From the NCBI RefSeq assembly GCF_000024985.1, contig NC_013523.1, positions 434,001-498,000 of the forward strand: DNA of 64,000 nt, written 5' to 3'. Made by a program: the position numbers and the translations under genes. Numbering within the stretch: position 1 is the first letter of the stretch; each line of letters begins with the position of its first letter. This document shows positions 1 through 64,000 of this stretch, in pieces. The notes under the pieces were generated by a model. That model made no database searches. It saw only the letters and a program-made list of their open reading frames with translations, and was not told where the DNA came from. The stretch is from Sphaerobacter thermophilus DSM 20745 (GTDB lineage Bacteria > Chloroflexota > Chloroflexia > Thermomicrobiales > Thermomicrobiaceae).

Positions 1-2
1 GG

Positions 3-350
3 CTGGATGGCCTCCCCGTGACCGAGCACCTGGCACCGGTGCCGCTGCCGTCGCTGCTCCGCGCGCTGCGCCGTTGCTTCGGACGCGTCCGCCCGGCACC
101 GCGCCCGTACCGCCCTACGCCGATCATCACGCTGGCGCAGATGACGAGCCGCCTGCTGTCGCGCCTCCGCGACCGAAGCCGGTTCAGCGCGCTGCTCGGC
201 GACTCGCCGAGCCGGGGGGAGTACCTCGTGGGCTTCATCGCGCTGCTCTCGCTGCTGCGCCAGCGGGTCGTCGACGCGACCCAGTCCACGCTCTTCGGCG
301 AGATCGAGGTCTGGCGGCTCGACAGTGCGGCGGAGGCGGCCGATGACTGA
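3..350 (+). CDS. scpA: Segregation and condensation protein A, C-terminal part
   Basis: The reading frame is open from the first bases of the window, so the N-terminus lies upstream. What remains is about 115 residues ending in a winged-helix-like stretch rich in Leu/Phe (FIALLSLLRQRVV, then TLFGEIEVW), the usual C-terminal signature of ScpA, the kleisin subunit that bridges SMC heads during chromosome condensation. The stop codon overlaps the start of scpB in an ATGACTGA arrangement, the classical scpA-scpB operon order, which supports the call on this fragment. Only the SMC-binding C-terminal domain can be judged. Confidence 0.85.
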   Translation: MDGLPVTEHLAPVPLPSLLRALRRCFGRVRPAPRPYRPTPIITLAQMTSRLLSRLRDRSRFSALLGDSPSRGEYLVGFIALLSLLRQRVVDATQSTLFGEIEVWRLDSAAEAADD

Positions 351-921
351 ACCCTCGGTTCAGCCCTTCCAGTTGCCGCTCGAACAGGTGGCGGAAGAGG
401 AGCGGGCCGCCGCGCTTGGCGCGTTGCTCTTCGTAGCGAGCGACCCGGTGCCGGTGGCGGTGCTGGCCCAGCACGTGGGATGTACCCTGGCCGAGGCGCG
501 GGCTGCACTCGAGGAGCTGGCCGCGCGCCTGGACGCCGTCGGGCTGATGGTGCAGTGGTGCGGCGAGGATCAAGTGCAGGTCGTGTCGTCGCCGCGCTAT
601 GCGCGGCAGGTGCAGCGCTTCCTCGGCCTGGAGCGGACGGTGCGCCTGTCGCAGGCGGCGCTGGAGACGCTGGCGCTCGTGGCCTATCGTCAGCCTATCA
701 CGCGCGGCGAGATTGATACCATCCGCGGCGTCGATTCCAGCGGCGTGCTTCAGACCCTGCTCGCGCGCGGCCTGATCGAGCCGGTCGGCCGGCTCCAGGC
801 GCCGGGCAACCCGATCCAGTACGGCACCACCACCGAGTTCCTGCGCTTCTTCGGCCTCGGCAGCCTCGCCGAACTACCACCTCCCCCCGACGACCTGCCA
901 GGGCCCGAGGACGAGGGATGA
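343..921 (+). CDS. scpB: Segregation and condensation protein B
   Basis: ScpB is the winged-helix partner that dimerises and binds ScpA in the SMC-ScpAB condensin complex. The protein of about 192 residues has an N-terminal acidic segment and two winged-helix regions; the stretch ALETLALVAYRQPITRGEID and the following IRGVDSSGVLQTLL match the conserved family core. I chose the ATG at 343, which overlaps the scpA stop, over an in-frame GTG at 325 that would add an Arg-rich leader. The C-terminus is Pro/Asp-rich and probably disordered. It is translationally coupled to scpA. Confidence 0.93.
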   Translation: MTEPSVQPFQLPLEQVAEEERAAALGALLFVASDPVPVAVLAQHVGCTLAEARAALEELAARLDAVGLMVQWCGEDQVQVVSSPRYARQVQRFLGLERTVRLSQAALETLALVAYRQPITRGEIDTIRGVDSSGVLQTLLARGLIEPVGRLQAPGNPIQYGTTTEFLRFFGLGSLAELPPPPDDLPGPEDEG

Positions 922-967
922 GCTCCCCAACGCGCCCGGGCCAAGCACCGTGCGATGCCCGCGCCCC

Positions 968-1744
968 TCAGGAGAGGGCCATCGGTGACTCCGGCAGGAT
1001 CTGGCCGCCGTCCACGACGATGGCATGGCCGGTGATGTAGTTCGACTCGTCGCTGGCCAGGAAGAGCACGGCGTAGGCGACATCCTCCGGGGTGCCCAGC
1101 CGCCCCATCGGGATGACGGCCTCGGCCTGGCGGATGTATTCCTCCCCGACATCCTCCATGCCCTCGGTGCGGATGTTGCCGGGCTGCACGGCGTTGACCG
1201 TGATGTTGTCGCGCGCGACCTCGATGGCCAGCGTCCGAATGAACCCCATCTGGCCCGCCTTGCTGGCCCCGTAGTGAGCCCAGCCAGGGAATCCGGTGAC
1301 CGGCCCGGTGATCGAAGAGGTGACGACGATCTTCCCGTAGCGCTGCTGCCGCATGTGGGGCAGGCAAGCCTGGACGGTGAAGAAGGTGCCCTTGAGGTTG
1401 ATGTTGTGCACCAGGTCCCAGTCGGCCTCGGTCATGTCTTCGATCCGAGCCGACGGGAAGATCCCGGCGTTGGCGCAGAGGATGTGGAGCCCGCCGAAAC
1501 GGCTCACCGCGAAGCTCGCCATCGCCTCGGCGTCCGACCGCTTCGTGACGTCGGTGCGGATGAAGTCAACCTCCTGCCCGGCCTGCCGGAGTTCCTCCGC
1601 CGTCGCCATCCCTCGGGCCTCATCGACATCCGCGATAACGACCTTGGCGCCCTCCGCCGCCAGCACGCGCGCGATCCCCTTGCCGATGCCCTTCGCGGCA
1701 CCGGTCACGATCGCGACCTTCCCCTCCAGCCGGTTTGGGCTCAT
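968..1744 (-). CDS. Short-chain dehydrogenase/reductase (SDR family)
   Basis: This is a classical NAD(P)-dependent SDR of 258 residues. It has the Rossmann glycine motif TGAAKGIGKG near the N-terminus, NAG in the middle, the catalytic Ser (TSSITG) and YxxxK (YGASK), and a C-terminal family segment (ITGHAIVVDGG). Asp after the second beta strand (VIADVDE) suggests NAD(H) preference. The substrate cannot be told from sequence; related enzymes reduce 3-oxoacyl groups or oxidise sugars and alcohols. Its ATG overlaps the stop of the upstream gene in an ATGA, so the two are co-translated. It converges on scpB. Confidence 0.9.
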   Translation of the reverse strand: MSPNRLEGKVAIVTGAAKGIGKGIARVLAAEGAKVVIADVDEARGMATAEELRQAGQEVDFIRTDVTKRSDAEAMASFAVSRFGGLHILCANAGIFPSARIEDMTEADWDLVHNINLKGTFFTVQACLPHMRQQRYGKIVVTSSITGPVTGFPGWAHYGASKAGQMGFIRTLAIEVARDNITVNAVQPGNIRTEGMEDVGEEYIRQAEAVIPMGRLGTPEDVAYAVLFLASDESNYITGHAIVVDGGQILPESPMALS

Positions 1745-2457
1745 GCGTCACCTCCTTCTGCCTCGCCCTTGCCGGGCATGGCCCGAGCCGCGATGGCTCG
1801 CAGCTCGGCCAGGCCGGTGTCAACCTCGTCCCGGGGGAGATTCCCGGCCTCCAGGTCTGCGTCACTTAGCTCACATAGTCGCATATAGAAGACCATCCCG
1901 CGTTCGAGGATGTCATCCGGCGCCTCCGGGTCGTCGACCAGCGTGAACAACCAGTCCTCCGCCCGGGCGTACTGCCCGCGCCGCGCGAAGTGCTGCCACA
2001 GCTCGTCGCGCACCCTTCCCGGCAACTCGTAGCCGTCCAGCGCACGGAGCACGGTGTCGACCCCTTCGATCGCCTGGGCCGAGTCCGGCTCCTCATCGTG
2101 GAGCACGATCAGGTACAGCATGAGCGCCTTGACGCGGCGGGCGTACTCCCGCTCGAAGGCCCAGTCGGTCGTCCGCAGGTCCGCAGACTCATGCAGGAGG
2201 GTCGCGATCACGGTCAGTTGCTCGGCGACCGTTGGCGGGCCGGGGTGATCGGCCTTGACGACGCGGAGGAGGCTGGCGATCTGCTCGGCGTCGAGGCTAT
2301 CGGCGTCGGCGAGATGGAGTCCGACGAGGCGCCCCATGGTCTGATCGATCAGTGCCTGCGCCTGCTCCGGTTCCCCGCGCCGCCTCAGCCGCAGCACGAC
2401 GGCGAGGACCTCCGTCATCTGGGCGATCAGGCGGAGCAGGTAGTCTCGCTGGTACAT
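1741..2457 (-). CDS. Conserved hypothetical protein, possibly DUF6483 family
   Basis: A soluble, mostly helical protein of 238 residues starting MYQRDYLLRLIAQMTEV, with many Leu, Ala and acidic residues and no membrane segment. The N-terminal pattern (Tyr-x-x-Asp-aromatic, then an amphipathic helix) resembles proteins annotated DUF6483, but this is from memory and not verified. The repeated helical pairs after residue 60 look TPR-like. It is the first gene of a two-gene unit with the SDR through a 4-bp overlap. No function is assigned. Confidence 0.6.
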   Translation of the reverse strand: MYQRDYLLRLIAQMTEVLAVVLRLRRRGEPEQAQALIDQTMGRLVGLHLADADSLDAEQIASLLRVVKADHPGPPTVAEQLTVIATLLHESADLRTTDWAFEREYARRVKALMLYLIVLHDEEPDSAQAIEGVDTVLRALDGYELPGRVRDELWQHFARRGQYARAEDWLFTLVDDPEAPDDILERGMVFYMRLCELSDADLEAGNLPRDEVDTGLAELRAIAARAMPGKGEAEGGDA

Positions 2458-2480
2458 GTGTGTCCAATCGTGTGGGTACT

Positions 2481-2542
2481 AAAACGCCCGCATCGTGTCG
2501 GCTCCGGTCATGTCCCAAACGTGAGCCGGCACGGTGCGGGCG
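2481..2542 (-). terminator. Rho-independent terminator of the rrf2-iscS operon
   Basis: Arms at 2485-2504 and 2523-2542 form a 20-bp stem (18 of 20 positions pair) with an 18-nt loop. Read on the minus strand, the stem is followed at once by TTTTAG. It lies just after the stop codon of the cysteine desulfurase and before the start of the next minus-strand gene's upstream region, the right place for an intrinsic terminator. Confidence 0.8.
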
Positions 2543-2563
2543 CTCCTGCGAGCCGCTGGCGGC

Positions 2564-3742
2564 TCAGTCGGCCGAAACGACGGCCATCTTGCGCAGGCGG
2601 GCGACCGTGTCGGCCAGCACCTCGACGGCGCGGTCGATCTCCTCGGCGGTGTTGTCCTTGCCGAGGGTGAGCCGGATGCTGCTGGTGGCGAGCGCCGGGG
2701 GCAGTCCGATCGCCGTGAGCACGTGGCTCGGCTCGGTCGAGCCGGTGGTGCAGGCCGAACCGCTGGAGGCGGCGATGCCGTGCATGTCGAGGTTGAGGAG
2801 CACGGTCTCCCCTTCGACGCCCTCGAACGAGACGTTGACGTTGTTGGGCAGGCGCAACTCCCGGTCTCCGTTGAGCCGGGTGCCGGGGATGCGGGTGAGC
2901 AGCGCGTCGATCAGCCGGTCCCGCAGTGCCTGGACATGGGCCGTGCGCGCCTCTTGCTCCTGCACGGCGCGCTGGAGGGCGACCGCCATGCCGTAAATCC
3001 CTGCCACGTTCTCGGTCCCGGCGCGATGGTTGTTCTCCTGGGCGCCGCCGCTCTGCTGCCAGAGAATCGGGGTCTGGCGGCGGACGTAGAGGAGGCCGAC
3101 ACCCTTCGGCCCGTAGAACTTGTGGGCCGACAGCGACATGAGATCCACGTTGAGCGCCTGGACGTCGAGCGGGAGCCAGCCGGCTGCCTGCACCGCGTCG
3201 GTGTGGAACGGGATGCCGCGCTCGCGGGCCAGCTTCCCGATCTCCGAGATCGGCTGAATGGTCCCGATCTCGTTGTTGGCGTACATGACCGAGATCAGGA
3301 TAGTGTCGTCGCGGATGGCCTCGGCGATGTCTTCGACCCGGACGATGCCGTCGGGCCCGGGCCGGACGTATGTCGCCTCGAACCCGAACTTCTCCAGGTA
3401 CTCGACGCTGTGGAGCACGGCGTGGTGCTCAAACGCGGTGGTGACGATGTGGCCGGGGCGGTCGGGGTGCTGGAGCCGGTGCTTCCAGGCGACACCCTTG
3501 ACGGCAAGGTTGTCCGCCTCGGTTGCGCCGCTGGTGAAGACGATCTCACGCGCCTGGCAGTTGAGGATCTTGGCGATGCTGGCCCGAGCCCAGTCGAGCC
3601 CGGCGCGGGCGTCCCGGCCAGCGGCGTAGATGCTGGAGGGGTTGCCGAACCGCGTGGTGAGATACGGCATCATGGCCTCCAGGACCGCAGGGTCCAGCGG
3701 CGTGGTTGCAGCGTGATCGAGATAGATGTCCGTCTGGTTCAC
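2564..3742 (-). CDS. iscS: Cysteine desulfurase (NifS/IscS family)
   Basis: A PLP enzyme that removes sulfur from L-cysteine and delivers it to Fe-S cluster assembly and tRNA thiolation. Visible features are the N-terminal YLDHAATTPLDP, the PLP-binding lysine in SLSAHKFYGPKG, the GTENVAGI motif, and the active-site cysteine in SSGSACTTG at about residue 331. That loop is short, as in group I IscS/NifS enzymes. I chose a GTG start at 3742 because GGAGGGG lies 5 bases upstream; the frame stays open further upstream but that part is not protein-like. It follows an Rrf2 regulator on the same strand and ends in a strong terminator. Confidence 0.93.
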   Translation of the reverse strand: MNQTDIYLDHAATTPLDPAVLEAMMPYLTTRFGNPSSIYAAGRDARAGLDWARASIAKILNCQAREIVFTSGATEADNLAVKGVAWKHRLQHPDRPGHIVTTAFEHHAVLHSVEYLEKFGFEATYVRPGPDGIVRVEDIAEAIRDDTILISVMYANNEIGTIQPISEIGKLARERGIPFHTDAVQAAGWLPLDVQALNVDLMSLSAHKFYGPKGVGLLYVRRQTPILWQQSGGAQENNHRAGTENVAGIYGMAVALQRAVQEQEARTAHVQALRDRLIDALLTRIPGTRLNGDRELRLPNNVNVSFEGVEGETVLLNLDMHGIAASSGSACTTGSTEPSHVLTAIGLPPALATSSIRLTLGKDNTAEEIDRAVEVLADTVARLRKMAVVSAD

Positions 3743-3827
3743 GGACCCCTCCTCTAAGTGATGTGTTGCGAGCATGCAGGGAGTTGAGTGGGTGTAGGCG
3801 CCATCGACAGCCCGCCGGTCATGGGCG

Positions 3828-4259
3828 TCAGCGTGCCGCCGCGGCGTGCTGATCCAGCAGGTCGGCCAGGGTCGTCGAGTCGAGCGCGGCGGCGATGCTG
3901 TCGCGGACCTTGATCCAAACTGCGCGGGTGGCGCAGCCGTCGATGATGGGGCAGAGGTCCTCGTCGCCACTGTCTTCGCTGACACAAGCCATGGGGGCGA
4001 TGGGACCTTCCATGACCCGGTAGACCTCGCCGACGCGAACTTCGGCGGGTGGACGCGCCAGTTCGTAGCCGCCATGTGCACCGCGCGTGCTCGTCACCAG
4101 GCCCGCCCGGCGAAGCGGCCCCATCAACTGTTCGAGATATGCTGCCGGCACGGCGGAATCGGATGCGATGGCGGCCAGCGGCACCGGCCCCTGGCCGTAC
4201 ATTCGGGCTAGCGACACCATCGCCCGCATTCCGTATTCGCCACGCGTCGATACTTTCAT
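3828..4259 (-). CDS. Rrf2 family transcriptional regulator (IscR-like)
   Basis: A winged-helix regulator of 143 residues, the usual Rrf2 size, beginning MKVSTRGEYGMRAM with the family pattern GGYELARPP in the wing. Three cysteines at about residues 92, 103 and 109 lie in the cluster-binding region. IscR has the same three but with a shorter first gap, so an Fe-S sensor is likely but the spacing is a variant. It is directly upstream of and co-oriented with iscS, as in isc operons, and it has a strong promoter overlapped by an inverted repeat. Control of iscS by Fe-S status is inferred from context. Confidence 0.9.
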   Translation of the reverse strand: MKVSTRGEYGMRAMVSLARMYGQGPVPLAAIASDSAVPAAYLEQLMGPLRRAGLVTSTRGAHGGYELARPPAEVRVGEVYRVMEGPIAPMACVSEDSGDEDLCPIIDGCATRAVWIKVRDSIAAALDSTTLADLLDQHAAAAR

Positions 4260-4306
4260 GATGGCCTGTGCCTCTCGGAACCGGCGGGGCGCCCGTAATC
4301 ATCAGT

Positions 4307-4335
4307 ATCCTACACCGGACGCCGTAAGGTGTCAA
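4307..4335 (-). promoter_or_regulatory. Promoter and candidate operator of rrf2-iscS
   Basis: On the minus strand TTGACA (4335-4330) and TAGGAT (4312-4307) are separated by exactly 17 bp. The inverted repeat ACACC at 4312-4316 and GGTGT at 4328-4332 lies in and beside the spacer, a suitable place for autorepression by the Rrf2 protein. The operator role is inferred. Confidence 0.65.
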
Positions 4336-4521
4336 GTAAAGAGACGCTGCGGCTCTCCGCTGAAGCCCTATACGTACGCCCCTTCCGGCACGTGGCGCTG
4401 CGTGGCGGGCTGTGGACACTCAGCGGTGCGCAGTGGACAATGCCAGGGTGTCCCGCGTCCCGGTGCGGTCATGTCGGGCGAGGGTTGGTGAGGCGGGGGA
4501 TGACATGAGTATGGTCGCCAC

Positions 4522-5283
4522 ATGGTGACGCTGGGGGAGGCGGCGTTGCTCGGCAGCGCCGGCTTCATCGGCGGTGGGATCAACGCCGTCGCCGGTGGCG
4601 GATCACTGATCTCCTTCCCGGCGCTGCTGGCGGTGGGCTACCCGAGCATCACCGCGAACGTGACCAACACCGTCGCGGTCTGGCCCGGCACCATCGGCGG
4701 GTCGCTGGCCTACCGCCGCGAGCTGGAGGGCCAGCGGGACCGCATCGTCCTGCTCGGAATCACCTCGGTTGTCGGGTCGTTGATCGGGTCGGTGCTCCTC
4801 CTGGCCAGCCCGGCCCGGCTCTTCGACCAGATCGTGCCGTTCCTGATCCTGTTCGCTTGCGCGCTCCTGGCGGTGCAGGAGCGGCTGGCGCTCTGGGTGC
4901 TACGCCGCCAGGGGGACGACGCCAGCGGCGAGCGCTCCGCGGGTGTGATCGGCGCGCAGTTGCTGGCGTCCATCTATGGAGCCTATTTCACTGCCGGGCT
5001 CGGGATCCTCATCCTTGCCTTCCTCGGGATTTTCCTACGGGACAACATGCAGCGGCTGAACGCGCTGAAGGGCCTGCTCAGCGTGGTCATCAATGGAGTG
5101 TCCGCTCTGTACTTTGCCCTGTTCGGGCCCGTCGTCTGGCCGGTGGCGGCGCTGATGGCCGTGGCCAGTTGGACCGGAGGCTATCTCGGCGTGCGCGTTG
5201 CCCGGCGGCTGAGCCCGAGTCGCCTGCGGGCGGTGGTGCTGATCTACGGCGTTGGTGTCGCCCTCTGGCTGCTGGTAACCTGA
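4522..5283 (+). CDS. TSUP family membrane exporter (TauE/SafE type)
   Basis: A membrane protein of 253 residues with about seven to eight hydrophobic segments. The N-terminal GGGINAVAGGGSLISFPALL and the following NVTNTVAVWPG are the hallmark of the TauE/SafE (TSUP) family. Members export sulfite, sulfoacetate or other organosulfur anions, but individual substrates are rarely known. There is no good ribosome binding site close to the ATG, so the start is provisional. It stands alone between the rrf2 promoter region and the SoxR-type promoter; proximity to iscS hints at sulfur handling but proves nothing. Confidence 0.88.
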   Translation: MVTLGEAALLGSAGFIGGGINAVAGGGSLISFPALLAVGYPSITANVTNTVAVWPGTIGGSLAYRRELEGQRDRIVLLGITSVVGSLIGSVLLLASPARLFDQIVPFLILFACALLAVQERLALWVLRRQGDDASGERSAGVIGAQLLASIYGAYFTAGLGILILAFLGIFLRDNMQRLNALKGLLSVVINGVSALYFALFGPVVWPVAALMAVASWTGGYLGVRVARRLSPSRLRAVVLIYGVGVALWLLVT

Positions 5284-5319
5284 ACGGGCTTTCCGAACCT
5301 TCCTCGAATCCGGAATGCC

Positions 5320-5350
5320 TTGACCTCAACCAATGTTGAGGTTGTAAGGT
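5320..5350 (+). promoter_or_regulatory. SoxR-type promoter (soxbox) of the ABC exporter
   Basis: The perfect palindrome CCTCAACCAATGTTGAGG (5324-5341) has 7-bp arms and a 4-bp centre, the length and style of a SoxR box. It sits between TTGACC (5320-5325) and TAAGGT (5345-5350), whose 19-bp spacing is the over-long spacing typical of MerR-family activated promoters. The gene for a SoxR protein lies at the other end of the exporter gene. Confidence 0.85.
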
Positions 5351-5495
5351 GTGCGTGTCGTCGCCGGTGTGGCGGCGACCTCCATGCACGAGCCGTACGC
5401 TGTCCTCTCAAGTGGGGGCACGGCTGGTGCCATTCGGAGCGCGGGTCGCCGGAGCCCGATCCGCCGTCGCCCACGACTCACGAGGAGCCACAGAC

Positions 5496-7370
5496 ATGGA
5501 AGCCGTCGCCTGGGATTCACTGTTCAAGGTGCTGCGAGCGGAGCAGGACCGGCGTCCGTTCTCTCGAGCCACGCTGCGGCGGATCGCCGCGTTCGCCCGG
5601 CCTCACCGGAGACAGCTTGTGCTGTTCCTGGCCCTCAGCGTGGTCCTGGCGATCCTTGCGGTCGCCACCCCGATCCTCGCCGGGCGCGTGGTGGACGCCA
5701 TCATCGCGGGAGCATCAGCACGCCGGGTCGTGCTGCTGGCGAGCCTCATCGCTGCCATCGCGGTCGCGGAAGCCGGGATAGGGATCCTGAATCGCTGGCT
5801 ATCGGCGCGGATCGGCGAGGGGCTGATCCTCGATCTCCGCACTGCGGTGTTCGACCATGTGCAGCGCATGCCGATCGCGTTCTTCACCCGTACCCGCACC
5901 GGCGCGCTGGTAAGCCGCCTGAACAACGACGTGATCGGCGCCCAGCGTGCGTTCAGCGACACGCTCTCCGGCGTGGTCAGCAACCTGGTAATGCTGGCGC
6001 TCACGCTCGCGGTGATGGTTGAGATCTCCTGGCAGATCACCCTACTGGCCTTATTGCTGCTCCCGCTGTTCGTCCTCCCGGCGCGGCGCATGGGCACGCG
6101 GTTGGCGCAGCTCCGGCGTGAGGCGGCCAACCACAACGCGGCGATGCTCGAGCAGATGACGGAGCGCTTCTCCGCGCCTGGCGCCACGCTGGTGAAGCTG
6201 TACGGCCGGCCGGAGGAGGAGTCGCGGGAGTTCGCAGCCCGTGCCCGGCGGGTGCGCGACATCGGTGTCCGGTCTGCGATGCTGCAGTGGGTCTTCATCA
6301 CGGCGCTGACGCTGGTCTCGGCGCTGGCACTGGCTCTCGTGTACGGGCTCGGCGGCTTCTATGCGCTCCGGGGGCAGTTGGACGCGGGCGCGGTCGTGGC
6401 GCTGGCCCTGCTGCTGACCCGGCTCTACGCGCCGCTTACTGCCCTGGCCGGGGCGCGGGTGGAGGTCATGGGCGCACTCGTGAGCTTCGAGCGTGTTTTC
6501 GAGGTGCTGGACCTGGAACCGCTCATCAAGGAGAAGCCGGATGCCCGCCGGGTGCCCGACGGCCCCGTCTCCGTCGAGTTCGACGACGTGCACTTCAGCT
6601 ACCCCTCGGCAGACAAGGTATCGCTCGCGTCGCTGGAAGACGTCGCTGAACTCGACACGCGCGGTGGGGTCGAGGTGCTCCACGGCGTGTCGTTCCGCGC
6701 CGAGCCAGGGCAGATGGTCGCCCTGGTCGGGTCATCCGGCGCCGGGAAGTCGACCATCGCGCAGCTCATTCCTCGGCTCTACGATGTCGACAGCGGTGCG
6801 GTGCGGTTGTCCGGGATCGACGTGCGCGACCTGTCGGCGGCGTCGATCCGCGAGACGGTGGGAATGGTGACCCAGGACGGGCACCTGTTCCACGACACGG
6901 TTCGGGCGAACCTGCGCCTGGCTCGCCCCGAGGCCACGGACGAGGAACTGTGGGACGCGCTGCGGCGGGCGCGGCTCGCGGACGTCGTCGCGACGCTCCC
7001 GGACGGGCTGGACACCGTCGTCGGCGAGCGGGGCTACCGGCTGTCGGGCGGCGAACGCCAGCGGTTGACGATCGCGCGGCTGCTGCTCGCCGACCCGCGG
7101 GTGGTGATCCTCGACGAGGCGACCGCACACCTGGACTCCACATCCGAGGCGGCCGTCTCCGAGGCGCTGACCGACGCGCTAGCCGGCCGCACGGTGGTGG
7201 TGATCGCCCACCGGCTGTCGACCGTCCGCGCCGCCGACCTGATCCTCGTCGTGGAAGGCGGCCGGATCGTGGAGCGTGGCCGTCACGACGACCTGCTGGC
7301 GGCCCGTGGCCGCTACGCGGAGCTGTACCGCACGCAACTCGCCCCGCCGCGCGCGGAGGCAGCGGCGTAG
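5496..7370 (+). CDS. ABC exporter, fused transmembrane and ATPase domains
   Basis: A half-transporter of the MsbA/LmrA/MDR exporter type, about 624 residues. An N-terminal six-helix domain (roughly residues 35-330) precedes an ATPase domain with Walker A GSSGAGKST near residue 412, signature LSGGERQR, Walker B VVILDEATAHLDS and the H-loop in VIAHRLSTV. It should act as a homodimer in the membrane. The ATG at 5496 has a GAGGAG-type site and lies 3' of the predicted promoter; an in-frame GTG at 5349 lies inside the -10 element and cannot be the start. The SoxR-type promoter suggests export of redox-cycling compounds. It converges on soxR. Confidence 0.92.
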   Translation: MEAVAWDSLFKVLRAEQDRRPFSRATLRRIAAFARPHRRQLVLFLALSVVLAILAVATPILAGRVVDAIIAGASARRVVLLASLIAAIAVAEAGIGILNRWLSARIGEGLILDLRTAVFDHVQRMPIAFFTRTRTGALVSRLNNDVIGAQRAFSDTLSGVVSNLVMLALTLAVMVEISWQITLLALLLLPLFVLPARRMGTRLAQLRREAANHNAAMLEQMTERFSAPGATLVKLYGRPEEESREFAARARRVRDIGVRSAMLQWVFITALTLVSALALALVYGLGGFYALRGQLDAGAVVALALLLTRLYAPLTALAGARVEVMGALVSFERVFEVLDLEPLIKEKPDARRVPDGPVSVEFDDVHFSYPSADKVSLASLEDVAELDTRGGVEVLHGVSFRAEPGQMVALVGSSGAGKSTIAQLIPRLYDVDSGAVRLSGIDVRDLSAASIRETVGMVTQDGHLFHDTVRANLRLARPEATDEELWDALRRARLADVVATLPDGLDTVVGERGYRLSGGERQRLTIARLLLADPRVVILDEATAHLDSTSEAAVSEALTDALAGRTVVVIAHRLSTVRAADLILVVEGGRIVERGRHDDLLAARGRYAELYRTQLAPPRAEAAA

Positions 7371-7403
7371 GCGGCGATCCCGGACGCGGCATCGGCCGAC
7401 GAA

Positions 7404-7865
7404 TCAGTCGCCCTCAACCGCGAGGAGGCGCGGGCCGGGGCCCTCGTCGCCGAGGCGGTCGCGCGGGTTGGCGAGCGCGCAGCGATCGAGCGAGAGACAG
7501 CCGCAGCCGATGCAATTCGTCAGGTCGTCGCGCAGGCGGATGAGCTGCTCGATCCGCCGATCCAGATCACGGCGCCAGCGCTCCGAGAGTCTCTCCCAAT
7601 CCTCGCGGCTGGGCGTGCGGCCCTCCGGCAGCGTGTCCAGAGCAGCCCGGATCTCAGCCAGTGGGATGCCGACCCGCTGCGATACCCGGATGAACGCGAC
7701 GCGACGCAGCGTCTCCCGGGGATAGCGGCGCTGGTTCCCCGGCGTGCGCCGGCTGTGGATGAGGCCCTTGCGCTCGTAGAAATGGAGCGCGGAGATCGAG
7801 ACGCCGCTGCGCGCCGACAGCTCTCCCGGTGTCAACTCGGCGCTGGTCCACTTCGGCTTCGCCAC
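7404..7865 (-). CDS. soxR: Redox-sensitive transcriptional activator SoxR
   Basis: A MerR-family regulator of 153 residues with an N-terminal helix-turn-helix ([19 protein letters not shown]) and the diagnostic cluster ligands C-x2-C-x-C-x5-C at residues 118, 121, 123 and 129 ([12 protein letters not shown]). The [2Fe-2S] cluster senses redox-cycling drugs or oxidants and switches the protein to an activator. The GTG start at 7865 follows GGGAGGG. A perfect soxbox lies ahead of the neighbouring ABC exporter and a degenerate one ahead of soxR itself. This resembles SoxR circuits outside enteric bacteria, where transporters and oxidoreductases are controlled rather than soxS. Confidence 0.95.
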
Positions 7866-7884
7866 CGGTCCCTCCCGCCTCGAA

Positions 7885-7919
7885 CCTCAACTCATGTCGG
7901 GGTTTGTGAGGCGATTGTA
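7885..7919 (-). promoter_or_regulatory. soxR upstream region with imperfect soxbox
   Basis: The 18-bp site at 7885-7902 has one perfect half CCTCAAC and a second half GTCGGGG that differs at two positions from the exporter site. On the minus strand a TACAAT -10 element lies at 7919-7914, so the box would fall just downstream of the start of transcription, a position that fits weak autorepression. No convincing -35 is visible. Confidence 0.5.
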
Positions 7920-7983
7920 GCGCAACGTGGCGCGCGGGCGTCCCTGCCGGGCTCAATCCGCCGAGAATGGCCCTCATCCCCGA

Positions 7984-8065
7984 CCCCTCTCCCAACCTTG
8001 GGAGAGGGGAGCGACCCGTCCTGGCCTCCCGCGCTTGATGCCGGTGGCTTCAGCCCCGGGCACAT
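7984..8065. repeat. Palindromic intergenic repeats (CCCTCTCCC family and part of a CCCGGGGCT family)
   Basis: The perfect palindrome at 7984-8009 has 12-bp arms (CCCCTCTCCCAA) around a 2-nt centre and is preceded by a CCCTCATCCCC tract. About 30 bases later, GGCTTCAGCCCCGGGCAC is a single arm of a second repeat family found at 44.7 and 53.1 kb. These lie in the 371-bp gap between soxR and the next gene; the rest shows only a possible TACAAT -10 at 8160-8165. Confidence 0.8.
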
Positions 8066-8236
8066 GCCGACCGCCTGCACAATTGCATAGGGCCTCGCAC
8101 TCCACCCATTGGTACCACGTAAGGGGACAGCCTGGCACGGCGGGGTCGGGTATCACGGGTACAATGTCGGCACACTGGCGATAGACGGTGACGATAGGAC
8201 CATCCTCCGGGAACCGGAGCGGGAAGGTGGGCGTCG

Positions 8237-9397
8237 ATGGGGAGTCGGCCATCTGAGGCCTACGATGTGATCGTGATGGGACTAGGGGCGATGGGGAGCG
8301 CGGCGGCGTACCATCTCGCCTCCCGCGGCGCGCGGGTGCTGGGTCTGGATGCCCAAACGCCGCCGCACCCGTTCGGGTCGTCGCACGGAAAGACACGGAT
8401 CTACCGGGAGGCGTACTACGAGGCGCCGGAGTACGTGCCGCTGGTGCGGCGGGCGATGGCGCTGTGGCGGGAGCTGGAGGAAGCGTCGGGGCGGACGCTG
8501 CTCACCGTGACCGGCGGGCTCTGCTTCGGTGCGCCCGACACGGAACTGGTGAGTGGGACCCTCGCCAGCGCGCGGGCGCATGGGGTGCCGCACGAGTACC
8601 TGGATGCCGCTGAGGTGAACCGCCGCTTCCCTGCCTACCGGTTGCGCGATGGGCAGATGGCGGTCTACGAGCCGGGGGCCGGGCTGATGGACCCGGAGGC
8701 GTGCGTCGTGGCGCACCTGGATCTGGCGCGTGCCCACGGCGCACACCTGCGCTGCGCCGAGCCGGTGCGACGGTGGGCGGCCGACGGCGACGGTGGACGG
8801 GTGGAGACGGAGCAGGGAACGTACCACGCCGGGCGGCTGGTGGTCACGGCCGGGCCGTGGGCGGGTTCGCTTCTGTCAGGCCTCGGGGTGCCGCTGGAGG
8901 TGTGGCGGATCGTCCACGCACACTTCCAGCCGGACGACGAGGAGCGCTTCGGACTGGGTCGCTGCCCCTGGGCGATGTGGGAGGTACCGGAGGGGTTCTA
9001 CGCCGCCTTCACCGCGCTACCGGGGCACGGTGTCAAATTCGGCCGGCATGATGTCGGCGAGCCAACGACGCCTGAGACGATCCGCCGTGAGATCGACCCG
9101 GGAGAGGTCGCGGCGCTGCGCGAGCGGCTGAACGACTACCTGCCGGGTGCGGGCGGCGAGGTGATGCAGACATTGACCTGCATGTACACGATGACCCCCG
9201 ACCGGCACTGGGTGATCGACCGGCACCCGGAGTACCCGCAGGTGGTGTTTGCCTGCGGTTTCTCGGGCCATGGCTTCAAGGCCGCCAGCGTCGTCGGCGA
9301 AGTGCTGGCCGACCTGGCACTCGACGGCCGGACGGCGCACAACATCGCGTTGTTTTCCCATGCGCGGTTCGCGCGCGGAGTGGCCGCGGCGGGGTGA
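8237..9397 (+). CDS. FAD-dependent N-methyl amino acid oxidase (MSOX/SolA family)
   Basis: A flavoprotein of 386 residues matching monomeric sarcosine oxidase and N-methyl-L-tryptophan oxidase in length. It has the dinucleotide motif GLGAMGSAAAYHLASRG, the family motif GSSHGKTRIYR, TCMYTMTPD with a cysteine at residue 315, and CGFSGHGFKAAS near the C-terminus. In the Bacillus enzyme the equivalent cysteine in this motif carries covalent FAD. The reaction is oxidative demethylation of a secondary amine to amine, formaldehyde and H2O2; the exact substrate is not decidable. It appears monocistronic. Confidence 0.9.
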   Translation: MGSRPSEAYDVIVMGLGAMGSAAAYHLASRGARVLGLDAQTPPHPFGSSHGKTRIYREAYYEAPEYVPLVRRAMALWRELEEASGRTLLTVTGGLCFGAPDTELVSGTLASARAHGVPHEYLDAAEVNRRFPAYRLRDGQMAVYEPGAGLMDPEACVVAHLDLARAHGAHLRCAEPVRRWAADGDGGRVETEQGTYHAGRLVVTAGPWAGSLLSGLGVPLEVWRIVHAHFQPDDEERFGLGRCPWAMWEVPEGFYAAFTALPGHGVKFGRHDVGEPTTPETIRREIDPGEVAALRERLNDYLPGAGGEVMQTLTCMYTMTPDRHWVIDRHPEYPQVVFACGFSGHGFKAASVVGEVLADLALDGRTAHNIALFSHARFARGVAAAG

Positions 9398-9516
9398 GCG
9401 CCGCAGAGCCCTCACCCCGAGCATGATCCCGGCGGGTTCTGGGACGATCGCCGGCGATGCGCATGGGTTGCCGTGCCAGCGGCTCCGGGTCGCCCGCCTG
9501 AAGCCACCGACACGGG

Positions 9517-9756
9517 TCACGTCTTCGCGGGGAGTACCCGGTCGCGCCCGGCAGCCACCTCCGGGTTGAGCGGCCTCCCGGCGATCCAGACACCGGCCTG
9601 GATCAGCAGGCCGCCAATGAAGCGCCGGGCAGAGCGCGTCGGCTCCCGGCCGGTTGTGGCCACGCCGAGCGTACGCTCCTGCTCCGCGCGCTGGATCTGC
9701 TCCGCCTGCCGGTCTCCGGCAAGGCGATGAGCGATCCAGGGGTCGAGGGGTATCAT
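9517..9756 (-). CDS. Small hypothetical protein
   Basis: A 79-residue protein beginning MIPLDPWIAHRLAGDRQAEQ, rich in Arg and Ala, with a short hydrophobic stretch (FIGGLLIQAGVWIAG) near residue 55 that could be one membrane helix. The ATG at 9756 is preceded by GGAGGG at a workable distance of 9 bases, which favours it over antisense frames at the same place. Family unknown to me. It sits 3' of the VOC gene on the same strand. Confidence 0.5.
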   Translation of the reverse strand: MIPLDPWIAHRLAGDRQAEQIQRAEQERTLGVATTGREPTRSARRFIGGLLIQAGVWIAGRPLNPEVAAGRDRVLPAKT

Positions 9757-9862
9757 GGCGCTGCTCCCTCCGGGGTGAGGCGAGCGTCGGGTTGTCTCTG
9801 CGTCCGCTTGCCCGGTGAGCGCCGGGCGGCGGTCTGAGCGGTCGGTGGGCCGGTGAGCGACA

Positions 9863-10273
9863 CTAGTCCGCCACCACGCTCGGGCCCGGCTCCTGCACCG
9901 GCGCGGCGAACATCAGCCGGTAGCCGTCGGGGTCGCTGACGGTGAAGGTCCGGTGGCCCCACTCCTGGGTCTTGATCGGGTCCACGATCTGAGCGCCTCG
10001 CTCCCGCACGCACTCGTAGAAGGTATCGATGTCCCCGTTGGGGTCGGTCAGGTACAGGATGACCCCGGCGCCGAGGAGCGAGCGAGCCACCGGTGACAAC
10101 GTGTCGGTGGGTGCCAGCATCAGATCAGCGCCGCGCCAGTTCAGCTCCGCGTGGATCGTTCGCCCAGTCTCATCGGGGAGGACGTAGTCCACCGTGAAGT
10201 CCAGGACGTCGCGGTAGTAACGCAGTGTGGCGTCGACGTCCGGCACGTGGAGAATGGGCTGGATCGTCGCCAT
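9863..10273 (-). CDS. VOC family (glyoxalase/bleomycin resistance fold) protein
   Basis: A protein of 136 residues with two beta-alpha-beta-beta-beta units: an N-terminal IQPILHVPDVDATLRYYRDV and a C-terminal WGHRTFTVSDPDGYRLMFA, the typical VOC halves. His and Glu positions could bind a metal, but the reaction (isomerase, dioxygenase or drug binding) is unknown. The ATG at 10273 follows GAGGGGG and gives the standard domain boundary; a longer frame to 10312 is unlikely. A promoter is visible about 70 bases upstream. Confidence 0.85.
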   Translation of the reverse strand: MATIQPILHVPDVDATLRYYRDVLDFTVDYVLPDETGRTIHAELNWRGADLMLAPTDTLSPVARSLLGAGVILYLTDPNGDIDTFYECVRERGAQIVDPIKTQEWGHRTFTVSDPDGYRLMFAAPVQEPGPSVVAD

Positions 10274-10345
10274 CAAGACCCCCTCTCGGATGCCCTTCGG
10301 GCGGTGACACACCGCTGTCCGGCTGACATGCGATCATCTGTTCTA

Positions 10346-10390
10346 AGTATACGTACACATGGGCGGTTGTCACCTGTCCATGAGGACAGG
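10346..10390 (-). promoter_or_regulatory. VOC gene promoter, and hairpin after the oxidoreductase gene
   Basis: On the minus strand GTGACA (10373-10368) and TATACT (10351-10346) are 16 bp apart. Touching the -35 is the perfect hairpin CCTGTCC-ATGA-GGACAGG at 10373-10390, which lies 3' of the flavoprotein gene ending at 10435. It could be a weak terminator without a T tract or an operator for the VOC promoter. Confidence 0.5.
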
Positions 10391-10434
10391 ATGAGAACGA
10401 TTGTTCGGCCAGGGCGACGAGTTGGGGTGCGGGA

Positions 10435-11889
10435 CTATGAGCGCTGCCAGAGTCGCTCGGCGAGGGAGCGCCGCCGGGGCGCGACGCCGGTGCGCTCCAT
10501 CTCCTCGTCGCGTTTGCGCAGGGTGCGCTGCACGTAGCGCGTGCCGATCCAGCGCAGCGGCTCCGGCTCCCAGTTGGGCGAGCGGTGTCCCACGATCGGC
10601 AAGCGGCGCAGCGGGGAGTCGTCGTCACAGATCAGCGCGGCGAGGATCCGTCCTGCCAGGTTGGTGGTCCCGACGCCGAGGCCGGTATAGCCCCGGGCAG
10701 TGGCGATCCCGGTCGGGCGGTTGTAGTCGATCGTCGGCATCCGGTCGCGCGGCATGCCGATCGGCCCGCCCCAGTGGTGGGTGAAGCGCACGCCGCGCAG
10801 CATGGGGAACCACTCCAGGGTCATGCGCTCCAGGGCGGCGCGGGCAGGTTCGTAGACATCGTCGTCGTCGCTGATGCGAGAGCCGAAGCGGTAGGGTGAG
10901 CCACGCTCCCCGAACGCGATGCGGCCGTCGGCGGTGCGCTGCAGGTAGTCCACCCCCAGCCGCATCGACGCCACGGTCTCCCGTCCCGCCCAGCCGATCT
11001 CGGCCCACTGCGCCTCGCTGAGCGGCTCGGTGATCGCGATCTGCGTATAGACCGGGATCAACTGGCGGCGCAGGCCGGGCAGCCGCGAGAGGTAGGCCTC
11101 CCCGCACAGAACCACCACCTCAGCGCGCACATCGCCCCGTGTCGTGATCAGCCGCGGCTGGCTGCCCGGTACTCCCGCCTGACGCGGCTCGAAGGCGGTC
11201 ACCGGTGTCTGCTCGTAGATGGTCGCGCCCATGCGCTCGACCACCCGTGCCAGCCCGCGCACCAGCTTGCCGGGATGGATCGTGGCGCAGTGTGGGTTGA
11301 AGTACGCCGCGCGGACGTTGGTCACCCGGATCCTCTCCGCGGCCTGGCGAGCGTCGAGCCACTCGTAGTCGTCGGCAACCCCGAGCTCCTGCGCGCTGCG
11401 GAACGCCGCCTGCAGCGCGGGGAGTTGGTGGTCACCGCGGGCCAGGAGCAGCGTGCCGCTCTTGACGTAGTCGATCTCCAACCCTTCGGCACGTGCAACC
11501 CGTCCCACCTCGTCGACGGTGTCACGCATCGCTCGCACGAGCGCCAGCGCCCCCTCGCGACCGTGCCGTCGGGCGAGCTTGGCCAGCGGGTACGGGAAGC
11601 TCGCGCTGCACCATCCGCCGTTGCGCCCGGACGCGCCGAAGCCGGCGATCTCGGCCTCGATCAGAGCGACGCGCAGCGAGGGTTGCCGCTGGAGCAGGTA
11701 GTAGGCGGTCCACAGTCCGCTGAACCCGGCGCCCAGGATGGCCACATCGACCTCGATCGAGCCGTCCAACGGCGGCCGCGGCGTCAGGTCGTCACCCGAT
11801 GTCGCAAGCCAGAAGCTGTACCCCGCGTAGTCCTTGCCCACCCGCGCCTCGCTCTCCTTGTCGGAACAGGCATGCCGTGTGGTCTGCAT
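10435..11889 (-). CDS. FAD-dependent oxidoreductase (DAO/PuuB-like)
   Basis: An amino-acid or amine oxidase-type flavoprotein of about 484 residues. The FAD motif GAGFSGLWTAYYL follows an N-terminal segment YSFWLATSGDDL, and GRNGGW is typical of the gamma-glutamylputrescine oxidase/OrdL group. A C-terminal GYTGLGVGTTNLAGR closes the FAD domain. The ATG at 11889 is used because the extra upstream frame is not protein-like; its ribosome site is weak. A long C-terminal extension past the FAD domain (about 60 residues, Arg-rich) is present. The substrate may be a polyamine conjugate, but no polyamine genes lie nearby. Confidence 0.85.
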   Translation of the reverse strand: MQTTRHACSDKESEARVGKDYAGYSFWLATSGDDLTPRPPLDGSIEVDVAILGAGFSGLWTAYYLLQRQPSLRVALIEAEIAGFGASGRNGGWCSASFPYPLAKLARRHGREGALALVRAMRDTVDEVGRVARAEGLEIDYVKSGTLLLARGDHQLPALQAAFRSAQELGVADDYEWLDARQAAERIRVTNVRAAYFNPHCATIHPGKLVRGLARVVERMGATIYEQTPVTAFEPRQAGVPGSQPRLITTRGDVRAEVVVLCGEAYLSRLPGLRRQLIPVYTQIAITEPLSEAQWAEIGWAGRETVASMRLGVDYLQRTADGRIAFGERGSPYRFGSRISDDDDVYEPARAALERMTLEWFPMLRGVRFTHHWGGPIGMPRDRMPTIDYNRPTGIATARGYTGLGVGTTNLAGRILAALICDDDSPLRRLPIVGHRSPNWEPEPLRWIGTRYVQRTLRKRDEEMERTGVAPRRRSLAERLWQRS

Positions 11890-12056
11890 CGTAACCGGGC
11901 CTACCAAGCACGGGCAAGGGCCGAGGACGGTGCCGCGCTCGTCCGATGATATCGTTCGTACGCGGTAGTCAGGACGCGGGTACCCGATAGTCCATGACTT
12001 ATCGCCCCTGCCGCATGCGCGTCTCTTTGCCGATACTCCCGTCAGGGTATCTAGAG

Positions 12057-14723
12057 ATGGAGCGAAGCATCGTGCGGGACCAAGTCGCACACGCGTGCAC
12101 GCACGCGGTAGGGGTCAACGGTGCATCTCCATACGGCGCGTGCAGGGCACATGTGTTGGCCGCGCTTGTCCGTGGGTTGCTCGCCGGGGAGTCGCTGGAG
12201 TCCCTGTTCGCCGGGGCGTTGCGTGAGCTGGCGCCGGCGACGGGGAGCGATGCCGCGGCTGTCGTTGTCCACGCGACGGAAGGAGAGGGGCACAACAGTC
12301 ACCCACGCGTCATCGCCGGGAGTGGGCATGACGATCTGGTCCCGCCGCCGCTCCCGCCCGAATGGGATGATCCGGAGATGCGGCGTACCTGCTGGGTCGG
12401 TCCGGACCTCAGCGGCGCCGGGCGGTCCCCATGGTGCTTGATGCTCCCGATCAGCGTCGGGGATGAGTTGCTCGGCGCGTTGTGCCTGCACCGCGCGAGC
12501 GCGGAGCCGTTCTCCGCGGAGCAGGTCGCGCTCGCAGAGTACTTCGCGGAGGATGCGGCGCTCGCAATCGAGCAGGAGCGCCTGGTGAAGGCCGCCGACC
12601 GCCATCGTGAGATTCTGACGAGCGTGCATAGCCTGGCACGGCGGCTGAACAGCGCACCGACGCCGGAGGCGATCGCCGAGGTCGCGGTCGAGGAAATCTC
12701 GGCCGTGATCCGGAGCGGCGGCGCGGTACTGCATCTCTTCGATCGACCCCACAATCTACTGACGCTGACGGCCAGCACCGGCCTGCCAGCGGGCGCGGCC
12801 GAGGAGATCAAGCACATCGCGCTCGGCACCACGCCCTGCGGCACAGCGGCCGTCGAGCGGGATCTGGTGGTGGCGACCAACCTGGCAGCCGATCCGCGCT
12901 GGCCCCGTGCGGCTGAGCTGGCGGCGCGGTTCCCTGTGCTTCACACCGTCTGGTCCGTCCCGCTCATCGGGGAGCAGGACGACCTGCTGGGGACTCTTGC
13001 GCTCTTCCACCCGGAGCCGCGCACGCCCGGGGAGTTGGACACCGCGCTCTTGCGTCTCCTCGCGCACCAGGTGGCGGTCGCCCTCGAGCGTGCTCTTCTG
13101 GCCGACCGGACGCGCGATCTCTACCGTGCCTCGGTCGCGTCGCTCGCAGCCGCCGTCGACGCGAAGGACCCATACACCCACAACCACTCCCGGCGTGTCG
13201 CCGCCTACAGCCGGCAGATTGCGCAGACCATGGGGCTCCCGCCGTCCGAGGTGGAGGTTATCGAGCTGGCCGGGCTCCTGCACGACGTGGGCAAGATCGG
13301 TATCCCCGATCGAGTCTTGCAGAAGCCGGGCAAGCTCGACGCTGACGAGTGGACGATGATCCGTCGTCACCCCGATCTGGGCGCCCGCATCCTGGCCGAC
13401 AACCCGGCGCTCGCTCCCATCGTCCCGATCATCCGGCACCATCACGAGCGGTACGACGGACACGGCTACCCGGACGGGCTCGCCGGGGAGGAGATCCCCC
13501 TCGGCGCGGCGATCGTGGGCCTCGCTGATGCCTTCGAGACGATGCTGTCCAATCGTCCGTACCGCCTCGCGATGAGCTGGGAAGACGTGATGGCGGAGGT
13601 GCGTCGCTGCCGGGGGAGCCACTTCGCCCCACAGGTCGTGGACGCCCTGTTGACGGCATTGGAGACGGGCACGCTCCAGCCGATCCGGGATGATCCGCCT
13701 CCGACCGGATCGCTGCCGATGCCGCGTGCGGCAGGCGCTGAGGCCCGCGCCCTTGGCCTACTCCAGCGCATCAGCGCCGAGGTCAGCGCGCTGCTGGACA
13801 TTGACCGCTTCCTGCGCCGCCTGGTTTCGGTGTTGGAGGCCGAGTTCCCCGACTCGGTCTGCGACATTCTGCTGCGCGACCCGGAGCGAGGCTACCTGAT
13901 GCTCGTCACGCCCGACAGCGAGTACCCGAACCTGACCGTCCTCTCCGGTACCTACATCCTCGAAGAGGACCGGGGCATTGCCGGGTGGGTGGCCCGCCAC
14001 GGGGTCTCGCAGAATGTCTCCGACACCAGGAAGGATCCGCGCTACGTCGTGCGCGGGCACCAGCCGATGCGCTCGGAGCTGGCGGTGCCGCTCCTCATCG
14101 ACGGGCGCTGCATCGGTGTCATCAACCTGGAGAGCCCGCACGCCGCCGCCTTCTCGCTGACCGACCAGCAGGTGCTGGAGATGATCGGCACCTATGTGGC
14201 CCAGGCTATGGAGGTGGCCCATCTCCACGACCAGCTCAAGCGTCAAGCCGACCTCGACCCGATGACCGGGCTGCTCAACTACCGGGCCTTCCACGAGCGC
14301 CTCGAACAGGAGGTGGAGCGGGCACGGCAGACCGGAAACCGGCTTTCGATCGCGATCCTGGATGCCGACGGGATGAAGGCGCTGAACGACGCGGCCGGGT
14401 ATCAGCAGGGCAACGATGCCATCCGCACCCTGGCCGGGATCCTGGCGGCCCACGTCCGGCCCGGCGATGTCGTGGCGCGCTACGGCGGCGACGAGTTCGC
14501 GCTGATCGTCCCCGGGATGGCCCCCTGGACGCTACAAGCCCGCCTGCAGGAGATCGACCAGGCGATCGCCGAGGCCAGCAAGACCGAGTTGCTCCCCACC
14601 GTTTCCTGGGGACTGGCGACATTCCCCGAGGATGGCACCTGCGCCAGCGATCTGATCGCCCGCGCCGATGCGGCGATGCACCAGGCCAAGCGTTACCGGA
14701 CGCACCACGTGGGATCCTGCTAA
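12057..14723 (+). CDS. c-di-GMP signalling protein: GAF-GAF-HD-GYP-GAF-GGDEF
   Basis: A multidomain cytoplasmic signalling protein of about 888 residues with no membrane segment. Two GAF-like sensor domains (roughly 20-170 and 185-355) precede an HD-GYP phosphodiesterase with HD in LLHDVGKIGIPD (His about 409) and HGYPDG at about 469-474. A third GAF (about 580-715) leads to a diguanylate cyclase with intact GGDEF at about 810-814. An RxxD inhibitory site (RPGD, 801-804) lies five residues ahead of it. Both catalytic signatures look intact, so it may both make and break c-di-GMP. The ATG at 12057 has AGGG nine bases upstream; ATG 11994 in frame is the alternative. Confidence 0.93.
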   Translation: MERSIVRDQVAHACTHAVGVNGASPYGACRAHVLAALVRGLLAGESLESLFAGALRELAPATGSDAAAVVVHATEGEGHNSHPRVIAGSGHDDLVPPPLPPEWDDPEMRRTCWVGPDLSGAGRSPWCLMLPISVGDELLGALCLHRASAEPFSAEQVALAEYFAEDAALAIEQERLVKAADRHREILTSVHSLARRLNSAPTPEAIAEVAVEEISAVIRSGGAVLHLFDRPHNLLTLTASTGLPAGAAEEIKHIALGTTPCGTAAVERDLVVATNLAADPRWPRAAELAARFPVLHTVWSVPLIGEQDDLLGTLALFHPEPRTPGELDTALLRLLAHQVAVALERALLADRTRDLYRASVASLAAAVDAKDPYTHNHSRRVAAYSRQIAQTMGLPPSEVEVIELAGLLHDVGKIGIPDRVLQKPGKLDADEWTMIRRHPDLGARILADNPALAPIVPIIRHHHERYDGHGYPDGLAGEEIPLGAAIVGLADAFETMLSNRPYRLAMSWEDVMAEVRRCRGSHFAPQVVDALLTALETGTLQPIRDDPPPTGSLPMPRAAGAEARALGLLQRISAEVSALLDIDRFLRRLVSVLEAEFPDSVCDILLRDPERGYLMLVTPDSEYPNLTVLSGTYILEEDRGIAGWVARHGVSQNVSDTRKDPRYVVRGHQPMRSELAVPLLIDGRCIGVINLESPHAAAFSLTDQQVLEMIGTYVAQAMEVAHLHDQLKRQADLDPMTGLLNYRAFHERLEQEVERARQTGNRLSIAILDADGMKALNDAAGYQQGNDAIRTLAGILAAHVRPGDVVARYGGDEFALIVPGMAPWTLQARLQEIDQAIAEASKTELLPTVSWGLATFPEDGTCASDLIARADAAMHQAKRYRTHHVGSC

Positions 14724-14746
14724 CGCCGGTGCGGCCCCCACCCAGC

Positions 14747-14775
14747 TTGACATTCGATCGCGTCCTGGTTAGCCT
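14747..14775 (+). promoter_or_regulatory. Promoter of the recombinase gene
   Basis: A consensus TTGACA at 14747-14752 and TAGCCT at 14770-14775 are separated by 17 bp, about 36 bases ahead of the recombinase ATG. It shows the recombinase is transcribed independently of the c-di-GMP gene. Confidence 0.65.
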
Positions 14776-14810
14776 ACCAGAGACGTTGGCGTAAGGCGAA
14801 GGGATGCCGC

Positions 14811-15794
14811 ATGTCGCGATCGGACGGAACGCCCCCAGCGCAGGCACCCCGCCGCCCGCTTCAGCCGCCATTGTTCGAACTGGGCACCGATGGGCGGCTC
14901 CGTGGGCATGTCGCGCTCGTCCCTGACCTCACGCCGGACTCCAGCCTGGAGATCGCACGCTACTGGTATCGCCGCTACCTGGAGCAGTCCGGACACCCAC
15001 GCAACACGGTCAACTCCTACAGCTACGACCTGGCGGTGTTCGAGATGCTGATCGGCTCCAAGCCGATCGGCGAGATTCGCCCGCGCGACATCGCGCTCTT
15101 TCTCGACGACAGCCAGACGCGCTCCACGCGGAAGCGCCGGCTGACGTCCGTCTCGGGCTTCTTCAAGTTCCTTATCGACAAGGCGCAGGTGCTGGAGCAC
15201 GACCCGACTGAGTCGTTCTACCCCGAGCACATCCCGCTGAAGACGCCCCGGCCCCTCTTCCGGGAGGAGCAGGAGCGTATCCTCGCAGCCGCGGAGGCGG
15301 ATGGTCCCCGCGCGCACGCTGCCGTCTGGTTGATGCTGTGCCTCGGGCTCTCACGTGGCGAGGTGCTGCAGTTGCGCGCCGACCATGTGGATCTCTCCGA
15401 CCCCGAGCAGCCGGTCGTGTATGTCTTCTACGAGAACCCGCGCCACCGGGGTCGCGAGCGGAAGCTTGCCGCGGGCGCTCCCTTCACCGCGATCTACCGC
15501 CGGCTCGTCGAAGAGCACGGCCCGCTGGACTACCTGATCCCGATCCTGCCGCAGTCGCTCAACAAGCTGGTGGAGCGGGTCGCACTGGCGGCCGGGATTC
15601 AGCGGCACGTGACGCCGCAGACGCTCCGCGACACCTTCGCGGTCAATCGTGCCCGTGAGGGGGCCGACGAGGTGGAACTGCTGCGCCTGCTCGGCCTGGC
15701 TGACGACTCGCGCAACCGCATGAGCGTTCGTCGCTACATCAAGCTCGCCGAGCCGCCGCTCCTCGCGGAGCAATCCGCCCCTCCCCGCACCTAA
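14811..15794 (+). CDS. Tyrosine recombinase-like protein with substituted active site
   Basis: A protein of 327 residues with the two-domain plan of XerC/D-type recombinases: a SAM-like DNA-binding domain (about 45-130) and a catalytic domain (about 145-315). Arg182 (GLSRGEVL), Lys218, Arg273 (TLRDTF) and the nucleophile Tyr309 (RRYIKL) can be aligned. The His of the HxxR motif is Gln270, and the LGH histidine is Leu296. Such losses usually weaken or abolish strand exchange, so it may be a DNA-binding or slow recombinase. The ATG at 14811 follows AAGGGATG. No att-like repeats or phage genes flank it. Confidence 0.85.
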   Translation: MSRSDGTPPAQAPRRPLQPPLFELGTDGRLRGHVALVPDLTPDSSLEIARYWYRRYLEQSGHPRNTVNSYSYDLAVFEMLIGSKPIGEIRPRDIALFLDDSQTRSTRKRRLTSVSGFFKFLIDKAQVLEHDPTESFYPEHIPLKTPRPLFREEQERILAAAEADGPRAHAAVWLMLCLGLSRGEVLQLRADHVDLSDPEQPVVYVFYENPRHRGRERKLAAGAPFTAIYRRLVEEHGPLDYLIPILPQSLNKLVERVALAAGIQRHVTPQTLRDTFAVNRAREGADEVELLRLLGLADDSRNRMSVRRYIKLAEPPLLAEQSAPPRT

Positions 15795-15854
15795 GGGCGC
15801 TGGTGGGCCACACCACCTGACGCTGGCCTTTTCCCGCCACCCGCCGCGGCTTCT

Positions 15855-15932
15855 GTCATCCTGAGCGAAGCGAAGGATCTCCGGCGCACGCCGTCGCCCC
15901 AGCAAGAGATCCTTCGCTTCGCTCAGGATGAC
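15855..15932. repeat. Inverted repeat of the GTCATCCTGAGCG family
   Basis: Two perfect 27-bp arms at 15855-15881 and 15906-15932 begin GTCATCCTGAGCGAAGCGAAG and face each other across 24 bases. The same family recurs at 18886-18943, 44434-44491, 45179-45214 and as a single arm near 57330. The element lies between two convergent genes and has no T run. Confidence 0.85.
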
Positions 15933-15961
15933 GCCAAGATCGGCGATCGCAAGCCGTGGGA

Positions 15962-17578
15962 TCACAGCCGCGGACGGAGCGAGATGTGGGTGAGGATGTC
16001 GTCGAGCACCTGTGCCGATGGGCGGTTGGTGTCGAGCGTGAGCTGCGGCACGTTCTCCAACGGGGCGAGCACGTCACCGTAGCGCCGGCGCTGCTCCTGG
16101 TAGACCGCCCAGTCGGCCTCGCTCGGGTCGGCCATCAGGCCACTGCGGCGCGCGAGGCGCTCCTCCACCACCGCGGGCGGAGCCTGGCATTCGATCAGGA
16201 GCAGATCGACACCCAGTTCGGCGGCCATATCGCGGGCCGCCTCCCGCCATGACGGGTCGAGGAAGGTCGCATCCAGCACTGCCGAGCGCCCGGCGGTCAG
16301 CGCGACGCGTGCCCGATCCAGCAGTTCCTGGTACGTGCGCGCGGTCAAGCTCGGCTCGTAGATGCCCGTCCCGTACGGGACCGGCTCGTGGCTCTCCACG
16401 GGCCGCCCGGCGATCTCCTTGCGCACCACATCCGACGACGACAGCGACGCCCCGAGCGCCCGCGCCAGCCGGTAGGCGATGACGCTCTTGCCGGTGCCGG
16501 ACAGCCCGCCCACCAGGAACAACGTCGGGCGCTCCGGCTCCACGAGGTACGAGGTCGCCAGGTCGATGTAGCGCTCTGCCTCCGACTTCACGGCGACGTA
16601 CTCAGGCAGCTCGGGCGCGATCTCGTCCAGCCGGAAACAGGCCACTTTGTTGCGCACATGCGCCCGGTACACCGAGAAGAAGTGCACCAGGAGCGGCAGG
16701 TCGTCATCGCCCAGCCGCTCGGCCAGCATGTTCACCAGCGACCGGGACAGATCTGGGCGCCCGTGGTAGTCCAGGTCCATCGCCAGGAACGCGATGTCCA
16801 CGGCGATATCTCCGCAGCGCAAGCGGGGGTTGAACTCGACGCAGTCGATGATCTGCAGTTCCTCCGGGCGCAGCCCCTGGACGCAGATGTGCGCCAGATG
16901 GAGGTCACCGTGCCCCTCGCGGATCCGGCCCGCCGCGATGCGCTGCTGGAACAGTTCCGCGTGCTCCGCGAAGAAGCGCGCCGACATCTCGTCGATGAGC
17001 CGGTGCTGCACCGGCGCGATGATGGTGCCGACGTATGGCTGGGTCTGTTCCACGTTCTCTCGGATGCTGAAGTGCGCCGCCTCGGCCGTGCCCCACTCGT
17101 CCACGCCGGGCCCGGTCGCCGCCTCCCGATAGAACGCGGCGAGCCGGTCGGCCAGGGCAGGGAAGACCCGCTCGTCGACCGTGCCGGTGGTGATGAGATA
17201 GTTCAGCATCTGGTTGTCCGGGAGCCGGTTCATCTTGACGGCATACTCGACCTCCGGACCGTCTCCAAAGAGCTGGAGCCGCCCCCCGACCTCCACGACC
17301 GGGACGACGTCCAGATAGACCCCCTGGCTGAGGCGTCGGTTCAGACGGATCTCTTCGTGGCAGAAGTGGCGACGCCGCTCCAGCGTGCTGAAGTCGAGGA
17401 AGCCGAAGTCGACCGGCTTCTTGATCTTGTAGACGAGGTCGTCGGCGAGGAACACGATGGAGGCGTGCGTCTCCTCGATCGCGATCTCCGTGACCGGGTG
17501 CGGGTAGGCTTCAGTCCGGCTCAGATCGGCGATGATCCGTGCCATGTGCTCACGCGCGGCTGTTTCCTGGTCTACCAT
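15962..17578 (-). CDS. APH-like phosphotransferase fused to a P-loop kinase
   Basis: A two-domain protein of 538 residues. The N-terminal part (about 20-350) has an aminoglycoside-phosphotransferase-like fold: KIKKPVDFGFLDFSTLERR, the Brenner-type loop HGDLHLAHI and IIDCVEFN. The C-terminal part (about 355-530) is a P-loop kinase with Walker A GLSGTGKS and a later DATFLDP, resembling zeta-toxin/gluconate-kinase-like domains. Databases call such proteins bifunctional aminoglycoside phosphotransferase/ATP-binding protein, but drug resistance is not established and the substrate is unknown. The asparagine usual in APH loops is replaced by His. It stands alone between repeats. Confidence 0.85.
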   Translation of the reverse strand: MVDQETAAREHMARIIADLSRTEAYPHPVTEIAIEETHASIVFLADDLVYKIKKPVDFGFLDFSTLERRRHFCHEEIRLNRRLSQGVYLDVVPVVEVGGRLQLFGDGPEVEYAVKMNRLPDNQMLNYLITTGTVDERVFPALADRLAAFYREAATGPGVDEWGTAEAAHFSIRENVEQTQPYVGTIIAPVQHRLIDEMSARFFAEHAELFQQRIAAGRIREGHGDLHLAHICVQGLRPEELQIIDCVEFNPRLRCGDIAVDIAFLAMDLDYHGRPDLSRSLVNMLAERLGDDDLPLLVHFFSVYRAHVRNKVACFRLDEIAPELPEYVAVKSEAERYIDLATSYLVEPERPTLFLVGGLSGTGKSVIAYRLARALGASLSSSDVVRKEIAGRPVESHEPVPYGTGIYEPSLTARTYQELLDRARVALTAGRSAVLDATFLDPSWREAARDMAAELGVDLLLIECQAPPAVVEERLARRSGLMADPSEADWAVYQEQRRRYGDVLAPLENVPQLTLDTNRPSAQVLDDILTHISLRPRL

Positions 17579-17716
17579 CGCCCCTCCTCAGCGGCAGACG
17601 TGGATACCGACGCCCCTCCGGCTCGCCAAGAGCGTACGGTCCCGGGCGGCTTCTGACAAGGACCGCAAGGCGTGGGCAATGGGGGTGGGGGAAGCGGTTT
17701 CTCCTCACCCCCCGGT

Positions 17717-17741
17717 CCCCTCTCCCACGAGGGGAGAGGGG
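17717..17741. repeat. CCCTCTCCC-family palindrome
   Basis: Arms CCCCTCTCCC (17717-17726) and GGGAGAGGGG (17732-17741) flank a 5-nt loop, preceded by the usual CCTCACCCCC tract. It lies between the start of the APH fusion gene and the end of the M42 peptidase gene. Confidence 0.8.
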
Positions 17742-17766
17742 GGCTGCCTCTACTCGGACGGGTTGA

Positions 17767-18825
17767 CTAGACCCGCGAGAAGTCGGGGTTCGGGCCGAGC
17801 GCGCGGACGAAAGCGGCGATGAGGCGCACGGTGGCGTCCAGGTCGTCCAGGCTGATCAGCTCATTGGGCGAGTGCATGTAGCGGTTCGGGACGGAGACGA
17901 GCCCGGTCGGGATGCCGGCGCGCGCCGGAGCGAACGCATCGGCGTCGGTAAAGGTATTGCGCGGCAGGGCCTCGACTGCGAAGGTGATTCCCTCGGACTG
18001 CGCCGCAGCGGCGAGGCGCTCGTAGACGAGCGGGTGAATTGCGGAGCCGCGTCCCAGCACCGGCCCACCGCCGATCTTGACATCCCCGCCACCGCGCTTG
18101 TCGGAGTCGGGGTGATCGGTGGCATGGGTCACGTCGATGACGATCGCCACGGTCGGATCGAGGGAGAAGGCGCTGGTCCGCGCGCCGAGGAAGGTGATTT
18201 CTTCCTGTGTCGCGGCCACGGCGTAAATGTCGGCGGGCGGCCGGTCGTTGGCGAGAGCGCGGAGTGTTTCCAGCGCCACCCAGGCGCCCATGCGGTTGTC
18301 GATACCCCGGCCGACGAGCCGGTTGTTCGCCAGTTCCAGCGGCGGCTGCTCGATGACGACCGGGTCGCCGGGCTGGACACGTTCCCGTGCCTCGGCGCCG
18401 TTGCGCGCGCCGATGTCGATCCAGAGGTCCTTGATCTTGCTCGCCTTGTCCCGCTCATCCGGGGTCAGGAGGTGCGCCGGGCGCCGGCCGATGACGCCGG
18501 GCACCGGGCCATTCCGGCCCATGACGCGCACGCGCTGCCCGGTCAGGATCTGGTCGTCCCAGCCGCCGATCGGCCGAAACCAGAGGTAGCCGTCGTCGTC
18601 GACGTGAGTGACCATCAAACCGATCTCGTCGATGTGGCCCTCGATGACGACGACCGGCCCCTCACCGCGCAGGCGGGCGTAGCTGTTGCCGTTGACGTCG
18701 ACCCGCACCTCGTCGGCGAAGGTCTCCGCCTCGGCGCGCCAGCGGCGCGCGGCCGGTTCCTCGAAGCCGGACGGGCTGGCCGTGTCGAGGAGATCCAAGA
18801 GAAACCGCTTGCTCTGCTCGTTCAA
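17767..18825 (-). CDS. M42 family metallopeptidase
   Basis: A cytoplasmic di-metal aminopeptidase of about 352 residues, the usual M42 length, probably a dodecameric shell enzyme trimming peptides. Metal and catalytic motifs are visible in order: GHIDEIGLM, GRGIDNRMG, ATQEEITFLGA, VIDVTH and YMHSPNE. I place the start at TTG 18825 because AGGAAGG lies eight bases upstream; an in-frame TTG at 18846 precedes that site and is unlikely. The preferred residue (acidic, aromatic or broad) cannot be told. It is flanked by repeats and appears monocistronic. Confidence 0.9.
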   Translation of the reverse strand: MNEQSKRFLLDLLDTASPSGFEEPAARRWRAEAETFADEVRVDVNGNSYARLRGEGPVVVIEGHIDEIGLMVTHVDDDGYLWFRPIGGWDDQILTGQRVRVMGRNGPVPGVIGRRPAHLLTPDERDKASKIKDLWIDIGARNGAEARERVQPGDPVVIEQPPLELANNRLVGRGIDNRMGAWVALETLRALANDRPPADIYAVAATQEEITFLGARTSAFSLDPTVAIVIDVTHATDHPDSDKRGGGDVKIGGGPVLGRGSAIHPLVYERLAAAAQSEGITFAVEALPRNTFTDADAFAPARAGIPTGLVSVPNRYMHSPNELISLDDLDATVRLIAAFVRALGPNPDFSRV

Positions 18826-18885
18826 GCTTTGATCCTTCCTCCGCAATAACGATCGCCACGCTCGGTGCCCTGGTCACCCTTGGCC

Positions 18886-18943
18886 GTCATCCTGAGCGGA
18901 ACTGGGGGCGGCGGGAGCGGCAGGCGGCTCCGCTCAGGATGAC
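18886..18943. repeat. Inverted repeat of the GTCATCCTGAGCG family
   Basis: Arms GTCATCCTGAGCGGA (18886-18900) and its perfect complement (18929-18943) enclose a G-rich 28-base loop. It lies between the M42 gene start and the 3' end of the dehydrogenase gene, both on the minus strand. Confidence 0.8.
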
Positions 18944-19002
18944 AGGGATGGCGGGGGGATGCACCGCGGCAACATCACTGTCTCATGACTGTTGCCGCCC
19001 GC

Positions 19003-19959
19003 TCAGTTTACCTGGCAGTGAGCCGGTTCCCCGTTGAGCACATTGGCCACGTTGGTCAGTGCCAGGTAGAACGCGCGCTCGGACGCGTCGTGCGTCGAGC
19101 CACCGATGTGCGGCGTCAGGATGACGTTGTCGAACTCGACGTACGGGTTGTTCGGGTGCGGCTCGACCTCGAAGACGTCGAGCCCGGCACCGGCGATGCG
19201 CCCGGCGTGGAGGGCGTCGACCAGCGCCGACTCCTTCACCACCGGCCCGCGCGAGGTGTTGATCAGGTAGGCGGTCGGCTTCATGAGCGCCAGGGCCCGC
19301 TCGTCGATCAGATGGCGGGTTTGCGGTGTCAGCGGGACGTGGAGGGAGACGAAGTCCGACTCGCGCAGCAGACGCTCGAGGGGAACGTAGCTGATCCCGT
19401 GCTCGTTGGCGAAGGTCATGTCCCAGACGATGTCGGTGGCGAGCACGCGCATGCCGAAGGCGCGGCCAAGCAGCGCGGTGCTTCGCCCGACCCGGCCGAG
19501 TCCGACGATGCCGAGGGTCTTGTCCCACAACTCCGGACCGAAGGGGACGGGGCCCCAGCCACCGTTGCGGATCTGGCGGTCGAGCGTGTAGATGCTGCGC
19601 GAGAGGCCGATCATCATGCCGAAGGCCAGCTCGGCGACGGAGTGGTTGTTGCAGCCGTGGCAGTTGCAGACCGCGATGCCACGGCGGGTAGCCTCTTCGA
19701 CGTCGATGTGGTCGAAGCCGACGCCGGCCGCGCTGATGACCTTGAGCCGGTTGGCGTGGGACAGGACGCGTGCGGTGATCGGCTCCAGGCCGGTGATGAG
19801 CCCGTCCACGTCCCGGACCAGCTCGCAGAGGTGATCCTCCGTCACCGGGTAGACCACCTCGCGCTCGACCAGGCGGCAGCCGCGTTGTTCGAGGAACTCG
19901 GCGGCGACGTCGGCGCGACCGCGGAACTTGCTCGTCAGGATCAGCACATCCTTGCCCAT
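19003..19959 (-). CDS. D-isomer specific 2-hydroxyacid dehydrogenase (phosphoglycerate dehydrogenase-like)
   Basis: A 318-residue NAD-dependent dehydrogenase. The Rossmann motif GIVGLGRVGRSTALLGRAFG is in the middle, followed by the catalytic Arg in INTSRGPVV, the Glu in LDVFEVEP and the His in TPHIGGST. It lacks the C-terminal ACT domain of long SerA enzymes, so it could be a short phosphoglycerate dehydrogenase, hydroxypyruvate reductase or related enzyme. The ATG at 19959 follows GGAGGG; the frame extends upstream to 20154 without protein character. It is divergent from the YggT gene. Confidence 0.9.
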   Translation of the reverse strand: MGKDVLILTSKFRGRADVAAEFLEQRGCRLVEREVVYPVTEDHLCELVRDVDGLITGLEPITARVLSHANRLKVISAAGVGFDHIDVEEATRRGIAVCNCHGCNNHSVAELAFGMMIGLSRSIYTLDRQIRNGGWGPVPFGPELWDKTLGIVGLGRVGRSTALLGRAFGMRVLATDIVWDMTFANEHGISYVPLERLLRESDFVSLHVPLTPQTRHLIDERALALMKPTAYLINTSRGPVVKESALVDALHAGRIAGAGLDVFEVEPHPNNPYVEFDNVILTPHIGGSTHDASERAFYLALTNVANVLNGEPAHCQVN

Positions 19960-20147
19960 CCTGTCGTCCCTCCAGATTAGTGCGAACCCGTGAGCGGGAT
20001 TGTAGCGCGGGTGTGCCGATCGCGCGCGCTGGTCGGGGTTTTCCGCGCATTGACACCGATTCGGCCGCGTGTTAACGTTGCGGTGAGCGGCCATCCGGGC
20101 CGCTTGCATGCAATCCATGCCCGCGGCCGCGGGCGGAGGCGCTGAGC

Positions 20148-20405
20148 GTGGCACTCATCTTCAATATCCTGATGACCTTCCTGACGGTCATGCAGTTCGC
20201 CATCATCGCGCGGGCGCTGCTGTCCTGGTTCGATCGCGGGATGCGCAGCCCGGTCGCGCAGATCCTGGTGCAGATCACCGAGCCGATCATGGCGCCGATC
20301 CGGCGGGTGTTGCCGACGGCCGGGTTCATTGACTTCTCGCCGATTGTGGCGATCCTGTTGATCTGGGTCCTGCGTCAGATGCTCGTGGTGGCGGTGGCCG
20401 GGTAG
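20148..20405 (+). CDS. YggT family membrane protein
   Basis: An 85-residue protein with two hydrophobic segments (about 3-25 and 62-82) and the family motif ARALLSWFDRGMRSPVAQIL followed by ITEPIMAPIRRVLP. YggT proteins are small inner-membrane proteins linked to cell division loci and osmotic or ion stress, with no settled function. The GTG at 20148 follows GGAGG. A strong terminator lies 30 bases downstream, so it is probably a single-gene unit. Confidence 0.9.
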   Translation: MALIFNILMTFLTVMQFAIIARALLSWFDRGMRSPVAQILVQITEPIMAPIRRVLPTAGFIDFSPIVAILLIWVLRQMLVVAVAG

Positions 20406-20435
20406 GATTGCGGACAACCACCAGACGGACATGGC

Positions 20436-20472
20436 GAGCGGCGGGGGATTCCCCCGCCGCTCTTCTTGTGTT
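20436..20472 (+). terminator. Rho-independent terminator of the YggT gene
   Basis: A perfect 12-bp stem (GAGCGGCGGGGG at 20436-20447 and its complement at 20451-20462) closes on an ATT loop and is followed by TTCTTGTGTT. Confidence 0.85.
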
Positions 20473-20508
20473 GTCCCAGTCCTGCGTGCGGTGCCGATCG
20501 ACCGTCGG

Positions 20509-21120
20509 TCACGGAGTGTCGGTGTAGGGATCAAGCGGAGCCGGAGCGGGCTGGCGTGGTGCTGGACCACGGGACAGCAGGAAGACCTCCAGCAACATCA
20601 GGATGAGCGCGAGCAACGCGGCGTTCACCGCGGTGAGGACGTCCAGCAGCGAGAGGAGCAGGCAGCCGACGATGAACATGGCGACCAGATACCCCTCGCG
20701 CCGGGCGCGGACGAAGTCGTAGCGCTGGCTGCGACGGGTAAGCAGGCGCAGGCCGACGGCGTAGGAGACGAGCGTGAAGATGGTCGCCAGCGACATCGTC
20801 AGCGGGACCAGGAACAGCAGCAGGACCGCCCGCGATGGCCGCTCGCCCGGGTGGACGAAGGTCACGACGTAGGCCAGGGTGGACCAGCCGACGATCGCCT
20901 CCAGGTCGTAGAGCGGGATGCGGAGCAGGCGCCCGATCGGGAGGAACGTGAGGGTCGGGGCCAGCACGAACGCGCCGTAGGCCATGAGGCGCCGTCCGGC
21001 CCAGAAGTCGTGCTCTGCGCCGACGTCGGCCACGACGATGCAGTAGTAGACCGCTCCCCAGGCGGCTATCGCCGCCGCAATCAGGAAGAGGGCGGGGATC
21101 ACACGGGTGAAGAACCGCAC
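20509..21120 (-). CDS. Integral membrane protein of unknown function
   Basis: About 203 residues with six likely membrane helices and short loops. The last helices (LVAMFIVGCLLLSLLDVLTA, then a long Leu-rich helix) are followed by a Pro-rich C-terminal tail. I prefer the GTG at 21120, which has GGAG upstream and starts just before the first helix; the frame reaches 21240 but that extension is Arg/Trp-rich. I do not recognise a family. It converges on YggT and is divergent from the DUF951 gene. Confidence 0.65.
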   Translation of the reverse strand: MRFFTRVIPALFLIAAAIAAWGAVYYCIVVADVGAEHDFWAGRRLMAYGAFVLAPTLTFLPIGRLLRIPLYDLEAIVGWSTLAYVVTFVHPGERPSRAVLLLFLVPLTMSLATIFTLVSYAVGLRLLTRRSQRYDFVRARREGYLVAMFIVGCLLLSLLDVLTAVNAALLALILMLLEVFLLSRGPAPRQPAPAPLDPYTDTP

Positions 21121-21365
21121 CGTGCCATCTCCGTCGAGCCTGTCACGAAGCGCGGGTCCAGCCCACCAGCCGCGGCCAGTGTACCAGCGATTTCTCCGGG
21201 CGAGCCAGGGGCGTGCGCCGCGTGCACTATAATTCGCCACAGGCCGATGTGGCCTGCCCGGACGGTACCCGATGAGCCCGCGCCGAGGTGGGTTCTGGGT
21301 CCCGTCCGAGTCCTGGCAGCGGCACCGTGGATCGAGTTCGCACTGTGGTCATTCATGGAGGGGCG

Positions 21366-21584
21366 ATGCCGCTGGAACTCTACCTGAACGACGTCGTCCG
21401 CCTGCGCAAGCCGCACCCCTGCGGGTCGAGCGAGTGGACCGTGGTGCGCCTCGGCGCCGACATCGGCCTGCGCTGCCACGGCTGCGGTCACCGGGTCCTC
21501 CTGCCCCGCCGCACGCTCGAGAAGCGCCTGAAGACCTTCGTCAGCCGCGGGCCGGACTACCCCGGCGACACCGAACAAGGCTAG
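21366..21584 (+). CDS. DUF951 family protein
   Basis: A 72-residue protein with the DUF951 pattern: [20 protein letters not shown], then [19 protein letters not shown]. The CxxC pair and the Cys in KPHPCG suggest a zinc site. Function is unknown, though the family is widespread in Firmicutes and Chloroflexota. The ATG at 21366 has GGAGGGG just upstream. A TATAAT -10 element lies at 21228-21233. The MFS transporter starts 9 bases after its stop, so the two form an operon. Confidence 0.9.
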
Positions 21585-21592
21585 TTCGGGGT

Positions 21593-22924
21593 ATGCACGA
21601 GCCGGCGGTGGCGGAACACACTCGGCCGCGCGGCCGCCTGCTCGACGTCCTGCGGAACCGGCCCTTCCTCCGGCTCTGGCTCGTCCAGGCGCTCTCCCAG
21701 ACCGGCCAGAACATGGTGAACTTCGCCGTGCTGATCCTGGTCGCGGGCATCGTGCAGCAGCACCAGATCAGCCAGGCGAACACAGCCGTCGGCATCGCCG
21801 TGCTCAGCTTCAGCGTGCCCGCCATCCTCTTCGCGCCGGTCGCCGGGGTGGTGGTGGAGCGCGCGCGGAAGCGCACCGTCTTGATCGTCACGAACGCGCT
21901 GCGCGGGCTGGCGGTAGTCGGCTTCGTGCTGATCGGCGACGACTGGCGGGCGCTGCTGGCGCTCTCGACGGTTTACGCCATCACCTTTATCTCCGGCACG
22001 GTCGGGCAGTTCTTCGGTCCGGCGCTCGGGGCGGCGATCCCGGAGGTTGTGCCCGCCAAAGACACCGTACACGCCAACGCGCTCTTCAACCTGACCTTCA
22101 CCGCCTCGCAGCTCGCGGGGTTCGCCGCGCTCGGCCCGCTGCTGATCAAGCTGGTCGGGCTGGATCAGGTGTTGGTCGGGATCATCGGCATCTTCGCCAT
22201 CTGTGCGGTGTTGAGCGTGACGATCCCGAACAGGCCGCCCGCGGCACGGCGGTCGACGGAGGAGTCCCCGTTCCGGCGGATCGTGCACGACGTGCAGGAG
22301 GGGGTGCTGGTCATCGTCCAGACCCCGGTCCTGCTGAAGGCGATCGGCTACCTGTCGCTGGCAACGGCCTCCTACCTGATGGTGGCGGTGCTGGGGCCGG
22401 AGTTCATCTCCGGCGTGCTCGGGCTGCCGCAGCAGGACTTCGCCTTCATCATCGCGCCCGCCGGGCTGGGCGTGCTCGTTGGTGTGCTGGCGGTCGGCCG
22501 CATCGCCGGCCGGCTCGGGCCGGAGCGGACGATTGACTGGGGCGTGACGGCCGCCGGGATCCTCCTGGTGCTCCTGGGATTGCTGGCGTCGATCGATCGC
22601 ATCTTCCGGCCTGGCGCGACGTCGGTGGCGCTTGCCACCATCGTCGTGGCCGGGATGCTGGCTGCGCTCCTCGGAGTGGCGAACGCCTTCATCCTGGCGC
22701 CGAGTCAGTCGCTCCTGCAATCCGCCTCGCCGCCGCACGTCCGGGCGCGGGTCTACGGGGCCTTCTTCACCGTGTCGAACGCGGTAGCGTTCATCCCCAT
22801 CATCTTCGCCGGTGCGCTCGCCGACCTCTTCGGGGTGGCCAAGGTGCTCGTCGCCATCGGCGCAATTCTGGCCGCAGCGGGCCTGGTGCAGCTCCTTCGT
22901 CTGCCGAAGAGTGGGCGGTCGTGA
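21593..22924 (+). CDS. MFS transporter (EntS-like)
   Basis: A major facilitator protein of 443 residues with about 12 membrane segments. The N-terminal RNRPFLRLWLVQALSQTGQN and the cytoplasmic-loop motif RARKRTVLI match the MFS_3/EntS-type exporter group. Substrate unknown; siderophore or drug export are typical for the group. The ATG at 21593 was chosen because the frame upstream overlaps DUF951 and is not protein-like. Its stop codon overlaps a heptamer repeat. Confidence 0.87.
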   Translation: MHEPAVAEHTRPRGRLLDVLRNRPFLRLWLVQALSQTGQNMVNFAVLILVAGIVQQHQISQANTAVGIAVLSFSVPAILFAPVAGVVVERARKRTVLIVTNALRGLAVVGFVLIGDDWRALLALSTVYAITFISGTVGQFFGPALGAAIPEVVPAKDTVHANALFNLTFTASQLAGFAALGPLLIKLVGLDQVLVGIIGIFAICAVLSVTIPNRPPAARRSTEESPFRRIVHDVQEGVLVIVQTPVLLKAIGYLSLATASYLMVAVLGPEFISGVLGLPQQDFAFIIAPAGLGVLVGVLAVGRIAGRLGPERTIDWGVTAAGILLVLLGLLASIDRIFRPGATSVALATIVVAGMLAALLGVANAFILAPSQSLLQSASPPHVRARVYGAFFTVSNAVAFIPIIFAGALADLFGVAKVLVAIGAILAAAGLVQLLRLPKSGRS

Positions 22925-23043
22925 TGCGTGATGCGTGTTCCGTGTTGCGTATTGCGTATCTCTCCCCTCGCACCTGGTGAGCACCGCTCGAGAGGGGACG
23001 GGGGTGACGGGGATGCATGACGCATGACGTATGACGCATGACC
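22923..23043. repeat. Inverted heptamer arrays flanking an imperfect palindrome
   Basis: Five heptamers resembling GATGCGT run from 22923 to 22957. A second set in the opposite orientation (CATGACG type, four units) runs from 23016 to 23043. Between them lies a degenerate copy of the CCCTCTCCC palindrome. The block fills the gap between the convergent MFS and dnaG genes. Confidence 0.75.
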
Positions 23044-23047
23044 CGTA

Positions 23048-24895
23048 CTACCCCGTATCACGCACATCCCGGAAGTACGGGCTCCGGTCAGGGTAGAACT
23101 CGGGGAAGCGGGACTTGAGGGTCTCGATGAGGCCGATAATGTGGCGCAGGGCTTCGCGATCGCCCGCGCGCTCGGCCTCGTGGATCTCGGCCTGGAGTTG
23201 GGCCATGCGAAAGTCGAAGCGCTCGCGGCGTAGGCGGCGGATCACCTCGTCGAACTCGATGCGGATCTGTCCCGGGTAGACCGGCGGGCGCTCGGCCATT
23301 AACTCACGCAGGGCCTCGACGTGCTCCCGCAGTTCCTCCGGCGGGTCGGCGACGACGGCCGCGGCCTGCTCTGGAGTGACACCGGTCAGCAGCCGCAACA
23401 GGGCGCGGTGGCGGGTGTCGAGCAGGTCCTCTTCGGGCACCTGCGGGATCAGCGGCGCCACGATCTCCGGGTAGGTCACGACCAGCGCCAGGAGGTGCTC
23501 CTCCGGCGAGGCGATCGGCCGGCGGGGCCGGTAGGCGTCCTCGCGACGGATACGGCGGGAGGTCGCGGGCCGCGCGCGTAGGATCACGTGCTCGGGAAGA
23601 CCGAGTCGACGGGATACCTCCGCCACATAGTGCGCCCGGACCACCTCGTCGCCGATCTCGCGCACCACCGGCCCGATCCGGTCCACCAGCTCCGACTTCT
23701 CACGCGGGTCGGTCGGCGGAGTGTCGCCGATGACGGCGTCGATGTAGAAGTCGAGCAGCGGCTTCGCCTCGGCCACTGCCGCGCGCCAGGCGTCGGGGTC
23801 GCGACGGATCAGGTCGTCGGGATCCTGGCCTTCCGGCAGGGGAGCGATGCGGATGTCGGCCTTGAGCGTGCGCTCGAAGCGCACCAGACCACGGGCATCG
23901 AGCACCGGCCGGTCGGCTTCCCCGAGGGACTCGCGCAGCACGTCGAGCCCGCGTAGCGTGGCCATCTGCCCGGCGGCGTCGGCGTCGAGCGCGAGGATGA
24001 TGCGATCGACCCCGCGGCGGATCTGCTTGACCTGCTCCTCGGTCAGGGCGGTGCCCATCGAGGCGACGACGTTCTCGAAGCCGTGCTGGTGAGCCGCGAT
24101 GGCGTCCATGTAGCCCTCGACCACGACGACCTCGTGAGTACGCCGGATGGCGTCCTGAGCCAGGTCGAGGGCATAGAGGATCTTGCCCTTGTCGAAGATC
24201 GCAGTCTGCGCCGTGTTCAGGTACTTCGGCTGGGCATCCCCGAGCGCCCGGCCGCCGAAGCCGACGACGCGGCCCTCACGGTCACGGATGGGGAACATCA
24301 GCCGGTTGCGGAAGCGGTCGTAGGCGCCGCCATCGTCGCGCTGGGTCGCGAGCCCGGCGGCGACCACTTCCTCCTGTGTCGCGCCGCGCTTCAGCATCCA
24401 GGTGAGCAGCGCGTCCCATCGGTCGGGGGCGAAGCCGAGCTGGAAGCGCTCGGCGGTGGCGCGATCGACTCCGCGGCGCTCCAGCAGTTCCCGCCCCGGG
24501 GCGCCGTGCGGGCTGTTCCAGAGGACCCAGGCATAGAAGGACGCGGCGCGCGCGTTCAGCTCATAGAGCCGCGCGTGGCGCTCGACCACCTCCGGTGGCG
24601 GGGGCGCCGCCTGCTCCAGCGTGACGCCGGCCCGCTGGGCGAGTGTTTGCAGCGCCTCCCGGAAGTCCACCCGCTCGAACTGCATCACGAAGTTGAAGAC
24701 ATCGCCGCCGACGCCGCAGCCGAAGCAGTGGAAGGTCTGCGTCTCGGGGAAGACGATGAACGAGGGCGTCTTCTCCTGGTGGAAGGGGCAGAGGCCCTTG
24801 AAGTTGCGGCCTGCTTTGCGGAGCGTGACGTGCTGACCGATCACCTCGACGATGTCGGTCCGCTCGCGCACCTGATCGACGGCGTCTCCGTGCAT
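23048..24895 (-). CDS. dnaG: DNA primase
   Basis: DnaG makes RNA primers at the replication fork. The 615-residue protein starts at the ATG at 24895. The zinc-ribbon domain has Cys36, His39, Cys57 and Cys60 (LCPFHQEKTPSF, then HCFGCG). The catalytic TOPRIM core follows, with VVVEGYMDAIAAHQHG and ILALDADAAGQ, and then a helicase-binding C-terminal domain. Frames upstream to 25078 overlap dgt and are not used. It begins 8 bases after the dgt stop, so it is probably the second gene of a dgt-dnaG operon. In many bacteria dnaG is followed by rpoD; that is not the case here. Confidence 0.96.
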   Translation of the reverse strand: MHGDAVDQVRERTDIVEVIGQHVTLRKAGRNFKGLCPFHQEKTPSFIVFPETQTFHCFGCGVGGDVFNFVMQFERVDFREALQTLAQRAGVTLEQAAPPPPEVVERHARLYELNARAASFYAWVLWNSPHGAPGRELLERRGVDRATAERFQLGFAPDRWDALLTWMLKRGATQEEVVAAGLATQRDDGGAYDRFRNRLMFPIRDREGRVVGFGGRALGDAQPKYLNTAQTAIFDKGKILYALDLAQDAIRRTHEVVVVEGYMDAIAAHQHGFENVVASMGTALTEEQVKQIRRGVDRIILALDADAAGQMATLRGLDVLRESLGEADRPVLDARGLVRFERTLKADIRIAPLPEGQDPDDLIRRDPDAWRAAVAEAKPLLDFYIDAVIGDTPPTDPREKSELVDRIGPVVREIGDEVVRAHYVAEVSRRLGLPEHVILRARPATSRRIRREDAYRPRRPIASPEEHLLALVVTYPEIVAPLIPQVPEEDLLDTRHRALLRLLTGVTPEQAAAVVADPPEELREHVEALRELMAERPPVYPGQIRIEFDEVIRRLRRERFDFRMAQLQAEIHEAERAGDREALRHIIGLIETLKSRFPEFYPDRSPYFRDVRDTG

Positions 24896-24903
24896 CGCCT
24901 GCC

Positions 24904-25959
24904 TCACCCTGCCCAGAACCGGGGCACGTACAACTCTTCGAACAGTTGCAGCGCGTAGCGGTCGGTCATGCTGGCGACGTAGTCCGCCGCGACCCGCTCC
25001 ACCCCATCGTCGGCCAGCGCGCGGGCGAACTCGAACGGCACCTGCTCTGGATGGGCGACGTAGTGCTGGTACAGCCACTGGACCATGCGCTGCGCCTTCT
25101 TGGTCGCCTCAGCCTCGTTGATCGGCGCGTAGACGCGGGCGAAGAGGAAATCGCGCAGGGCATCGGCTGCCTTGCGCACCGGCTCCGAGAGGTGGATCAC
25201 CTGGCCGTCCGGGCTGCCCGCGTCGAGGTAGGGGGCGGAGGTGGCGATCACGTCGCGCACCAGGGTATCGATGCGCTCGGCGTGGCGACGGCCGAGGACT
25301 TCCAGCGCGATCTCCGGCACCTCATCCAGGGTGACGACGCCCGCGCGGAGGGCATCGTCGAGGTCGTGGTTGATGTAGGCGATGCCGTCGCTGATCTTGA
25401 CCACCTGCGCCTCGGGGGTGGCCGGGCGGCCGGCGAGTTCGCCGGTGATGTCGCCCTCGGGCTTGGAGTGGCGCAGGATGCCGTCGCGTACCGCCTCGGT
25501 CAGGTTCAGTCCCTGACCGTCCTTCTCGATCCGGTCGACCACCCGCAGGCTCTGTTCGTTGTGGCGGAAGCCCGGGAACACCTCGGCAAGGGCGCGCTCC
25601 CCCGCGTGGCCGAACGGGGTGTGGCCGAGGTCGTGGGCCAGCCCGATGGCTTCAACCAGGTCCTCATTCAGCCGCAGCGCCCGGGCGATCGTCCGCGCCA
25701 CCTGGGTGACCTCCAGCGTGTGCGTGAGGCGTGTGCGGAAGTGGTCGCCGTCGGGCGCGATGAAGACCTGTGTCTTGTGCTTCAGGCGGCGGAACGCCTT
25801 GGAGTGGATGACACGGTCGCGATCGCGCTGGAACGCGGTGCGGATGGGGCAGGGCGGTTCCGGCACAGGGCGGGCCGCCCCGGCGCTGCGAGTCGCCGCC
25901 GGGTGGAGCTCAGCGTCCTCCCGCTGTTCCTGATAGAGGCGAATGCCGTGCGTCTCCAT
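24904..25959 (-). CDS. dgt: Deoxyguanosinetriphosphate triphosphohydrolase-like HD protein
   Basis: An HD-domain phosphohydrolase of 351 residues that cleaves dNTPs to nucleoside plus triphosphate. It carries HSKAFRRLKHKTQVF, the first metal His in RTRLTHTLEV, the HD pair in GLAHDLGHTPFGHAGE, and a downstream Asp (ISDGIAYINHD). This is the type-II dGTPase-like subgroup often placed beside dnaG. An N-terminal Glu/His-rich segment precedes the domain. A promoter is visible 50 bases upstream. Coupling of dNTP control with primase is plausible from operon structure. Confidence 0.92.
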   Translation of the reverse strand: METHGIRLYQEQREDAELHPAATRSAGAARPVPEPPCPIRTAFQRDRDRVIHSKAFRRLKHKTQVFIAPDGDHFRTRLTHTLEVTQVARTIARALRLNEDLVEAIGLAHDLGHTPFGHAGERALAEVFPGFRHNEQSLRVVDRIEKDGQGLNLTEAVRDGILRHSKPEGDITGELAGRPATPEAQVVKISDGIAYINHDLDDALRAGVVTLDEVPEIALEVLGRRHAERIDTLVRDVIATSAPYLDAGSPDGQVIHLSEPVRKAADALRDFLFARVYAPINEAEATKKAQRMVQWLYQHYVAHPEQVPFEFARALADDGVERVAADYVASMTDRYALQLFEELYVPRFWAG

Positions 25960-26006
25960 GTCGGCGGTGCCCTTCCTCGCCGCCGGTGCTCCGGCGCACT
26001 ACGATC

Positions 26007-26034
26007 ATTCTACCTTGTCGATGTACAAACTCAA
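26007..26034 (-). promoter_or_regulatory. Promoter of dgt-dnaG
   Basis: On the minus strand TTGAGT (26034-26029) and TAGAAT (26012-26007) are 16 bp apart, about 48 bases before the dgt ATG. The -35 lies between two TGTAC words, a possible but unproven operator. Confidence 0.55.
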
Positions 26035-26151
26035 TGTACGAACAGTTGAGGCGACGACCTTTTGCCGGCGCTCGTTCCCACCTACCTTACCTGGGCGGCG
26101 GTCATGTGCTCCGGAGCCGGCCCGATGCCGGAGCTCATGGGGCTTCAGCGC

Positions 26152-26180
26152 TCTGACTGTTTGGCACGGCAGGGTATAAT
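26152..26180 (+). promoter_or_regulatory. uvrC promoter with -10 next to the start codon
   Basis: A perfect TATAAT at 26175-26180 has TCTGAC 17 bp upstream (or CTGACT 16 bp upstream). The uvrC ATG begins only 6 bases after the -10, so transcription would start at or beside the ATG and the message would be leaderless. Confidence 0.6.
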
Positions 26181-26186
26181 TAGGGC

Positions 26187-28016
26187 ATGACAGGGACGGA
26201 GCTCCAGGAGCGTCTCGCGGCATTGGCCCCCGCACCGGGGGTCTATCTCATGAAGAACGCACGCGGTGAGGTCATCTACGTCGGGAAGGCGGCCTCGCTG
26301 CGCTCGCGCGTGCGTTCCTACTTCGGCTCCAGGCGGGGGATGGACGGCAAGACCCGCGAGTTGGTCGAGCACATCGCCGACTTCGAGGTCATCCGGACCG
26401 ATACCCCGACCGAGGCGCTGATCCTCGAGAACGAGCTGATCAAGCGCTACCAGCCGAAGTACAACGTGATGCTGCGGGACGACAAGACATACCCGTACAT
26501 CCGCATCACCAACGAGCCGTTCCCGCGTGTCATCAGCACCCGGCGGCTGGTGAACGACGGCAGCCGCTACTTCGGCCCGTACACCAGCGCGTCGTCGGTG
26601 CACCGCACGCTCGACCTGCTGAAGCGGCTCTTCCCGTACCGGCCGTGCGATATCGAGATCACCGGCAACGCGCCGCGCCCGTGCCTCTACTACCACATCG
26701 GCCGCTGTGTCGGGCCGTGCATCGGCGCGGTCGACCAGGCGCAGTACGCGCAGGTCATCGACAAGGTCGTCCTTTTCCTGGAGGGCCGGGGCGAGGAGCT
26801 GCTGCCGAGCATGCAGGCCGAGATGGAGGCCGCCGCCGAGGCGCTGGACTTCGAGCGCGCGGCGCGAATCCGCGATGACATCCGTGCCATCAAGCACGTC
26901 CTGGAGCAGCAGAAGATCGTCTCCGGCACAGCCCGCAACTTCGACGTGCTGGCCGTGGCGCAGGGGCCGGGTGGGGACGCCGCAGTGCAGGTTGCGACGA
27001 TCCGCAACGGGAAGATGCTGGGGTCCGAGTACTTCATGCTGCGCGGGGCGCGGATCGACGACTCGCCGGGCCAATTGCTCTCGTCGTTCGTGACCCAGTT
27101 CTACCAGGATGCGGCGATGGTGCCGCCCGAACTGGTGCTGCAGCACCCCTTAGCGGACGAGGCGCTGGTGCGGGAGTGGCTCCGCGAGCGGCGCGGGGGC
27201 ACGGTGAAGCTGACCGTGCCGAAGCGCGGTGAGCGCCGTCAGCTCGTCGAGATGGTCGCCAAGAGCGCCCAGGAGAACCTGGAGCAGGATCGGGTGCGCT
27301 GGCTCAACGACGAACAGCGCATGACGGCCGCGATGACGGAGCTGGCCGACGCGCTGGGCTTGGAGAAGATGCCCCGGCGCATCGAGTGCTTCGACATCTC
27401 GACCCTCCACGGCACCCACTCGGTGGCGAGCATGGTCGTCTTCGAGGACGGCAAGCCGAAGAAAAGCGACTACCGCCGCTTCAGCATCAAGGGCGTGGCC
27501 GGGCAGAACGACTTCGCTATGATGCAGGAGGTCATCCGGCGGCGCTTCAAGCGGGCGGCCCGCGAGGACGTGACGGAGGAGTGGCGGACGTTGCCGGACC
27601 TGGTCATCGTCGACGGCGGCAAGGGGCAGCTCAACGCCGCGCTGGAGGTGCTGCGCGAGCTGGGTGTCTCGGTGCCGATCGTCGGCCTTGCTAAGGAGAA
27701 CGAGGAGCTGTTCCTGCCGGGGCGGCGGGATCCGGTCGTCCTGCCGCGCGACGCGCAGTCGCTCTTCCTCGTGCAGCGGGTGCGGGATGAAGCGCACCGC
27801 TTCGCCGTGACCTTCCACCGGAAGCGACGCACCAAGAGCACGTTCCGCTCGGCGCTGGACGGCCTGAAGGGGGTCGGCCCGGCGCGGCGGAAGGCGCTGC
27901 TGAAGACCTTCGGCTCCGTGGCGCGCATCCGCCAGGCGAGCGTCGAGGAGCTGGCGGCGGTCCCCGGCATCGGCCCCAGGCTGGCCGAGCAGATCAAGGA
28001 GGAGTTGGGCGCGTGA
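26187..28016 (+). CDS. uvrC: Excinuclease ABC subunit C
   Basis: UvrC makes both incisions in nucleotide excision repair with UvrAB. The 609-residue protein has the N-terminal GIY-YIG nuclease (PGVYLMKNARGEVIYVGKA), a cysteine-containing linker (RPCLYYHIGRCVGPC), a UVR motif (residues about 205-240), the RNase H-like 3' nuclease (RIECFDISTLHGTHSVASMV, LVIVDGGKGQLNAA) and tandem helix-hairpin-helix motifs at the C-terminus. Length is normal. There is no Shine-Dalgarno sequence ahead of the ATG. It overlaps tsaC by 4 bases. Confidence 0.96.
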   Translation: MTGTELQERLAALAPAPGVYLMKNARGEVIYVGKAASLRSRVRSYFGSRRGMDGKTRELVEHIADFEVIRTDTPTEALILENELIKRYQPKYNVMLRDDKTYPYIRITNEPFPRVISTRRLVNDGSRYFGPYTSASSVHRTLDLLKRLFPYRPCDIEITGNAPRPCLYYHIGRCVGPCIGAVDQAQYAQVIDKVVLFLEGRGEELLPSMQAEMEAAAEALDFERAARIRDDIRAIKHVLEQQKIVSGTARNFDVLAVAQGPGGDAAVQVATIRNGKMLGSEYFMLRGARIDDSPGQLLSSFVTQFYQDAAMVPPELVLQHPLADEALVREWLRERRGGTVKLTVPKRGERRQLVEMVAKSAQENLEQDRVRWLNDEQRMTAAMTELADALGLEKMPRRIECFDISTLHGTHSVASMVVFEDGKPKKSDYRRFSIKGVAGQNDFAMMQEVIRRRFKRAAREDVTEEWRTLPDLVIVDGGKGQLNAALEVLRELGVSVPIVGLAKENEELFLPGRRDPVVLPRDAQSLFLVQRVRDEAHRFAVTFHRKRRTKSTFRSALDGLKGVGPARRKALLKTFGSVARIRQASVEELAAVPGIGPRLAEQIKEELGA

Positions 28017-28663
28017 CCGAGCGGTCACGGGCGCGGCTCATCCCCGGCGACGACCCCGGCGTGCCCGCCGCCGCGGCCGACGTGCTCGCGCGCGGCGGGC
28101 TGATCGTCTTCCCCACGGACACGGTGTACGGCGTGGCCGCTGCGGTGGACCACCCGGAGGCCGTCGCGCGCCTCTACCACGTCAAAGGGCGGCCACTCGA
28201 CCGCCCGATCCCGGTGCTGGTGTCCGACCTGGACCAGGTGCCCCGGCTAACCGGTGAGGTGGACCCGCTGGTGCTGGACCTGCTCCAGCGCTTCTGGCCG
28301 GGTGCGCTGACCGTCGCGGTGCCCGCCGCGCCGTGGCTCCCTCGTGAGATCGTGCGTGACACCGGCCGCGTCGGGCTGCGTATGCCGGATCACCCGCTGG
28401 CACTGGCGATCATCGCCGCGGCCGGAGGGGCGCTGGCGACGACCAGCGCCAACCGCTCCGGCGAGCCCGAGACACGCACCGCGGCGGAAGCCGATGCCGC
28501 CCTCGGCGATCGGGTCGATCTGATCATCGACGGGGGCCCGGCTCCGGGCGGGGTGCCGTCGACCGTCCTCGTGGTCGACGGGCGCCGCCTCACCGTGACC
28601 CGCCGCGGCGCGCTCGACCCCGAGGAGATCGTCCGCGCGTTCCCCGAGTTCACCCTCAGCTAG
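28013..28663 (+). CDS. L-threonylcarbamoyladenylate synthase (TsaC/Sua5 family)
   Basis: A YrdC/Sua5-type enzyme of 216 residues that makes threonylcarbamoyl-AMP for the t6A37 modification of ANN-decoding tRNAs. Key motifs are LIVFPTDTVYGVAAAVDHPE, KGRPLDRPIPVLV, the basic binding surface around LRMPDHPLA, and TTSANRSGEPETRT. It is the short TsaC form without the Sua5 C-terminal domain. The GTG start overlaps the uvrC stop (GTGA), so it is translationally coupled to a repair gene; no functional link is implied. Confidence 0.92.
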   Translation: MTERSRARLIPGDDPGVPAAAADVLARGGLIVFPTDTVYGVAAAVDHPEAVARLYHVKGRPLDRPIPVLVSDLDQVPRLTGEVDPLVLDLLQRFWPGALTVAVPAAPWLPREIVRDTGRVGLRMPDHPLALAIIAAAGGALATTSANRSGEPETRTAAEADAALGDRVDLIIDGGPAPGGVPSTVLVVDGRRLTVTRRGALDPEEIVRAFPEFTLS

Positions 28664-28712
28664 TCCGCGTCACGAGCGCCGGCATCGTGCTGGCTCCCCT
28701 CACCCCGTGACC

Positions 28713-28735
28713 CCCTCTCCCCTGGTGGGAGAGGG
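28713..28735. repeat. CCCTCTCCC-family palindrome
   Basis: Arms CCCTCTCCC (28713-28721) and GGGAGAGGG (28727-28735) with a 5-nt loop, preceded by CCCCTCACCCC. It follows the tsaC stop and could help terminate transcription. Confidence 0.8.
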
Positions 28736-28870
28736 AAAACGGCGACGTGTCGAGGGGCGCGATGTGGCTCCGCGATCTGGCCCCTGTCTTGCGTTGTGCC
28801 TTCCGAGATGTGGCTTGTCCCGATGGGACGCGCGACTATCCATATCGGTCCCACGTGTGATGAGGTGACG

Positions 28871-29836
28871 ATGGATCAACAGATGCCCTCGGCCGCGGTG
28901 GAGATGCGGGAGGTGCGGAAGGACTTCGGCGACGTCGTGGCGCTGGATGGGGTCGATCTGACCATCCACCGCGGACAGATCGTCGGGATCATCGGCCCAA
29001 GTGGGGCAGGCAAGACGACCGCGATTCGCTTGCTGCTGGGGATCTACGCGCCGACCTCGGGCGAGGTGCGCGTGCTCGGGCACGATCCGAGCGGATTCCG
29101 GCGGCGGGACCGGGAGCAGATCGGCTACCTCCCGCAGGGCTTTGTGCTCTATCCCGACCTGTCGGTGCGCGAGAACCTGAACTTCATCGCCGGGACCTAT
29201 GGACTGGGCTGGCTCAGGCGGCGCCGGCGCATCCCGTACCTGCTGTCGCTCCTGCACCTTAGCGATGCCGCCGGGCGCCTGGCACAGGATATCTCCGGCG
29301 GCATGCAGCGGCGTCTGGAGCTGGCGGCGGCGCTGGTGCACGATCCGGCGCTCCTGGTCCTCGACGAGCCGACGGCGGGCCTCGACCCGGTGCTGCGCGC
29401 CGAGGTGTGGGACATCTTCCGCGATCTCCAGCGCCTCGAGCGGACGATCGTGGTGACCACGCAGTACGTGACCGAGGCGGAGTACTGCGACGCGGTTGTT
29501 CTGATCGACGGTGGACGGGTGATTGCCGCCGGGTCGCCTGAGGCGCTGCGCAAGCAGGCCTTTGGTGGCGAGATCGTGCGGGTGACGATCCCCGGCCTGA
29601 ATTGGCGGATCACGGAAGAGATCTTGAGCTATCCGTTCGTGATGGGTGGAGAGCGCGGCGGAGACGAACTTCGGCTGATCGTGGAGGACGCGGGAGAGAC
29701 GATCCCGCTGCTGGCGGAGCGGCTGCGCGAGCGCGGCCATCCGGTGTCGGCCATTGAGGAGCACCGCGAGTCCTTCGACCGTGTGTTCGTCAGGCTGGTG
29801 GAGCACAGAGGTGCAGGTGCTGCGACGGTGGCTTGA
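28871..29836 (+). CDS. ABC-2 type exporter, ATP-binding subunit
   Basis: An ABC ATPase of 321 residues. Walker A GPSGAGKTT, Q-loop near GYLPQGFVLYPDLS, signature ISGGMQRRLEL, Walker B LLVLDEPTAGLDP and a C-terminal regulatory segment are all present, as in CcmA/DrrA-type ATPases. It pairs with the permease whose start overlaps its 3' end by 26 bases. The ATG at 28871 follows a GAGGTG site; the frame extends to 28796 without support. Substrate unknown; lipid, drug or polysaccharide export are typical. Confidence 0.9.
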   Translation: MDQQMPSAAVEMREVRKDFGDVVALDGVDLTIHRGQIVGIIGPSGAGKTTAIRLLLGIYAPTSGEVRVLGHDPSGFRRRDREQIGYLPQGFVLYPDLSVRENLNFIAGTYGLGWLRRRRRIPYLLSLLHLSDAAGRLAQDISGGMQRRLELAAALVHDPALLVLDEPTAGLDPVLRAEVWDIFRDLQRLERTIVVTTQYVTEAEYCDAVVLIDGGRVIAAGSPEALRKQAFGGEIVRVTIPGLNWRITEEILSYPFVMGGERGGDELRLIVEDAGETIPLLAERLRERGHPVSAIEEHRESFDRVFVRLVEHRGAGAATVA

Positions 29837-31049
29837 CCGGGTTTCGCGGGCGATCGTCCGGCCGCTCGCCTTCGTGTCCAAGGAGTTTCTCCAGATCTGG
29901 CGGCAGCCGCGGCTGATCCTGACCCTGATCGTCGGTCCGTTCCTGGTGCTGCTCCTCTTCGGGTTGGGCTACAACGCCGACCCCCAGCCGATCGATACGG
30001 TGCTGGTCCTGCCGCGCGACGCCAACATGTCGGACGACGCCGCGGCCTACCAGGATCAATTCTCCCCGCCGTTCCGGCTGGCCGGAGTGACCGAGGATCG
30101 AGAGCGCGCAGCGGACGAGCTTGCACGGCGCGAGATCGACGCCGTTCTCATCTTTCCCGCTCAGGCCTACGACACCATCCGCGGCGGCGAGCAGGCCGAG
30201 ATGGTCCTCCTGTACAACGAGTTGGACCCGCTCCAGCGTACCTGGCTGGAATACTACGGCTACGTGCAGACGTCGGAGTTCAACCGGCAGATTCTGGAAC
30301 AGGTGCTGGACCGCTCGCGTCTCCAGGCGACGAGCGGCTCGGAGGAGGTCGGCGCGGCGGCGCTGGCGAGCGCGGCATCGGACATCCCGCCGCACGTGCT
30401 GGTGTCGCCCTTCCGTTCCGAGGCGCGGAATCTTGCGCCGTCCAGCCCGGACTTTGTGGCCTTCTACGCGCCTGGAGTGCTGGCGCTCCTGATCCAGCAT
30501 GTAGCCGTGACGCTGACCGCGCTGGCGCTGGTGCGCGAGCGGCTGATCGGCGCGACCGAGCTGTTCCGGGTCGGGCCGCTGAGCGTACGTGAGATCCTCG
30601 GCGGCAAGTACCTCTCGTACTTCGTCCAGACGGGCGCGCTGACCGCCATCCTGCTCGGGGTGCTGGTCTTTGGCCTGAACATCCCGCTGCTCGGGACGGT
30701 GGGAAACATCGCGCTGGCTCTGGCGCTTCTCGTGGCCGCCTCGCTGGGGATGGGCTTTTTCATCTCTGCCATTTCGCGGACCGAGACGCAGGCGGTGCAG
30801 TTTGCGCTACTGCTCCTGCTGGCGGCGGTCTTCTTCAGCGGTTTCTTCCTGCCGTTGGCGAACCTGCTCGAGCCGGTCCGCGTGGTGTCGTACGCCTTGC
30901 CGGTCACCTACGGCATCATCTGGCTGCAGGAGGTCATGCTTCGGGGAGATGCGCCGCCGCTGTGGGTGCCCGCGGCGCTGGCCGGCATGGCCGTCGGCTT
31001 CCTCGTTCTTGCCTGGTTCTTTTTCCACCGCACCATGGCGCGGCGATGA
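29811..31049 (+). CDS. ABC-2 type exporter, permease subunit
   Basis: About 412 residues. The N-terminal helix (LILTLIVGPFLVLLLFGLGY) is followed by a large extracytoplasmic domain (about 50-215). A block of five helices follows, in which QHVAVTLTALALVRERLIGATELFRV is the ABC2-membrane signature region. This is the long ABC2_membrane_3 (YhgE/NodJ-like) architecture. I used the GTG at 29811, with GGAG upstream, inside the ATPase gene. The two genes form a self-contained exporter. Confidence 0.85.
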   Translation: MQVLRRWLDRVSRAIVRPLAFVSKEFLQIWRQPRLILTLIVGPFLVLLLFGLGYNADPQPIDTVLVLPRDANMSDDAAAYQDQFSPPFRLAGVTEDRERAADELARREIDAVLIFPAQAYDTIRGGEQAEMVLLYNELDPLQRTWLEYYGYVQTSEFNRQILEQVLDRSRLQATSGSEEVGAAALASAASDIPPHVLVSPFRSEARNLAPSSPDFVAFYAPGVLALLIQHVAVTLTALALVRERLIGATELFRVGPLSVREILGGKYLSYFVQTGALTAILLGVLVFGLNIPLLGTVGNIALALALLVAASLGMGFFISAISRTETQAVQFALLLLLAAVFFSGFFLPLANLLEPVRVVSYALPVTYGIIWLQEVMLRGDAPPLWVPAALAGMAVGFLVLAWFFFHRTMARR

Positions 31050-31076
31050 GCGTGGGCTAACCCCTCACCCCCCTTG

Positions 31077-31103
31077 CCCCCTCTCCTCTGGCGGGAGAGG
31101 GGG
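31077..31103. repeat. CCCTCTCCC-family palindrome
   Basis: Arms CCCCCTCTCC (31077-31086) and GGAGAGGGGG (31094-31103), preceded by CCCCTCACCCCCC, in the gap between the convergent permease and lipoprotein genes. Confidence 0.8.
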
Positions 31104-31178
31104 GTGGCAGTAGGCTGCCTGGCGCTTGACGTTCCCCCTTTCACAATTTTGAGGGCGGAGGTGAGGGTGTGGGCCGCC

Positions 31179-32054
31179 TCACGGAGCGGGGGCGGTGATG
31201 GGCGGCGCGGTGCCGATGTCGGTGACCTCGACGTGGGCGGTGGCCTGTCGGCCTCCCGCGGTGGGGGTGCCATCGGTCGGCGTGAAGGTGAGATCCAGTC
31301 GCAGGAGGTATCGCCCCTCCGTCGCCACCCACATCGTGGAGTCGACCGCGGCGGTGTCGCTGGCCGTGAGGAGGGCTCGCGACGCGCCGCTCACCTCGTA
31401 GGTGGCCTCCTCGACCGTCGCCGGAATGCCGTCCACCGTCTCCGTCCCGGTGATGGTGTAGTCCGCCTCATCACCGGAGAGCGTGCGCAGGAACCGGGTG
31501 TCGAGGTCGAGCAGCGGCAGGAGCCGCCCGATGATCGGGGTGTCCGGCGCGGCGGCGATCGGCCCGGTCCCGAAGTCCGCCACCTCCTGACCGTCGACGC
31601 GCCACAGTTGGATGATCCGGTTGCCGTCCGCGTCGAGGACACGGACGTTTCGGTCGTCCCCGGACCGGCGCAGGGTGATCTGGAACGTGTCGCCCGAGCC
31701 GGGGAGGAGCGCCTCGGCACCAGCGAATCCGGCTGCATCGAGGTGCATCACGTAGGAGTCCTGCGCCTCCAGGTTGTCCAGCGCCTCAGCCAGCGTCACG
31801 GGTTCAGTTAGGGCCGACGGGCTGGCACTGGGTGAGGCGGATGGGGTGCTGCGCGGCGTGGAGAGGGGCACGACCGGCGGGGACCCTTGTGGCCACCCTG
31901 CAGCGGTGGGGATCGGTGTGGTGATGGCCCGCGGCGAGGAGATGGCCGCTGACGTCGGGGTATCGGTGTCGCCTCCGCCGGGTCGGCAGGCGATGAGAAG
32001 CACCACCAGGCTCAGTGCGAGGCCCGCAATTATTCGACGATACCGTCGTCTCAT
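31179..32054 (-). CDS. Lipoprotein, LppX/LprAFG-like
   Basis: A secreted lipoprotein of about 291 residues. The signal peptide (residues 1-23) is Arg-rich then hydrophobic and ends in a lipobox, LLIAC. A Ser/Thr/Pro-rich linker (about 25-85) leads to a beta-rich domain with YVMHLDAAGF and later a repeated YLLRLDLTFTP pattern, resembling LppX/LprG proteins that bind lipids outside the membrane. The family call is by overall pattern and moderate. The ATG at 32054 was chosen because the signal peptide begins there. Confidence 0.75.
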   Translation of the reverse strand: MRRRYRRIIAGLALSLVVLLIACRPGGGDTDTPTSAAISSPRAITTPIPTAAGWPQGSPPVVPLSTPRSTPSASPSASPSALTEPVTLAEALDNLEAQDSYVMHLDAAGFAGAEALLPGSGDTFQITLRRSGDDRNVRVLDADGNRIIQLWRVDGQEVADFGTGPIAAAPDTPIIGRLLPLLDLDTRFLRTLSGDEADYTITGTETVDGIPATVEEATYEVSGASRALLTASDTAAVDSTMWVATEGRYLLRLDLTFTPTDGTPTAGGRQATAHVEVTDIGTAPPITAPAP

Positions 32055-32175
32055 CGGCGTCGTGCCTCCATGGCCCGCTGCGCAGCAGATATGCGCAAGC
32101 AAGCACGCAATCGCGGAACGAGGCCGCGCACCTGCCTATGGATGCATATCTCGTGCCAGTTCGCCTTGCTGGAGA

Positions 32176-32207
32176 GGGCAGCGCGGGCACCGGTGCCCGC
32201 GCTGCCC
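32176..32207. repeat. Perfect 32-bp palindrome
   Basis: The 16-base half GGGCAGCGCGGGCACC is followed immediately by its exact reverse complement, with no loop. It lies 12 bases beyond the 3' end of the minus-strand membrane protein gene and about 120 bases upstream of the lipoprotein gene. There is no T tract on either side. It could be a terminator stem or an operator. Confidence 0.8.
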
Positions 32208-32219
32208 GCGAGGTCGAGG

Positions 32220-33188
32220 CTATGCCTCTTCGGGGCCGCTGGTGGTCCAGGAGAAGGAGCCGAGCAGGACGCCGGTGACGCAGCCCACGACGGCGCCGAC
32301 AACAGCCACGCTGGCCGGAGCAAAGCCTGGAGCCACCACCGGTGCGGTGAGCAGGCCGACGACCGCGCCGATGAGGAGGCCGGGGACGACTGCGAGCGCG
32401 ATCATCCGCTGGACATGCGACAGGGCAGCCGGCTCTGCCGGGTCGCGCACCCGGTCGCCCTCGCTCATCAGCCCCTCCGCCACGGTCACCTCGCCGAGAG
32501 TGACGCCGTAGGCGGCGTGGAGGATGAGGTTGCCGATGATCGGGAGCGGCCCGGCATCGATTGCGAGCCCAAGAAAGCCCCCGCCGACGACCGGGAGGAA
32601 GACGAACAGGGAGAAGAGCCAGGGCACGACGGCGAAGATGAGTCCGCGTCTCCAGCCGGGACCGTGCAGGCGCGGCTCGACCAGCCCGGTGTAGACGACG
32701 GCCCAGACGATGCCCGCCACGAAGTGGAGCGCGATGGCTGCGGGCAGGTTGGACTGGGTGGCGCGGGTCAGCGGGTTGTTGATCAGCGCGTCGAACCAGG
32801 TGGCCAGGAACCCGGCGTCCGGGGCTGAAGAAGCGAACACCGCAGCAAAGCCGTACCCGACGAGGAACGTCACGGTCATGACGGCGGTCGCCACGAAGCC
32901 TGAGAGGACACCGACGGCGAGCCAGTCCTGGACCCGTCCCTCGGCATCACGCTGCGGCTGACGCCGTGGGCGGCGTCGGTGCGGTGGCCGCGGTGGGTGT
33001 GGCGCCTCGACGACCGGTTCGCGAGTGAGGCTCCACACCAGTGCGACGAGGCCGACTCCGAATGCCACCACTGCGATGAATGCCTGGGCGTAGCGCCCCT
33101 GGCTGAGGTGGAAGACGGCTGCCGGCGGCGAGACGAGCAGCACCAGCAGGAATATGAGATCCCAGATGCCGAAACGTCGCTGAGTCAC
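32220..33188 (-). CDS. Integral membrane protein, DUF6789-like
   Basis: A 322-residue membrane protein with two N-terminal helices and a basic Pro/Arg linker (about residues 62-80). About six further helices follow, including HFVAGIVWAVVYTGLVEPRL and a Gly-rich VVGGGFLGLAIDAGPLP segment. The pattern recalls YagU/DUF6789 proteins, a tentative match. The GTG at 33188 follows AAGGAGGCG at good spacing. Function unknown. It is divergent from another membrane protein gene. Confidence 0.65.
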   Translation of the reverse strand: MTQRRFGIWDLIFLLVLLVSPPAAVFHLSQGRYAQAFIAVVAFGVGLVALVWSLTREPVVEAPHPPRPPHRRRPRRQPQRDAEGRVQDWLAVGVLSGFVATAVMTVTFLVGYGFAAVFASSAPDAGFLATWFDALINNPLTRATQSNLPAAIALHFVAGIVWAVVYTGLVEPRLHGPGWRRGLIFAVVPWLFSLFVFLPVVGGGFLGLAIDAGPLPIIGNLILHAAYGVTLGEVTVAEGLMSEGDRVRDPAEPAALSHVQRMIALAVVPGLLIGAVVGLLTAPVVAPGFAPASVAVVGAVVGCVTGVLLGSFSWTTSGPEEA

Positions 33189-33459
33189 GGGCTCGCCTCC
33201 TTACTGGATGCAGCCGGGTGGACGTGACCGACGTTGTCGCGGGGAACCTGCGCCCAGCACCCGAATCGTCATAACTGATACGACCGTGCTACCCGGACGG
33301 ATGCCGTGCGCGGCGCAACGGGGACTGCGCCCAGTCGGGGCTGTTGATGAGCACCGTAGCAACGAACGATCTGTTAGCGTCACGGTGCCGGTCAAGATCC
33401 ACGGTACGCGAGGCTGGGGATGATGTCAAGTGGAGGCGGTGGAAGCGGCTCGCCGCGGG

Positions 33460-33488
33460 TTGGCATGCCCTGGCCGGTCGGCTAGGAT
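33460..33488 (+). promoter_or_regulatory. Promoter in the 346-bp divergent gap
   Basis: TTGGCA (33460-33465) and TAGGAT (33483-33488) are 17 bp apart, ending 46 bases before the predicted TTG start. Nothing else recognisable was found between 33189 and 33534. Confidence 0.5.
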
Positions 33489-33534
33489 TCGGGACACGGT
33501 TGAGTCGCCTGGGGACTATCGGAGAGCGACGCCG

Positions 33535-34377
33535 TTGGAACACCGGCCAACCTACGTCCGTGCCATTCTGCTGAGTCTGACCATCGCCGCGCTGCTGGCC
33601 CTGCTGGGGGTCTGGGCACAGCGGGTCGATGTGGGTCCAGGCTCGGTGCCGATCTACGACCCGGAGGGCCGCTCCTACTGGCTCGCCGGTCTGGCGGCGG
33701 CGGTGCTGGCCGCCGTGCTGTTCCAGGTGTTCGATCGCGAGACCAGCTACGCGCTGTCGACCGCCGCCGCGCGGCAGGTGCGCTATGAGCCTGCATCGGA
33801 GTTGCCCACGGCGTGGCTCCTGCCGGGGGTAGCGACCTTCGCCGCGGTCATGCTGCTGGCCGTCTACCATGGGGAGACCGCCATCGCCGGGATATCGCTC
33901 GGGGCCTTCGTGACACTCGCATCCGCTAGTATCGCCCGGCACTTCCTCTATGACGCGGACTCCCTGGTGCGGCAGCGTGCCCGTGCGTGCTCCACGTTGC
34001 TGATCCACGGCGTCGCGTTCGTCGCCCTTGCGATGGTCTACATCAATAAGGTCCGCAGCCTTTTCTCTGCCACTGCCGTTCTGGTGATCGGTGTGCTCCT
34101 GCTTCTGCAGCTCACGGAGGGGGAGGACGCGCTGTTCGGCCGGCGCCTCGTCTACGCGCTGGCCGGCGGGGTGATGCTGGGGCAGGTTACCTGGGTCCTG
34201 AACTACTGGAAGGCGACCGGCTGGACCGGCGGCGCGGTGCTGCTCATCTTCTTCTACCTGGCGGCCGGGCTGATCTCCGCCCAACTCCGGCGCGGGGTGG
34301 CCGGCCGCGACCTGGCCGAGTACGGCGGGATCGCGGCGGTGGCCTTCAGCATCGTGGTCTATTCGATCCTACGCTAG
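33535..34377 (+). CDS. Polytopic membrane protein, unknown function (possibly DUF5656)
   Basis: About 280 residues with eight or so hydrophobic helices joined by short loops; the central loop AARQVRYEPASELPTAW and the segment RHFLYDADSLVRQRARA are the only polar regions of note. The TTG at 33535 has GGAGAG eight bases upstream and starts shortly before the first helix; the frame reaches 33430. It resembles proteins called DUF5656 in Chloroflexota, from memory and unverified. A tiny acidic gene follows 11 bases after its stop. Confidence 0.6.
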   Translation: MEHRPTYVRAILLSLTIAALLALLGVWAQRVDVGPGSVPIYDPEGRSYWLAGLAAAVLAAVLFQVFDRETSYALSTAAARQVRYEPASELPTAWLLPGVATFAAVMLLAVYHGETAIAGISLGAFVTLASASIARHFLYDADSLVRQRARACSTLLIHGVAFVALAMVYINKVRSLFSATAVLVIGVLLLLQLTEGEDALFGRRLVYALAGGVMLGQVTWVLNYWKATGWTGGAVLLIFFYLAAGLISAQLRRGVAGRDLAEYGGIAAVAFSIVVYSILR

Positions 34378-34388
34378 CGAGGGTTGCC

Positions 34389-34568
34389 GTGGCGGAAGAG
34401 TTGAACGGACGGTCGCTCTACGACCTCATGCTGGAGCTGGATCGCCTGGAGGAGATCCGCGAGGATCTCCTGGAACTGGGCCTCCGCAGCCTCGATGAGA
34501 TCGAGGCCCGCATCGACGAGCTGAATCGGATTATCGACGAGGCCGACGACGAGCTCGACGAGGAGTAG
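34389..34568 (+). CDS. Small acidic coiled-coil protein (59 residues)
   Basis: A GTG-initiated frame of 59 residues, MAEELNGRSLYDLMLELDRL at the start, with heptad-spaced Leu/Ile and about one third acidic residues, ending in a run of Asp and Glu. GAGGG lies six bases upstream. Strong helix and coiled-coil character together with codon bias like its neighbours argue that it is real. It begins 11 bases after the membrane protein stop, so they are probably co-transcribed. Function unknown. Confidence 0.6.
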   Translation: MAEELNGRSLYDLMLELDRLEEIREDLLELGLRSLDEIEARIDELNRIIDEADDELDEE

Positions 34569-34607
34569 GCGTCGATCTGCTCCCAGGAGCGGCCCTCACC
34601 CCCGGCT

Positions 34608-34629
34608 CCTCTCCCAATGTTGGGAGAGG
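34608..34629. repeat. CCCTCTCCC-family palindrome
   Basis: Perfect arms CCTCTCCCAA and TTGGGAGAGG with a TG centre, preceded by CCCTCACCCCC, between convergent genes. Confidence 0.8.
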
Positions 34630-34684
34630 GGAGCTGTCCACTGGGGTCAGGCGGTGCGCCGGTTGACGCCCGCCTTCCGTGTCC

Positions 34685-35545
34685 TTACGCCTTGTTGGCG
34701 TGCCGCCAGCTCGTGAGGGCGCCGCGCATGACCTCAATGGCGGACGCCATAGTGGTTTCTCCCTCTGCACCCCGCGCATACATCGCAAGCAGGCCGAACG
34801 TGCCGACCTTCCCGGTGTCCATCACTATTTCGATGCGCCGGAGCAGGGTCGGGATGTCGAGACCGTTCGGCTCCTTGGTGGGGTGGGTAGGCGTGAGGCT
34901 GGCGTCGAGCACGTCGAGGTCGACGTGGAGATAGATCAAATCGGTCTGTTCGGCGAGGCGCGCCACGGCCTGGGCGAGGGTCGCGTCGTCGCGCGTCACC
35001 TCCACGTCCGTCGCGTGGATCAGCCGCTCCTCGTCCGGGTCCAGGTTGCGGACGTCGACCATCACGATCCGGTCGGTCGGGAGCGGAACCTGCTGGCGCG
35101 CCAGCTCGCGCCAGGGGGCGTAGCAGAGTCCGGCGCTGACAGCGACCGGCATGCCGCCGAGCATGCCACTGAGCGTGGTGCGCGGCGTGTTGAAGTCGCC
35201 GTGTGCGTCGAACCAGACCAGGCCGATGCGCGCGGCCGGGCCGTGGGCCTGCTGGAGCCCGCCGATGACGCCCGGGAGGTGCGAGCAGTTGCCGCCGGTG
35301 ACCACCACGTGCCGGCCCGCCGCAATGCCGTCGGCCACGGCTCCGGCGATCTGGCCGCAGACGCGACCGAGGGTGACGATGCGATCCGCGTCTCGCTCGG
35401 CCTCCGGGAGGACTGGGGTGGCGAAGGTGACATCCCCGCCCGCGACATCGTAGACACCCGCTTGCTGGAGGGCGGTCGTCTCCAGCTCGCGGTCCGGTGC
35501 GGGTCGACCATCGCCGTAGTGGATCTGAACGACATGGAGATCCAT
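34685..35545 (-). CDS. Arginase/agmatinase family protein with altered metal site
   Basis: A ureohydrolase-fold protein of 286 residues. The DAHGD motif (WFDAHGDFNTP) and the late DLD motif (HVDLDVLDAS) that bind the dinuclear manganese centre are intact. In the first motif GGDHS is replaced by GGNCSH, so the usual first His ligand is Cys. The enzyme may be an arginase, agmatinase, guanidinase or formiminoglutamase relative; the substrate is not clear. I chose the ATG at 35545, preceded by GGGGGAAG; the long upstream frame is antisense to rarA and spurious. It is divergent from rarA. Confidence 0.82.
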   Translation of the reverse strand: MDLHVVQIHYGDGRPAPDRELETTALQQAGVYDVAGGDVTFATPVLPEAERDADRIVTLGRVCGQIAGAVADGIAAGRHVVVTGGNCSHLPGVIGGLQQAHGPAARIGLVWFDAHGDFNTPRTTLSGMLGGMPVAVSAGLCYAPWRELARQQVPLPTDRIVMVDVRNLDPDEERLIHATDVEVTRDDATLAQAVARLAEQTDLIYLHVDLDVLDASLTPTHPTKEPNGLDIPTLLRRIEIVMDTGKVGTFGLLAMYARGAEGETTMASAIEVMRGALTSWRHANKA

Positions 35546-35675
35546 CCTTGACTTCCCCCTTCCACCCCGTGGGCGCTGCGTGGGCCGGTGTCCTCCGCAG
35601 GCAGTGTACGAGGAGCGCGCGGAGCCGTCGAGTACAATCGGGGTCGACTGGTCGCCAAGAACGGCAGGGGGCGCG

Positions 35676-37058
35676 ATGGATCTGTTCGAAGCCCACAAGC
35701 GGGATCTGCTGCGCAAGAGGGCGCCGCTTGCCGACCGCATGCGGCCACGCACGCTCGACGAGTTCGTCGGCCAAGAACAGGTCGTCGGGCCGGGCACGCT
35801 GCTGCGCCGGGCGATCGAGCAGGACCGGCTGAGCTCGCTCATCCTCTGGGGTCCGCCGGGCAGCGGGAAAACGACGCTGGCGCGGATTATCGCCACGGTC
35901 ACCAAGGCCGAGTTCGTGCAGGTTTCCGCGGTGTCGGCCGGGGTGGCCGACCTGCGGCGCGAGGTGAAGGAGGCGAGCGACCGGCTGGGGATGCACGGGC
36001 GCCGCACCATCCTCTTCATCGATGAGATCCACCGGTTCAACCGCGCCCAGCAGGACGCGATCCTGCCCTACGTCGAGGACGGGACGATCATCCTGATCGG
36101 CGCGACGACGGAGAACCCCTCGTTCGAGGTGAACTCGCCGCTGCTCTCCCGGTCGCGGGTGATCGTGCTCAAGGCGCTGGATGACGACGCGGTGCGCACC
36201 ATCGTGCTCCGGGCCCTGGAAGACCCCGAGCGAGGGTTGGGTGGTCAGGGCCTGCGGATCGACGATAGCGCACTGGACCTGTTGGTCAACCTCGCCAACG
36301 GCGACGCCCGCTTCGCGCTCAACACCCTGGAGATGGCATCGGTCGGCGCCGAGAACGGCGTGATCGGACGTGAACAGGTCGCGGAGGCGGCGTACCAGCG
36401 GGCCGGGGTCTACGATCGGGCCGGGGACGCGCACTACGACACCATCTCGGCGCTGCACAAGTCGATCCGCGGCTCCGACCCCGACGCGGCGCTGTACTGG
36501 CTGGCGCGGATGCTGGAGCGGGGCGACGACCCGCTCTACGTGGCGCGGCGGCTGGTGCGGGCGGCGTCCGAGGACATCGGTTTGGCGGACCCACAGGCGC
36601 TCACCGTGGCGGTGGCGGCGCAGCAGGCCGTGCACTTCCTCGGCATGCCGGAGGGCGCGCTGGCGCTCGCCGAGGCGGCGGTCTACCTGGCTACCGCGCC
36701 GAAGAGCAACGCGCTGTATCGTGCCTACGGCGCGGCGGCCGAGGACGTGCGCCGCACGCGGAACGAGCCGGTGCCGATCCATCTGCGCAACGCACCCACA
36801 CGGCTGATGAAGGAGCTCGGCTACGGGGCGGAGTACCGCTACGCGCACGATTACGACGAGGCGATCGTCGAGCAGCAGCACCTGCCGGACAACCTGGTGG
36901 GTCGGCGCTACTACGAGCCAACCGGGCGCGGCTACGAGCGGGAGGTTGCCGCGCGCCTGGAGCGGTGGCGGGCGTTGCTGGCGCGGCGGGCGAGGGAAGG
37001 GAGGCGCGCGGGTGGTCGCGATATTCAACCGAAAGCGCCCCGGCGGTCGGGCGAATGA
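35676..37058 (+). CDS. rarA: Replication-associated recombination protein A (MgsA/RarA)
   Basis: An AAA+ ATPase of 460 residues related to clamp-loader subunits and eukaryotic WRNIP1; it acts at stalled replication forks. [18 protein letters not shown] opens the domain, Walker A is GPPGSGKTT, Walker B is [12 protein letters not shown], sensor 1 is [19 protein letters not shown], and the C-terminal tetramerisation part contains [15 protein letters not shown] and [18 protein letters not shown] -10 lies at 35633-35638. The 3' end overlaps rph by 47 bases. Confidence 0.95.
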
Positions 37059-37752
37059 CGAGCTCCGCCCGGTGACGATCCAGCCGGGTTTCGCGCCCTA
37101 CGCCGAAGGCTCGGCGCTGATCACGATGGGCAACACCCACGTCCTCTGCACGGCCACGATCGAGGAGCGGGTGCCGCCGTTCCTCGTCGGCAAGGGGCAG
37201 GGCTGGGTCACGGCCGAGTACGGGATGCTGCCCCGCAGTTCCCCACAGCGCATCCCGCGCGAGCGCTCCCTGACCGGCGGACGGACCCAGGAGATCCAGC
37301 GGCTGATCGGCCGCTCCCTGCGCGCGGTGACGAAGCTTGACCTCCTGGGCGAGCGCACGATTCTGATCGACTGCGATGTGCTGCGCGCCGACGGCGGGAC
37401 GCGCACGGCGGCGATCACCGGCGGCTACGTAGCGCTGCGACTGGCGCTGGAGCGCCTGGTGCGCACCGGACAACTGAAGGCCGTGCCGCTCACCGGGTAC
37501 GTGGCGGCCGTCAGCGTCGGGGTTGTCTGGGACGAGGTGCGCCTGGACCTGGAGTACGAGGAGGACAGCCAGGCGGAGGTCGACTGCAACGTGGTCATGA
37601 CCGACCGCGGCGACATCGTCGAGGTCCAGGGGACGGCCGAGGGCAAACCGTTCCCGCGCGCCCGGCTGGACGCGATGCTCGACCTCGCCGAGCGCGGTGT
37701 TCGGCAATTGGTCGAGTACCAGAAAGCAGCGCTCAGCAGCCACTCTGAATAG
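37012..37752 (+). CDS. rph: Ribonuclease PH
   Basis: A phosphorolytic 3'-5' exoribonuclease of 246 residues that trims tRNA 3' ends. Family motifs are present in order: [33 protein letters not shown], the Arg-rich [38 protein letters not shown] and DLDYEEDS-like [13 protein letters not shown]. The GTG at 37012 follows GGGAGG and lies inside rarA in another frame. It appears to form a two-gene operon with rarA. Confidence 0.95.
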
Positions 37753-37834
37753 CCACGTCCTCGAACGCCTGGCAAATCCGGCTGGACGATCGGAGCCCAC
37801 ATCCGGACAACACGGTTTTCACCACCCGGCCTGC

Positions 37835-37856
37835 GCCCGGGGGTTTACCCCCGGGC
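37835..37856. repeat. GC hairpin, fragment of the CCCGGGGCT repeat family
   Basis: Perfect arms GCCCGGGGGT and ACCCCCGGGC with a TT loop lie after rph and overlap the last codons of the convergent membrane protein gene. It could act as a bidirectional terminator, though no T run follows. Confidence 0.65.
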
Positions 37857-38282
37857 ACGGGCCACTGCGCTCGGGTCCATCCGTCGCAGGGCGATCAGGG
37901 CGGCGATGAGCGCGATCTCCAGTGCCGTTGCGGTGAGATCCAGCGCGCCGACCGGCAGCCGCACGAAGGTGATCATCATCGGCAGTCCCACCAGCCGGGT
38001 GAAGGCCCAGATCGCCACGATGACGACGTTGAGGACCAGCCCCAGCCGCAGCGTCCACCTGCGCGGGCCGAACAGCAGATTCACCGCCAGAGCGCCCTGT
38101 GCCATGGCGACAAGGAGGAAGAACATCCCGCGCAGCGGGGCGAGGGCGAACTCTCCTGGGAGTACCCAGAGGTGGATCAACTCTGACGCGAACGCCAAGC
38201 CAGCGGCGGCGACGGCGAGGCGACGGGTGGTGATCTTCGGCGACGCGATCCGTTCGGCGTCTCGTCGCGTGGTCACAGTCAT
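37845..38282 (-). CDS. Small membrane protein downstream of the multicopper oxidase
   Basis: A 145-residue protein with four predicted helices (from about residues 25, 49, 74 and 110), beginning MTVTTRRDAERIAS. The ATG at 38282 is one base beyond the multicopper oxidase stop (TGAGATG), so the two are translationally coupled; an in-frame TTG at 38291 is an alternative. Unknown family. Partnership with the copper oxidase is inferred from coupling. The C-terminal codons overlap a repeat hairpin. Confidence 0.65.
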   Translation of the reverse strand: MTVTTRRDAERIASPKITTRRLAVAAAGLAFASELIHLWVLPGEFALAPLRGMFFLLVAMAQGALAVNLLFGPRRWTLRLGLVLNVVIVAIWAFTRLVGLPMMITFVRLPVGALDLTATALEIALIAALIALRRMDPSAVARARG

Positions 38283-38283
38283 C

Positions 38284-39831
38284 TCAGACAACCTCGAAGT
38301 TCTCCATCATCATCATGTCCTCGTGCTCCAGGTTGTGGCAGTGGAACACGTACTTGCCGCGGTATCCGCTGAAGCGGGCGATGATCTGTGCCGACCCGCC
38401 GCGCATGAAGACGGTGTCCTTCCAGCCGGCGTCCCACGGGCCAGGCGGACCGCCGTTGCGTGACAGCACGCGGAAGTGCACCAGGTGCAGGTGGATCGGG
38501 TGTTCCGGGTCGGCGTGGAGCTCCCAGATCTCGGTTGTGTCCAGCCGCGGGCGCGCCGCGATCCGGTTGGGGTCGAAGATCCGAAAGTTGACCGTCGAAG
38601 GCCAGCCGAAGAAGCCGGCGATGAACTGGAAGCGGCGCACCTCCACCGCCTCGCTCGGGTCCGGCAGCGGCTCTTCGGGCGCCAGCCGGTCCGGGATCTC
38701 GCTGTATTCCTCCTCGCGGCGCGCGACGTCGAACCGCATCACGTCGGCGGTGGGGCCGACGCCCTCCCGGTTCACCAGGCGGACGCTCGTGCCGACCGGA
38801 TACTGGCCGAAGTCGACGATGACGTCGAAGCGCTCGGCCGGGGAGATCAGGATCTCGTCGTGCGGGATGGGTGTCTCCAGCAGGCCGCCGTCGCTGCCGA
38901 TCTGGATGAAGGCCGGACCGTTCGGCGGCGGTGGGTCGAGCGCCAGGAGATAGGGACGGGCGTTGGAGGCGTTGAGCAGCCGAAGTCGGTAGCGCGCGGT
39001 GCCCACGTCGAGCACCGGCCAGGGCGCGCCGTTGACCAGGATGGTGTCGCCGAACACGCCGTTGGCGAAGGACGACACGACGCCCGGCTGGCCCTGGAGC
39101 GTCGGGTCGAGCGATGGATAGTAGAGATCGCCGTCCGCGGTGAAGGTGCGGTCGGTGATGACCAGCGGAACTTCACGCTCGTCGCGCGGCAGTGGCAGGG
39201 CGTCCTCGATCTCGTCCCGGATGATGTACAACCCGGCGAGACCACGGTAGACCTGCGGGCCGGTGAAGTCCATCCGGTGGTCGTGGTACCAGAGCATCGC
39301 GGCCCGCTGCTGGTTCGGGTAGACGTAATCTCTTGTCCCGTGGGCGACCGCGCCGCCGTGATGGTGCCCCGTGCCGTGGTTAGCGTCGTGGCTACTGGAA
39401 GCCGGCAGGATCAGGTCGGTCGGGTACCCGTCGCTCTCCGGCGGGGTGACACCCCCGTGGAGGTGGGTGACGACCGGGACCGGGAGTTCGTTCCGCTGGC
39501 TCACGACCACCTGGCGCCCGCTCCGTGCCTCGATGGTGGGGCCGGGGAAGATCCCCTCGTAGCCCCAGATGGTCGTCCGGTAGCCGGGCAGGATCTCCGC
39601 CGTGGCCTCCCGCTGGACCATCTCGTAGTAGTCCGTCGACGCGTCAGTGCGCACCGGCTTCAGCACCGGCGGGATGGGCAGGGGAACCTGGAACGGCTCG
39701 ACCGGGGGGCTGGTGACGGCGCCGGCCTTCGCCAGTTCGTTCATCGGGCCGATCATCCGGCCGATGGGGAGTGCAACCGAGGCGACGCCCAACATGCCCA
39801 GCCGGAGGAATCCTCTCCGCGAGAGTTTCAT
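38284..39831 (-). CDS. Tat-exported multicopper oxidase
   Basis: A three-cupredoxin-domain oxidase of 515 residues of the CotA/bilirubin-oxidase type. The twin-arginine leader is MKLSRRGFLRLG. Copper ligands are HLHGG (His123, His125), WYHDH (His183, His185), HPIHLH (His444, 447, 449) and HCHNLEHEDM (His497, Cys498, His499, His503), the last having Met at the axial position. A His-rich insert (residues about 148-164) lies between the first two motifs. It should oxidise metals or phenols outside the membrane, reducing O2 to water. The ATG at 39831 has GGAAGG upstream. Confidence 0.93.
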   Translation of the reverse strand: MKLSRRGFLRLGMLGVASVALPIGRMIGPMNELAKAGAVTSPPVEPFQVPLPIPPVLKPVRTDASTDYYEMVQREATAEILPGYRTTIWGYEGIFPGPTIEARSGRQVVVSQRNELPVPVVTHLHGGVTPPESDGYPTDLILPASSSHDANHGTGHHHGGAVAHGTRDYVYPNQQRAAMLWYHDHRMDFTGPQVYRGLAGLYIIRDEIEDALPLPRDEREVPLVITDRTFTADGDLYYPSLDPTLQGQPGVVSSFANGVFGDTILVNGAPWPVLDVGTARYRLRLLNASNARPYLLALDPPPPNGPAFIQIGSDGGLLETPIPHDEILISPAERFDVIVDFGQYPVGTSVRLVNREGVGPTADVMRFDVARREEEYSEIPDRLAPEEPLPDPSEAVEVRRFQFIAGFFGWPSTVNFRIFDPNRIAARPRLDTTEIWELHADPEHPIHLHLVHFRVLSRNGGPPGPWDAGWKDTVFMRGGSAQIIARFSGYRGKYVFHCHNLEHEDMMMMENFEVV

Positions 39832-39931
39832 GGAAGTTCCTTCCCAGGGGTCTGCGTGAGTGGGGTGGTTGCCGCCCGGCCCCACCCGCAGGTCGCGTGA
39901 CCCGCGGGCGGGGTGGGGCGACACCAGCGAG

Positions 39932-41569
39932 CTAGCGCGCCAGAAGGCTGCGGAGCGCCTCCTCCAGGGCGCCGGCCGGGTCGTCGAAAGCGGTCTGGGC
40001 GCGCCAGGCGACGATACCGTCCGGGCGCACCAGCAGCGCCCCGGAGCCGGTCAGGCCGTGCGCGTCGGCGAAGCGCCCCTCGACGTCGGCCAGGTCGCCG
40101 CCCGGGCCGATGCGGTAGACATCGAGCGGGAGGCCGAGGTCGTCAGCCACGCGCCGAGCGGGCTCGACCCAGACGCTGTCGCCCGCCGGGGCCAGCAGCA
40201 CGAACCGCCGGCCGTAGAGGTCGATCGTCGAAATGACCTCGCCGTTGCGCGCCAGCTCGAGGTGCGGCGCACGGGTACCCGGCTGCCCGGCGAGCTGGCC
40301 GACCGGCAGCGCCGGTGCATCGCCGTCGGGCGCACCGATCACGGCGGCCGAGCGGTAGATCGGGCCGAAGGTCACCGTGCTGTAGTCCATGAGCGGCGGA
40401 TTGTCCTCACCGGCGACGCGCGTCTGCCAGCGGGCGAGTGCCTGCTGCATGATGAAGTGACCGACCGCGTAGCGCTCGTCGTGGTAGCTGTCGAGCAGCG
40501 CAGGCCCTGCCTCGCCGCGGATGACCGCCGCGAGCTTCCAGGCCAGGTTGTGGGCGTCCTGGATCCCGGTGTTGGCGCCGAGACCGCCGGTCGGCGGGAC
40601 GATGTGTGCCGCGTCACCGGCCAGGAACACGCGCCCCGCGCGGTACCGCTGCGCGACCTGTGCGCCGATGGTGAAGCCCAGCACCTTGATGTCCGTGCCC
40701 GGAATCTGGGGCCGAACTGTGACCGGCACACCGGGGATGCCCGCTGCCTGGCCCACCAGCTCCGCCACGCGGTCGTCGGTGAAGTCTTCGACCGACTCAC
40801 CATAGTCCGGCATGTAGCCCATCCCGAAGACCCACCGCTGGCCGGCCTGGTCGTGGGCCATCAAGATCGTGCCCGGGCGCGGCTGCTGCAGGTAGGCGAT
40901 GTTCACCGGCCGGCCGCGCAGTGCCGGGGTGAGGTCGGCCGTGATCGTCGCCGTGATGGTGTGGAAGAAGGGACCGGGCCCCTCGGTCGGGATCTCCAGC
41001 CGCTTGCGGATCGGGCTGGAGTACCCATCGGCAGCGATCATGTAGTCGGCGCGGACGACGCGCTCATCCCCGGTCCGGCGATCGACGAGCCGCGCGGTGA
41101 CGCCGTCCTCGTCCTGGGTGAACTCCACCATCTCGGTCGAGAAGTGCAGCTCGGCGCCCAGCTCGACCGCGCGCTCGCGCAGGAGCAGCTCCAGCTTATC
41201 CTGGTCGATCGGCGCGAAGGGCGACGGGCTCAGGTTCGCCTGGGGCACGTCGTCCTCCGGCTCCTCGACCGGGTGGTGCTCGCCGGCAAGATTGTCGGCC
41301 TGCACCGCGACCCAGGCGAACTGGTCGCCGCCGGCGTAGCTGGCCGCGCGGATGGCCGGCTCGAGCCCGACCTGCCGGTACAGCTCCACGGTGCGGGGGG
41401 TGAAGCCCCGGGCACGCGGGTGCATCAGCAGGTCCGGATGGCGCTCGACGAGCTTGGCGCGCACACCCTGCGCGGCCAGGAACAGGGCCGCCGAGAGCCC
41501 GACCACGCCGCCACCAACGATCAGAACCGGGGTGTGCTCGTAGTTCATCGCTGCGTTGTTCCGCTGCAT
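39932..41569 (-). CDS. FAD-dependent aromatic monooxygenase (PHBH/TcmG type)
   Basis: A 545-residue flavin hydroxylase. The FAD dinucleotide motif is VLIVGGGVVGLSAALFLA, the DG motif is YMIAADGYSSPIRKRL, and GRVFLAGDAAHIVPPTGGLG is the GD motif that binds the FAD ribose. A C-terminal thioredoxin-like domain (about 390-545) is present, as in polyketide hydroxylases such as TcmG and RdmE. The substrate is an aromatic or polyketide ring, not determined. The ATG at 41569 follows GGAAGG. It lies downstream of the DrrAB-like exporter genes on the same strand. Confidence 0.9.
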   Translation of the reverse strand: MQRNNAAMNYEHTPVLIVGGGVVGLSAALFLAAQGVRAKLVERHPDLLMHPRARGFTPRTVELYRQVGLEPAIRAASYAGGDQFAWVAVQADNLAGEHHPVEEPEDDVPQANLSPSPFAPIDQDKLELLLRERAVELGAELHFSTEMVEFTQDEDGVTARLVDRRTGDERVVRADYMIAADGYSSPIRKRLEIPTEGPGPFFHTITATITADLTPALRGRPVNIAYLQQPRPGTILMAHDQAGQRWVFGMGYMPDYGESVEDFTDDRVAELVGQAAGIPGVPVTVRPQIPGTDIKVLGFTIGAQVAQRYRAGRVFLAGDAAHIVPPTGGLGANTGIQDAHNLAWKLAAVIRGEAGPALLDSYHDERYAVGHFIMQQALARWQTRVAGEDNPPLMDYSTVTFGPIYRSAAVIGAPDGDAPALPVGQLAGQPGTRAPHLELARNGEVISTIDLYGRRFVLLAPAGDSVWVEPARRVADDLGLPLDVYRIGPGGDLADVEGRFADAHGLTGSGALLVRPDGIVAWRAQTAFDDPAGALEEALRSLLAR

Positions 41570-41656
41570 CGGTGTTTCACCTTCCCTGGCGACCCTGCCC
41601 GTGGCACGGCCGCCCTGGTTCGGCGGGGGATGGACGCCGTCCCCGCCCGGTACTGC

Positions 41657-42436
41657 CTAGATCGAACGCTGGTAGGCGCCGAACGCCCGTGTGGCGAGCC
41701 AGGTAGCCACCACTGCCAGGGCGACAAGCCCCGCGCCGCGTGTGAGGACCAGCGACCAGTCCATGGACGCGGCCTCGGGTGCGCTCCGGCCGATCTCGAC
41801 CGCCCAGTTCAGCGGGTTGAACCGGGATACCTGCCGGATCCAGCCCGGCATCAGCGCCGGAGCCATGAAGACCGACGACAGGAACGTCAGGGGTAGGAGG
41901 AGGAACTGGACGACACCGATGATCGACTCCTCCTTGCGCACGACCAGCGCGACGGCGCAGGAGAGCGCGCCGAAGATCGCCGTGAGCAGCACCGCGGCTG
42001 CGATCAGCACCGCCACCTGGGCCACGCCGCCGGCGAAGCGCGCACTGACCAGCAGGCCGAGCCCGATCAGGATCAGCGACTGGATCACCGTCACCAGACC
42101 CGTCTGGATCAACCGGCCGGTGATCAGCGCGCTGCGCGAGACGGGCGAGACCAGGAAACGGTCCAGCACGCCGCGCTCGAGGTCGCTGACGATGCTCACG
42201 CCGAGCCAACCGCCGCTGAAGAGCGCGCTCATGGCGACGACGCCGGGCGTGAGGAAGGTGGCGTAAGAGCCGGTGTTGAAGCCGGGCAACTCCACCACGC
42301 GCTTGAAGAGGGCGCCGAACAGCAGCAGGTAGATGATCGGCTGCACCAGGCTGAACGCGATGTACCACGGCTGGCGGCTGAAGTTGCGCAGGTGCCGCCC
42401 GGCGATGTCCATCGTGTGGATGAGCGCTGTCATCAT
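41657..42436 (-). CDS. DrrB-like ABC-2 permease
   Basis: A 259-residue permease with six helices. The N-terminal TMDIAGRHLRNFSRQPWYIAF and the motif DLERGVLDRFLVSPVSRSALI match the daunorubicin-resistance DrrB group. It partners with the ATPase gene, whose stop overlaps its start by 4 bases (ATGA). Together they should export a hydrophobic drug or lipid. Confidence 0.9.
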   Translation of the reverse strand: MMTALIHTMDIAGRHLRNFSRQPWYIAFSLVQPIIYLLLFGALFKRVVELPGFNTGSYATFLTPGVVAMSALFSGGWLGVSIVSDLERGVLDRFLVSPVSRSALITGRLIQTGLVTVIQSLILIGLGLLVSARFAGGVAQVAVLIAAAVLLTAIFGALSCAVALVVRKEESIIGVVQFLLLPLTFLSSVFMAPALMPGWIRQVSRFNPLNWAVEIGRSAPEAASMDWSLVLTRGAGLVALAVVATWLATRAFGAYQRSI

Positions 42437-43449
42437 TCCGTGCCCTTTTCTCCGGCCGCCGCGAAGGAGCGGCCGACGTACCGCAGGTAGACGTCGTCGA
42501 GCGAGGGGCGGGCGACCGTTGCCGCCGCCACCGGGATGCCGGCGCGCTCCAGCGCCGCCAGCACGGCCGGGATCGCCTGTCCGCCGCTGTCGGCGCGGGC
42601 GTAGACCGCGCCGTCCTGCAGCGTGATCTCGCGCACGCCGGGCACGTGCTCCAGCGCGGCGTGGACGCGTGGTTCGGTCGCGCCGTTCGCGAGCTCGACT
42701 CGGATGGTGTCGCCGCGCAGCTCGCCTTTCAGTTCCTCCGGGGAACCCTCGACCACGACCCGGCCCTGGTCGACGATCGCGACGCGGGCGGCCAGGCGGT
42801 CGGCCTCCTCCAGGTAGTGGGTGGTCAGCAGGATGGTCAGGCGCTCCTCGCGGGCAAGCCGCTCGATCTCGGCCCAGAGCTCGGCGCGCGCCTCGGGGTC
42901 CAGGCCGGTTGTCGGCTCGTCCAGGAAGAGCACCTTGGGTCGGTGGATCAACCCCATGAGGATGTCGAGCTTGCGCTGCATGCCCCCGGAGTAGGTGCCC
43001 GCGACGCGATCGGCGGCCTCGGCGAGGCCGATGCGCTCGAGCAGCTCATCAACCCGGCGTCGCAGCTCGCGCCCGCGCAGGCCGTAGATCCGACCCTGGA
43101 GCATCAGGTTCTCCCGCCCGGTCGCCTCGGGATCGACCGCCGCCTTCTGGCTGACGTAGCCGATCGCGCGGCGCACGCTGCTGGGACGTGCCACGACGTC
43201 GAAGCCGGCCACCCGCGCGCTCCCGCTGTCGGGGCGGGAGAGGGTGGTGAGGATCTTGACAGTGGTGGACTTCCCGGCGCCGTTGGGTCCGAGCAGGGCG
43301 AAGATGGTGCCCGTCTCGACCGCGAGGCTGAGCCCGTTGAGGGCGCGCACTCCGCCGGGGTAGGTCTTGACCAGGTTGTGAGCCACGATGGCGAGGTCGG
43401 TGTGGTTGGGAGCCACCGCAGCCTCGCGCGGGGCTGCCTGGATAGTCAT
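42433..43449 (-). CDS. DrrA-like ABC exporter ATPase
   Basis: A 338-residue ATPase with Walker A GPNGAGKST, signature YSGGMQRKLDI, Walker B VLFLDEPTTGLDP and the DrrA-type C-terminal domain (about 250-330) that controls permease coupling. The ATG at 43449 follows AAGGAG at ten bases; a frame to 43485 exists. It lies 190 bases downstream of the PadR gene in the same direction. Confidence 0.92.
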   Translation of the reverse strand: MTIQAAPREAAVAPNHTDLAIVAHNLVKTYPGGVRALNGLSLAVETGTIFALLGPNGAGKSTTVKILTTLSRPDSGSARVAGFDVVARPSSVRRAIGYVSQKAAVDPEATGRENLMLQGRIYGLRGRELRRRVDELLERIGLAEAADRVAGTYSGGMQRKLDILMGLIHRPKVLFLDEPTTGLDPEARAELWAEIERLAREERLTILLTTHYLEEADRLAARVAIVDQGRVVVEGSPEELKGELRGDTIRVELANGATEPRVHAALEHVPGVREITLQDGAVYARADSGGQAIPAVLAALERAGIPVAAATVARPSLDDVYLRYVGRSFAAAGEKGTE

Positions 43450-43640
43450 CGGTCGAACACTCCTTCGTGCAGGAACGTTGCACACCGTGCCTGCCGCACG
43501 GCCTGTCGACCCGCGGTGCTCGACCTGCTATCCTTGGGGTGGACGCGTCGGGTAGCAGGTTTCGCGTCGCGGGACCAGCTCGACGGATTCGGCCCCCACC
43601 CGGGTGTGCCAGCACCTGGATGGGGGTCAGTTCATCTGGC

Positions 43641-44288
43641 TCACTCGTTCACCGGTTCCTCCTCTCGCTCTCCACCGTCCTGGATCATGTCGGGCCGCGC
43701 GTGGAACTGACGCCACAGGTCGAGGCCGGTCAGTTCCTCGGTCTCGATGGCGCGGACGAGATCCCGGACCCAGCGCAACTCCGCTTCCTTGAGCATCAAG
43801 GCGTAGTCGGCCTCGATCAGGAAGACCTGAGGGAGCCCCTGCGCTGCCGCGTCGTCCATCGTGGCTCGTTCCTCCGCGATGGCCTGTTCCAGTCGTTCCA
43901 CGCGCTCGCGGAGCAACTCGACTACCGCCTCGGGCGGCAGCACGGCCATCAGGGAGAGGCCCGCCTCGAACTGGGGGTACTCCTTGATCGGCCGTCGCAG
44001 CAGGTCGCGGAGCCAACCGTCCAGCTTGGCCCGACCGGCATCGGTCAACGCGTAGATGGTCCGCTCCGGACGCCGCCCCTCGCGGACCGTCTCGACCGGG
44101 ACGATCAGGCGGTGGCGCTCGAGCGCGTCGACGACGGTGTAGAGGGAGCCGTAGTTGAGCTTGATGCTGTGGTGCTTGCCGCGCTCCCGCATGGTCGACG
44201 CCATCTCATAGGGGTGCATCGGCCGCTCTGCCAGGAGGGCCAGCACCGCCAGCGCCAGTGGATTGGAGATCGACCGCTTGCTCGTCAC
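43641..44288 (-). CDS. PadR family transcriptional regulator
   Basis: A 215-residue regulator. The N-terminal winged helix (NPLALAVLALLAERPMHPYEM, then NYGSLYTVVDALERHRLI and RRPERTIYALTDAGRA) is the PadR signature, and the C-terminal half (about 95-200) is an amphipathic helical dimerisation domain (PadR_C). PadR proteins are usually repressors relieved by phenolics or drugs and often control the transporter next to them. It precedes the DrrAB-like genes and its promoter is overlapped by an inverted repeat. Confidence 0.92.
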   Translation of the reverse strand: MTSKRSISNPLALAVLALLAERPMHPYEMASTMRERGKHHSIKLNYGSLYTVVDALERHRLIVPVETVREGRRPERTIYALTDAGRAKLDGWLRDLLRRPIKEYPQFEAGLSLMAVLPPEAVVELLRERVERLEQAIAEERATMDDAAAQGLPQVFLIEADYALMLKEAELRWVRDLVRAIETEELTGLDLWRQFHARPDMIQDGGEREEEPVNE

Positions 44289-44310
44289 TGTCTACCTCGC
44301 GTAGCCGAAG

Positions 44311-44355
44311 CCGTATATCCGGTTGCGAGTATACGGGTCCGAGCATCCTTGTCAA
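44311..44355 (-). promoter_or_regulatory. padR promoter with candidate PadR operator
   Basis: On the minus strand TTGACA (44355-44350) and TATACT (44333-44328) are 16 bp apart. The inverted repeat CCGTATA (44311-44317) and TATACGG (44330-44336) covers the -10. Both halves look like PadR sites (ATAC-type dyad), so autorepression is likely; this is inference. Confidence 0.7.
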
Positions 44356-44416
44356 GGGGGTGTCGAGAATGAGTTCGCGCGGATTCGGTTCTCCCAACCG
44401 TGGGGCTTGGCGACAT

Positions 44417-44538
44417 ACCGCCGTCTCGTCCGTGTCATCCTTCGGTGCGTGGCCGATCCACCGTGAGATCCTCCGCTCCGCTCAGGATGACAGCGGTGCG
44501 GGAGCTGCCGGAGAGGAGACGAGATTCATGCGTCAATG
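44417..44538. repeat. Composite repeat element, copy 1
   Basis: Outer ends CCGTCTCGTC (near 44421) and GGAGACGAGA flank an inner GTCATCC (44434-44440) and GGATGAC (44485-44491) pair. A very similar element in the same orientation occupies 45162-45262. Both are non-coding. Confidence 0.65.
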
Positions 44539-44545
44539 GCATCCT

Positions 44546-44992
44546 CCCCGGGCTGACGCGGAGAAGCCCACGGAAGCGGGCTGGGGGCCGATCGTGGTTC
44601 ACCCCCGGTGATGGGATCCCGCCGCTCGGCGCGTGCCCGGCACACATGGAGATTGACGACTGACATGGATGTACGCGGTCGGCGCGTGCCCGGGGGTGGA
44701 TGGCGTGAAGGATCCTACGCCGTGGTCCGTGCCCGGGGCTAAAGCCGCCGGGCTGAATAATGAAAAGCCCACTGAAGGGGCTCCCTTTCCCACACGTCGG
44801 CTGACTCCATCCGGCCACCAACTGGGCGCTGCGTCCCCAGCCCCTTCAGTGGGCTTCGCCTTCTCAGCCCGGCGGCTTTAGCCCCGGGCACGCGCCACGG
44901 CTTGGGATCCTCGCGCCACCCCCGTACTCTTCGTCGTTCCCAGCCGGTTTCAGCCGGCTTTCGTTGTCAGCCCGGCGGCGTTAGCCCCGGGC
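44546..44992. repeat. Nested palindromic repeat island
   Basis: An inner inverted repeat has arms of about 51 bases at 44731-44781 and 44839-44889, starting GCCCGGGGCTAAAGCCGCCG. The arms match over the first 26 and last 18 bases with a variable middle. Outer arms of a related family lie at 44546-44585 and 44939-44992. A similar nested arrangement occurs at 52949-53320. No protein-like frame was found in this stretch, which with its neighbours fills the gap from padR to hisB. Confidence 0.75.
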
Positions 44993-45161
44993 ACATGTCG
45001 CGACGCGGCGACCTTCCCGCTACCCTTCCAGGGCATGTGCCGAGCGGCGGGATCCTTGACGAGGGTGTGAGTCCTGTCCCACCCCAGCCAGCTAATGCCG
45101 GCTGTCGTGGTCAGCCGGGGGTAAAGGAGCTTGACGACAAACCGTGGGACATGGACCGGTC

Positions 45162-45262
45162 ACCGCCGTCTCGTCCCTGTCATCCTTCGCTGCGCCGGCC
45201 CCGCTCTGGATGACAGCCGCGCGGGCGCGGGTGACGGGGAGACGAGATGAACTCGTCAATGT
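45162..45262. repeat. Composite repeat element, copy 2
   Basis: CCGTCTCGTCC, then GTCATCC (45179-45185) facing GGATGAC (45208-45214), then GGGGAGACGAGA, in the same order and orientation as the element at 44417-44538. Its right edge abuts the hisB stop. Between 44993 and 45161 only fragments of the other repeat family are visible. Confidence 0.65.
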
Positions 45263-45868
45263 TCATTGCCCCGTCTCGATGTGCTCCTTGGTGGAGGGGA
45301 GGCGGTCACCGAGGCGAGGCTCGGGCCGGGTGGCCGCGTCGAGGGCGCGGGCGAAGGCCTTGAAGAGCGCCTCGACCTGGTGATGGGTGTTGGAGCCGTA
45401 GAGCGTCACGACGTGGAGGTTGATCCTGGCTTCGATCGCCAGTGTCTCGAAGAAGTGGCGCACCAGATCGGCCTCGAGCACGCCGACCCCGGGGCCGTTG
45501 ATCGGGTCGCGCTGGACATAATAGCCGCGGCCGCCGCAGTCGACGGCGACGTGGGCCAGCGCCTCGTCCATTGGCACCGCCACGTCGGCGGTCCGGCGGA
45601 TGCCGCGGCGCTCGCCGAGTGTCTGGCGGATCGCCTGGCCCAGGCAGAGGCCGACGTCCTCGGTCGTGTGGTGGGCGTCAACCTGGAGATCGCCCCGTGC
45701 GGTGACGGTCAGGTCGAAGAGGCCGTGGCGGGCGAAGAGGGTGAGGAAGTGGTCGAGCGGCCCGATCCCGGTGTCGATCGCGGCCTGCCCGCTGCCGTCG
45801 AGGTCCAGCGTCAGTTCGATCTCGGTCTCGGTGGTTCGCCGGGTGATGGTGGCGCGTCGCTGCTCCAT
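45263..45868 (-). CDS. hisB: Imidazoleglycerol-phosphate dehydratase
   Basis: The sixth histidine-biosynthesis enzyme, a 24-mer manganese dehydratase. The 201-residue protein has the metal motifs [25 protein letters not shown] (first HHTxED), [14 protein letters not shown] and [12 protein letters not shown] (second HHxxE). It is the monofunctional form without the HAD phosphatase domain of E. coli HisB. The ATG at 45868 is 4 bases after the hisC stop; a longer frame upstream is spurious. Confidence 0.95.
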
Positions 45869-45872
45869 CGGC

Positions 45873-46976
45873 TCAGATCTCCCCTGCCATGCCGCGCAGC
45901 GCGGCCATGAGCGCGTCGGTGTGCTCCGGGCGGCCGACGGTGATCCGCAGGTAGTTGCGGAGGTCGGGGTCGCTGTACTTGCGGACCAGGATGCCCCGCC
46001 GCTCCAGGCGCCGGTGGATGTCGTGCGCGTCACCGCGCGTGACCCGGCAGAGGATGAAGTTGCCCTGCGAGGGGTATGGCTGCAGGAAGTTGAGCTTGCG
46101 CAGGCCGCGGTAGAGGCGGCCGCGCTCGATCTTGATGCGGTTGACCGTCTGCTGCAGGTAGTCGATGTCGTCCAGCACCGCCTCGATCGCCTTCAGCCCG
46201 GCCGTGCTCACGTTGAACGGCTGCTTGACCTTCCACAACTCAGCCGCGAGGGCGTCGGGGAGGATGGCGTATCCGAGACGCATCCCAGCGAGCCCCGCCC
46301 ACTTGCTGAAGGTACGCAGGATCACCAGGTTGTCGAACTCGCGCGCGAGCGGAAGGAAGGTCTTGCCGGAGAACTCGTAGTACGCCTCGTCGGCCACGAT
46401 CAGCGCGCCGGTGCGCAGCAGCCGGACGATCTGCTGGGTCGTGGGCATGTTCCCGGTCGGGTTGTTGGGCGCGGTGACGAAGATCAGCTTGGTCCGCTCG
46501 GTGACAGCCTGGGTGATCGCATCGATGTCGAGGTCGAAGTCGGCGGTGCGGGGCACGCGGCGGACGACCCCGCCGAAGAGGGGCGTGCGGGACTCGTACA
46601 CGCCGAAGGTCGGGGTTGGCACGATCACCTCATCGCCCGGGTCGATGGTGGCCAGCAGCAGGAGGTCGATCAGCTCGTCCGAGCCGTTGCCGATGATGAT
46701 CCGCTGGCTGGGCGCCCCGGTGTAGGCGGCGATGCGCTCCCGCGCGACGCGCTGGTCGGCGTCCGGGTATTCCTGGTAGTGGTCAAAGCTCGCCAGTACC
46801 TCCTGCACACGCATCGAGGTCCCGTAGGGGTTCTCGTTCATGTGCAGGCGGATGATCTCGTCGACGGGCTTGCCGATGCGTTCGGCGACGGCCTCAACCG
46901 GTTCGACCGGGACGTACCCGTCCAGGTCGAGGACAGCGTTGCGGATGAGTCGCCGAAGAGCCTTGGGTATTGCCAC
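45873..46976 (-). CDS. hisC: Histidinol-phosphate aminotransferase
   Basis: A fold-type I PLP aminotransferase of about 367 residues that converts imidazole acetol-phosphate to histidinol phosphate. MNENPYG near the N-terminus, the glycine pocket [21 protein letters not shown], the PLP aspartate in [11 protein letters not shown] and the Schiff-base lysine in [17 protein letters not shown] are all visible. I chose the GTG at 46976, preceded by GGGAGACGG. With hisB it forms a two-gene unit; other his genes are outside the window. Aromatic aminotransferase activity is a possible alternative. Confidence 0.93.
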
Positions 46977-47088
46977 GTAGCCTGTCCGTCTCCCGGTGTC
47001 CGTCCCGGCGGCGGTGGCTCCGCCACGCCGGTACCCGCTACAATCTTTTCCCAATCACCGTCGTGCGTTTTGGAAGCAAGGGTGACAT

Positions 47089-48369
47089 ATGCGACGAATT
47101 CCCGGTCCCACTGCCATCAGGCAAGGACCGGCGCCATCTCCTTGCCCGGGGCGCGGCGGTGCGAACCTGCGCCGGGGTGGACACCGTTCCGAGCGCAGCG
47201 CTGCCGCCATGGTCGCTATTATAGCCACGCTCGGGCTGGTGCTGGCGCAGCTCATCACATCGACTGCTTTCGCCAGTGCCGCGGCGGTGCCGCGGCCGAT
47301 GGTGGTGCCTGACGCGCCGCTCGCCGCCCCGGTCCCAGTGCCGGCCATCACGGCGCGTGCCGTGCTCGCGGTCGATCTCGTGACGGGTGCGACCCTCGCG
47401 GCGGTCAACCCGGACATGCCGTACCCACCCGCCAGCACGACCAAAATGCTCACGGCGCTCATCGTCCGCCAGCACGCCGCGCTGGACGAGGTCATCACCA
47501 TCGAGCCGGGGGATCTGGTCGATGAGGTGATCTACGCACATGTGGGCCTCCGGGCCGGGGACCGGGTGGCGGTGCGGGACCTGCTCGCCGGCCTGCTGGT
47601 CCCGTCGGGTGGGGACGCCGCGCGGGCGCTCGCCCGCGTCGTCGGAGCCCGCCTGGACCCGGCCGCAACGAATCCGCGCGCGGCGTTCGTCGCCGAGATG
47701 AACCGTGTCGCCCGGCGCCTTGGGATGCGCAGCACGCACTTCGTCAACCCGGACGGGCGCGACGCACCTGGCCAGCGCTCGACCGCACGCGACCTCGCCA
47801 TCCTCGGGGCTGCATTGCTGAAGGACCCGTTCCTGGCCGATGTGGTGGCGCAGCCGGTGACGACCATCTCCGTCAAGGGGCCGAACGCGCGCGACATCAC
47901 GCTCTGGAGCACCAACCACCTGCTCGGGGAACTGGGCGTGCACGGGATCAAAACGGGCACGACGGCCGAGGATGGGGAGAACCTGGTGGCGGTGGCGTGG
48001 CGTGGGGACCATCAGGTCATCACGGTGACGCTCGGGAGCGCCGAGGGTGAGCGCTTCAACGACGTGCGTGCCCTCTTCGACGCGCTGGGTACCCACTTCC
48101 GCTGGGTGCGCCTCGGCCGGGATGGGGATCACCCGGACCTAGAGGACCGGCTCGCGGCCGACGGCTTCCGCTTGATGACCAACCGGACCCTGCTGCTGAC
48201 GGCGGAGCAGGCTGATCGGCTGCGGTACGACCTGCGGCTCGCTCCGGTGTCGAGCTCGTCCCCGTGGGCGATACAGGGTGAGGTAGTATTCTACGTGGGC
48301 GCAACGGAGGTCCTGCGGCTCCCCGTGTATCGATCCGGACGCGAAGCCGGAGATCCGTCCCAGCCGTGA
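47089..48369 (+). CDS. D-alanyl-D-alanine carboxypeptidase (S11/PBP5 family), first copy
   Basis: A penicillin-binding protein of 426 residues that trims peptidoglycan stem peptides outside the membrane. The three active-site motifs are STTK (Ser116-Lys119), SGGD in the SxN position (VPSGGDAAR) and KTG (GIKTGTTAED). The SxN box reads SGG rather than SGN. A long basic N-terminus precedes a hydrophobic segment (about 41-66) that serves as signal peptide or anchor. AAGGGTG precedes the ATG at 47089, and a TACAAT -10 is at 47039-47044. A second S11 gene lies 3 kb away. Confidence 0.9.
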   Translation: MRRIPGPTAIRQGPAPSPCPGRGGANLRRGGHRSERSAAAMVAIIATLGLVLAQLITSTAFASAAAVPRPMVVPDAPLAAPVPVPAITARAVLAVDLVTGATLAAVNPDMPYPPASTTKMLTALIVRQHAALDEVITIEPGDLVDEVIYAHVGLRAGDRVAVRDLLAGLLVPSGGDAARALARVVGARLDPAATNPRAAFVAEMNRVARRLGMRSTHFVNPDGRDAPGQRSTARDLAILGAALLKDPFLADVVAQPVTTISVKGPNARDITLWSTNHLLGELGVHGIKTGTTAEDGENLVAVAWRGDHQVITVTLGSAEGERFNDVRALFDALGTHFRWVRLGRDGDHPDLEDRLAADGFRLMTNRTLLLTAEQADRLRYDLRLAPVSSSSPWAIQGEVVFYVGATEVLRLPVYRSGREAGDPSQP

Positions 48370-48435
48370 CGGGCCGTTGCTCCCGACCGGCTCCGACGAT
48401 GCCTCCGGGGTCGGCGAGCAGGCGAGGAGCGACCG

Positions 48436-49449
48436 GTGGAGAGACTGCAACGAGTGCTGGCCGCGCACGGCGTGGCCTCCCGTCGCAAGGCTGAGGAGCT
48501 CATCACCGCGGGTCGGGTCACGGTGGACGGCCAGGTGGTCCGCGAGTTGGGCGTTCGGGTGGACCCGGAGCGCCAGGAGATCCGCGTGGACGGCAAGCGG
48601 CTGCGTCCCGAGCGCCGCCGGTACATCATGTTGAACAAGCCACCGGGCTACATCACGACGGTCAGCGACGAGCGCGGCCGCCGCACGGTCATGGACCTGG
48701 TCCAGGTGCCGGAGCGGGTGGTCCCGGCCGGGCGGCTCGACCGTCCGACGGCGGGGCTCCTCCTGCTCACCAACGACGGGGATCTGCTGTTCCGCATCAC
48801 CCATCCCCGTTACGAGTTGGAGAAAGAATACGAGGTACTGGTGGACGGGCACCCGCCGCCGGAGGTGCTGGACCAGTTGCGGCGCGGCGTGACGGTGGAC
48901 GGGGAGCGCGTGGTGCCGGATCAGGTCCGGCCGCTCCGGATCGAAGAAGCCGGGACCGTGCTCCGCATCGTGATCCACGAGGGGCGCAACCGCATCGTGC
49001 GCCGGATGATGGATCGGGTCGGCTACCCGGTGCTCAAGCTGACGCGGACGCGGATCGGGCCGATCCATGTCCGGGGCGTCCCGCTCGGTGCCTGGCGCGA
49101 CCTGACGCCGGGGGAGGTCATGCAGTTGCTGGAAGCGGTCGGCCTCGACCCTGCCTCGGCGGGTCGTCCGTTGCCGGAGCCGGGGCGCCGATCAGACCCT
49201 GGCGAGCGCAGAGGTGAGCCACGTCGCTCGGGACCGACGCGGCGCGGTGAGCGGCCGGCTCCGTCCGGAGCGCGGCCGCCGGCACGGCGGGGTGAACGGC
49301 GCGGTGGCCCGGGGACGGGGCCGCGCGAGCGATTTGGGAGAGGGCGTGGAGGTGAGCGAGGTGCCCGGCGACCGCCTGGTCGTCGCGATCGACGGCCCGG
49401 CGGCGGCCGGCAAGACCACCGTGGCGAGCGCGGCGGCCCGCCGGCTTGA
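48436..49449 (+). CDS. rRNA pseudouridine synthase (RsuA/RluB family) with basic tail
   Basis: An enzyme of about 337 residues that makes pseudouridine in rRNA. It has an N-terminal S4 RNA-binding domain (RLQRVLAAHGVASRRKAEEL), the catalytic loop AGRLDRPTAGLLLLTNDG with its Asp, and EGRNRIVRRMMDRVG. After about residue 235 comes a tail of some 100 residues made mostly of Arg, Gly and Pro, probably disordered and RNA-binding. The last 104 bases overlap the cmk gene in another frame. The GTG at 48436 is the start. rluB-cmk order is common. Confidence 0.9.
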   Translation: MERLQRVLAAHGVASRRKAEELITAGRVTVDGQVVRELGVRVDPERQEIRVDGKRLRPERRRYIMLNKPPGYITTVSDERGRRTVMDLVQVPERVVPAGRLDRPTAGLLLLTNDGDLLFRITHPRYELEKEYEVLVDGHPPPEVLDQLRRGVTVDGERVVPDQVRPLRIEEAGTVLRIVIHEGRNRIVRRMMDRVGYPVLKLTRTRIGPIHVRGVPLGAWRDLTPGEVMQLLEAVGLDPASAGRPLPEPGRRSDPGERRGEPRRSGPTRRGERPAPSGARPPARRGERRGGPGTGPRERFGRGRGGERGARRPPGRRDRRPGGGRQDHRGERGGPPA

Positions 49450-50044
49450 TGCGCTCTTCTTCGATACCGGCGTGATCTACCGGGCGCTGACGCTGGCGGC
49501 GCTGCGGCACGGCGTGGCACCCGAGGACGGCCTGCGGCTTGCCGGTCTGGCGAGGCACCTCGACATCCAGGTGAAGCCACCATCCCAGCCGGACGGGCGC
49601 TTCTACGACGTCTGGCTCGAGGGCGAGGATGTGACCCAGCAACTGCGCGACCCGGAGGTCGATCGCGCGGTGTCGGCGGTGTCGGCTCACCCGGCGGTGC
49701 GCCGGGCGCTGCTCGATGTCCAGCGTCGGATCGCCCGGTCCGGGCGCGTGGTGTTGACCGGGCGGGACATCGGCACGGTCGTCGTACCGGACGCCGACGT
49801 GAAGATCTGGCTCGACGCCTCCCTCGAAGAGCGCGCGCGACGGCGGCAGCGCGATCTGGCCGCACAGGGGATCGAGCGCTCGCTCGACGAGGTGATGGAG
49901 GAGATGGAGCGGCGGGACCGGGCGGACGCAGAGCGTGCGATCGCGCCGATGAAGCCCGCGAAGGACGCGGTCGTCATCGTTACCGACGGACGCTCTGTCG
50001 AGGAGGTCGTGGAGGAGATCGTCCGGCTGGCCGGAGGGGGATGA
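49346..50044 (+). CDS. cmk: Cytidylate kinase
   Basis: A P-loop kinase of about 232 residues phosphorylating CMP and dCMP. Walker A is IDGPAAAGKTT, DTGVIYRALTLAAL is the substrate motif, and TGRDIGTVVVPDADVKIWL with RAERRQRDL-like ARRRQRDL forms the NMP-binding and lid parts. The GTG at 49346 has GGGAG upstream and sits inside the Arg/Gly-rich tail of the preceding gene; GTG 49352 is an alternative. It overlaps plsC by 4 bases. Confidence 0.93.
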   Translation: MEVSEVPGDRLVVAIDGPAAAGKTTVASAAARRLDALFFDTGVIYRALTLAALRHGVAPEDGLRLAGLARHLDIQVKPPSQPDGRFYDVWLEGEDVTQQLRDPEVDRAVSAVSAHPAVRRALLDVQRRIARSGRVVLTGRDIGTVVVPDADVKIWLDASLEERARRRQRDLAAQGIERSLDEVMEEMERRDRADAERAIAPMKPAKDAVVIVTDGRSVEEVVEEIVRLAGGG

Positions 50045-50820
50045 CCATGGGGGGGAGTGCGGGCGACGGCGCGTGGCCGGAGTCGCGGCGCCGGCGCATC
50101 AAGCTGGCACTATTCCGCGGGGCGCGGGTCATCGTGCTCCCGCTTCTCCGGCTGCTGCTTGGGATGCGGATTGAGGGGCTGGAGAACGTCCCACCGCGTG
50201 GCGGTGCGCTCGTGGTGGCCAATCACCTCCACAACTCCGACCCGATCCTCCTGATCGCAGCGTTCCCGCGCCCGGTCTTCTTCATGGCCAAGAGCGACGT
50301 GTGGCGCGTGCCGGTGGCGCGGTGGTTCGCCGAGTTGTCCGGTGCGTTCCCGGTAGAGCGCGGGCGGCCGGACCGCAAGGCCCTCCGCCATGCCGAGCAG
50401 GAGCTGGCGCGCGGCTGGCTGGTCGGTGTCTTCCCGGAGGGCGGGCGCAGTACCACCGGCGCGATAAAGAGCGTCTACCCCGGCGTGGCGTTGATCGCGT
50501 TGCGGGCCCGGGTGCCGATCATCCCGACCGCAATCTGGGGCACCGAGGTACTGCCGTTCAACGGGAAGAAGGGACGACGGAAGGGCAAGGGGTGGCCCAA
50601 GGTGCATGTGCGGATGGGCAAGCCCTTCTATCTCCCGGACGGGACCGGCGACGGGAGCCGACCAGACCTCGCCACGCTCACCGACCTCATGATGATCGAG
50701 GTTGCCAAACTGCTGCCCCCCGAGTACCGCGGCATCTACGCCGACCGGGTGGCCGAGAGCGTCGCGGAGCAGCACCCGGCCCCCGCCCCGCTCCCCACCG
50801 CGGGAGAGGAGCGGCGCTAG
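50041..50820 (+). CDS. plsC: 1-acyl-sn-glycerol-3-phosphate acyltransferase family
   Basis: A 259-residue acyltransferase of phospholipid synthesis. Block I is VVANHLHNSDP (HxxxxD, catalytic His), block II is PVARWFAELSGAFPVERGRP, block III is VGVFPEGGRST and block IV is ARVPIIPTAIWG. One N-terminal helix (VIVLPLLRLLLGMRI) anchors it to the membrane. The ATG overlaps the cmk stop. The last residues come from a degenerate CCCTCTCCC-family repeat, so the C-terminus may be a recent extension. Confidence 0.9.
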   Translation: MTMGGSAGDGAWPESRRRRIKLALFRGARVIVLPLLRLLLGMRIEGLENVPPRGGALVVANHLHNSDPILLIAAFPRPVFFMAKSDVWRVPVARWFAELSGAFPVERGRPDRKALRHAEQELARGWLVGVFPEGGRSTTGAIKSVYPGVALIALRARVPIIPTAIWGTEVLPFNGKKGRRKGKGWPKVHVRMGKPFYLPDGTGDGSRPDLATLTDLMMIEVAKLLPPEYRGIYADRVAESVAEQHPAPAPLPTAGEERR

Positions 50821-51006
50821 AGGCACCGTGGTGCTCTAACGGCGGTAACGTTCATGCCCTTGCCATCGCGCGGAGCGGTAGTGCGGGTGGAGGACTTCAC
50901 TCGCCGCGGTAGATCGGTTCATGCGGGGTGCCGTAGATGAGCCTGGGACGGGGACGAGCGGAGTGGGCGGGGCGACCACGCTCGATCGATTCGGCCGCGT
51001 ACCCTC

Positions 51007-51035
51007 TTGTACGTACTAGCGGTCTGTAGTAGTAT
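51007..51035 (+). promoter_or_regulatory. Promoter of the second carboxypeptidase gene
   Basis: TTGTAC (51007-51012) and TAGTAT (51030-51035) are 17 bp apart. It lies in the 338-bp gap after plsC, which otherwise holds only the structured leader that follows; 50821-51006 shows nothing recognisable. Confidence 0.6.
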
Positions 51036-51045
51036 GGTGCCTACT

Positions 51046-51121
51046 GGTCAAGGTAAGGCCGGGCACGACACGGCCAGCCGGGCCCACGTGGGGGACGTGG
51101 CGCCACCCAGGTGCCTTGACC
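51046..51121 (+). ncRNA. Structured 5' leader, unassigned
   Basis: Perfect 8-bp arms GGTCAAGG (51046-51053) and CCTTGACC (51114-51121) enclose two internal stems: GGCCG/CGGCC (51057-51061 with 51071-51075) and CCACGT/ACGTGG (51084-51089 with 51095-51100). This gives a compact multibranch fold a few bases after the predicted transcription start and about 40 bases before the carboxypeptidase start. No known riboswitch consensus was recognised. Confidence 0.45.
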
Positions 51122-51158
51122 GTCTCGGGTAGGGAAGGTCTGATTGGGGAGGCCGACG

Positions 51159-52811
51159 GTGGGCCGGAGCCGGGCATGGCGCGTCCGGTGGAAGAGCCAC
51201 CTGCTCTTCCTGACCGTACTGTCGCTCCTGTGGTGGCAGACAGGTGCGGTAGTCGCGGCGGACAGTCCCCCCGACATTGCCGCGGCGCATGCGGTGGTGG
51301 TGTCGGCGGACACGGGCGAGGTGCTCTTCGACAAGGGCATGGATGCCGAGACGGCTCCGGCCAGCCTCACCAAGATCTTCACCGCGGCCGTCGCGCTAGA
51401 GACGGCACCTCTCGATCAACTCATCACCATTGCTGAAGACGATCTGGTCGGTGAATCGGCCATGGGGCTGGTTGTCGGCCAGGACGTGACCCTCCGTACC
51501 CTGCTTTACGGCATGATGCTGCCCTCCGGCAACGACGCCGCGATGGCGATCGCGCGCGGCCTGAGTGAACTGTCGGACGGCAGCTCCGGAGAGTCGATCG
51601 CTCCCTTTATGGAGCGGGTGAACGATCTCGCGCAGCGTCTGGGCCTGACCCACACCCGCCTCGTGAACCCGCACGGCCTCGACGAGCCCGGGCACGTCTC
51701 CAGCGCTCGCGACATCGCGGCGATCACGATGTACGCGCTCGGCAATCCCGAGTTCCGGCGGATCATCGGCAGCCCGTACTACGTGGACGAGGGGTTCGAG
51801 CTCTACAACAACAACGAGTTGCTCACGAGCTACACCGGTCTGATCGGTGGCAAGACGGGTATCACCGACGAGGCGGGCTACTGCCTGGTCGAGGTGGCGC
51901 AGCGCGACGGTCACACGATCATCGCCGTGGTGCTCGGCAGCACGATCGATGACTGGTACACCGACGCAATCTCGCTGCTGGACTACGGCTTCGCCACCCT
52001 CGCTGCGGCGCCGTCTGACCCGGCTCGCCCCCGGATCACGCTCGCACCGGCCACGCCGGCTGTGGTGACGCCGACCGTTCAGACACCGTCCACGGAGGGT
52101 TCGGCGCTGACCGTCGATCGGGTGGCCGACACGACGGCGGTGGTGCATGCGGCGGATGCTGAGCCGGGGGGCGGCGGCCTGTCGTGGCGCTGGCCGCTGG
52201 CGTCGGTCGCCACGATGGGGCTGGCCCTGGCGTTGATCGTGAACTACCCGGTGCTCCTCGGTGTGGGCGGGCTGCTGTGGCAGCGTCGCCGGGCTGGTTC
52301 CCTTGCGCTCGGAGCGCCGGCGCTCCTGGGGCGGCTGTTCCGGCCGCGACCGCAGCGCCGCCGGGCACGGCCCACGCAGGCCACCCAGGCGATCACTCGC
52401 ACCGCTCCGGTGCGGCGAGCCGCGCAAGCGACACCGACCACGCGGACCGCGGCGCCAGTGTGGCGACCGAGCACGGCGCGGATACCTGCTGAGCCGCAGG
52501 TTGTGCCGCTCAACCGGGCCGAAGCACTGGCATCCCGCGCCGTTCGTCTGGCCCGTCGGGGCGACTACCGCGCGGCGACGCACGAGTTCGCCCGTGCCCT
52601 GCAGGCCGATCCCACCTACGACCTGACCCGGTGCCCCGGGTTCTGGTCCATGGACGCCCTCGGCTACGTCGCGGCGGCACGCGCCTACCTGCTCCTCAAC
52701 CGTCCGGCCGACGCCCGCACCCTTGCGACCATTGTCCAGTTGAGCTACGGCTCGAGCCGAGAGCTGGAGCGTGTCCTGGCCCGCACCAGCCCCGCCGCGG
52801 CGTTGGTCTAG
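51159..52811 (+). CDS. D-alanyl-D-alanine carboxypeptidase (S11), second copy with C-terminal extension
   Basis: A 550-residue secreted penicillin-binding protein. A signal peptide or anchor (about 14-34) precedes the S11 domain with SLTK (Ser69-Lys72), SGN (MLPSGNDAA) and KTG (GGKTGITDEA). After the catalytic domain comes a Thr/Pro linker, a second membrane helix (about 345-370), an Arg/Ala-rich linker, and a TPR-like end (ARRGDYRAATHEFARALQAD). The tail would lie in the cytoplasm. The GTG at 51159 follows GGGGAGG. The extension is unusual for PBP5-type proteins. Confidence 0.88.
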   Translation: MGRSRAWRVRWKSHLLFLTVLSLLWWQTGAVVAADSPPDIAAAHAVVVSADTGEVLFDKGMDAETAPASLTKIFTAAVALETAPLDQLITIAEDDLVGESAMGLVVGQDVTLRTLLYGMMLPSGNDAAMAIARGLSELSDGSSGESIAPFMERVNDLAQRLGLTHTRLVNPHGLDEPGHVSSARDIAAITMYALGNPEFRRIIGSPYYVDEGFELYNNNELLTSYTGLIGGKTGITDEAGYCLVEVAQRDGHTIIAVVLGSTIDDWYTDAISLLDYGFATLAAAPSDPARPRITLAPATPAVVTPTVQTPSTEGSALTVDRVADTTAVVHAADAEPGGGGLSWRWPLASVATMGLALALIVNYPVLLGVGGLLWQRRRAGSLALGAPALLGRLFRPRPQRRRARPTQATQAITRTAPVRRAAQATPTTRTAAPVWRPSTARIPAEPQVVPLNRAEALASRAVRLARRGDYRAATHEFARALQADPTYDLTRCPGFWSMDALGYVAAARAYLLLNRPADARTLATIVQLSYGSSRELERVLARTSPAAALV

Positions 52812-52948
52812 CGGGTTCGCTGGCGGGCGAAGGCGTTGGCTGGAGCCGAGGCGAACTCCACCTGACAAACACAACGAAGTCCGCCCACGACGATTGACGG
52901 ATTGTTCGGGTCTATGGCGGTGGCGCGTGGGTCCCCACGCCCTGGCCT

Positions 52949-53320
52949 GTGCCCGGGGCGCAAGCCGCCGGGCCGACACGGAGAGCCGGCTGAAGCGGGC
53001 TGGGAACAACCGCAAGGGTACGGGGGTGGTGGGCGGAGTACCGTAGTCGGCCCGTGCCCGGGGCTAAAGCCGCCGGGCTGAGAAGGCGAAGCCCACTGAA
53101 GGGGCTGGGGACGCTGGACCCGGTGGGATGCCGGATCGGCTCCGCCTGCGCGTGGCCATCACAGCCCCTTCAGTGGGCTTACCAACATATCAGCCCGGCG
53201 GCTTTAGCCCCGGGCCGTCACCACGCGGTAGCACCCTTATATGCAAAATCGACGCCGATTGACCCCTAGCCCGCTTCAGCCGGCTCTCCGTGTCAGCCCG
53301 ACGGCTTGCGCCCCGGGCAC
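52949..53320. repeat. Nested palindromic element, outer and inner arms
   Basis: Outer arms of 53 bases at 52949-53001 and 53268-53320 differ at only two positions and start GTGCCCGGGGCGCAAGCCG. Inside them is a second inverted repeat with arms at 53056-53107 and 53162-53215, starting GCCCGGGGCTAAAGCCGCCG. The gap between the carboxypeptidase and hspR-like genes (52812-53678) holds this element and no credible protein frame. Confidence 0.85.
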
Positions 53321-53609
53321 GCGCCACGGCGCGGAAACCTCAATACCAACCACTCCGGACCCCCAGCCTCCAGTAACGGATCCTCCTACCTCGCTCCAGG
53401 CCGGGACTGACTTGCGTCCCGCTCCCGCGCCACTGCCACGGACCCGATCAACCTGCCAAACGGCATCGGGCGAAGGCCATGGCGCCCCCGGCAACCCGTC
53501 GTGGCCGCCATCGTAGCCTCGTCTGCTGGGCTCTGAGCGGTTGACACCGACGGGCTGGATCGGGTAGCACGCGGGCATGGATCCCACGTGCCCGATTCGG
53601 CAACGCACA

Positions 53610-53657
53610 TTGATACGATCCATATAAGCTGTTATACTACGTCCGTGTGAAACACGG
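53610..53657 (+). promoter_or_regulatory. Promoter and candidate operator of hspR-like-clpB
   Basis: TTGATA (53610-53615) and TATACT (53633-53638) are 17 bp apart. Just downstream is the hairpin-like dyad CCGTGT-GAA-ACACGG (53643-53657), spanning the predicted start of transcription. It is not the HAIR sequence known for actinobacterial HspR. Confidence 0.7.
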
Positions 53658-53678
53658 TGGTAGCTCCGGGGAGGGCGC

Positions 53679-54038
53679 ATGCGTCAGAACGAACCACTCT
53701 ACGTGATCAGCGTCGCGGCAAGGCTGCTGGAGCTGCACCCGCAGACGCTGCGGAAGTACGAGCGGGAGGGTTTCGTCTCACCGTCCCGTACCGCCGGGAA
53801 CCTGCGGCTCTATTCGTCGAGTGACATCGAGCGGCTGCGGCAGGTCAAGTACCTGGTGGAGCGGCGAGGGATCAACCTCTCCGGCGTGCAACTTGCCATG
53901 GATGTTACCCGCCGGCTACGGGGCATTCGGCGCGAGGTCCAGTCGCTCTCGGACCGCAATAACGGGCGACTCGCCTACCTGGTTCGAGAGATCGATGCAC
54001 TCTTGGAGTTGCTCGGCACCTCCCCCGACGTCGAATAG
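53679..54038 (+). CDS. hspR: MerR-family heat-shock regulator, HspR-like
   Basis: A 119-residue MerR-type regulator with an N-terminal winged helix: PLYVISVAARLLELHPQTLR, then YEREGFVSPSRTAGNLRLYS. A hydrophobic helix (RQVKYLVERRGINLSGVQLA) matches HspR of Actinobacteria, which represses dnaK and clpB with DnaK as co-repressor. Directly downstream lies clpB, the expected target. The C-terminal coiled part (about 75-110) has no metal or cluster ligands. HspR identity rests on the pattern plus the clpB neighbour. Confidence 0.85.
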   Translation: MRQNEPLYVISVAARLLELHPQTLRKYEREGFVSPSRTAGNLRLYSSSDIERLRQVKYLVERRGINLSGVQLAMDVTRRLRGIRREVQSLSDRNNGRLAYLVREIDALLELLGTSPDVE

Positions 54039-54132
54039 CCCGCGACGGACGCACGACCCTTCCGTGACCCGGGAGCACCCACACCCCGCCAGTGCCCGCG
54101 GGGTACCGGCATCTACTTGGGAGAGTTGACCG

Positions 54133-56745
54133 ATGAATCTATCGCGATTGACCGAGAAAGCACAGGAGGCGCTTATCACCGCCCAGCGGGAGACTGAGGA
54201 GCGGCGCCTCGCGCAGCTCGATGTCGAGCCGCTGCTCTACGCGCTGGTCAGCCAGCGCGACGGGGTCGTGCCTCAGGTGCTGCTGCGGCTCGGGATCGAC
54301 TCGCGGGCGGCGCAGGCGGAACTGCTCCGGACGGTCGAGGCGTCCCCGACGCTGCAGTACAGTGCACAGCCGGTGCTGGGCGCCGGGCTCCGACGCGTCC
54401 TGGAGCGTGCCGAGCAGGAGGCCCGTGCGTTTGGTGACGAGTACATCAGTACCGAGCATCTCCTCCTGGCCGCACTCGAAGCGACGCCGAATGCACCGGC
54501 GGTCAAGGCGCTGCAGCGGCTAGGTGTGAACCGGGACCGTGTGCTGATGGCGCTGAGCCAGATCCGCGGCGCGCAGCGCGTGACTGGCACCAACCCCGAG
54601 GACACGTACCAGGCGCTGGAGAAGTACGGCCGCGATCTGACTGATCTGGCCCGCAAGGGGAAGCTCGATCCGGTCATCGGGCGCGACGAGGAGATCCGGC
54701 GGGTCATCCAGGTGCTGTCGCGCCGGACCAAGAACAACCCGGTGCTGATCGGTGAGCCGGGCGTCGGTAAGACGGCGATCGTCGAGGGCTTGGCCCAGCG
54801 GATCGTCCGCGGCGACGTGCCGGAGGGGCTGAAGGACAAGCGGATCGTGCAGTTGGACCTGGCGGCGATGCTCGCCGGGGCCAAGTACCGCGGCGAGTTC
54901 GAGGAGCGCCTGAAGGCCACGCTCAACGAGATCCAGGAGGCCGAGGGGCAGATCATCGTCTTCATCGACGAGCTGCACACCGTCGTCGGTGCCGGCGCGG
55001 CCGAGGGGGCGATGGACGCCTCGAACATGCTCAAGCCGATGCTCGCGCGCGGCGAGCTGCATGCGATCGGCGCGACGACGCTCGACGAGTACCGCAAGTA
55101 CATCGAGAAGGACGCCGCGCTGGAGCGCCGGTTCCAGCCGGTGTACGTCGGTGAGCCCTCCGTCGAGGACACCATCAGCATCCTGCGTGGGCTGCGGGAG
55201 CGGTACGAGCTGCACCACAAGGTCCGCATCCTGGACTCGGCGCTGGTCGCCGCTGCGGTGCTGTCGCACCGGTACATCACCAACCGCTACCTGCCGGATA
55301 AGGCGATCGACCTGGTCGACGAGGCGGCGGCCCGCCTGCGGATGGAGATTACCAGCATGCCGGCGGAGCTGGACGAGCTTCACCGGCGAATCATGCAGCT
55401 CGAGATCGAGCGCGAGGCGCTGCGCAAGGAGCGCGACGACGCCTCGAAGCAGCGGCTGCAGGAGCTGGAGCGTGAGCTGGCCGACCTGCGCGAGCAGGAG
55501 CAGGTGCTACGCTCGCAGTGGGAGCAGGAGCGCGAGGCAATCCAGCGGATCAGCGAGCTGAAGGAACAGATCGAACAGACCCGGCACGAGATCGAACAGG
55601 CCCAGCGCGCGGCCGATTATGCGCGCGCGTCGGAGCTGCAGTATGGCCGGCTGGTCGAGCTGGAGCGGAAGCTCAAGGAGGAAGAGCGGCACCTGGCCGA
55701 GGTGCAGACCAACGGCAAGCTGCTCAAGGAGGAAGTCGACGCCGACGACATCGCCGAGGTGGTGAGCAAGTGGACCGGTATCCCGGTCAGCAAGCTCGTC
55801 GAGGGCGAGATCGAGAAGCTGGTCCACATGGAGTCGCGGCTGCACCAGCGTGTCGTGGGGCAGGACGAGGCGATCGAGGCGGTGAGCAACGCCATCCGCC
55901 GTGCCCGGTCCGGCTTGCAGGACCCTAACCGGCCGCTGGGGAGCTTCATCTTCCTCGGGCCGACCGGTGTCGGGAAGACCGAGCTGGCGCGGGCGCTGGC
56001 TGAGTTCCTCTTCGACGACGAGCGCGCCATGGTGCGGATCGACATGTCGGAGTACCAGGAGCGGCACACCGTCGCGCGGCTGATCGGCGCGCCGCCCGGC
56101 TACGTCGGCTACGACGAGGGCGGGCAGTTGACCGAGGCCATCCGGCGGCGGCCATACGCGGTCGTCCTGTTCGACGAGATCGAGAAGGCGCACCCGGAGG
56201 TGTTCAACGTCCTGCTCCAGGTGCTCGATGACGGCCGGCTGACCGACGGCCAGGGCCGGACGGTCGACTTCCGGAACACGGTCATCATCATGACCAGTAA
56301 CCTGGGGTCGGCCTACATCCAGGCGGCGGGGCCGCAGGGCGAGGCCGAGATGCGGCGCCGGGTGTTCGAAGCACTCCGCAACCACTTCCGGCCGGAGTTC
56401 CTGAACCGGATCGATGAGATCGTCATCTTCCACGCGCTGACGCGCGAGCATCTGGCGATGATCGTCGACATCCAGCTCCGGCAGGTCGCCGAGCGGCTGG
56501 CGGACCGCAACATCACCCTCCAGGTGACGCAGCGGGCCAAGGAGTGGCTTGCCGACCGCGGGTACGACCCCGTCTTCGGTGCGCGACCGCTGAAGCGGAC
56601 GATCCAGCGCGAGTTGCTCGACCGGCTGGCCAAGGCGCTGCTGGAGGGCAAGATCCACGAAGGCGATACGGTCACCGTCGACGTCGGCCCGGATGGCGCG
56701 TTGACCATCGAGGGCGTGCTGTCGGCGGCCGAGGTGGTGGCGTAG
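54133..56745 (+). CDS. clpB: ATP-dependent disaggregase ClpB
   Basis: A hexameric AAA+ chaperone of 870 residues that, with DnaK, rescues aggregated proteins. The N-terminal Clp_N repeats (about 1-140) are followed by NBD1 with Walker A GEPGVGKT (207-214), the long M-domain coiled coil (about 395-530) that separates ClpB from ClpA/ClpC, NBD2 with GPTGVGKT (609-616) and a C-terminal domain. There is no ClpP-binding IGF/L loop evident. The ATG at 54133 has GGGAGAG upstream. It follows the HspR-like gene in the same direction. Confidence 0.97.
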
Positions 56746-56775
56746 GCACGAGGGCGCCGGTTCCTACCGGTGGCG

Positions 56776-56815
56776 TATAATCCTGACGGCCGGTCCTCAC
56801 GGGCCGGCCGTCAGG
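56776..56815 (+). promoter_or_regulatory. TATAAT element followed by a long perfect hairpin
   Basis: TATAAT at 56776-56781 is followed immediately by arms CCTGACGGCCGG (56782-56793) and its exact complement (56804-56815). Three further pairs in the loop leave TCAC at the tip. It lies 30 bases after clpB and before a run of small membrane genes, so it may be the clpB terminator, a 5' stem on the next message, or both. No T tract follows. Confidence 0.55.
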
Positions 56816-56890
56816 CGTCCTTCCGGTCGGAGGCCGTGCCGCTGCCCGGGAGATGCGGTCACCCGGGTTGCTTGGGAAAGGCACCACGGG

Positions 56891-57016
56891 ATGGGCATCA
56901 TCCACGATCTGCTCCAACTCATCATCCCTGCCGTCGTGCTCGCGCTGATCCCGATCTTGTTCATCCTCATCTTCGACATTGGCGCGCACCTGCGGGAGCT
57001 CTTCGGCAGGCGGTAG
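56891..57016 (+). CDS. Small single-span membrane protein (41 residues)
   Basis: The frame starts ATG at 56891 and gives MGIIHDLLQLIIPAVVLALI, a continuous hydrophobic helix to about residue 30, then a short basic tail ending LFGRR. AAGG lies upstream. It is 27 bases before the DUF2905 gene and has the codon bias of its neighbours, so it is probably a real microprotein. Function unknown. Confidence 0.55.
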   Translation: MGIIHDLLQLIIPAVVLALIPILFILIFDIGAHLRELFGRR

Positions 57017-57043
57017 CGTCGCGGCGGGAGGCGGCTCGACGCC

Positions 57044-57268
57044 ATGTCCGATCTGAGCCAGCTCGGCAAGATCATCCTCGTTGTCGGAGTCGCGCTCATC
57101 GTGCTGGGCGGCGTGATCTACCTTGCTGGCCGGGTGCCGTTGCTGGGGCGTCTGCCCGGCGACATCACCATCCGCCGCGGGCCGGTCACCGTTTACATCC
57201 CGCTGGCGACGATGCTCCTCCTTAGCCTGATTCTCACACTCATCCTCAACATCGTGTTCCGGCGGTAG
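57044..57268 (+). CDS. DUF2905 family membrane protein
   Basis: A 74-residue protein with two helices (about 8-28 and 52-71) joined by GRVPLLGRLPGDITIRRG, the DUF2905 signature. Family function is unknown; members are common next to ruvB/queA or other housekeeping loci. Here it follows a 41-residue membrane protein and precedes a repeat. Confidence 0.88.
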   Translation: MSDLSQLGKIILVVGVALIVLGGVIYLAGRVPLLGRLPGDITIRRGPVTVYIPLATMLLLSLILTLILNIVFRR

Positions 57269-57328
57269 GGCGAAATCGCTCTACGGCCGCCCAGCCGTGC
57301 CCTGCGTATCCGCTGGCGCTTCCGTGTC

Positions 57329-57391
57329 GTCCTGAGCGGAGCGAAGGATGACATCGCTTGGAGTTCCCCTCTCCCAAGGTTGGGAGAGGGG
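57329..57391. repeat. Repeat pair: GTCATCCTGAGCG single arm and CCCTCTCCC palindrome
   Basis: A single arm GTCCTGAGCGGAGCGAAGG near 57330 is followed by the perfect palindrome CCCCTCTCCCAA-GG-TTGGGAGAGGGG at 57366-57391 and a GGGGGTGAGGG tract. These fill the 326-bp gap before the DUF4349 gene; the rest shows no gene. Confidence 0.8.
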
Positions 57392-57594
57392 TCGGGGGTG
57401 AGGGCCGCTCTCGCAGGTCCGGGCGCGGACACCCGTGCTCGTGTCGTCGTCACGCCGTGGACAACGGCTCGACGGAGAACCAGGACGTGGCGTGGCGGGG
57501 TTTGCGCGCCGTGTCGCGGAACAAAGGGCCGCCGCCGGGCGTCATCCTGTCAGGGCGGGCCGGACTGGCCTGCGGTGGCGTGAGGAGGAGACAG

Positions 57595-58491
57595 ATGCGG
57601 GCAGCCGGACGATCGATGCGGGTGCTCTTGCTCGGCGTGCTGGTGCTGGCTTTGGCGATGACGGCCTGCGGCGGCGTGTGGAGGGAGGCGGAAGTCGCTC
57701 CGAGTGCCGGGGGCGCCGCGAGTGCGTCTGCCGGCGATGGGGCGCGGGACACCGCCGGAGGGGCGGCGCCCGAAGCGGCGCAGCTCGCCGACTGGGACCG
57801 TCGCATCGTGCGGACGGCTGAGCTGACGCTGACGGTCCAGAACGTCGAGCAGGCCATCGCGGCGGTGCGCGACATCGCCACGGCACAGGGAGGGCAGATC
57901 CTGACCTCATCGACCTCCTACAACGGCGACTACCAGTCTGCGATGCTGACGATCGAAGTGCCCTCGGATCGCTTCGACCCGACCATGAGCGCGCTGCGGG
58001 GCCTGCCGTTGGTGGAGCGCGTGGACCACGAGACCACCAGCAGCCAGGACGTGACTGAGGAGTACGTGGACCTCGAAGCGCGGCTGCGCAACGCGGAGGC
58101 GACCGAGCAGCGACTTCTCTCGCTCCAGGGGCAGGCGGAGCGACTGGAGGACATCCTGGCGCTCGAGCGGGAGATCGCGCGTGTGCGGGGTGAGATCGAG
58201 CAGATGAAGGGGCGCCTGAACTACCTGGAGCGGCGCACCTCGTTCTCTCGGATCGATCTGCAGCTCCTGCCGATCGCGGCCGGTGCAGGCCAGGCGCCCG
58301 GGTTTGACTTCGCGCGGGTGGTGCGCCAGGCGTGGGACGCCTCGATGCGCTTCGCGGGCAGGATGGCGACGGGGGCGGTGACAGTCGTCGTCTTCCTGTG
58401 GTGGCTCTGGCCGCTGGTCGCCGCTGGGGCTGTGTACTACGCGCGGCGGGCTCGCCGCCGAGGCCCCACGCCCGGCGCGACCGAGGCGTGA
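57595..58491 (+). CDS. DUF4349 domain lipoprotein
   Basis: A 298-residue protein with a lipoprotein signal peptide (RVLLLGVLVLALAMTAC, Cys about 25) and a low-complexity Ala/Gly linker. The DUF4349 domain starts at RRIVRTAELTLTVQNVEQA and includes a long coiled coil (about 155-215, LEREIARVRGEIEQMKGRL). A C-terminal membrane helix (about 257-282) and basic end follow. The family is probably envelope-associated; function unknown. The ATG at 57595 has GGAGGAG upstream. Confidence 0.88.
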   Translation: MRAAGRSMRVLLLGVLVLALAMTACGGVWREAEVAPSAGGAASASAGDGARDTAGGAAPEAAQLADWDRRIVRTAELTLTVQNVEQAIAAVRDIATAQGGQILTSSTSYNGDYQSAMLTIEVPSDRFDPTMSALRGLPLVERVDHETTSSQDVTEEYVDLEARLRNAEATEQRLLSLQGQAERLEDILALEREIARVRGEIEQMKGRLNYLERRTSFSRIDLQLLPIAAGAGQAPGFDFARVVRQAWDASMRFAGRMATGAVTVVVFLWWLWPLVAAGAVYYARRARRRGPTPGATEA

Positions 58492-58562
58492 CGCCGTCCC
58501 GGGGAGCGGAGCACGCGGAGCGCGGGCATCAGACGGACCGTCGCCCGGTCCCTGAGATGGCT

Positions 58563-58588
58563 CCCCTCTCCCAAGGTTGGGAGAGGGG
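58563..58588. repeat. CCCTCTCCC-family palindrome
   Basis: Perfect arms CCCCTCTCCCAA and TTGGGAGAGGGG with a GG centre, followed by GGGGGTGAGGG; identical in core to the copy at 57366-57391. Confidence 0.8.
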
Positions 58589-58709
58589 TCGGGGGTGAGG
58601 GCCACCCGCACAGCTCAGGACGAGGCGAGGACGCCCGCGTTCCTGGGTTCTTCACCCCGTCCGGAGCCGCTTTGCCATGGTTGCGCTCCGGTTGAACGCA
58701 CACAAACGG

Positions 58710-58735
58710 ACTGGCGCCGCGGGAGCGGCGCCAGT
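58710..58735 (-). terminator. Terminator of the M20 deacylase gene
   Basis: Perfect 11-bp arms ACTGGCGCCGC and GCGGCGCCAGT with a GGGA loop lie 17 bases beyond the deacylase stop. On the minus strand the stem is followed by CCGTTTGTGTG, a weak T-rich tract. Confidence 0.65.
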
Positions 58736-58752
58736 GTCGTCTTCGGCGCTCC

Positions 58753-59970
58753 CTAGGACCCGCCGAGGATGGCGAGCCCGGCGAGGGCGTAGGCGCGGGT
58801 GGCATCCAGGACCTCGTCGATGCCGACCCACTCGTCCGGCTTATGCGCCAGGGACGGGTCACCCGGGCCGTAGATGATGGTCGGGTAACCGCGAGCGGCG
58901 AAGTGTCTCCCGTCGGTGGCCATGCTGAAGCCGGTCAGGGTGGTGTCGAACCCGAGGTACTGGTTGGCGGCGAGCATCGCCTTCACGATCGGGGAGTCCT
59001 CGGCCACGACCGTGGCCTCTCTGCCGCCCCAGCCAGCCGGCTCGACCTCCACGCGCAGGCCGGGAATCCGGGTGACCGCCTGCTCGGCGACGCGGCGGAT
59101 CTCCTCGACCACCTCGGCGGGCTTCTCCCCCGGAACGATGCGCCGGTCGATGTGGATGGTGCAGCGATCAGGGACGACATTGGATTTGACGCCGCCCTCG
59201 ATCAGCGAGACGCAGGCCGACGACGGGTGGAAGTAGGGGTGAGTGCGCTTCGCCAGTTCCGGCCACAACTCGTCCTGCAGGGCGACGATCACCCTGGCCA
59301 TGCCCTCGATCGCGTTGGCGCCCTCCCAGGGGAGCGCGCCGTGGGCGGCCCGGCCGTAGACCGTGACGCGGACACCCTGCCCGCCCTTCTCGCCGACGCA
59401 GACGCGGTTCAGGGTCTGCTCGCCGACGATGACGAAGTCGGGTCGGATGTTGTCGGACTCGGCGACCAGTTGGGAGCCGAGCCCGCCGCCGATCTCCTCA
59501 TCGGCCACGGTATTGACGATTAGGGTGCCGCGCAGCGGCACGCCGGAGCGCGCCAGAGCGAGGGCGGCCATGATCTGAGCGGTGACGCTAGCCTTGTCGT
59601 CGCCTGCGCCGCGGCCGTAGACGCGGCGATCGTGGATCTCGGCGCCGAATGGCGGGTAGGTCCAGGCCGACTCCTCCCCGGTCGGCACGACATCGACATG
59701 GGCGTTCCAGAGCAGCACGGGGCCGGAGCCGCGCTCGAGCCGGGCAATCAGGTTCGGCTTCGTCTCCTCCTCGGCGAGGATCTCGATCGCAAACCCTGCG
59801 GCTTCAAGGGGTTCGCGGCAGCGGGCGATGGCGTCCCGCACGTCACCGGGTGGGTTGACCGATGGGATGCGCACCAGTGACTGAAGGAACTCCACTACCT
59901 CGCGCTCGTCGATCTGCGCCAATACCTGCGTCGCCTGCTCCGGGTCGAGCCGTGGGCTCGCTAGGGTCAT
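58753..59970 (-). CDS. M20 family deacylase (ArgE/DapE type)
   Basis: A metallo-amidohydrolase of 405 residues. Metal-site motifs are LLWNAHVDVVPTGEES (His and catalytic Asp), YGRGAGDDK, ADEEIGGGLGS (Glu pair) and a late GFSMATDGRHFAARGYPTII. A dimerisation insert (about 190-305) contains VYGRAAHGALPWEGANAIEG. It could hydrolyse N-acetylornithine, N-succinyl-diaminopimelate or other N-acyl amino acids; none can be selected. The ATG at 59970 follows GGAAGGGAGG; the long upstream frame is ignored. It is divergent from the HAD gene. Confidence 0.9.
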   Translation of the reverse strand: MTLASPRLDPEQATQVLAQIDEREVVEFLQSLVRIPSVNPPGDVRDAIARCREPLEAAGFAIEILAEEETKPNLIARLERGSGPVLLWNAHVDVVPTGEESAWTYPPFGAEIHDRRVYGRGAGDDKASVTAQIMAALALARSGVPLRGTLIVNTVADEEIGGGLGSQLVAESDNIRPDFVIVGEQTLNRVCVGEKGGQGVRVTVYGRAAHGALPWEGANAIEGMARVIVALQDELWPELAKRTHPYFHPSSACVSLIEGGVKSNVVPDRCTIHIDRRIVPGEKPAEVVEEIRRVAEQAVTRIPGLRVEVEPAGWGGREATVVAEDSPIVKAMLAANQYLGFDTTLTGFSMATDGRHFAARGYPTIIYGPGDPSLAHKPDEWVGIDEVLDATRAYALAGLAILGGS

Positions 59971-60061
59971 GCGATCCTCCCTTCCACGGTGTCGCCACCG
60001 ATCCCTGCCCTGGCGGGGTCCGGCGGCAGTATAGCAGGCGGGTCGGTGCCCCGAATCGGCT

Positions 60062-60090
60062 TTGGCTGGGTACGAAGGCTGTGCTATCCT
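60062..60090 (+). promoter_or_regulatory. Promoter of the HAD phosphatase gene
   Basis: TTGGCT (60062-60067) and TATCCT (60085-60090) are 17 bp apart, 62 bases before the ATG. Confidence 0.5.
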
Positions 60091-60152
60091 GGCCCGCGGC
60101 GGCAGCGGCGGGTCGAGTTCCCGCCGCTGCCTGATGGAGGAGGGACACTGCC

Positions 60153-60974
60153 ATGACGCTGGCCGGAGCTGATATCGCTCCTCGGCTTGCGCCCGTGCGC
60201 GGCTATGTGATCGATATGGACGGGGTGCTGTACCGCGGGGACACAGCGCTGCCCCACGCCCGCGAGTTCCTGGCCGCGCTCGACGCACGGGGCATCCCGT
60301 ACGTGATGGCGACCAACAACTCGACGCGCACGCCCGAGCAATACACCGAGAAGCTCGCCCGGATGGGCATCCCGGTCCCGCCTGAGCGAATCGTCACCTC
60401 GAGCCTCGCCACCCGCGCCTGGCTGGAGGAACGGTATCCGGCCGGCACGCGGGTGCACGTGCTGGGCATGGCGGCGCTGCGCGACGCGATTCTCGGCGAT
60501 GGTCGCTTCCAGTCGGCCGACCTGGACGCCGAGGTCGTGGTCACCGGGGCCGACTGGGAATTGACGTACGACAAGCTCGCCCGTGCCTGTCTCGCCATCC
60601 GGCGCGGGGCGACCTGGGTGGCGACCAACCCGGACACGACCTTCCCGACGGAGGAGGGGCTGGTCCCCGGTGCGGGAGCGATCCTGGCGGCGCTGCGGGT
60701 GGCGACGAGCCGTGAGCCGATCGTGATCGGGAAGCCGGAGCCGGGGATGCTGCTGGAGGCCGGCGCGTTGATGGGGATCGGTCCCGAGTCGACGGCGGTG
60801 CTGGGGGACCGGCTCGACACCGATATCCAGGCGGGGCAGCGCGCGGGCTTCACCACGGTGCTGGTGCTGACGGGCGTGACCAGCGCCGCGGACCTGGCAA
60901 CAGAATCGCTGCAGCCTGATCTCGTGGTGCCGGATCTGGCGCCGCTACTGGAGTACTACCGGACGCTCCAGTGA
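60153..60974 (+). CDS. HAD-IIA family phosphatase (NagD-like)
   Basis: A 273-residue phosphatase. Motif I is VIDMDGVLYRGDTALP, motif II is VMATNNSTRTPEQY, the type IIA cap lies in the middle (about 85-190), motif III is in IGKPEPGMLL and motif IV is VLGDRLDTDIQAGQRAGFTT. Relatives act on p-nitrophenyl phosphate, UMP, pyridoxal phosphate or phosphoglycolate. The ATG at 60153 has GGAGGAGGG upstream. The next gene starts inside its stop. Confidence 0.92.
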   Translation: MTLAGADIAPRLAPVRGYVIDMDGVLYRGDTALPHAREFLAALDARGIPYVMATNNSTRTPEQYTEKLARMGIPVPPERIVTSSLATRAWLEERYPAGTRVHVLGMAALRDAILGDGRFQSADLDAEVVVTGADWELTYDKLARACLAIRRGATWVATNPDTTFPTEEGLVPGAGAILAALRVATSREPIVIGKPEPGMLLEAGALMGIGPESTAVLGDRLDTDIQAGQRAGFTTVLVLTGVTSAADLATESLQPDLVVPDLAPLLEYYRTLQ

Positions 60975-61816
60975 GACGCATCGGACGTTACGACGTCGAG
61001 GACCCATCCAAGATCCAGGGGCGAGACGAGGTCCAGGTGCACGACCGCAGCCTGGCCTCGCTGCGCCTACGACATGCGCTGGCGGCGCTGGCCGGCGTGC
61101 AGGGGCGTGTCCTCCTGCTCGGCTGCGGCGCAGGTCGTTACCTGCGTGCTCTGAGTCGCGAGCGGCGGGATCTCAACATCCTCGGCGCCGACCTGAGCCG
61201 TGTTGCGCTCCGGGAGGCGCGACGCCGCTCCCCCGCCCACGATCTGATCTGCCTCGATGCCAGCCTCCTCCCCTTCGCTGATGGCGTCTTCGACGCCGTC
61301 CTCTTCTTCGACCTGCTGGAGCATGTGCCGGAGCACCGGCGGATGCTCTCCGAGATCGCCCGCGTTCTCCGCCCCGGCGGCGTGTTACACGCCTTCGTGC
61401 CGCTGGAGGGCAAGCCGGGTACCGTCTACCACCTCTTGCGGCGGAGTCGCCGCATCCCGATCAACCGGTGGAAGCGGGATCACGTCGGCCACGTCAACCA
61501 CTTCACGCCGGAGGAAGTCTTCCGGGAGCTGTGGGAGGCAGGTCTGAACGTGGAGGACCGGGCCTACGGGTTCCACCTGGTCAGTCAGATCCACGACGTG
61601 GTCGATTACTGGCAGCGCGAGCGGTCCAGCGGCGGTGAGGGGCTGCTGCCCCCGGCTATGGTCAAGGCCATCGCGCGAGCCGTCTTCATCCCGACTTGGC
61701 GCCTCTCCTACCTGGAGGACCGCCTCTACCGGGGCCGCCACCTGGCTGCCGGGCTTCACCTCACGGCACGGCGGTGCATCTCGTCGCGTCACGTGGACTT
61801 CGGCCAGCGGAACTAA
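60971..61816 (+). CDS. Class I SAM-dependent methyltransferase
   Basis: A 281-residue methyltransferase. Motif I is VLLLGCGAGRYLRALS, motif II is GADLSRVALREARRR, motif III (FDAVLFFDLLEHVPEHRRM) and motif IV (IARVLRPGGVLHAFVPLEG) are typical of the Methyltransf_11 group. The C-terminal half has no further known domain. The GTG at 60971 overlaps the HAD stop (GTGA), so they are co-translated. The substrate may be a lipid or glycan, given the GT2 gene that follows; this is weak inference. Confidence 0.88.
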   Translation: MRRIGRYDVEDPSKIQGRDEVQVHDRSLASLRLRHALAALAGVQGRVLLLGCGAGRYLRALSRERRDLNILGADLSRVALREARRRSPAHDLICLDASLLPFADGVFDAVLFFDLLEHVPEHRRMLSEIARVLRPGGVLHAFVPLEGKPGTVYHLLRRSRRIPINRWKRDHVGHVNHFTPEEVFRELWEAGLNVEDRAYGFHLVSQIHDVVDYWQRERSSGGEGLLPPAMVKAIARAVFIPTWRLSYLEDRLYRGRHLAAGLHLTARRCISSRHVDFGQRN

Positions 61817-62085
61817 CCGCTCGGGCCACCGTACCCGCCGATGCGGGACTCCTGCCAGATACGTGTGACCGCTGCGACTAAGAGATAGCCTTATACAATC
61901 ATTTCTTCCTCGATCGTCTCCACGGCCACCCAGTCACCTGACGACATTTACACTGGCGACTTCCGCGTCATGCAGGGAGTCGTCAGAGACCGTCCGTAGA
62001 ATCAACGTCACATGCTCACTCATGGCGAATAGATGGACGAGCCTTTGTGCTTGCCCAGGAATGGCCCATCAGTGGAGGGTGGCCC

Positions 62086-62862
62086 ATGTCCCCGCGGATC
62101 GACGCCGGGACACGCGAGGCATCGCCTCCTTGGTTGGAGGAGAGGTGCGACATTGCTGATATCGTCCCCGACGAATCATCTCCGATTCCACCATCGCTCA
62201 CGATCGTGGTGCCGACGCGCAACGAGGCGGAGAATGTCGGTCCGCTCGTCGAACGCCTCGATCGGTGCCTGCCGGGCCAGGTGCTGGAGATCATCTTCGT
62301 CGATGACAGCGATGATGACACGGTTGCAGCGATCGAGTCGCTGGAGCGGTCTCCCGACCGCGTAATCCGGGTTATCCACCGTCCGAGGGGTGAGCGTCAG
62401 GGTGGGCTGGGTGGGGCTGTCGTGGTTGGGCTCCGTGCCGCCAGGGCCGACTGGGTCTGCGTGATGGACGCAGACCTGCAGCACCCGCCGGAGGTGATTC
62501 CCTCCCTCCTGGAGCGTGCGCGGGCCACGCACGCCGACCTGGTGATCGCGAGCCGCTACTGCGGGGATGGCAGCCTCGGGCGGATGGGGGAACTGCGGGC
62601 GGCTGCGTCCCGAGCCACGACGATCCTCGCCAAGATAGTCTTTCCGGGACGACTCCGCGGGGTGACCGACCCCATGAGCGGCTTTTTCCTGTTTGCCGCC
62701 GGGCGGTCGACCCGGATAGCCTCCGACCCTGCGGCTTCAAGATCCTGCTGGAGATCCTCATCCGCACGGACGGCCTACAGGTGGCCGAGGTGCCGTATCG
62801 CTTTGGAGAGCGTCACGCGGGAGAGAGCAAGGCGTCTCTGCGCGAGGCGATCCGCTACCTGA
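62086..62862 (+). CDS. GT2 glycosyltransferase (polyprenyl-phosphate mannose synthase-like), frameshifted
   Basis: The N-terminal part of a DPM1-type GT2 enzyme: LTIVVPTRNEAENVGPLVER, IIFVDDSDDDTVAAIE, HRPRGERQGGLGGAVVVGL and the DxD region VCVMDADLQHPPEVIPSLLE. After GVTDPMSGFFLF (about 62694) the frame turns to unrelated Ser/Arg-rich sequence and stops at 62862. The expected continuation (RPCGFKILLEIL, VPYRFGERHAGESK) is intact in another frame from 62697 on. A base loss or sequencing error near 62692-62700 is the simplest explanation. The ATG at 62086 has GGAGGG upstream. Confidence 0.85.
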   Translation: MSPRIDAGTREASPPWLEERCDIADIVPDESSPIPPSLTIVVPTRNEAENVGPLVERLDRCLPGQVLEIIFVDDSDDDTVAAIESLERSPDRVIRVIHRPRGERQGGLGGAVVVGLRAARADWVCVMDADLQHPPEVIPSLLERARATHADLVIASRYCGDGSLGRMGELRAAASRATTILAKIVFPGRLRGVTDPMSGFFLFAAGRSTRIASDPAASRSCWRSSSARTAYRWPRCRIALESVTRERARRLCARRSAT

Positions 62863-64000
62863 TGCTGCTCTGGCAGTTGCGCCTGAGCGACCAGACGCGA
62901 CGCTTCGTCCGGTTCGCGGCGGTCGGAGCCTCCGGGCTGGGGGTGAATACGCTCGCTCTCCTCGCCTTTGCCGAGATTCAGGGACTCCACTATCTGGTCG
63001 CCGCGGCGCTGGCGACGCAAGTGTCGACCCTGTGGCTGTACTTGCTGACTGAGTCCTTCGTTTTCCGCGGGCGCGCGGGCACGCGTGGGCCGCTGGCTCG
63101 CATGGGCCTGTATTTCGGGATGAACAACGCTGCGCTGCTGTTCCGAGGACCTCTGATGTACGCGTTGACCTCGGTCTTTGGGATCTTCTACGTGGCGTCC
63201 AACCTGATCTCGCTCCTGGCGCTGACGGCGCTCCGCTTCGCGGTGGCCGACACGTGGATCTGGGATGCTACACGGCGTTCCCGCCGTGCGGCAGCTCCGG
63301 CTCTCTACAACATCCACGACATCGTCACGGTGCGGTCGACCGTGCCTCTGCCGGAGCTCGAACAGTTCCGCGTGGAGGCGCTGGACGGGCCGCCGACCAT
63401 CGACGTACGCACCCAGGCGCGGCGGCCTCACCGGGTGACGGCGGAGCGGCACTTCCAGTACGACGAGCGCCTCGGTGTATTCGGTTTTTGGATCGACGTG
63501 TCCCTTGGGGACCTTATCGACGTGGTGGCGTCGCCGCTCCTGGCTCGCTCGCCCCACGTGCTCTACACGAACGTGGTCGAGCCGATCCTGCGCTGGACCT
63601 TCGTCCAGCGAGGCTACGCGCTGATCCACGGGGCCTGTATCGCGTACGACGACCACGCCTACCTGGTGACGGCCCGGACCGACACCGGCAAGACGACGAC
63701 GGTCCTCCGCATGCTCGACCGGCAGCGGCGGGAGAGCGCCACCGCGGCGTTCATCTCCGACGATCTCACCCTGGTCACGTCCGAGGGGACCGTGCTGACC
63801 TATCCCAAGCCGCTGACGATCAGCAAGCACACCGTGTCCGCGCTGAACCGGCCGGCCCTGACCCGGCGTGAGCGGCTGGGCCTGCCTATCCAGAGCCGGA
63901 TCCACTCCCGCGGCGGGCGGCGCTTCGCTTTCCTGCTCACCCGCTCCCGGCTGCCCGTCGCAACCATCAATGCGCTGGCGCAGTGGCTGGTACCGCCGCC
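62697..64000 (+). CDS. Continuation: GT2 C-terminus, GtrA domain and HprK-like domain (partial)
   Basis: This frame is open to the window end (about 434 residues). It starts with the GT2 C-terminal core (PCGFKILLEILIRTDGLQVA, VPYRFGERHAGESKASLREA). A GtrA-like four-helix membrane domain follows (VRFAAVGASGLGVNTLALLA, STLWLYLLTESFVFRG). A cytosolic domain then resembles HPr kinase: RGYALIHGACIAYDDHAYLV with a P-loop TARTDTGKTTT and AAFISDDLTLV. A new ATG at 62862 overlaps the frameshifted stop (TGATG), but the conserved GT2 end before it argues for one original gene. The 3' end lies outside the window. Confidence 0.75.

Follow-up and report, generated by a model that had tools for sequence, protein, structure and literature searches.

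The locus at 52949-53320 raises the question of how one inverted repeat comes to lie within another, and whether its two layers are one element or two. The window that contains it, meaning the whole stretch of DNA that was analysed, is 64,000 nucleotides long and corresponds to G000:C1:434001-498000 of a genome of 3,993,764 bases in two contigs. The nested repeat is intergenic at its own locus, with a D-Ala-D-Ala carboxypeptidase-like gene on one side and hspR on the other, and consists of four units in the order > > < <. The outer left arm (52949-53001, forward strand) is a B-type unit made of a hairpin that we call H, a linker and a second hairpin, AGCCGGCTGAAGCGGGCT; it scores 41 bits with the B profile and 20 with the A profile. 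The outer right arm (53268-53320, reverse strand, B profile 42 bits) is of the same type, and its reverse complement differs from the left arm at 2 of 53 positions, exactly as the first-pass annotation had it. A repeat search lengthened this outer pair to 75 nt at 88% (52930-53004/53265-53339), and outward extensions adjoin both arms, at 52921-52948 on the left, conserved in part among copies with the consensus ...GGATCC..CGCCGTGGC, and at 53321-53343 on the right.

Within these arms lies an inner inverted pair of a related but different family, spanning 53054-53217. Its left arm (53054-53109, forward strand) is an A-type unit of the kind that flanks the Y1 transposase gene, its right arm (53161-53217, reverse strand) is an A-type unit with another linker, and the loop between them occupies 53110-53160; the repeat search matched the two arms over 26 nt (53056-53081/53190-53215) and again over 19 nt (53089-53107/53162-53180), both at 100%. 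Spacers at 53002-53053 and 53218-53267 separate the B from the A units, with start-to-start distances of 105 on the left and 103 on the right. The separate inner repeat with arms of its own, noticed earlier, is present, and so is the CCCGGGG core that arms of different families were said to share: the first hairpin (CCCGGGG...) is common to both layers, while the second is AGCCGGCTGAAGCGGGCT in the outer and AGCCCACTGAAGGGGCT in the inner one. Folded as single-stranded DNA, 52930-53340 reaches -181.8 kcal/mol, whereas 100 shuffles gave -102.7 (sd 4.8) and not one of them folded as well (z -16.5). The nested repeat at 52949-53320 is not there by chance.

The same parts recur elsewhere in the window and in the genome. 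A second A pair is found at 44729-44891, with a B unit to its right (44942-44994, reverse strand) at a distance of 103 and a further B unit 142 beyond that one, and no B unit was found to its left; a lone hairpin H, with one mismatch to GTGCCCGGGGnTnnAnCCCCGGGCAC, lies at 37833-37858. Each unit consists of two small hairpins, namely H (GTGCCCGGGG...GGGC), a 26-nt hairpin common to the A and B families, and, after a linker, a family-specific second hairpin, and one element is two such units in inverted order. Counted from GTG to CAC, the A element is about 163 nt long, and B measures 372 nt outside. The core pattern, allowing up to 3 mismatches, matched the genome 123 times (60 + 63), the pattern for the outer-type second hairpin 66 times and the closed-hairpin pattern 137 times on each strand, this last being near-palindromic so that most of its sites are counted twice; the reversed patterns gave no match in any of the three cases. 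A BLAST search of the nested repeat against its own genome, in which 40 of 197 first candidates were scored, returned at least 111 matches.

We then have, from A and B profiles built from classified units and run with a score floor of 19 bits over 288 kb around the listed copies, at least 279 arms (144 A, 135 B) in at least 109 clusters, both counts being lower bounds. The first-pass annotation had considered that all copies might be two-layered, as a single element would be. The complete form, >B >A <A <B, is indeed the commonest in the 288 kb, and accounts for only 23 of the 109 clusters; 11 hold A pairs alone, eight hold B pairs alone, and the remainder are partial or mixed. Clusters are sparse on C1 between about 0.5 and 1.75 Mb, where 1.25 Mb contains 5 of the 67 C1 clusters. 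The orientation of A shows no strand or replichore bias, as far as a split into half-chromosomes can show.

The position of the inner element is fixed. Among 72 tight inverted pairs, 64 are A-A, seven join one A to one B arm and one is B-B, and the distance between the two arms is 165-169 nt in 56 of the 64 A-A pairs. Outside 51 of these 64, a B arm of the same sense occurs within 60-300 nt, on both sides in 25, on the left only in eight and on the right only in 18; the 13 A pairs without B on either side include at least four owing to an IS that cuts one arm. B-A distances fall between 95 and 110 in 56 of 76 cases, against five expected if they were even over 60-300. Conversely, 18 of 32 B-to-B pairs hold an A pair, nine hold no unit, four hold one A arm and one holds a B and an A arm. 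The inner element has one place in the outer, at H, about 103 nt from each B arm. In G001, the genome of a sister species, where 22 loci were chosen by likeness to the window repeat, a B arm likewise stands outside 20 of 23 A pairs.

What occupies this place when A is missing can be seen in the nine B pairs that have no A or B unit inside, whose sequences we read by eye. A whole or nearly whole H is present in four (C1:1879467, C2:143098, C2:502386 and C2:415493), a damaged H in C2:1247745 and half an H in C2:580408 and C1:2364170; C1:1861525 has no H inside, and C2:1252217 has other sequence. At C2:502386, the distance from the B arm to the start of H is 103, matching that of A at other loci. 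H is also found on its own: eight closed H sites are perfect, and around six of them no A or B unit scores 19 bits or higher over about 400 nt to each side.

Orthologous sites differ in content. Twenty loci were compared between G001 and this genome after repeat masking, and six pairs aligned. At C1:156803, a single H here corresponds to H-B-H-A-H in G001, with flanks whose BLAST matches reach to within 33-35 nt; at C2:1057454, where the left flank is short because of a contig end, a single H here again corresponds to H-B-H-A-H in G001, with a 53-nt segment added; and at C1:1861525 a B pair here (181 nt) has an A pair as its counterpart in G001 between the same flanks. C2:658754, C2:143098 and C2:502386 also differ from G001, and were excluded as clean cases because they are rearranged. 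At the locus of 52949-53320 itself, both layers are present in G001 with about 53 nt in addition, and the orthologous gap of about 180 nt in G002, also a sister species, contains no repeat. No insertion could be polarised among the sites compared: the H copies form direct repeats, a deletion between two of which would equally leave a lone H, and the lone-H sites could be either pre-insertion sites or products of such deletions. Every segment is bordered by H on either side, and neither an end of the element nor a target-site duplication could be fixed. The proposal that one mobile palindrome had inserted into another is partly supported: two different families are nested, each is also found solo and one of them is mobile-like, while the change itself may have run in either direction.

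The mobile-like layer is A. The sole Y1_Tnp match in the genome is located between two A units ordered as in the inner pair of 52949-53320, and no B unit lies within 300 nt of them. Its product, encoded at C1:86809-87285 and about 144 aa long when counted from the likely start, scores 78.7 against the NCBIfam IS200/IS605 model (cut-off 55) and 27.6 against the RAYT model (cut-off 80), and it can be aligned to IS200-type transposases of solved structure over their HxH and C-terminal Tyr stretches. The G001 copy of this gene, tnpA, is 94% identical and is also found between A units; the stop counted in its span precedes the likely start. In G002 the match covers residues 73-147 (59%), a B unit adjoins its 3' end, and the neighbouring gene is too close to leave room for the missing half, which makes it a truncated copy in the same place as judged by its neighbour. 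An apparent gyrB, named by eye, adjoins tnpA in G000 and G002. The flanks of tnpA also match in G001, so the gene seems to be inherited in place.

Homologues of tnpA were found in 17 of 61 genomes searched. At 11 of 20 loci of tnpA and its homologues, an inverted repeat matching exactly over at least 21 nt, in a search that stopped at 28 nt, is present on either side of the gene within 250 nt, and these gene-flanking repeats have other letters in other genera. Ten of the 20 loci have an A or B profile hit (E up to 0.01), and several of those without one are partial gene matches. A search of six other genera-level genomes found neither second hairpin in five of them and a single A match in the sixth. 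In 19 aligned units, nine pairs are predicted, four of which have changes on both sides; together with the matching hairpins around the homologues, these paired changes indicate that the two-hairpin units travel with the transposase clade. No intact transposase belonging to the B family itself is present in this genome. The link from TnpA to A is one of association, not of activity, and we infer from it that TnpA moves A and that an ancestor of TnpA moved B.

We favour, as the probable explanation, two REPIN/BIME-like families of the genus that TnpA mobilises, A being nested in B at the H they share. The arms would fold on single-stranded DNA, for example at the replication fork, where TnpA would recognise the hairpins, cut beside them and move the piece. 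The piece would land preferentially at copies of H that the genome already contains, among them the one in a B element's loop, and A would in this way come to lie at a fixed distance inside B. The position of A points to H as the target, and the order would be B first and A second. More tentatively, and with doubt on our part, the transposase could be a single-strand enzyme that prefers the folded hairpins of its own earlier copies, H then being a shared docking joint at which related miniature elements stack, at fixed distances, into layered palindromes, in the manner of a cassette-like array.

An alternative that we consider unlikely is that the clusters are mosaics in which recombination or replication slippage at H, and not a transposase, exchanges, duplicates and removes A, B and other segments. 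H is present at every joint, B is one-sided in 26 of 64 A pairs, A and B pairs replace each other between the same flanks at C1:1861525, tandem runs of short segments led by GTGCCCGGGG are found, and chimeric pairs of one A and one B arm make up seven of the 72 tight pairs; double-foot REPs can originate from a central deletion between inverted REPs (PMC6006769). Such shuffling explains the one-sided and swapped sites well, yet it leaves unexplained the dispersal to 109 clusters, the link of A arms to tnpA and the matching hairpins around homologues in other genera. Recombination at H may act together with transposition under the TnpA-driven nesting that we favour.

It is improbable that B-A-B is one composite transposon copied whole. 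The complete form is the commonest (23 of 109 clusters), the B-to-B length is 365-385 in 13 of the 18 pairs that hold A, the arrangement recurs in G001 and, in the pattern lists, at two places in G002 (B, A, A, B at C69; B, A, A at C93), and A lies inside each of the 12 B pairs read in G001, at loci chosen by similarity to the window repeat. Against this stand the 11 clusters of A pairs alone and eight of B pairs alone, the A units around tnpA without B within 300 nt, and the orthologous sites that differ in content. Nor do A and B vary jointly across loci: a Mantel comparison of their distances gave r -0.11 (n=39; 1653 of 2000 permutations as high), with r 0.16 for A against left B alone (n=25; 176 of 2000) and -0.17 for right B, in a test of little power, since its positive control, the two halves of A, reached an r of only 0.20 (n=53; 40 of 2000). 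The single composite element is disfavoured. Finally, a selected structural signal without mobility (a terminator, RNA hairpin, nucleoid or gyrase site) would suit the very stable fold (z -16.5) and the intergenic position between the carboxypeptidase-like gene and hspR, but is very hard to credit given that the repeat is absent from the orthologous G002 gap, that five of six other genera-level genomes lack both second hairpins, that no T run follows the hairpins, which speaks against a transcription terminator, and that the four Rfam matches (E up to 1) are nowhere near a gathering score.

The outer arms of 52949-53320 are 94.5% alike, third among 42 B pairs in two species, and resemble their G001 counterparts at 72-82%, the G001 arms being 68.97% alike inter se. 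This suggests that at the window locus the outer arms may have undergone arm-to-arm correction or renewal. Homogenisation of arms as a general rule is rejected, as the mean likeness of B arms is 0.780 at the same locus and 0.787 between different loci.

Among known systems, the closest likeness is to the REPINs/BIMEs with their RAYT (TnpA-REP) of Pseudomonas fluorescens and E. coli. As in those, inverted pairs of short imperfect palindromes are dispersed in many copies (here 123 cores and 109 clusters) with several subfamilies per genome, and a single Y1 transposase gene is flanked by the same units; two inverted, hairpin-forming units with a short spacer, by which such elements are recognised, are found here. 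The differences are that the units here have two hairpins each, that the foot consensus is GTGC and the canonical GT[AG]G is absent, that the transposase falls under the IS200/IS605 and not the RAYT model, and that nesting is the commonest arrangement and occurs at a fixed place. In SBW25, REPINs inserted into or beside REPINs are described from five regions (PMC3116915), and atypical REP classes 2.6 and 3 without the GT[AG]G motif are also on record (PMC6006769). The nested repeats are REPIN-like, and by their foot motif they are not REPIN members. Among the papers covered by the literature search, none brings Sphaerobacter, palindromic and transposase together.

The IS200/IS605 elements and their non-autonomous derivatives share with our elements a single-domain HUH/Y1 transposase that lies between hairpins, copies that lack the gene but keep the same ends, and subterminal hairpins at both ends. 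IS200/IS605 elements insert next to a short target without duplicating it, TnpA carrying out cleavage and transfer on single strands. Our elements differ from this family in that the gene is single-copy with a conserved place in the genus and that the arms are inverted and made of two hairpins.

REP elements rank among the most common repeats of bacteria, and to our knowledge the mechanism of their spread is not settled. One small transposase gene and two families of second hairpin co-exist here in one genome and its sister species, with sites in four states: lone hairpin, B only, A only and both. These co-existing states make it directly testable whether TnpA moves such hairpins and where they land, and also whether the preference of the enzyme shifted from one hairpin to the other.

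Several other insertions and repeats accompany these families. An element inserted in H at G000:C1:127973-128953 carries a transposase gene of the IS982 family (141 bits against a cut-off of 130, for the protein of one copy). Among 367 arms scanned, 15 have the end sequence of this element next to AAAGCC, and all 15 belong to this genome. This recalls ISPpu9, an IS inserted into REPs (PMC8450116); the IS982-family insertion is a separate and later event, distinct from the nested repeat. Another palindromic element, about 140 nt long and with ends ATGATGTTTC.../...GAAACATCAT, lies inside the B second hairpin in three clusters (C1:2549944, C1:631477 and C2:491178), and a longer form of B has an extra hairpin, GGAGTGCGGCGGCC..GGCCGCCGC(TTTGGTAT), that adds about 71 nt. 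The tandem segments led by GTGCCCGGGG, about 46 and 53 nt long, are found outside the right arm at C1:90740 and at loci L126, L137 and L144 of G001, so that H-led pieces besides A and B exist. Two more repeats occur in the window: a dispersed palindromic one, (G)TCATCCTGAGCGAAGCGAAGGATC, at 15853-15932, 44465-44505 and 57312-57349, and one of the CCTCTCCCAACCTTGGGAGAGGGG type at 7968-8012, 34587-34635, 57362-57410 and 58560-58604.
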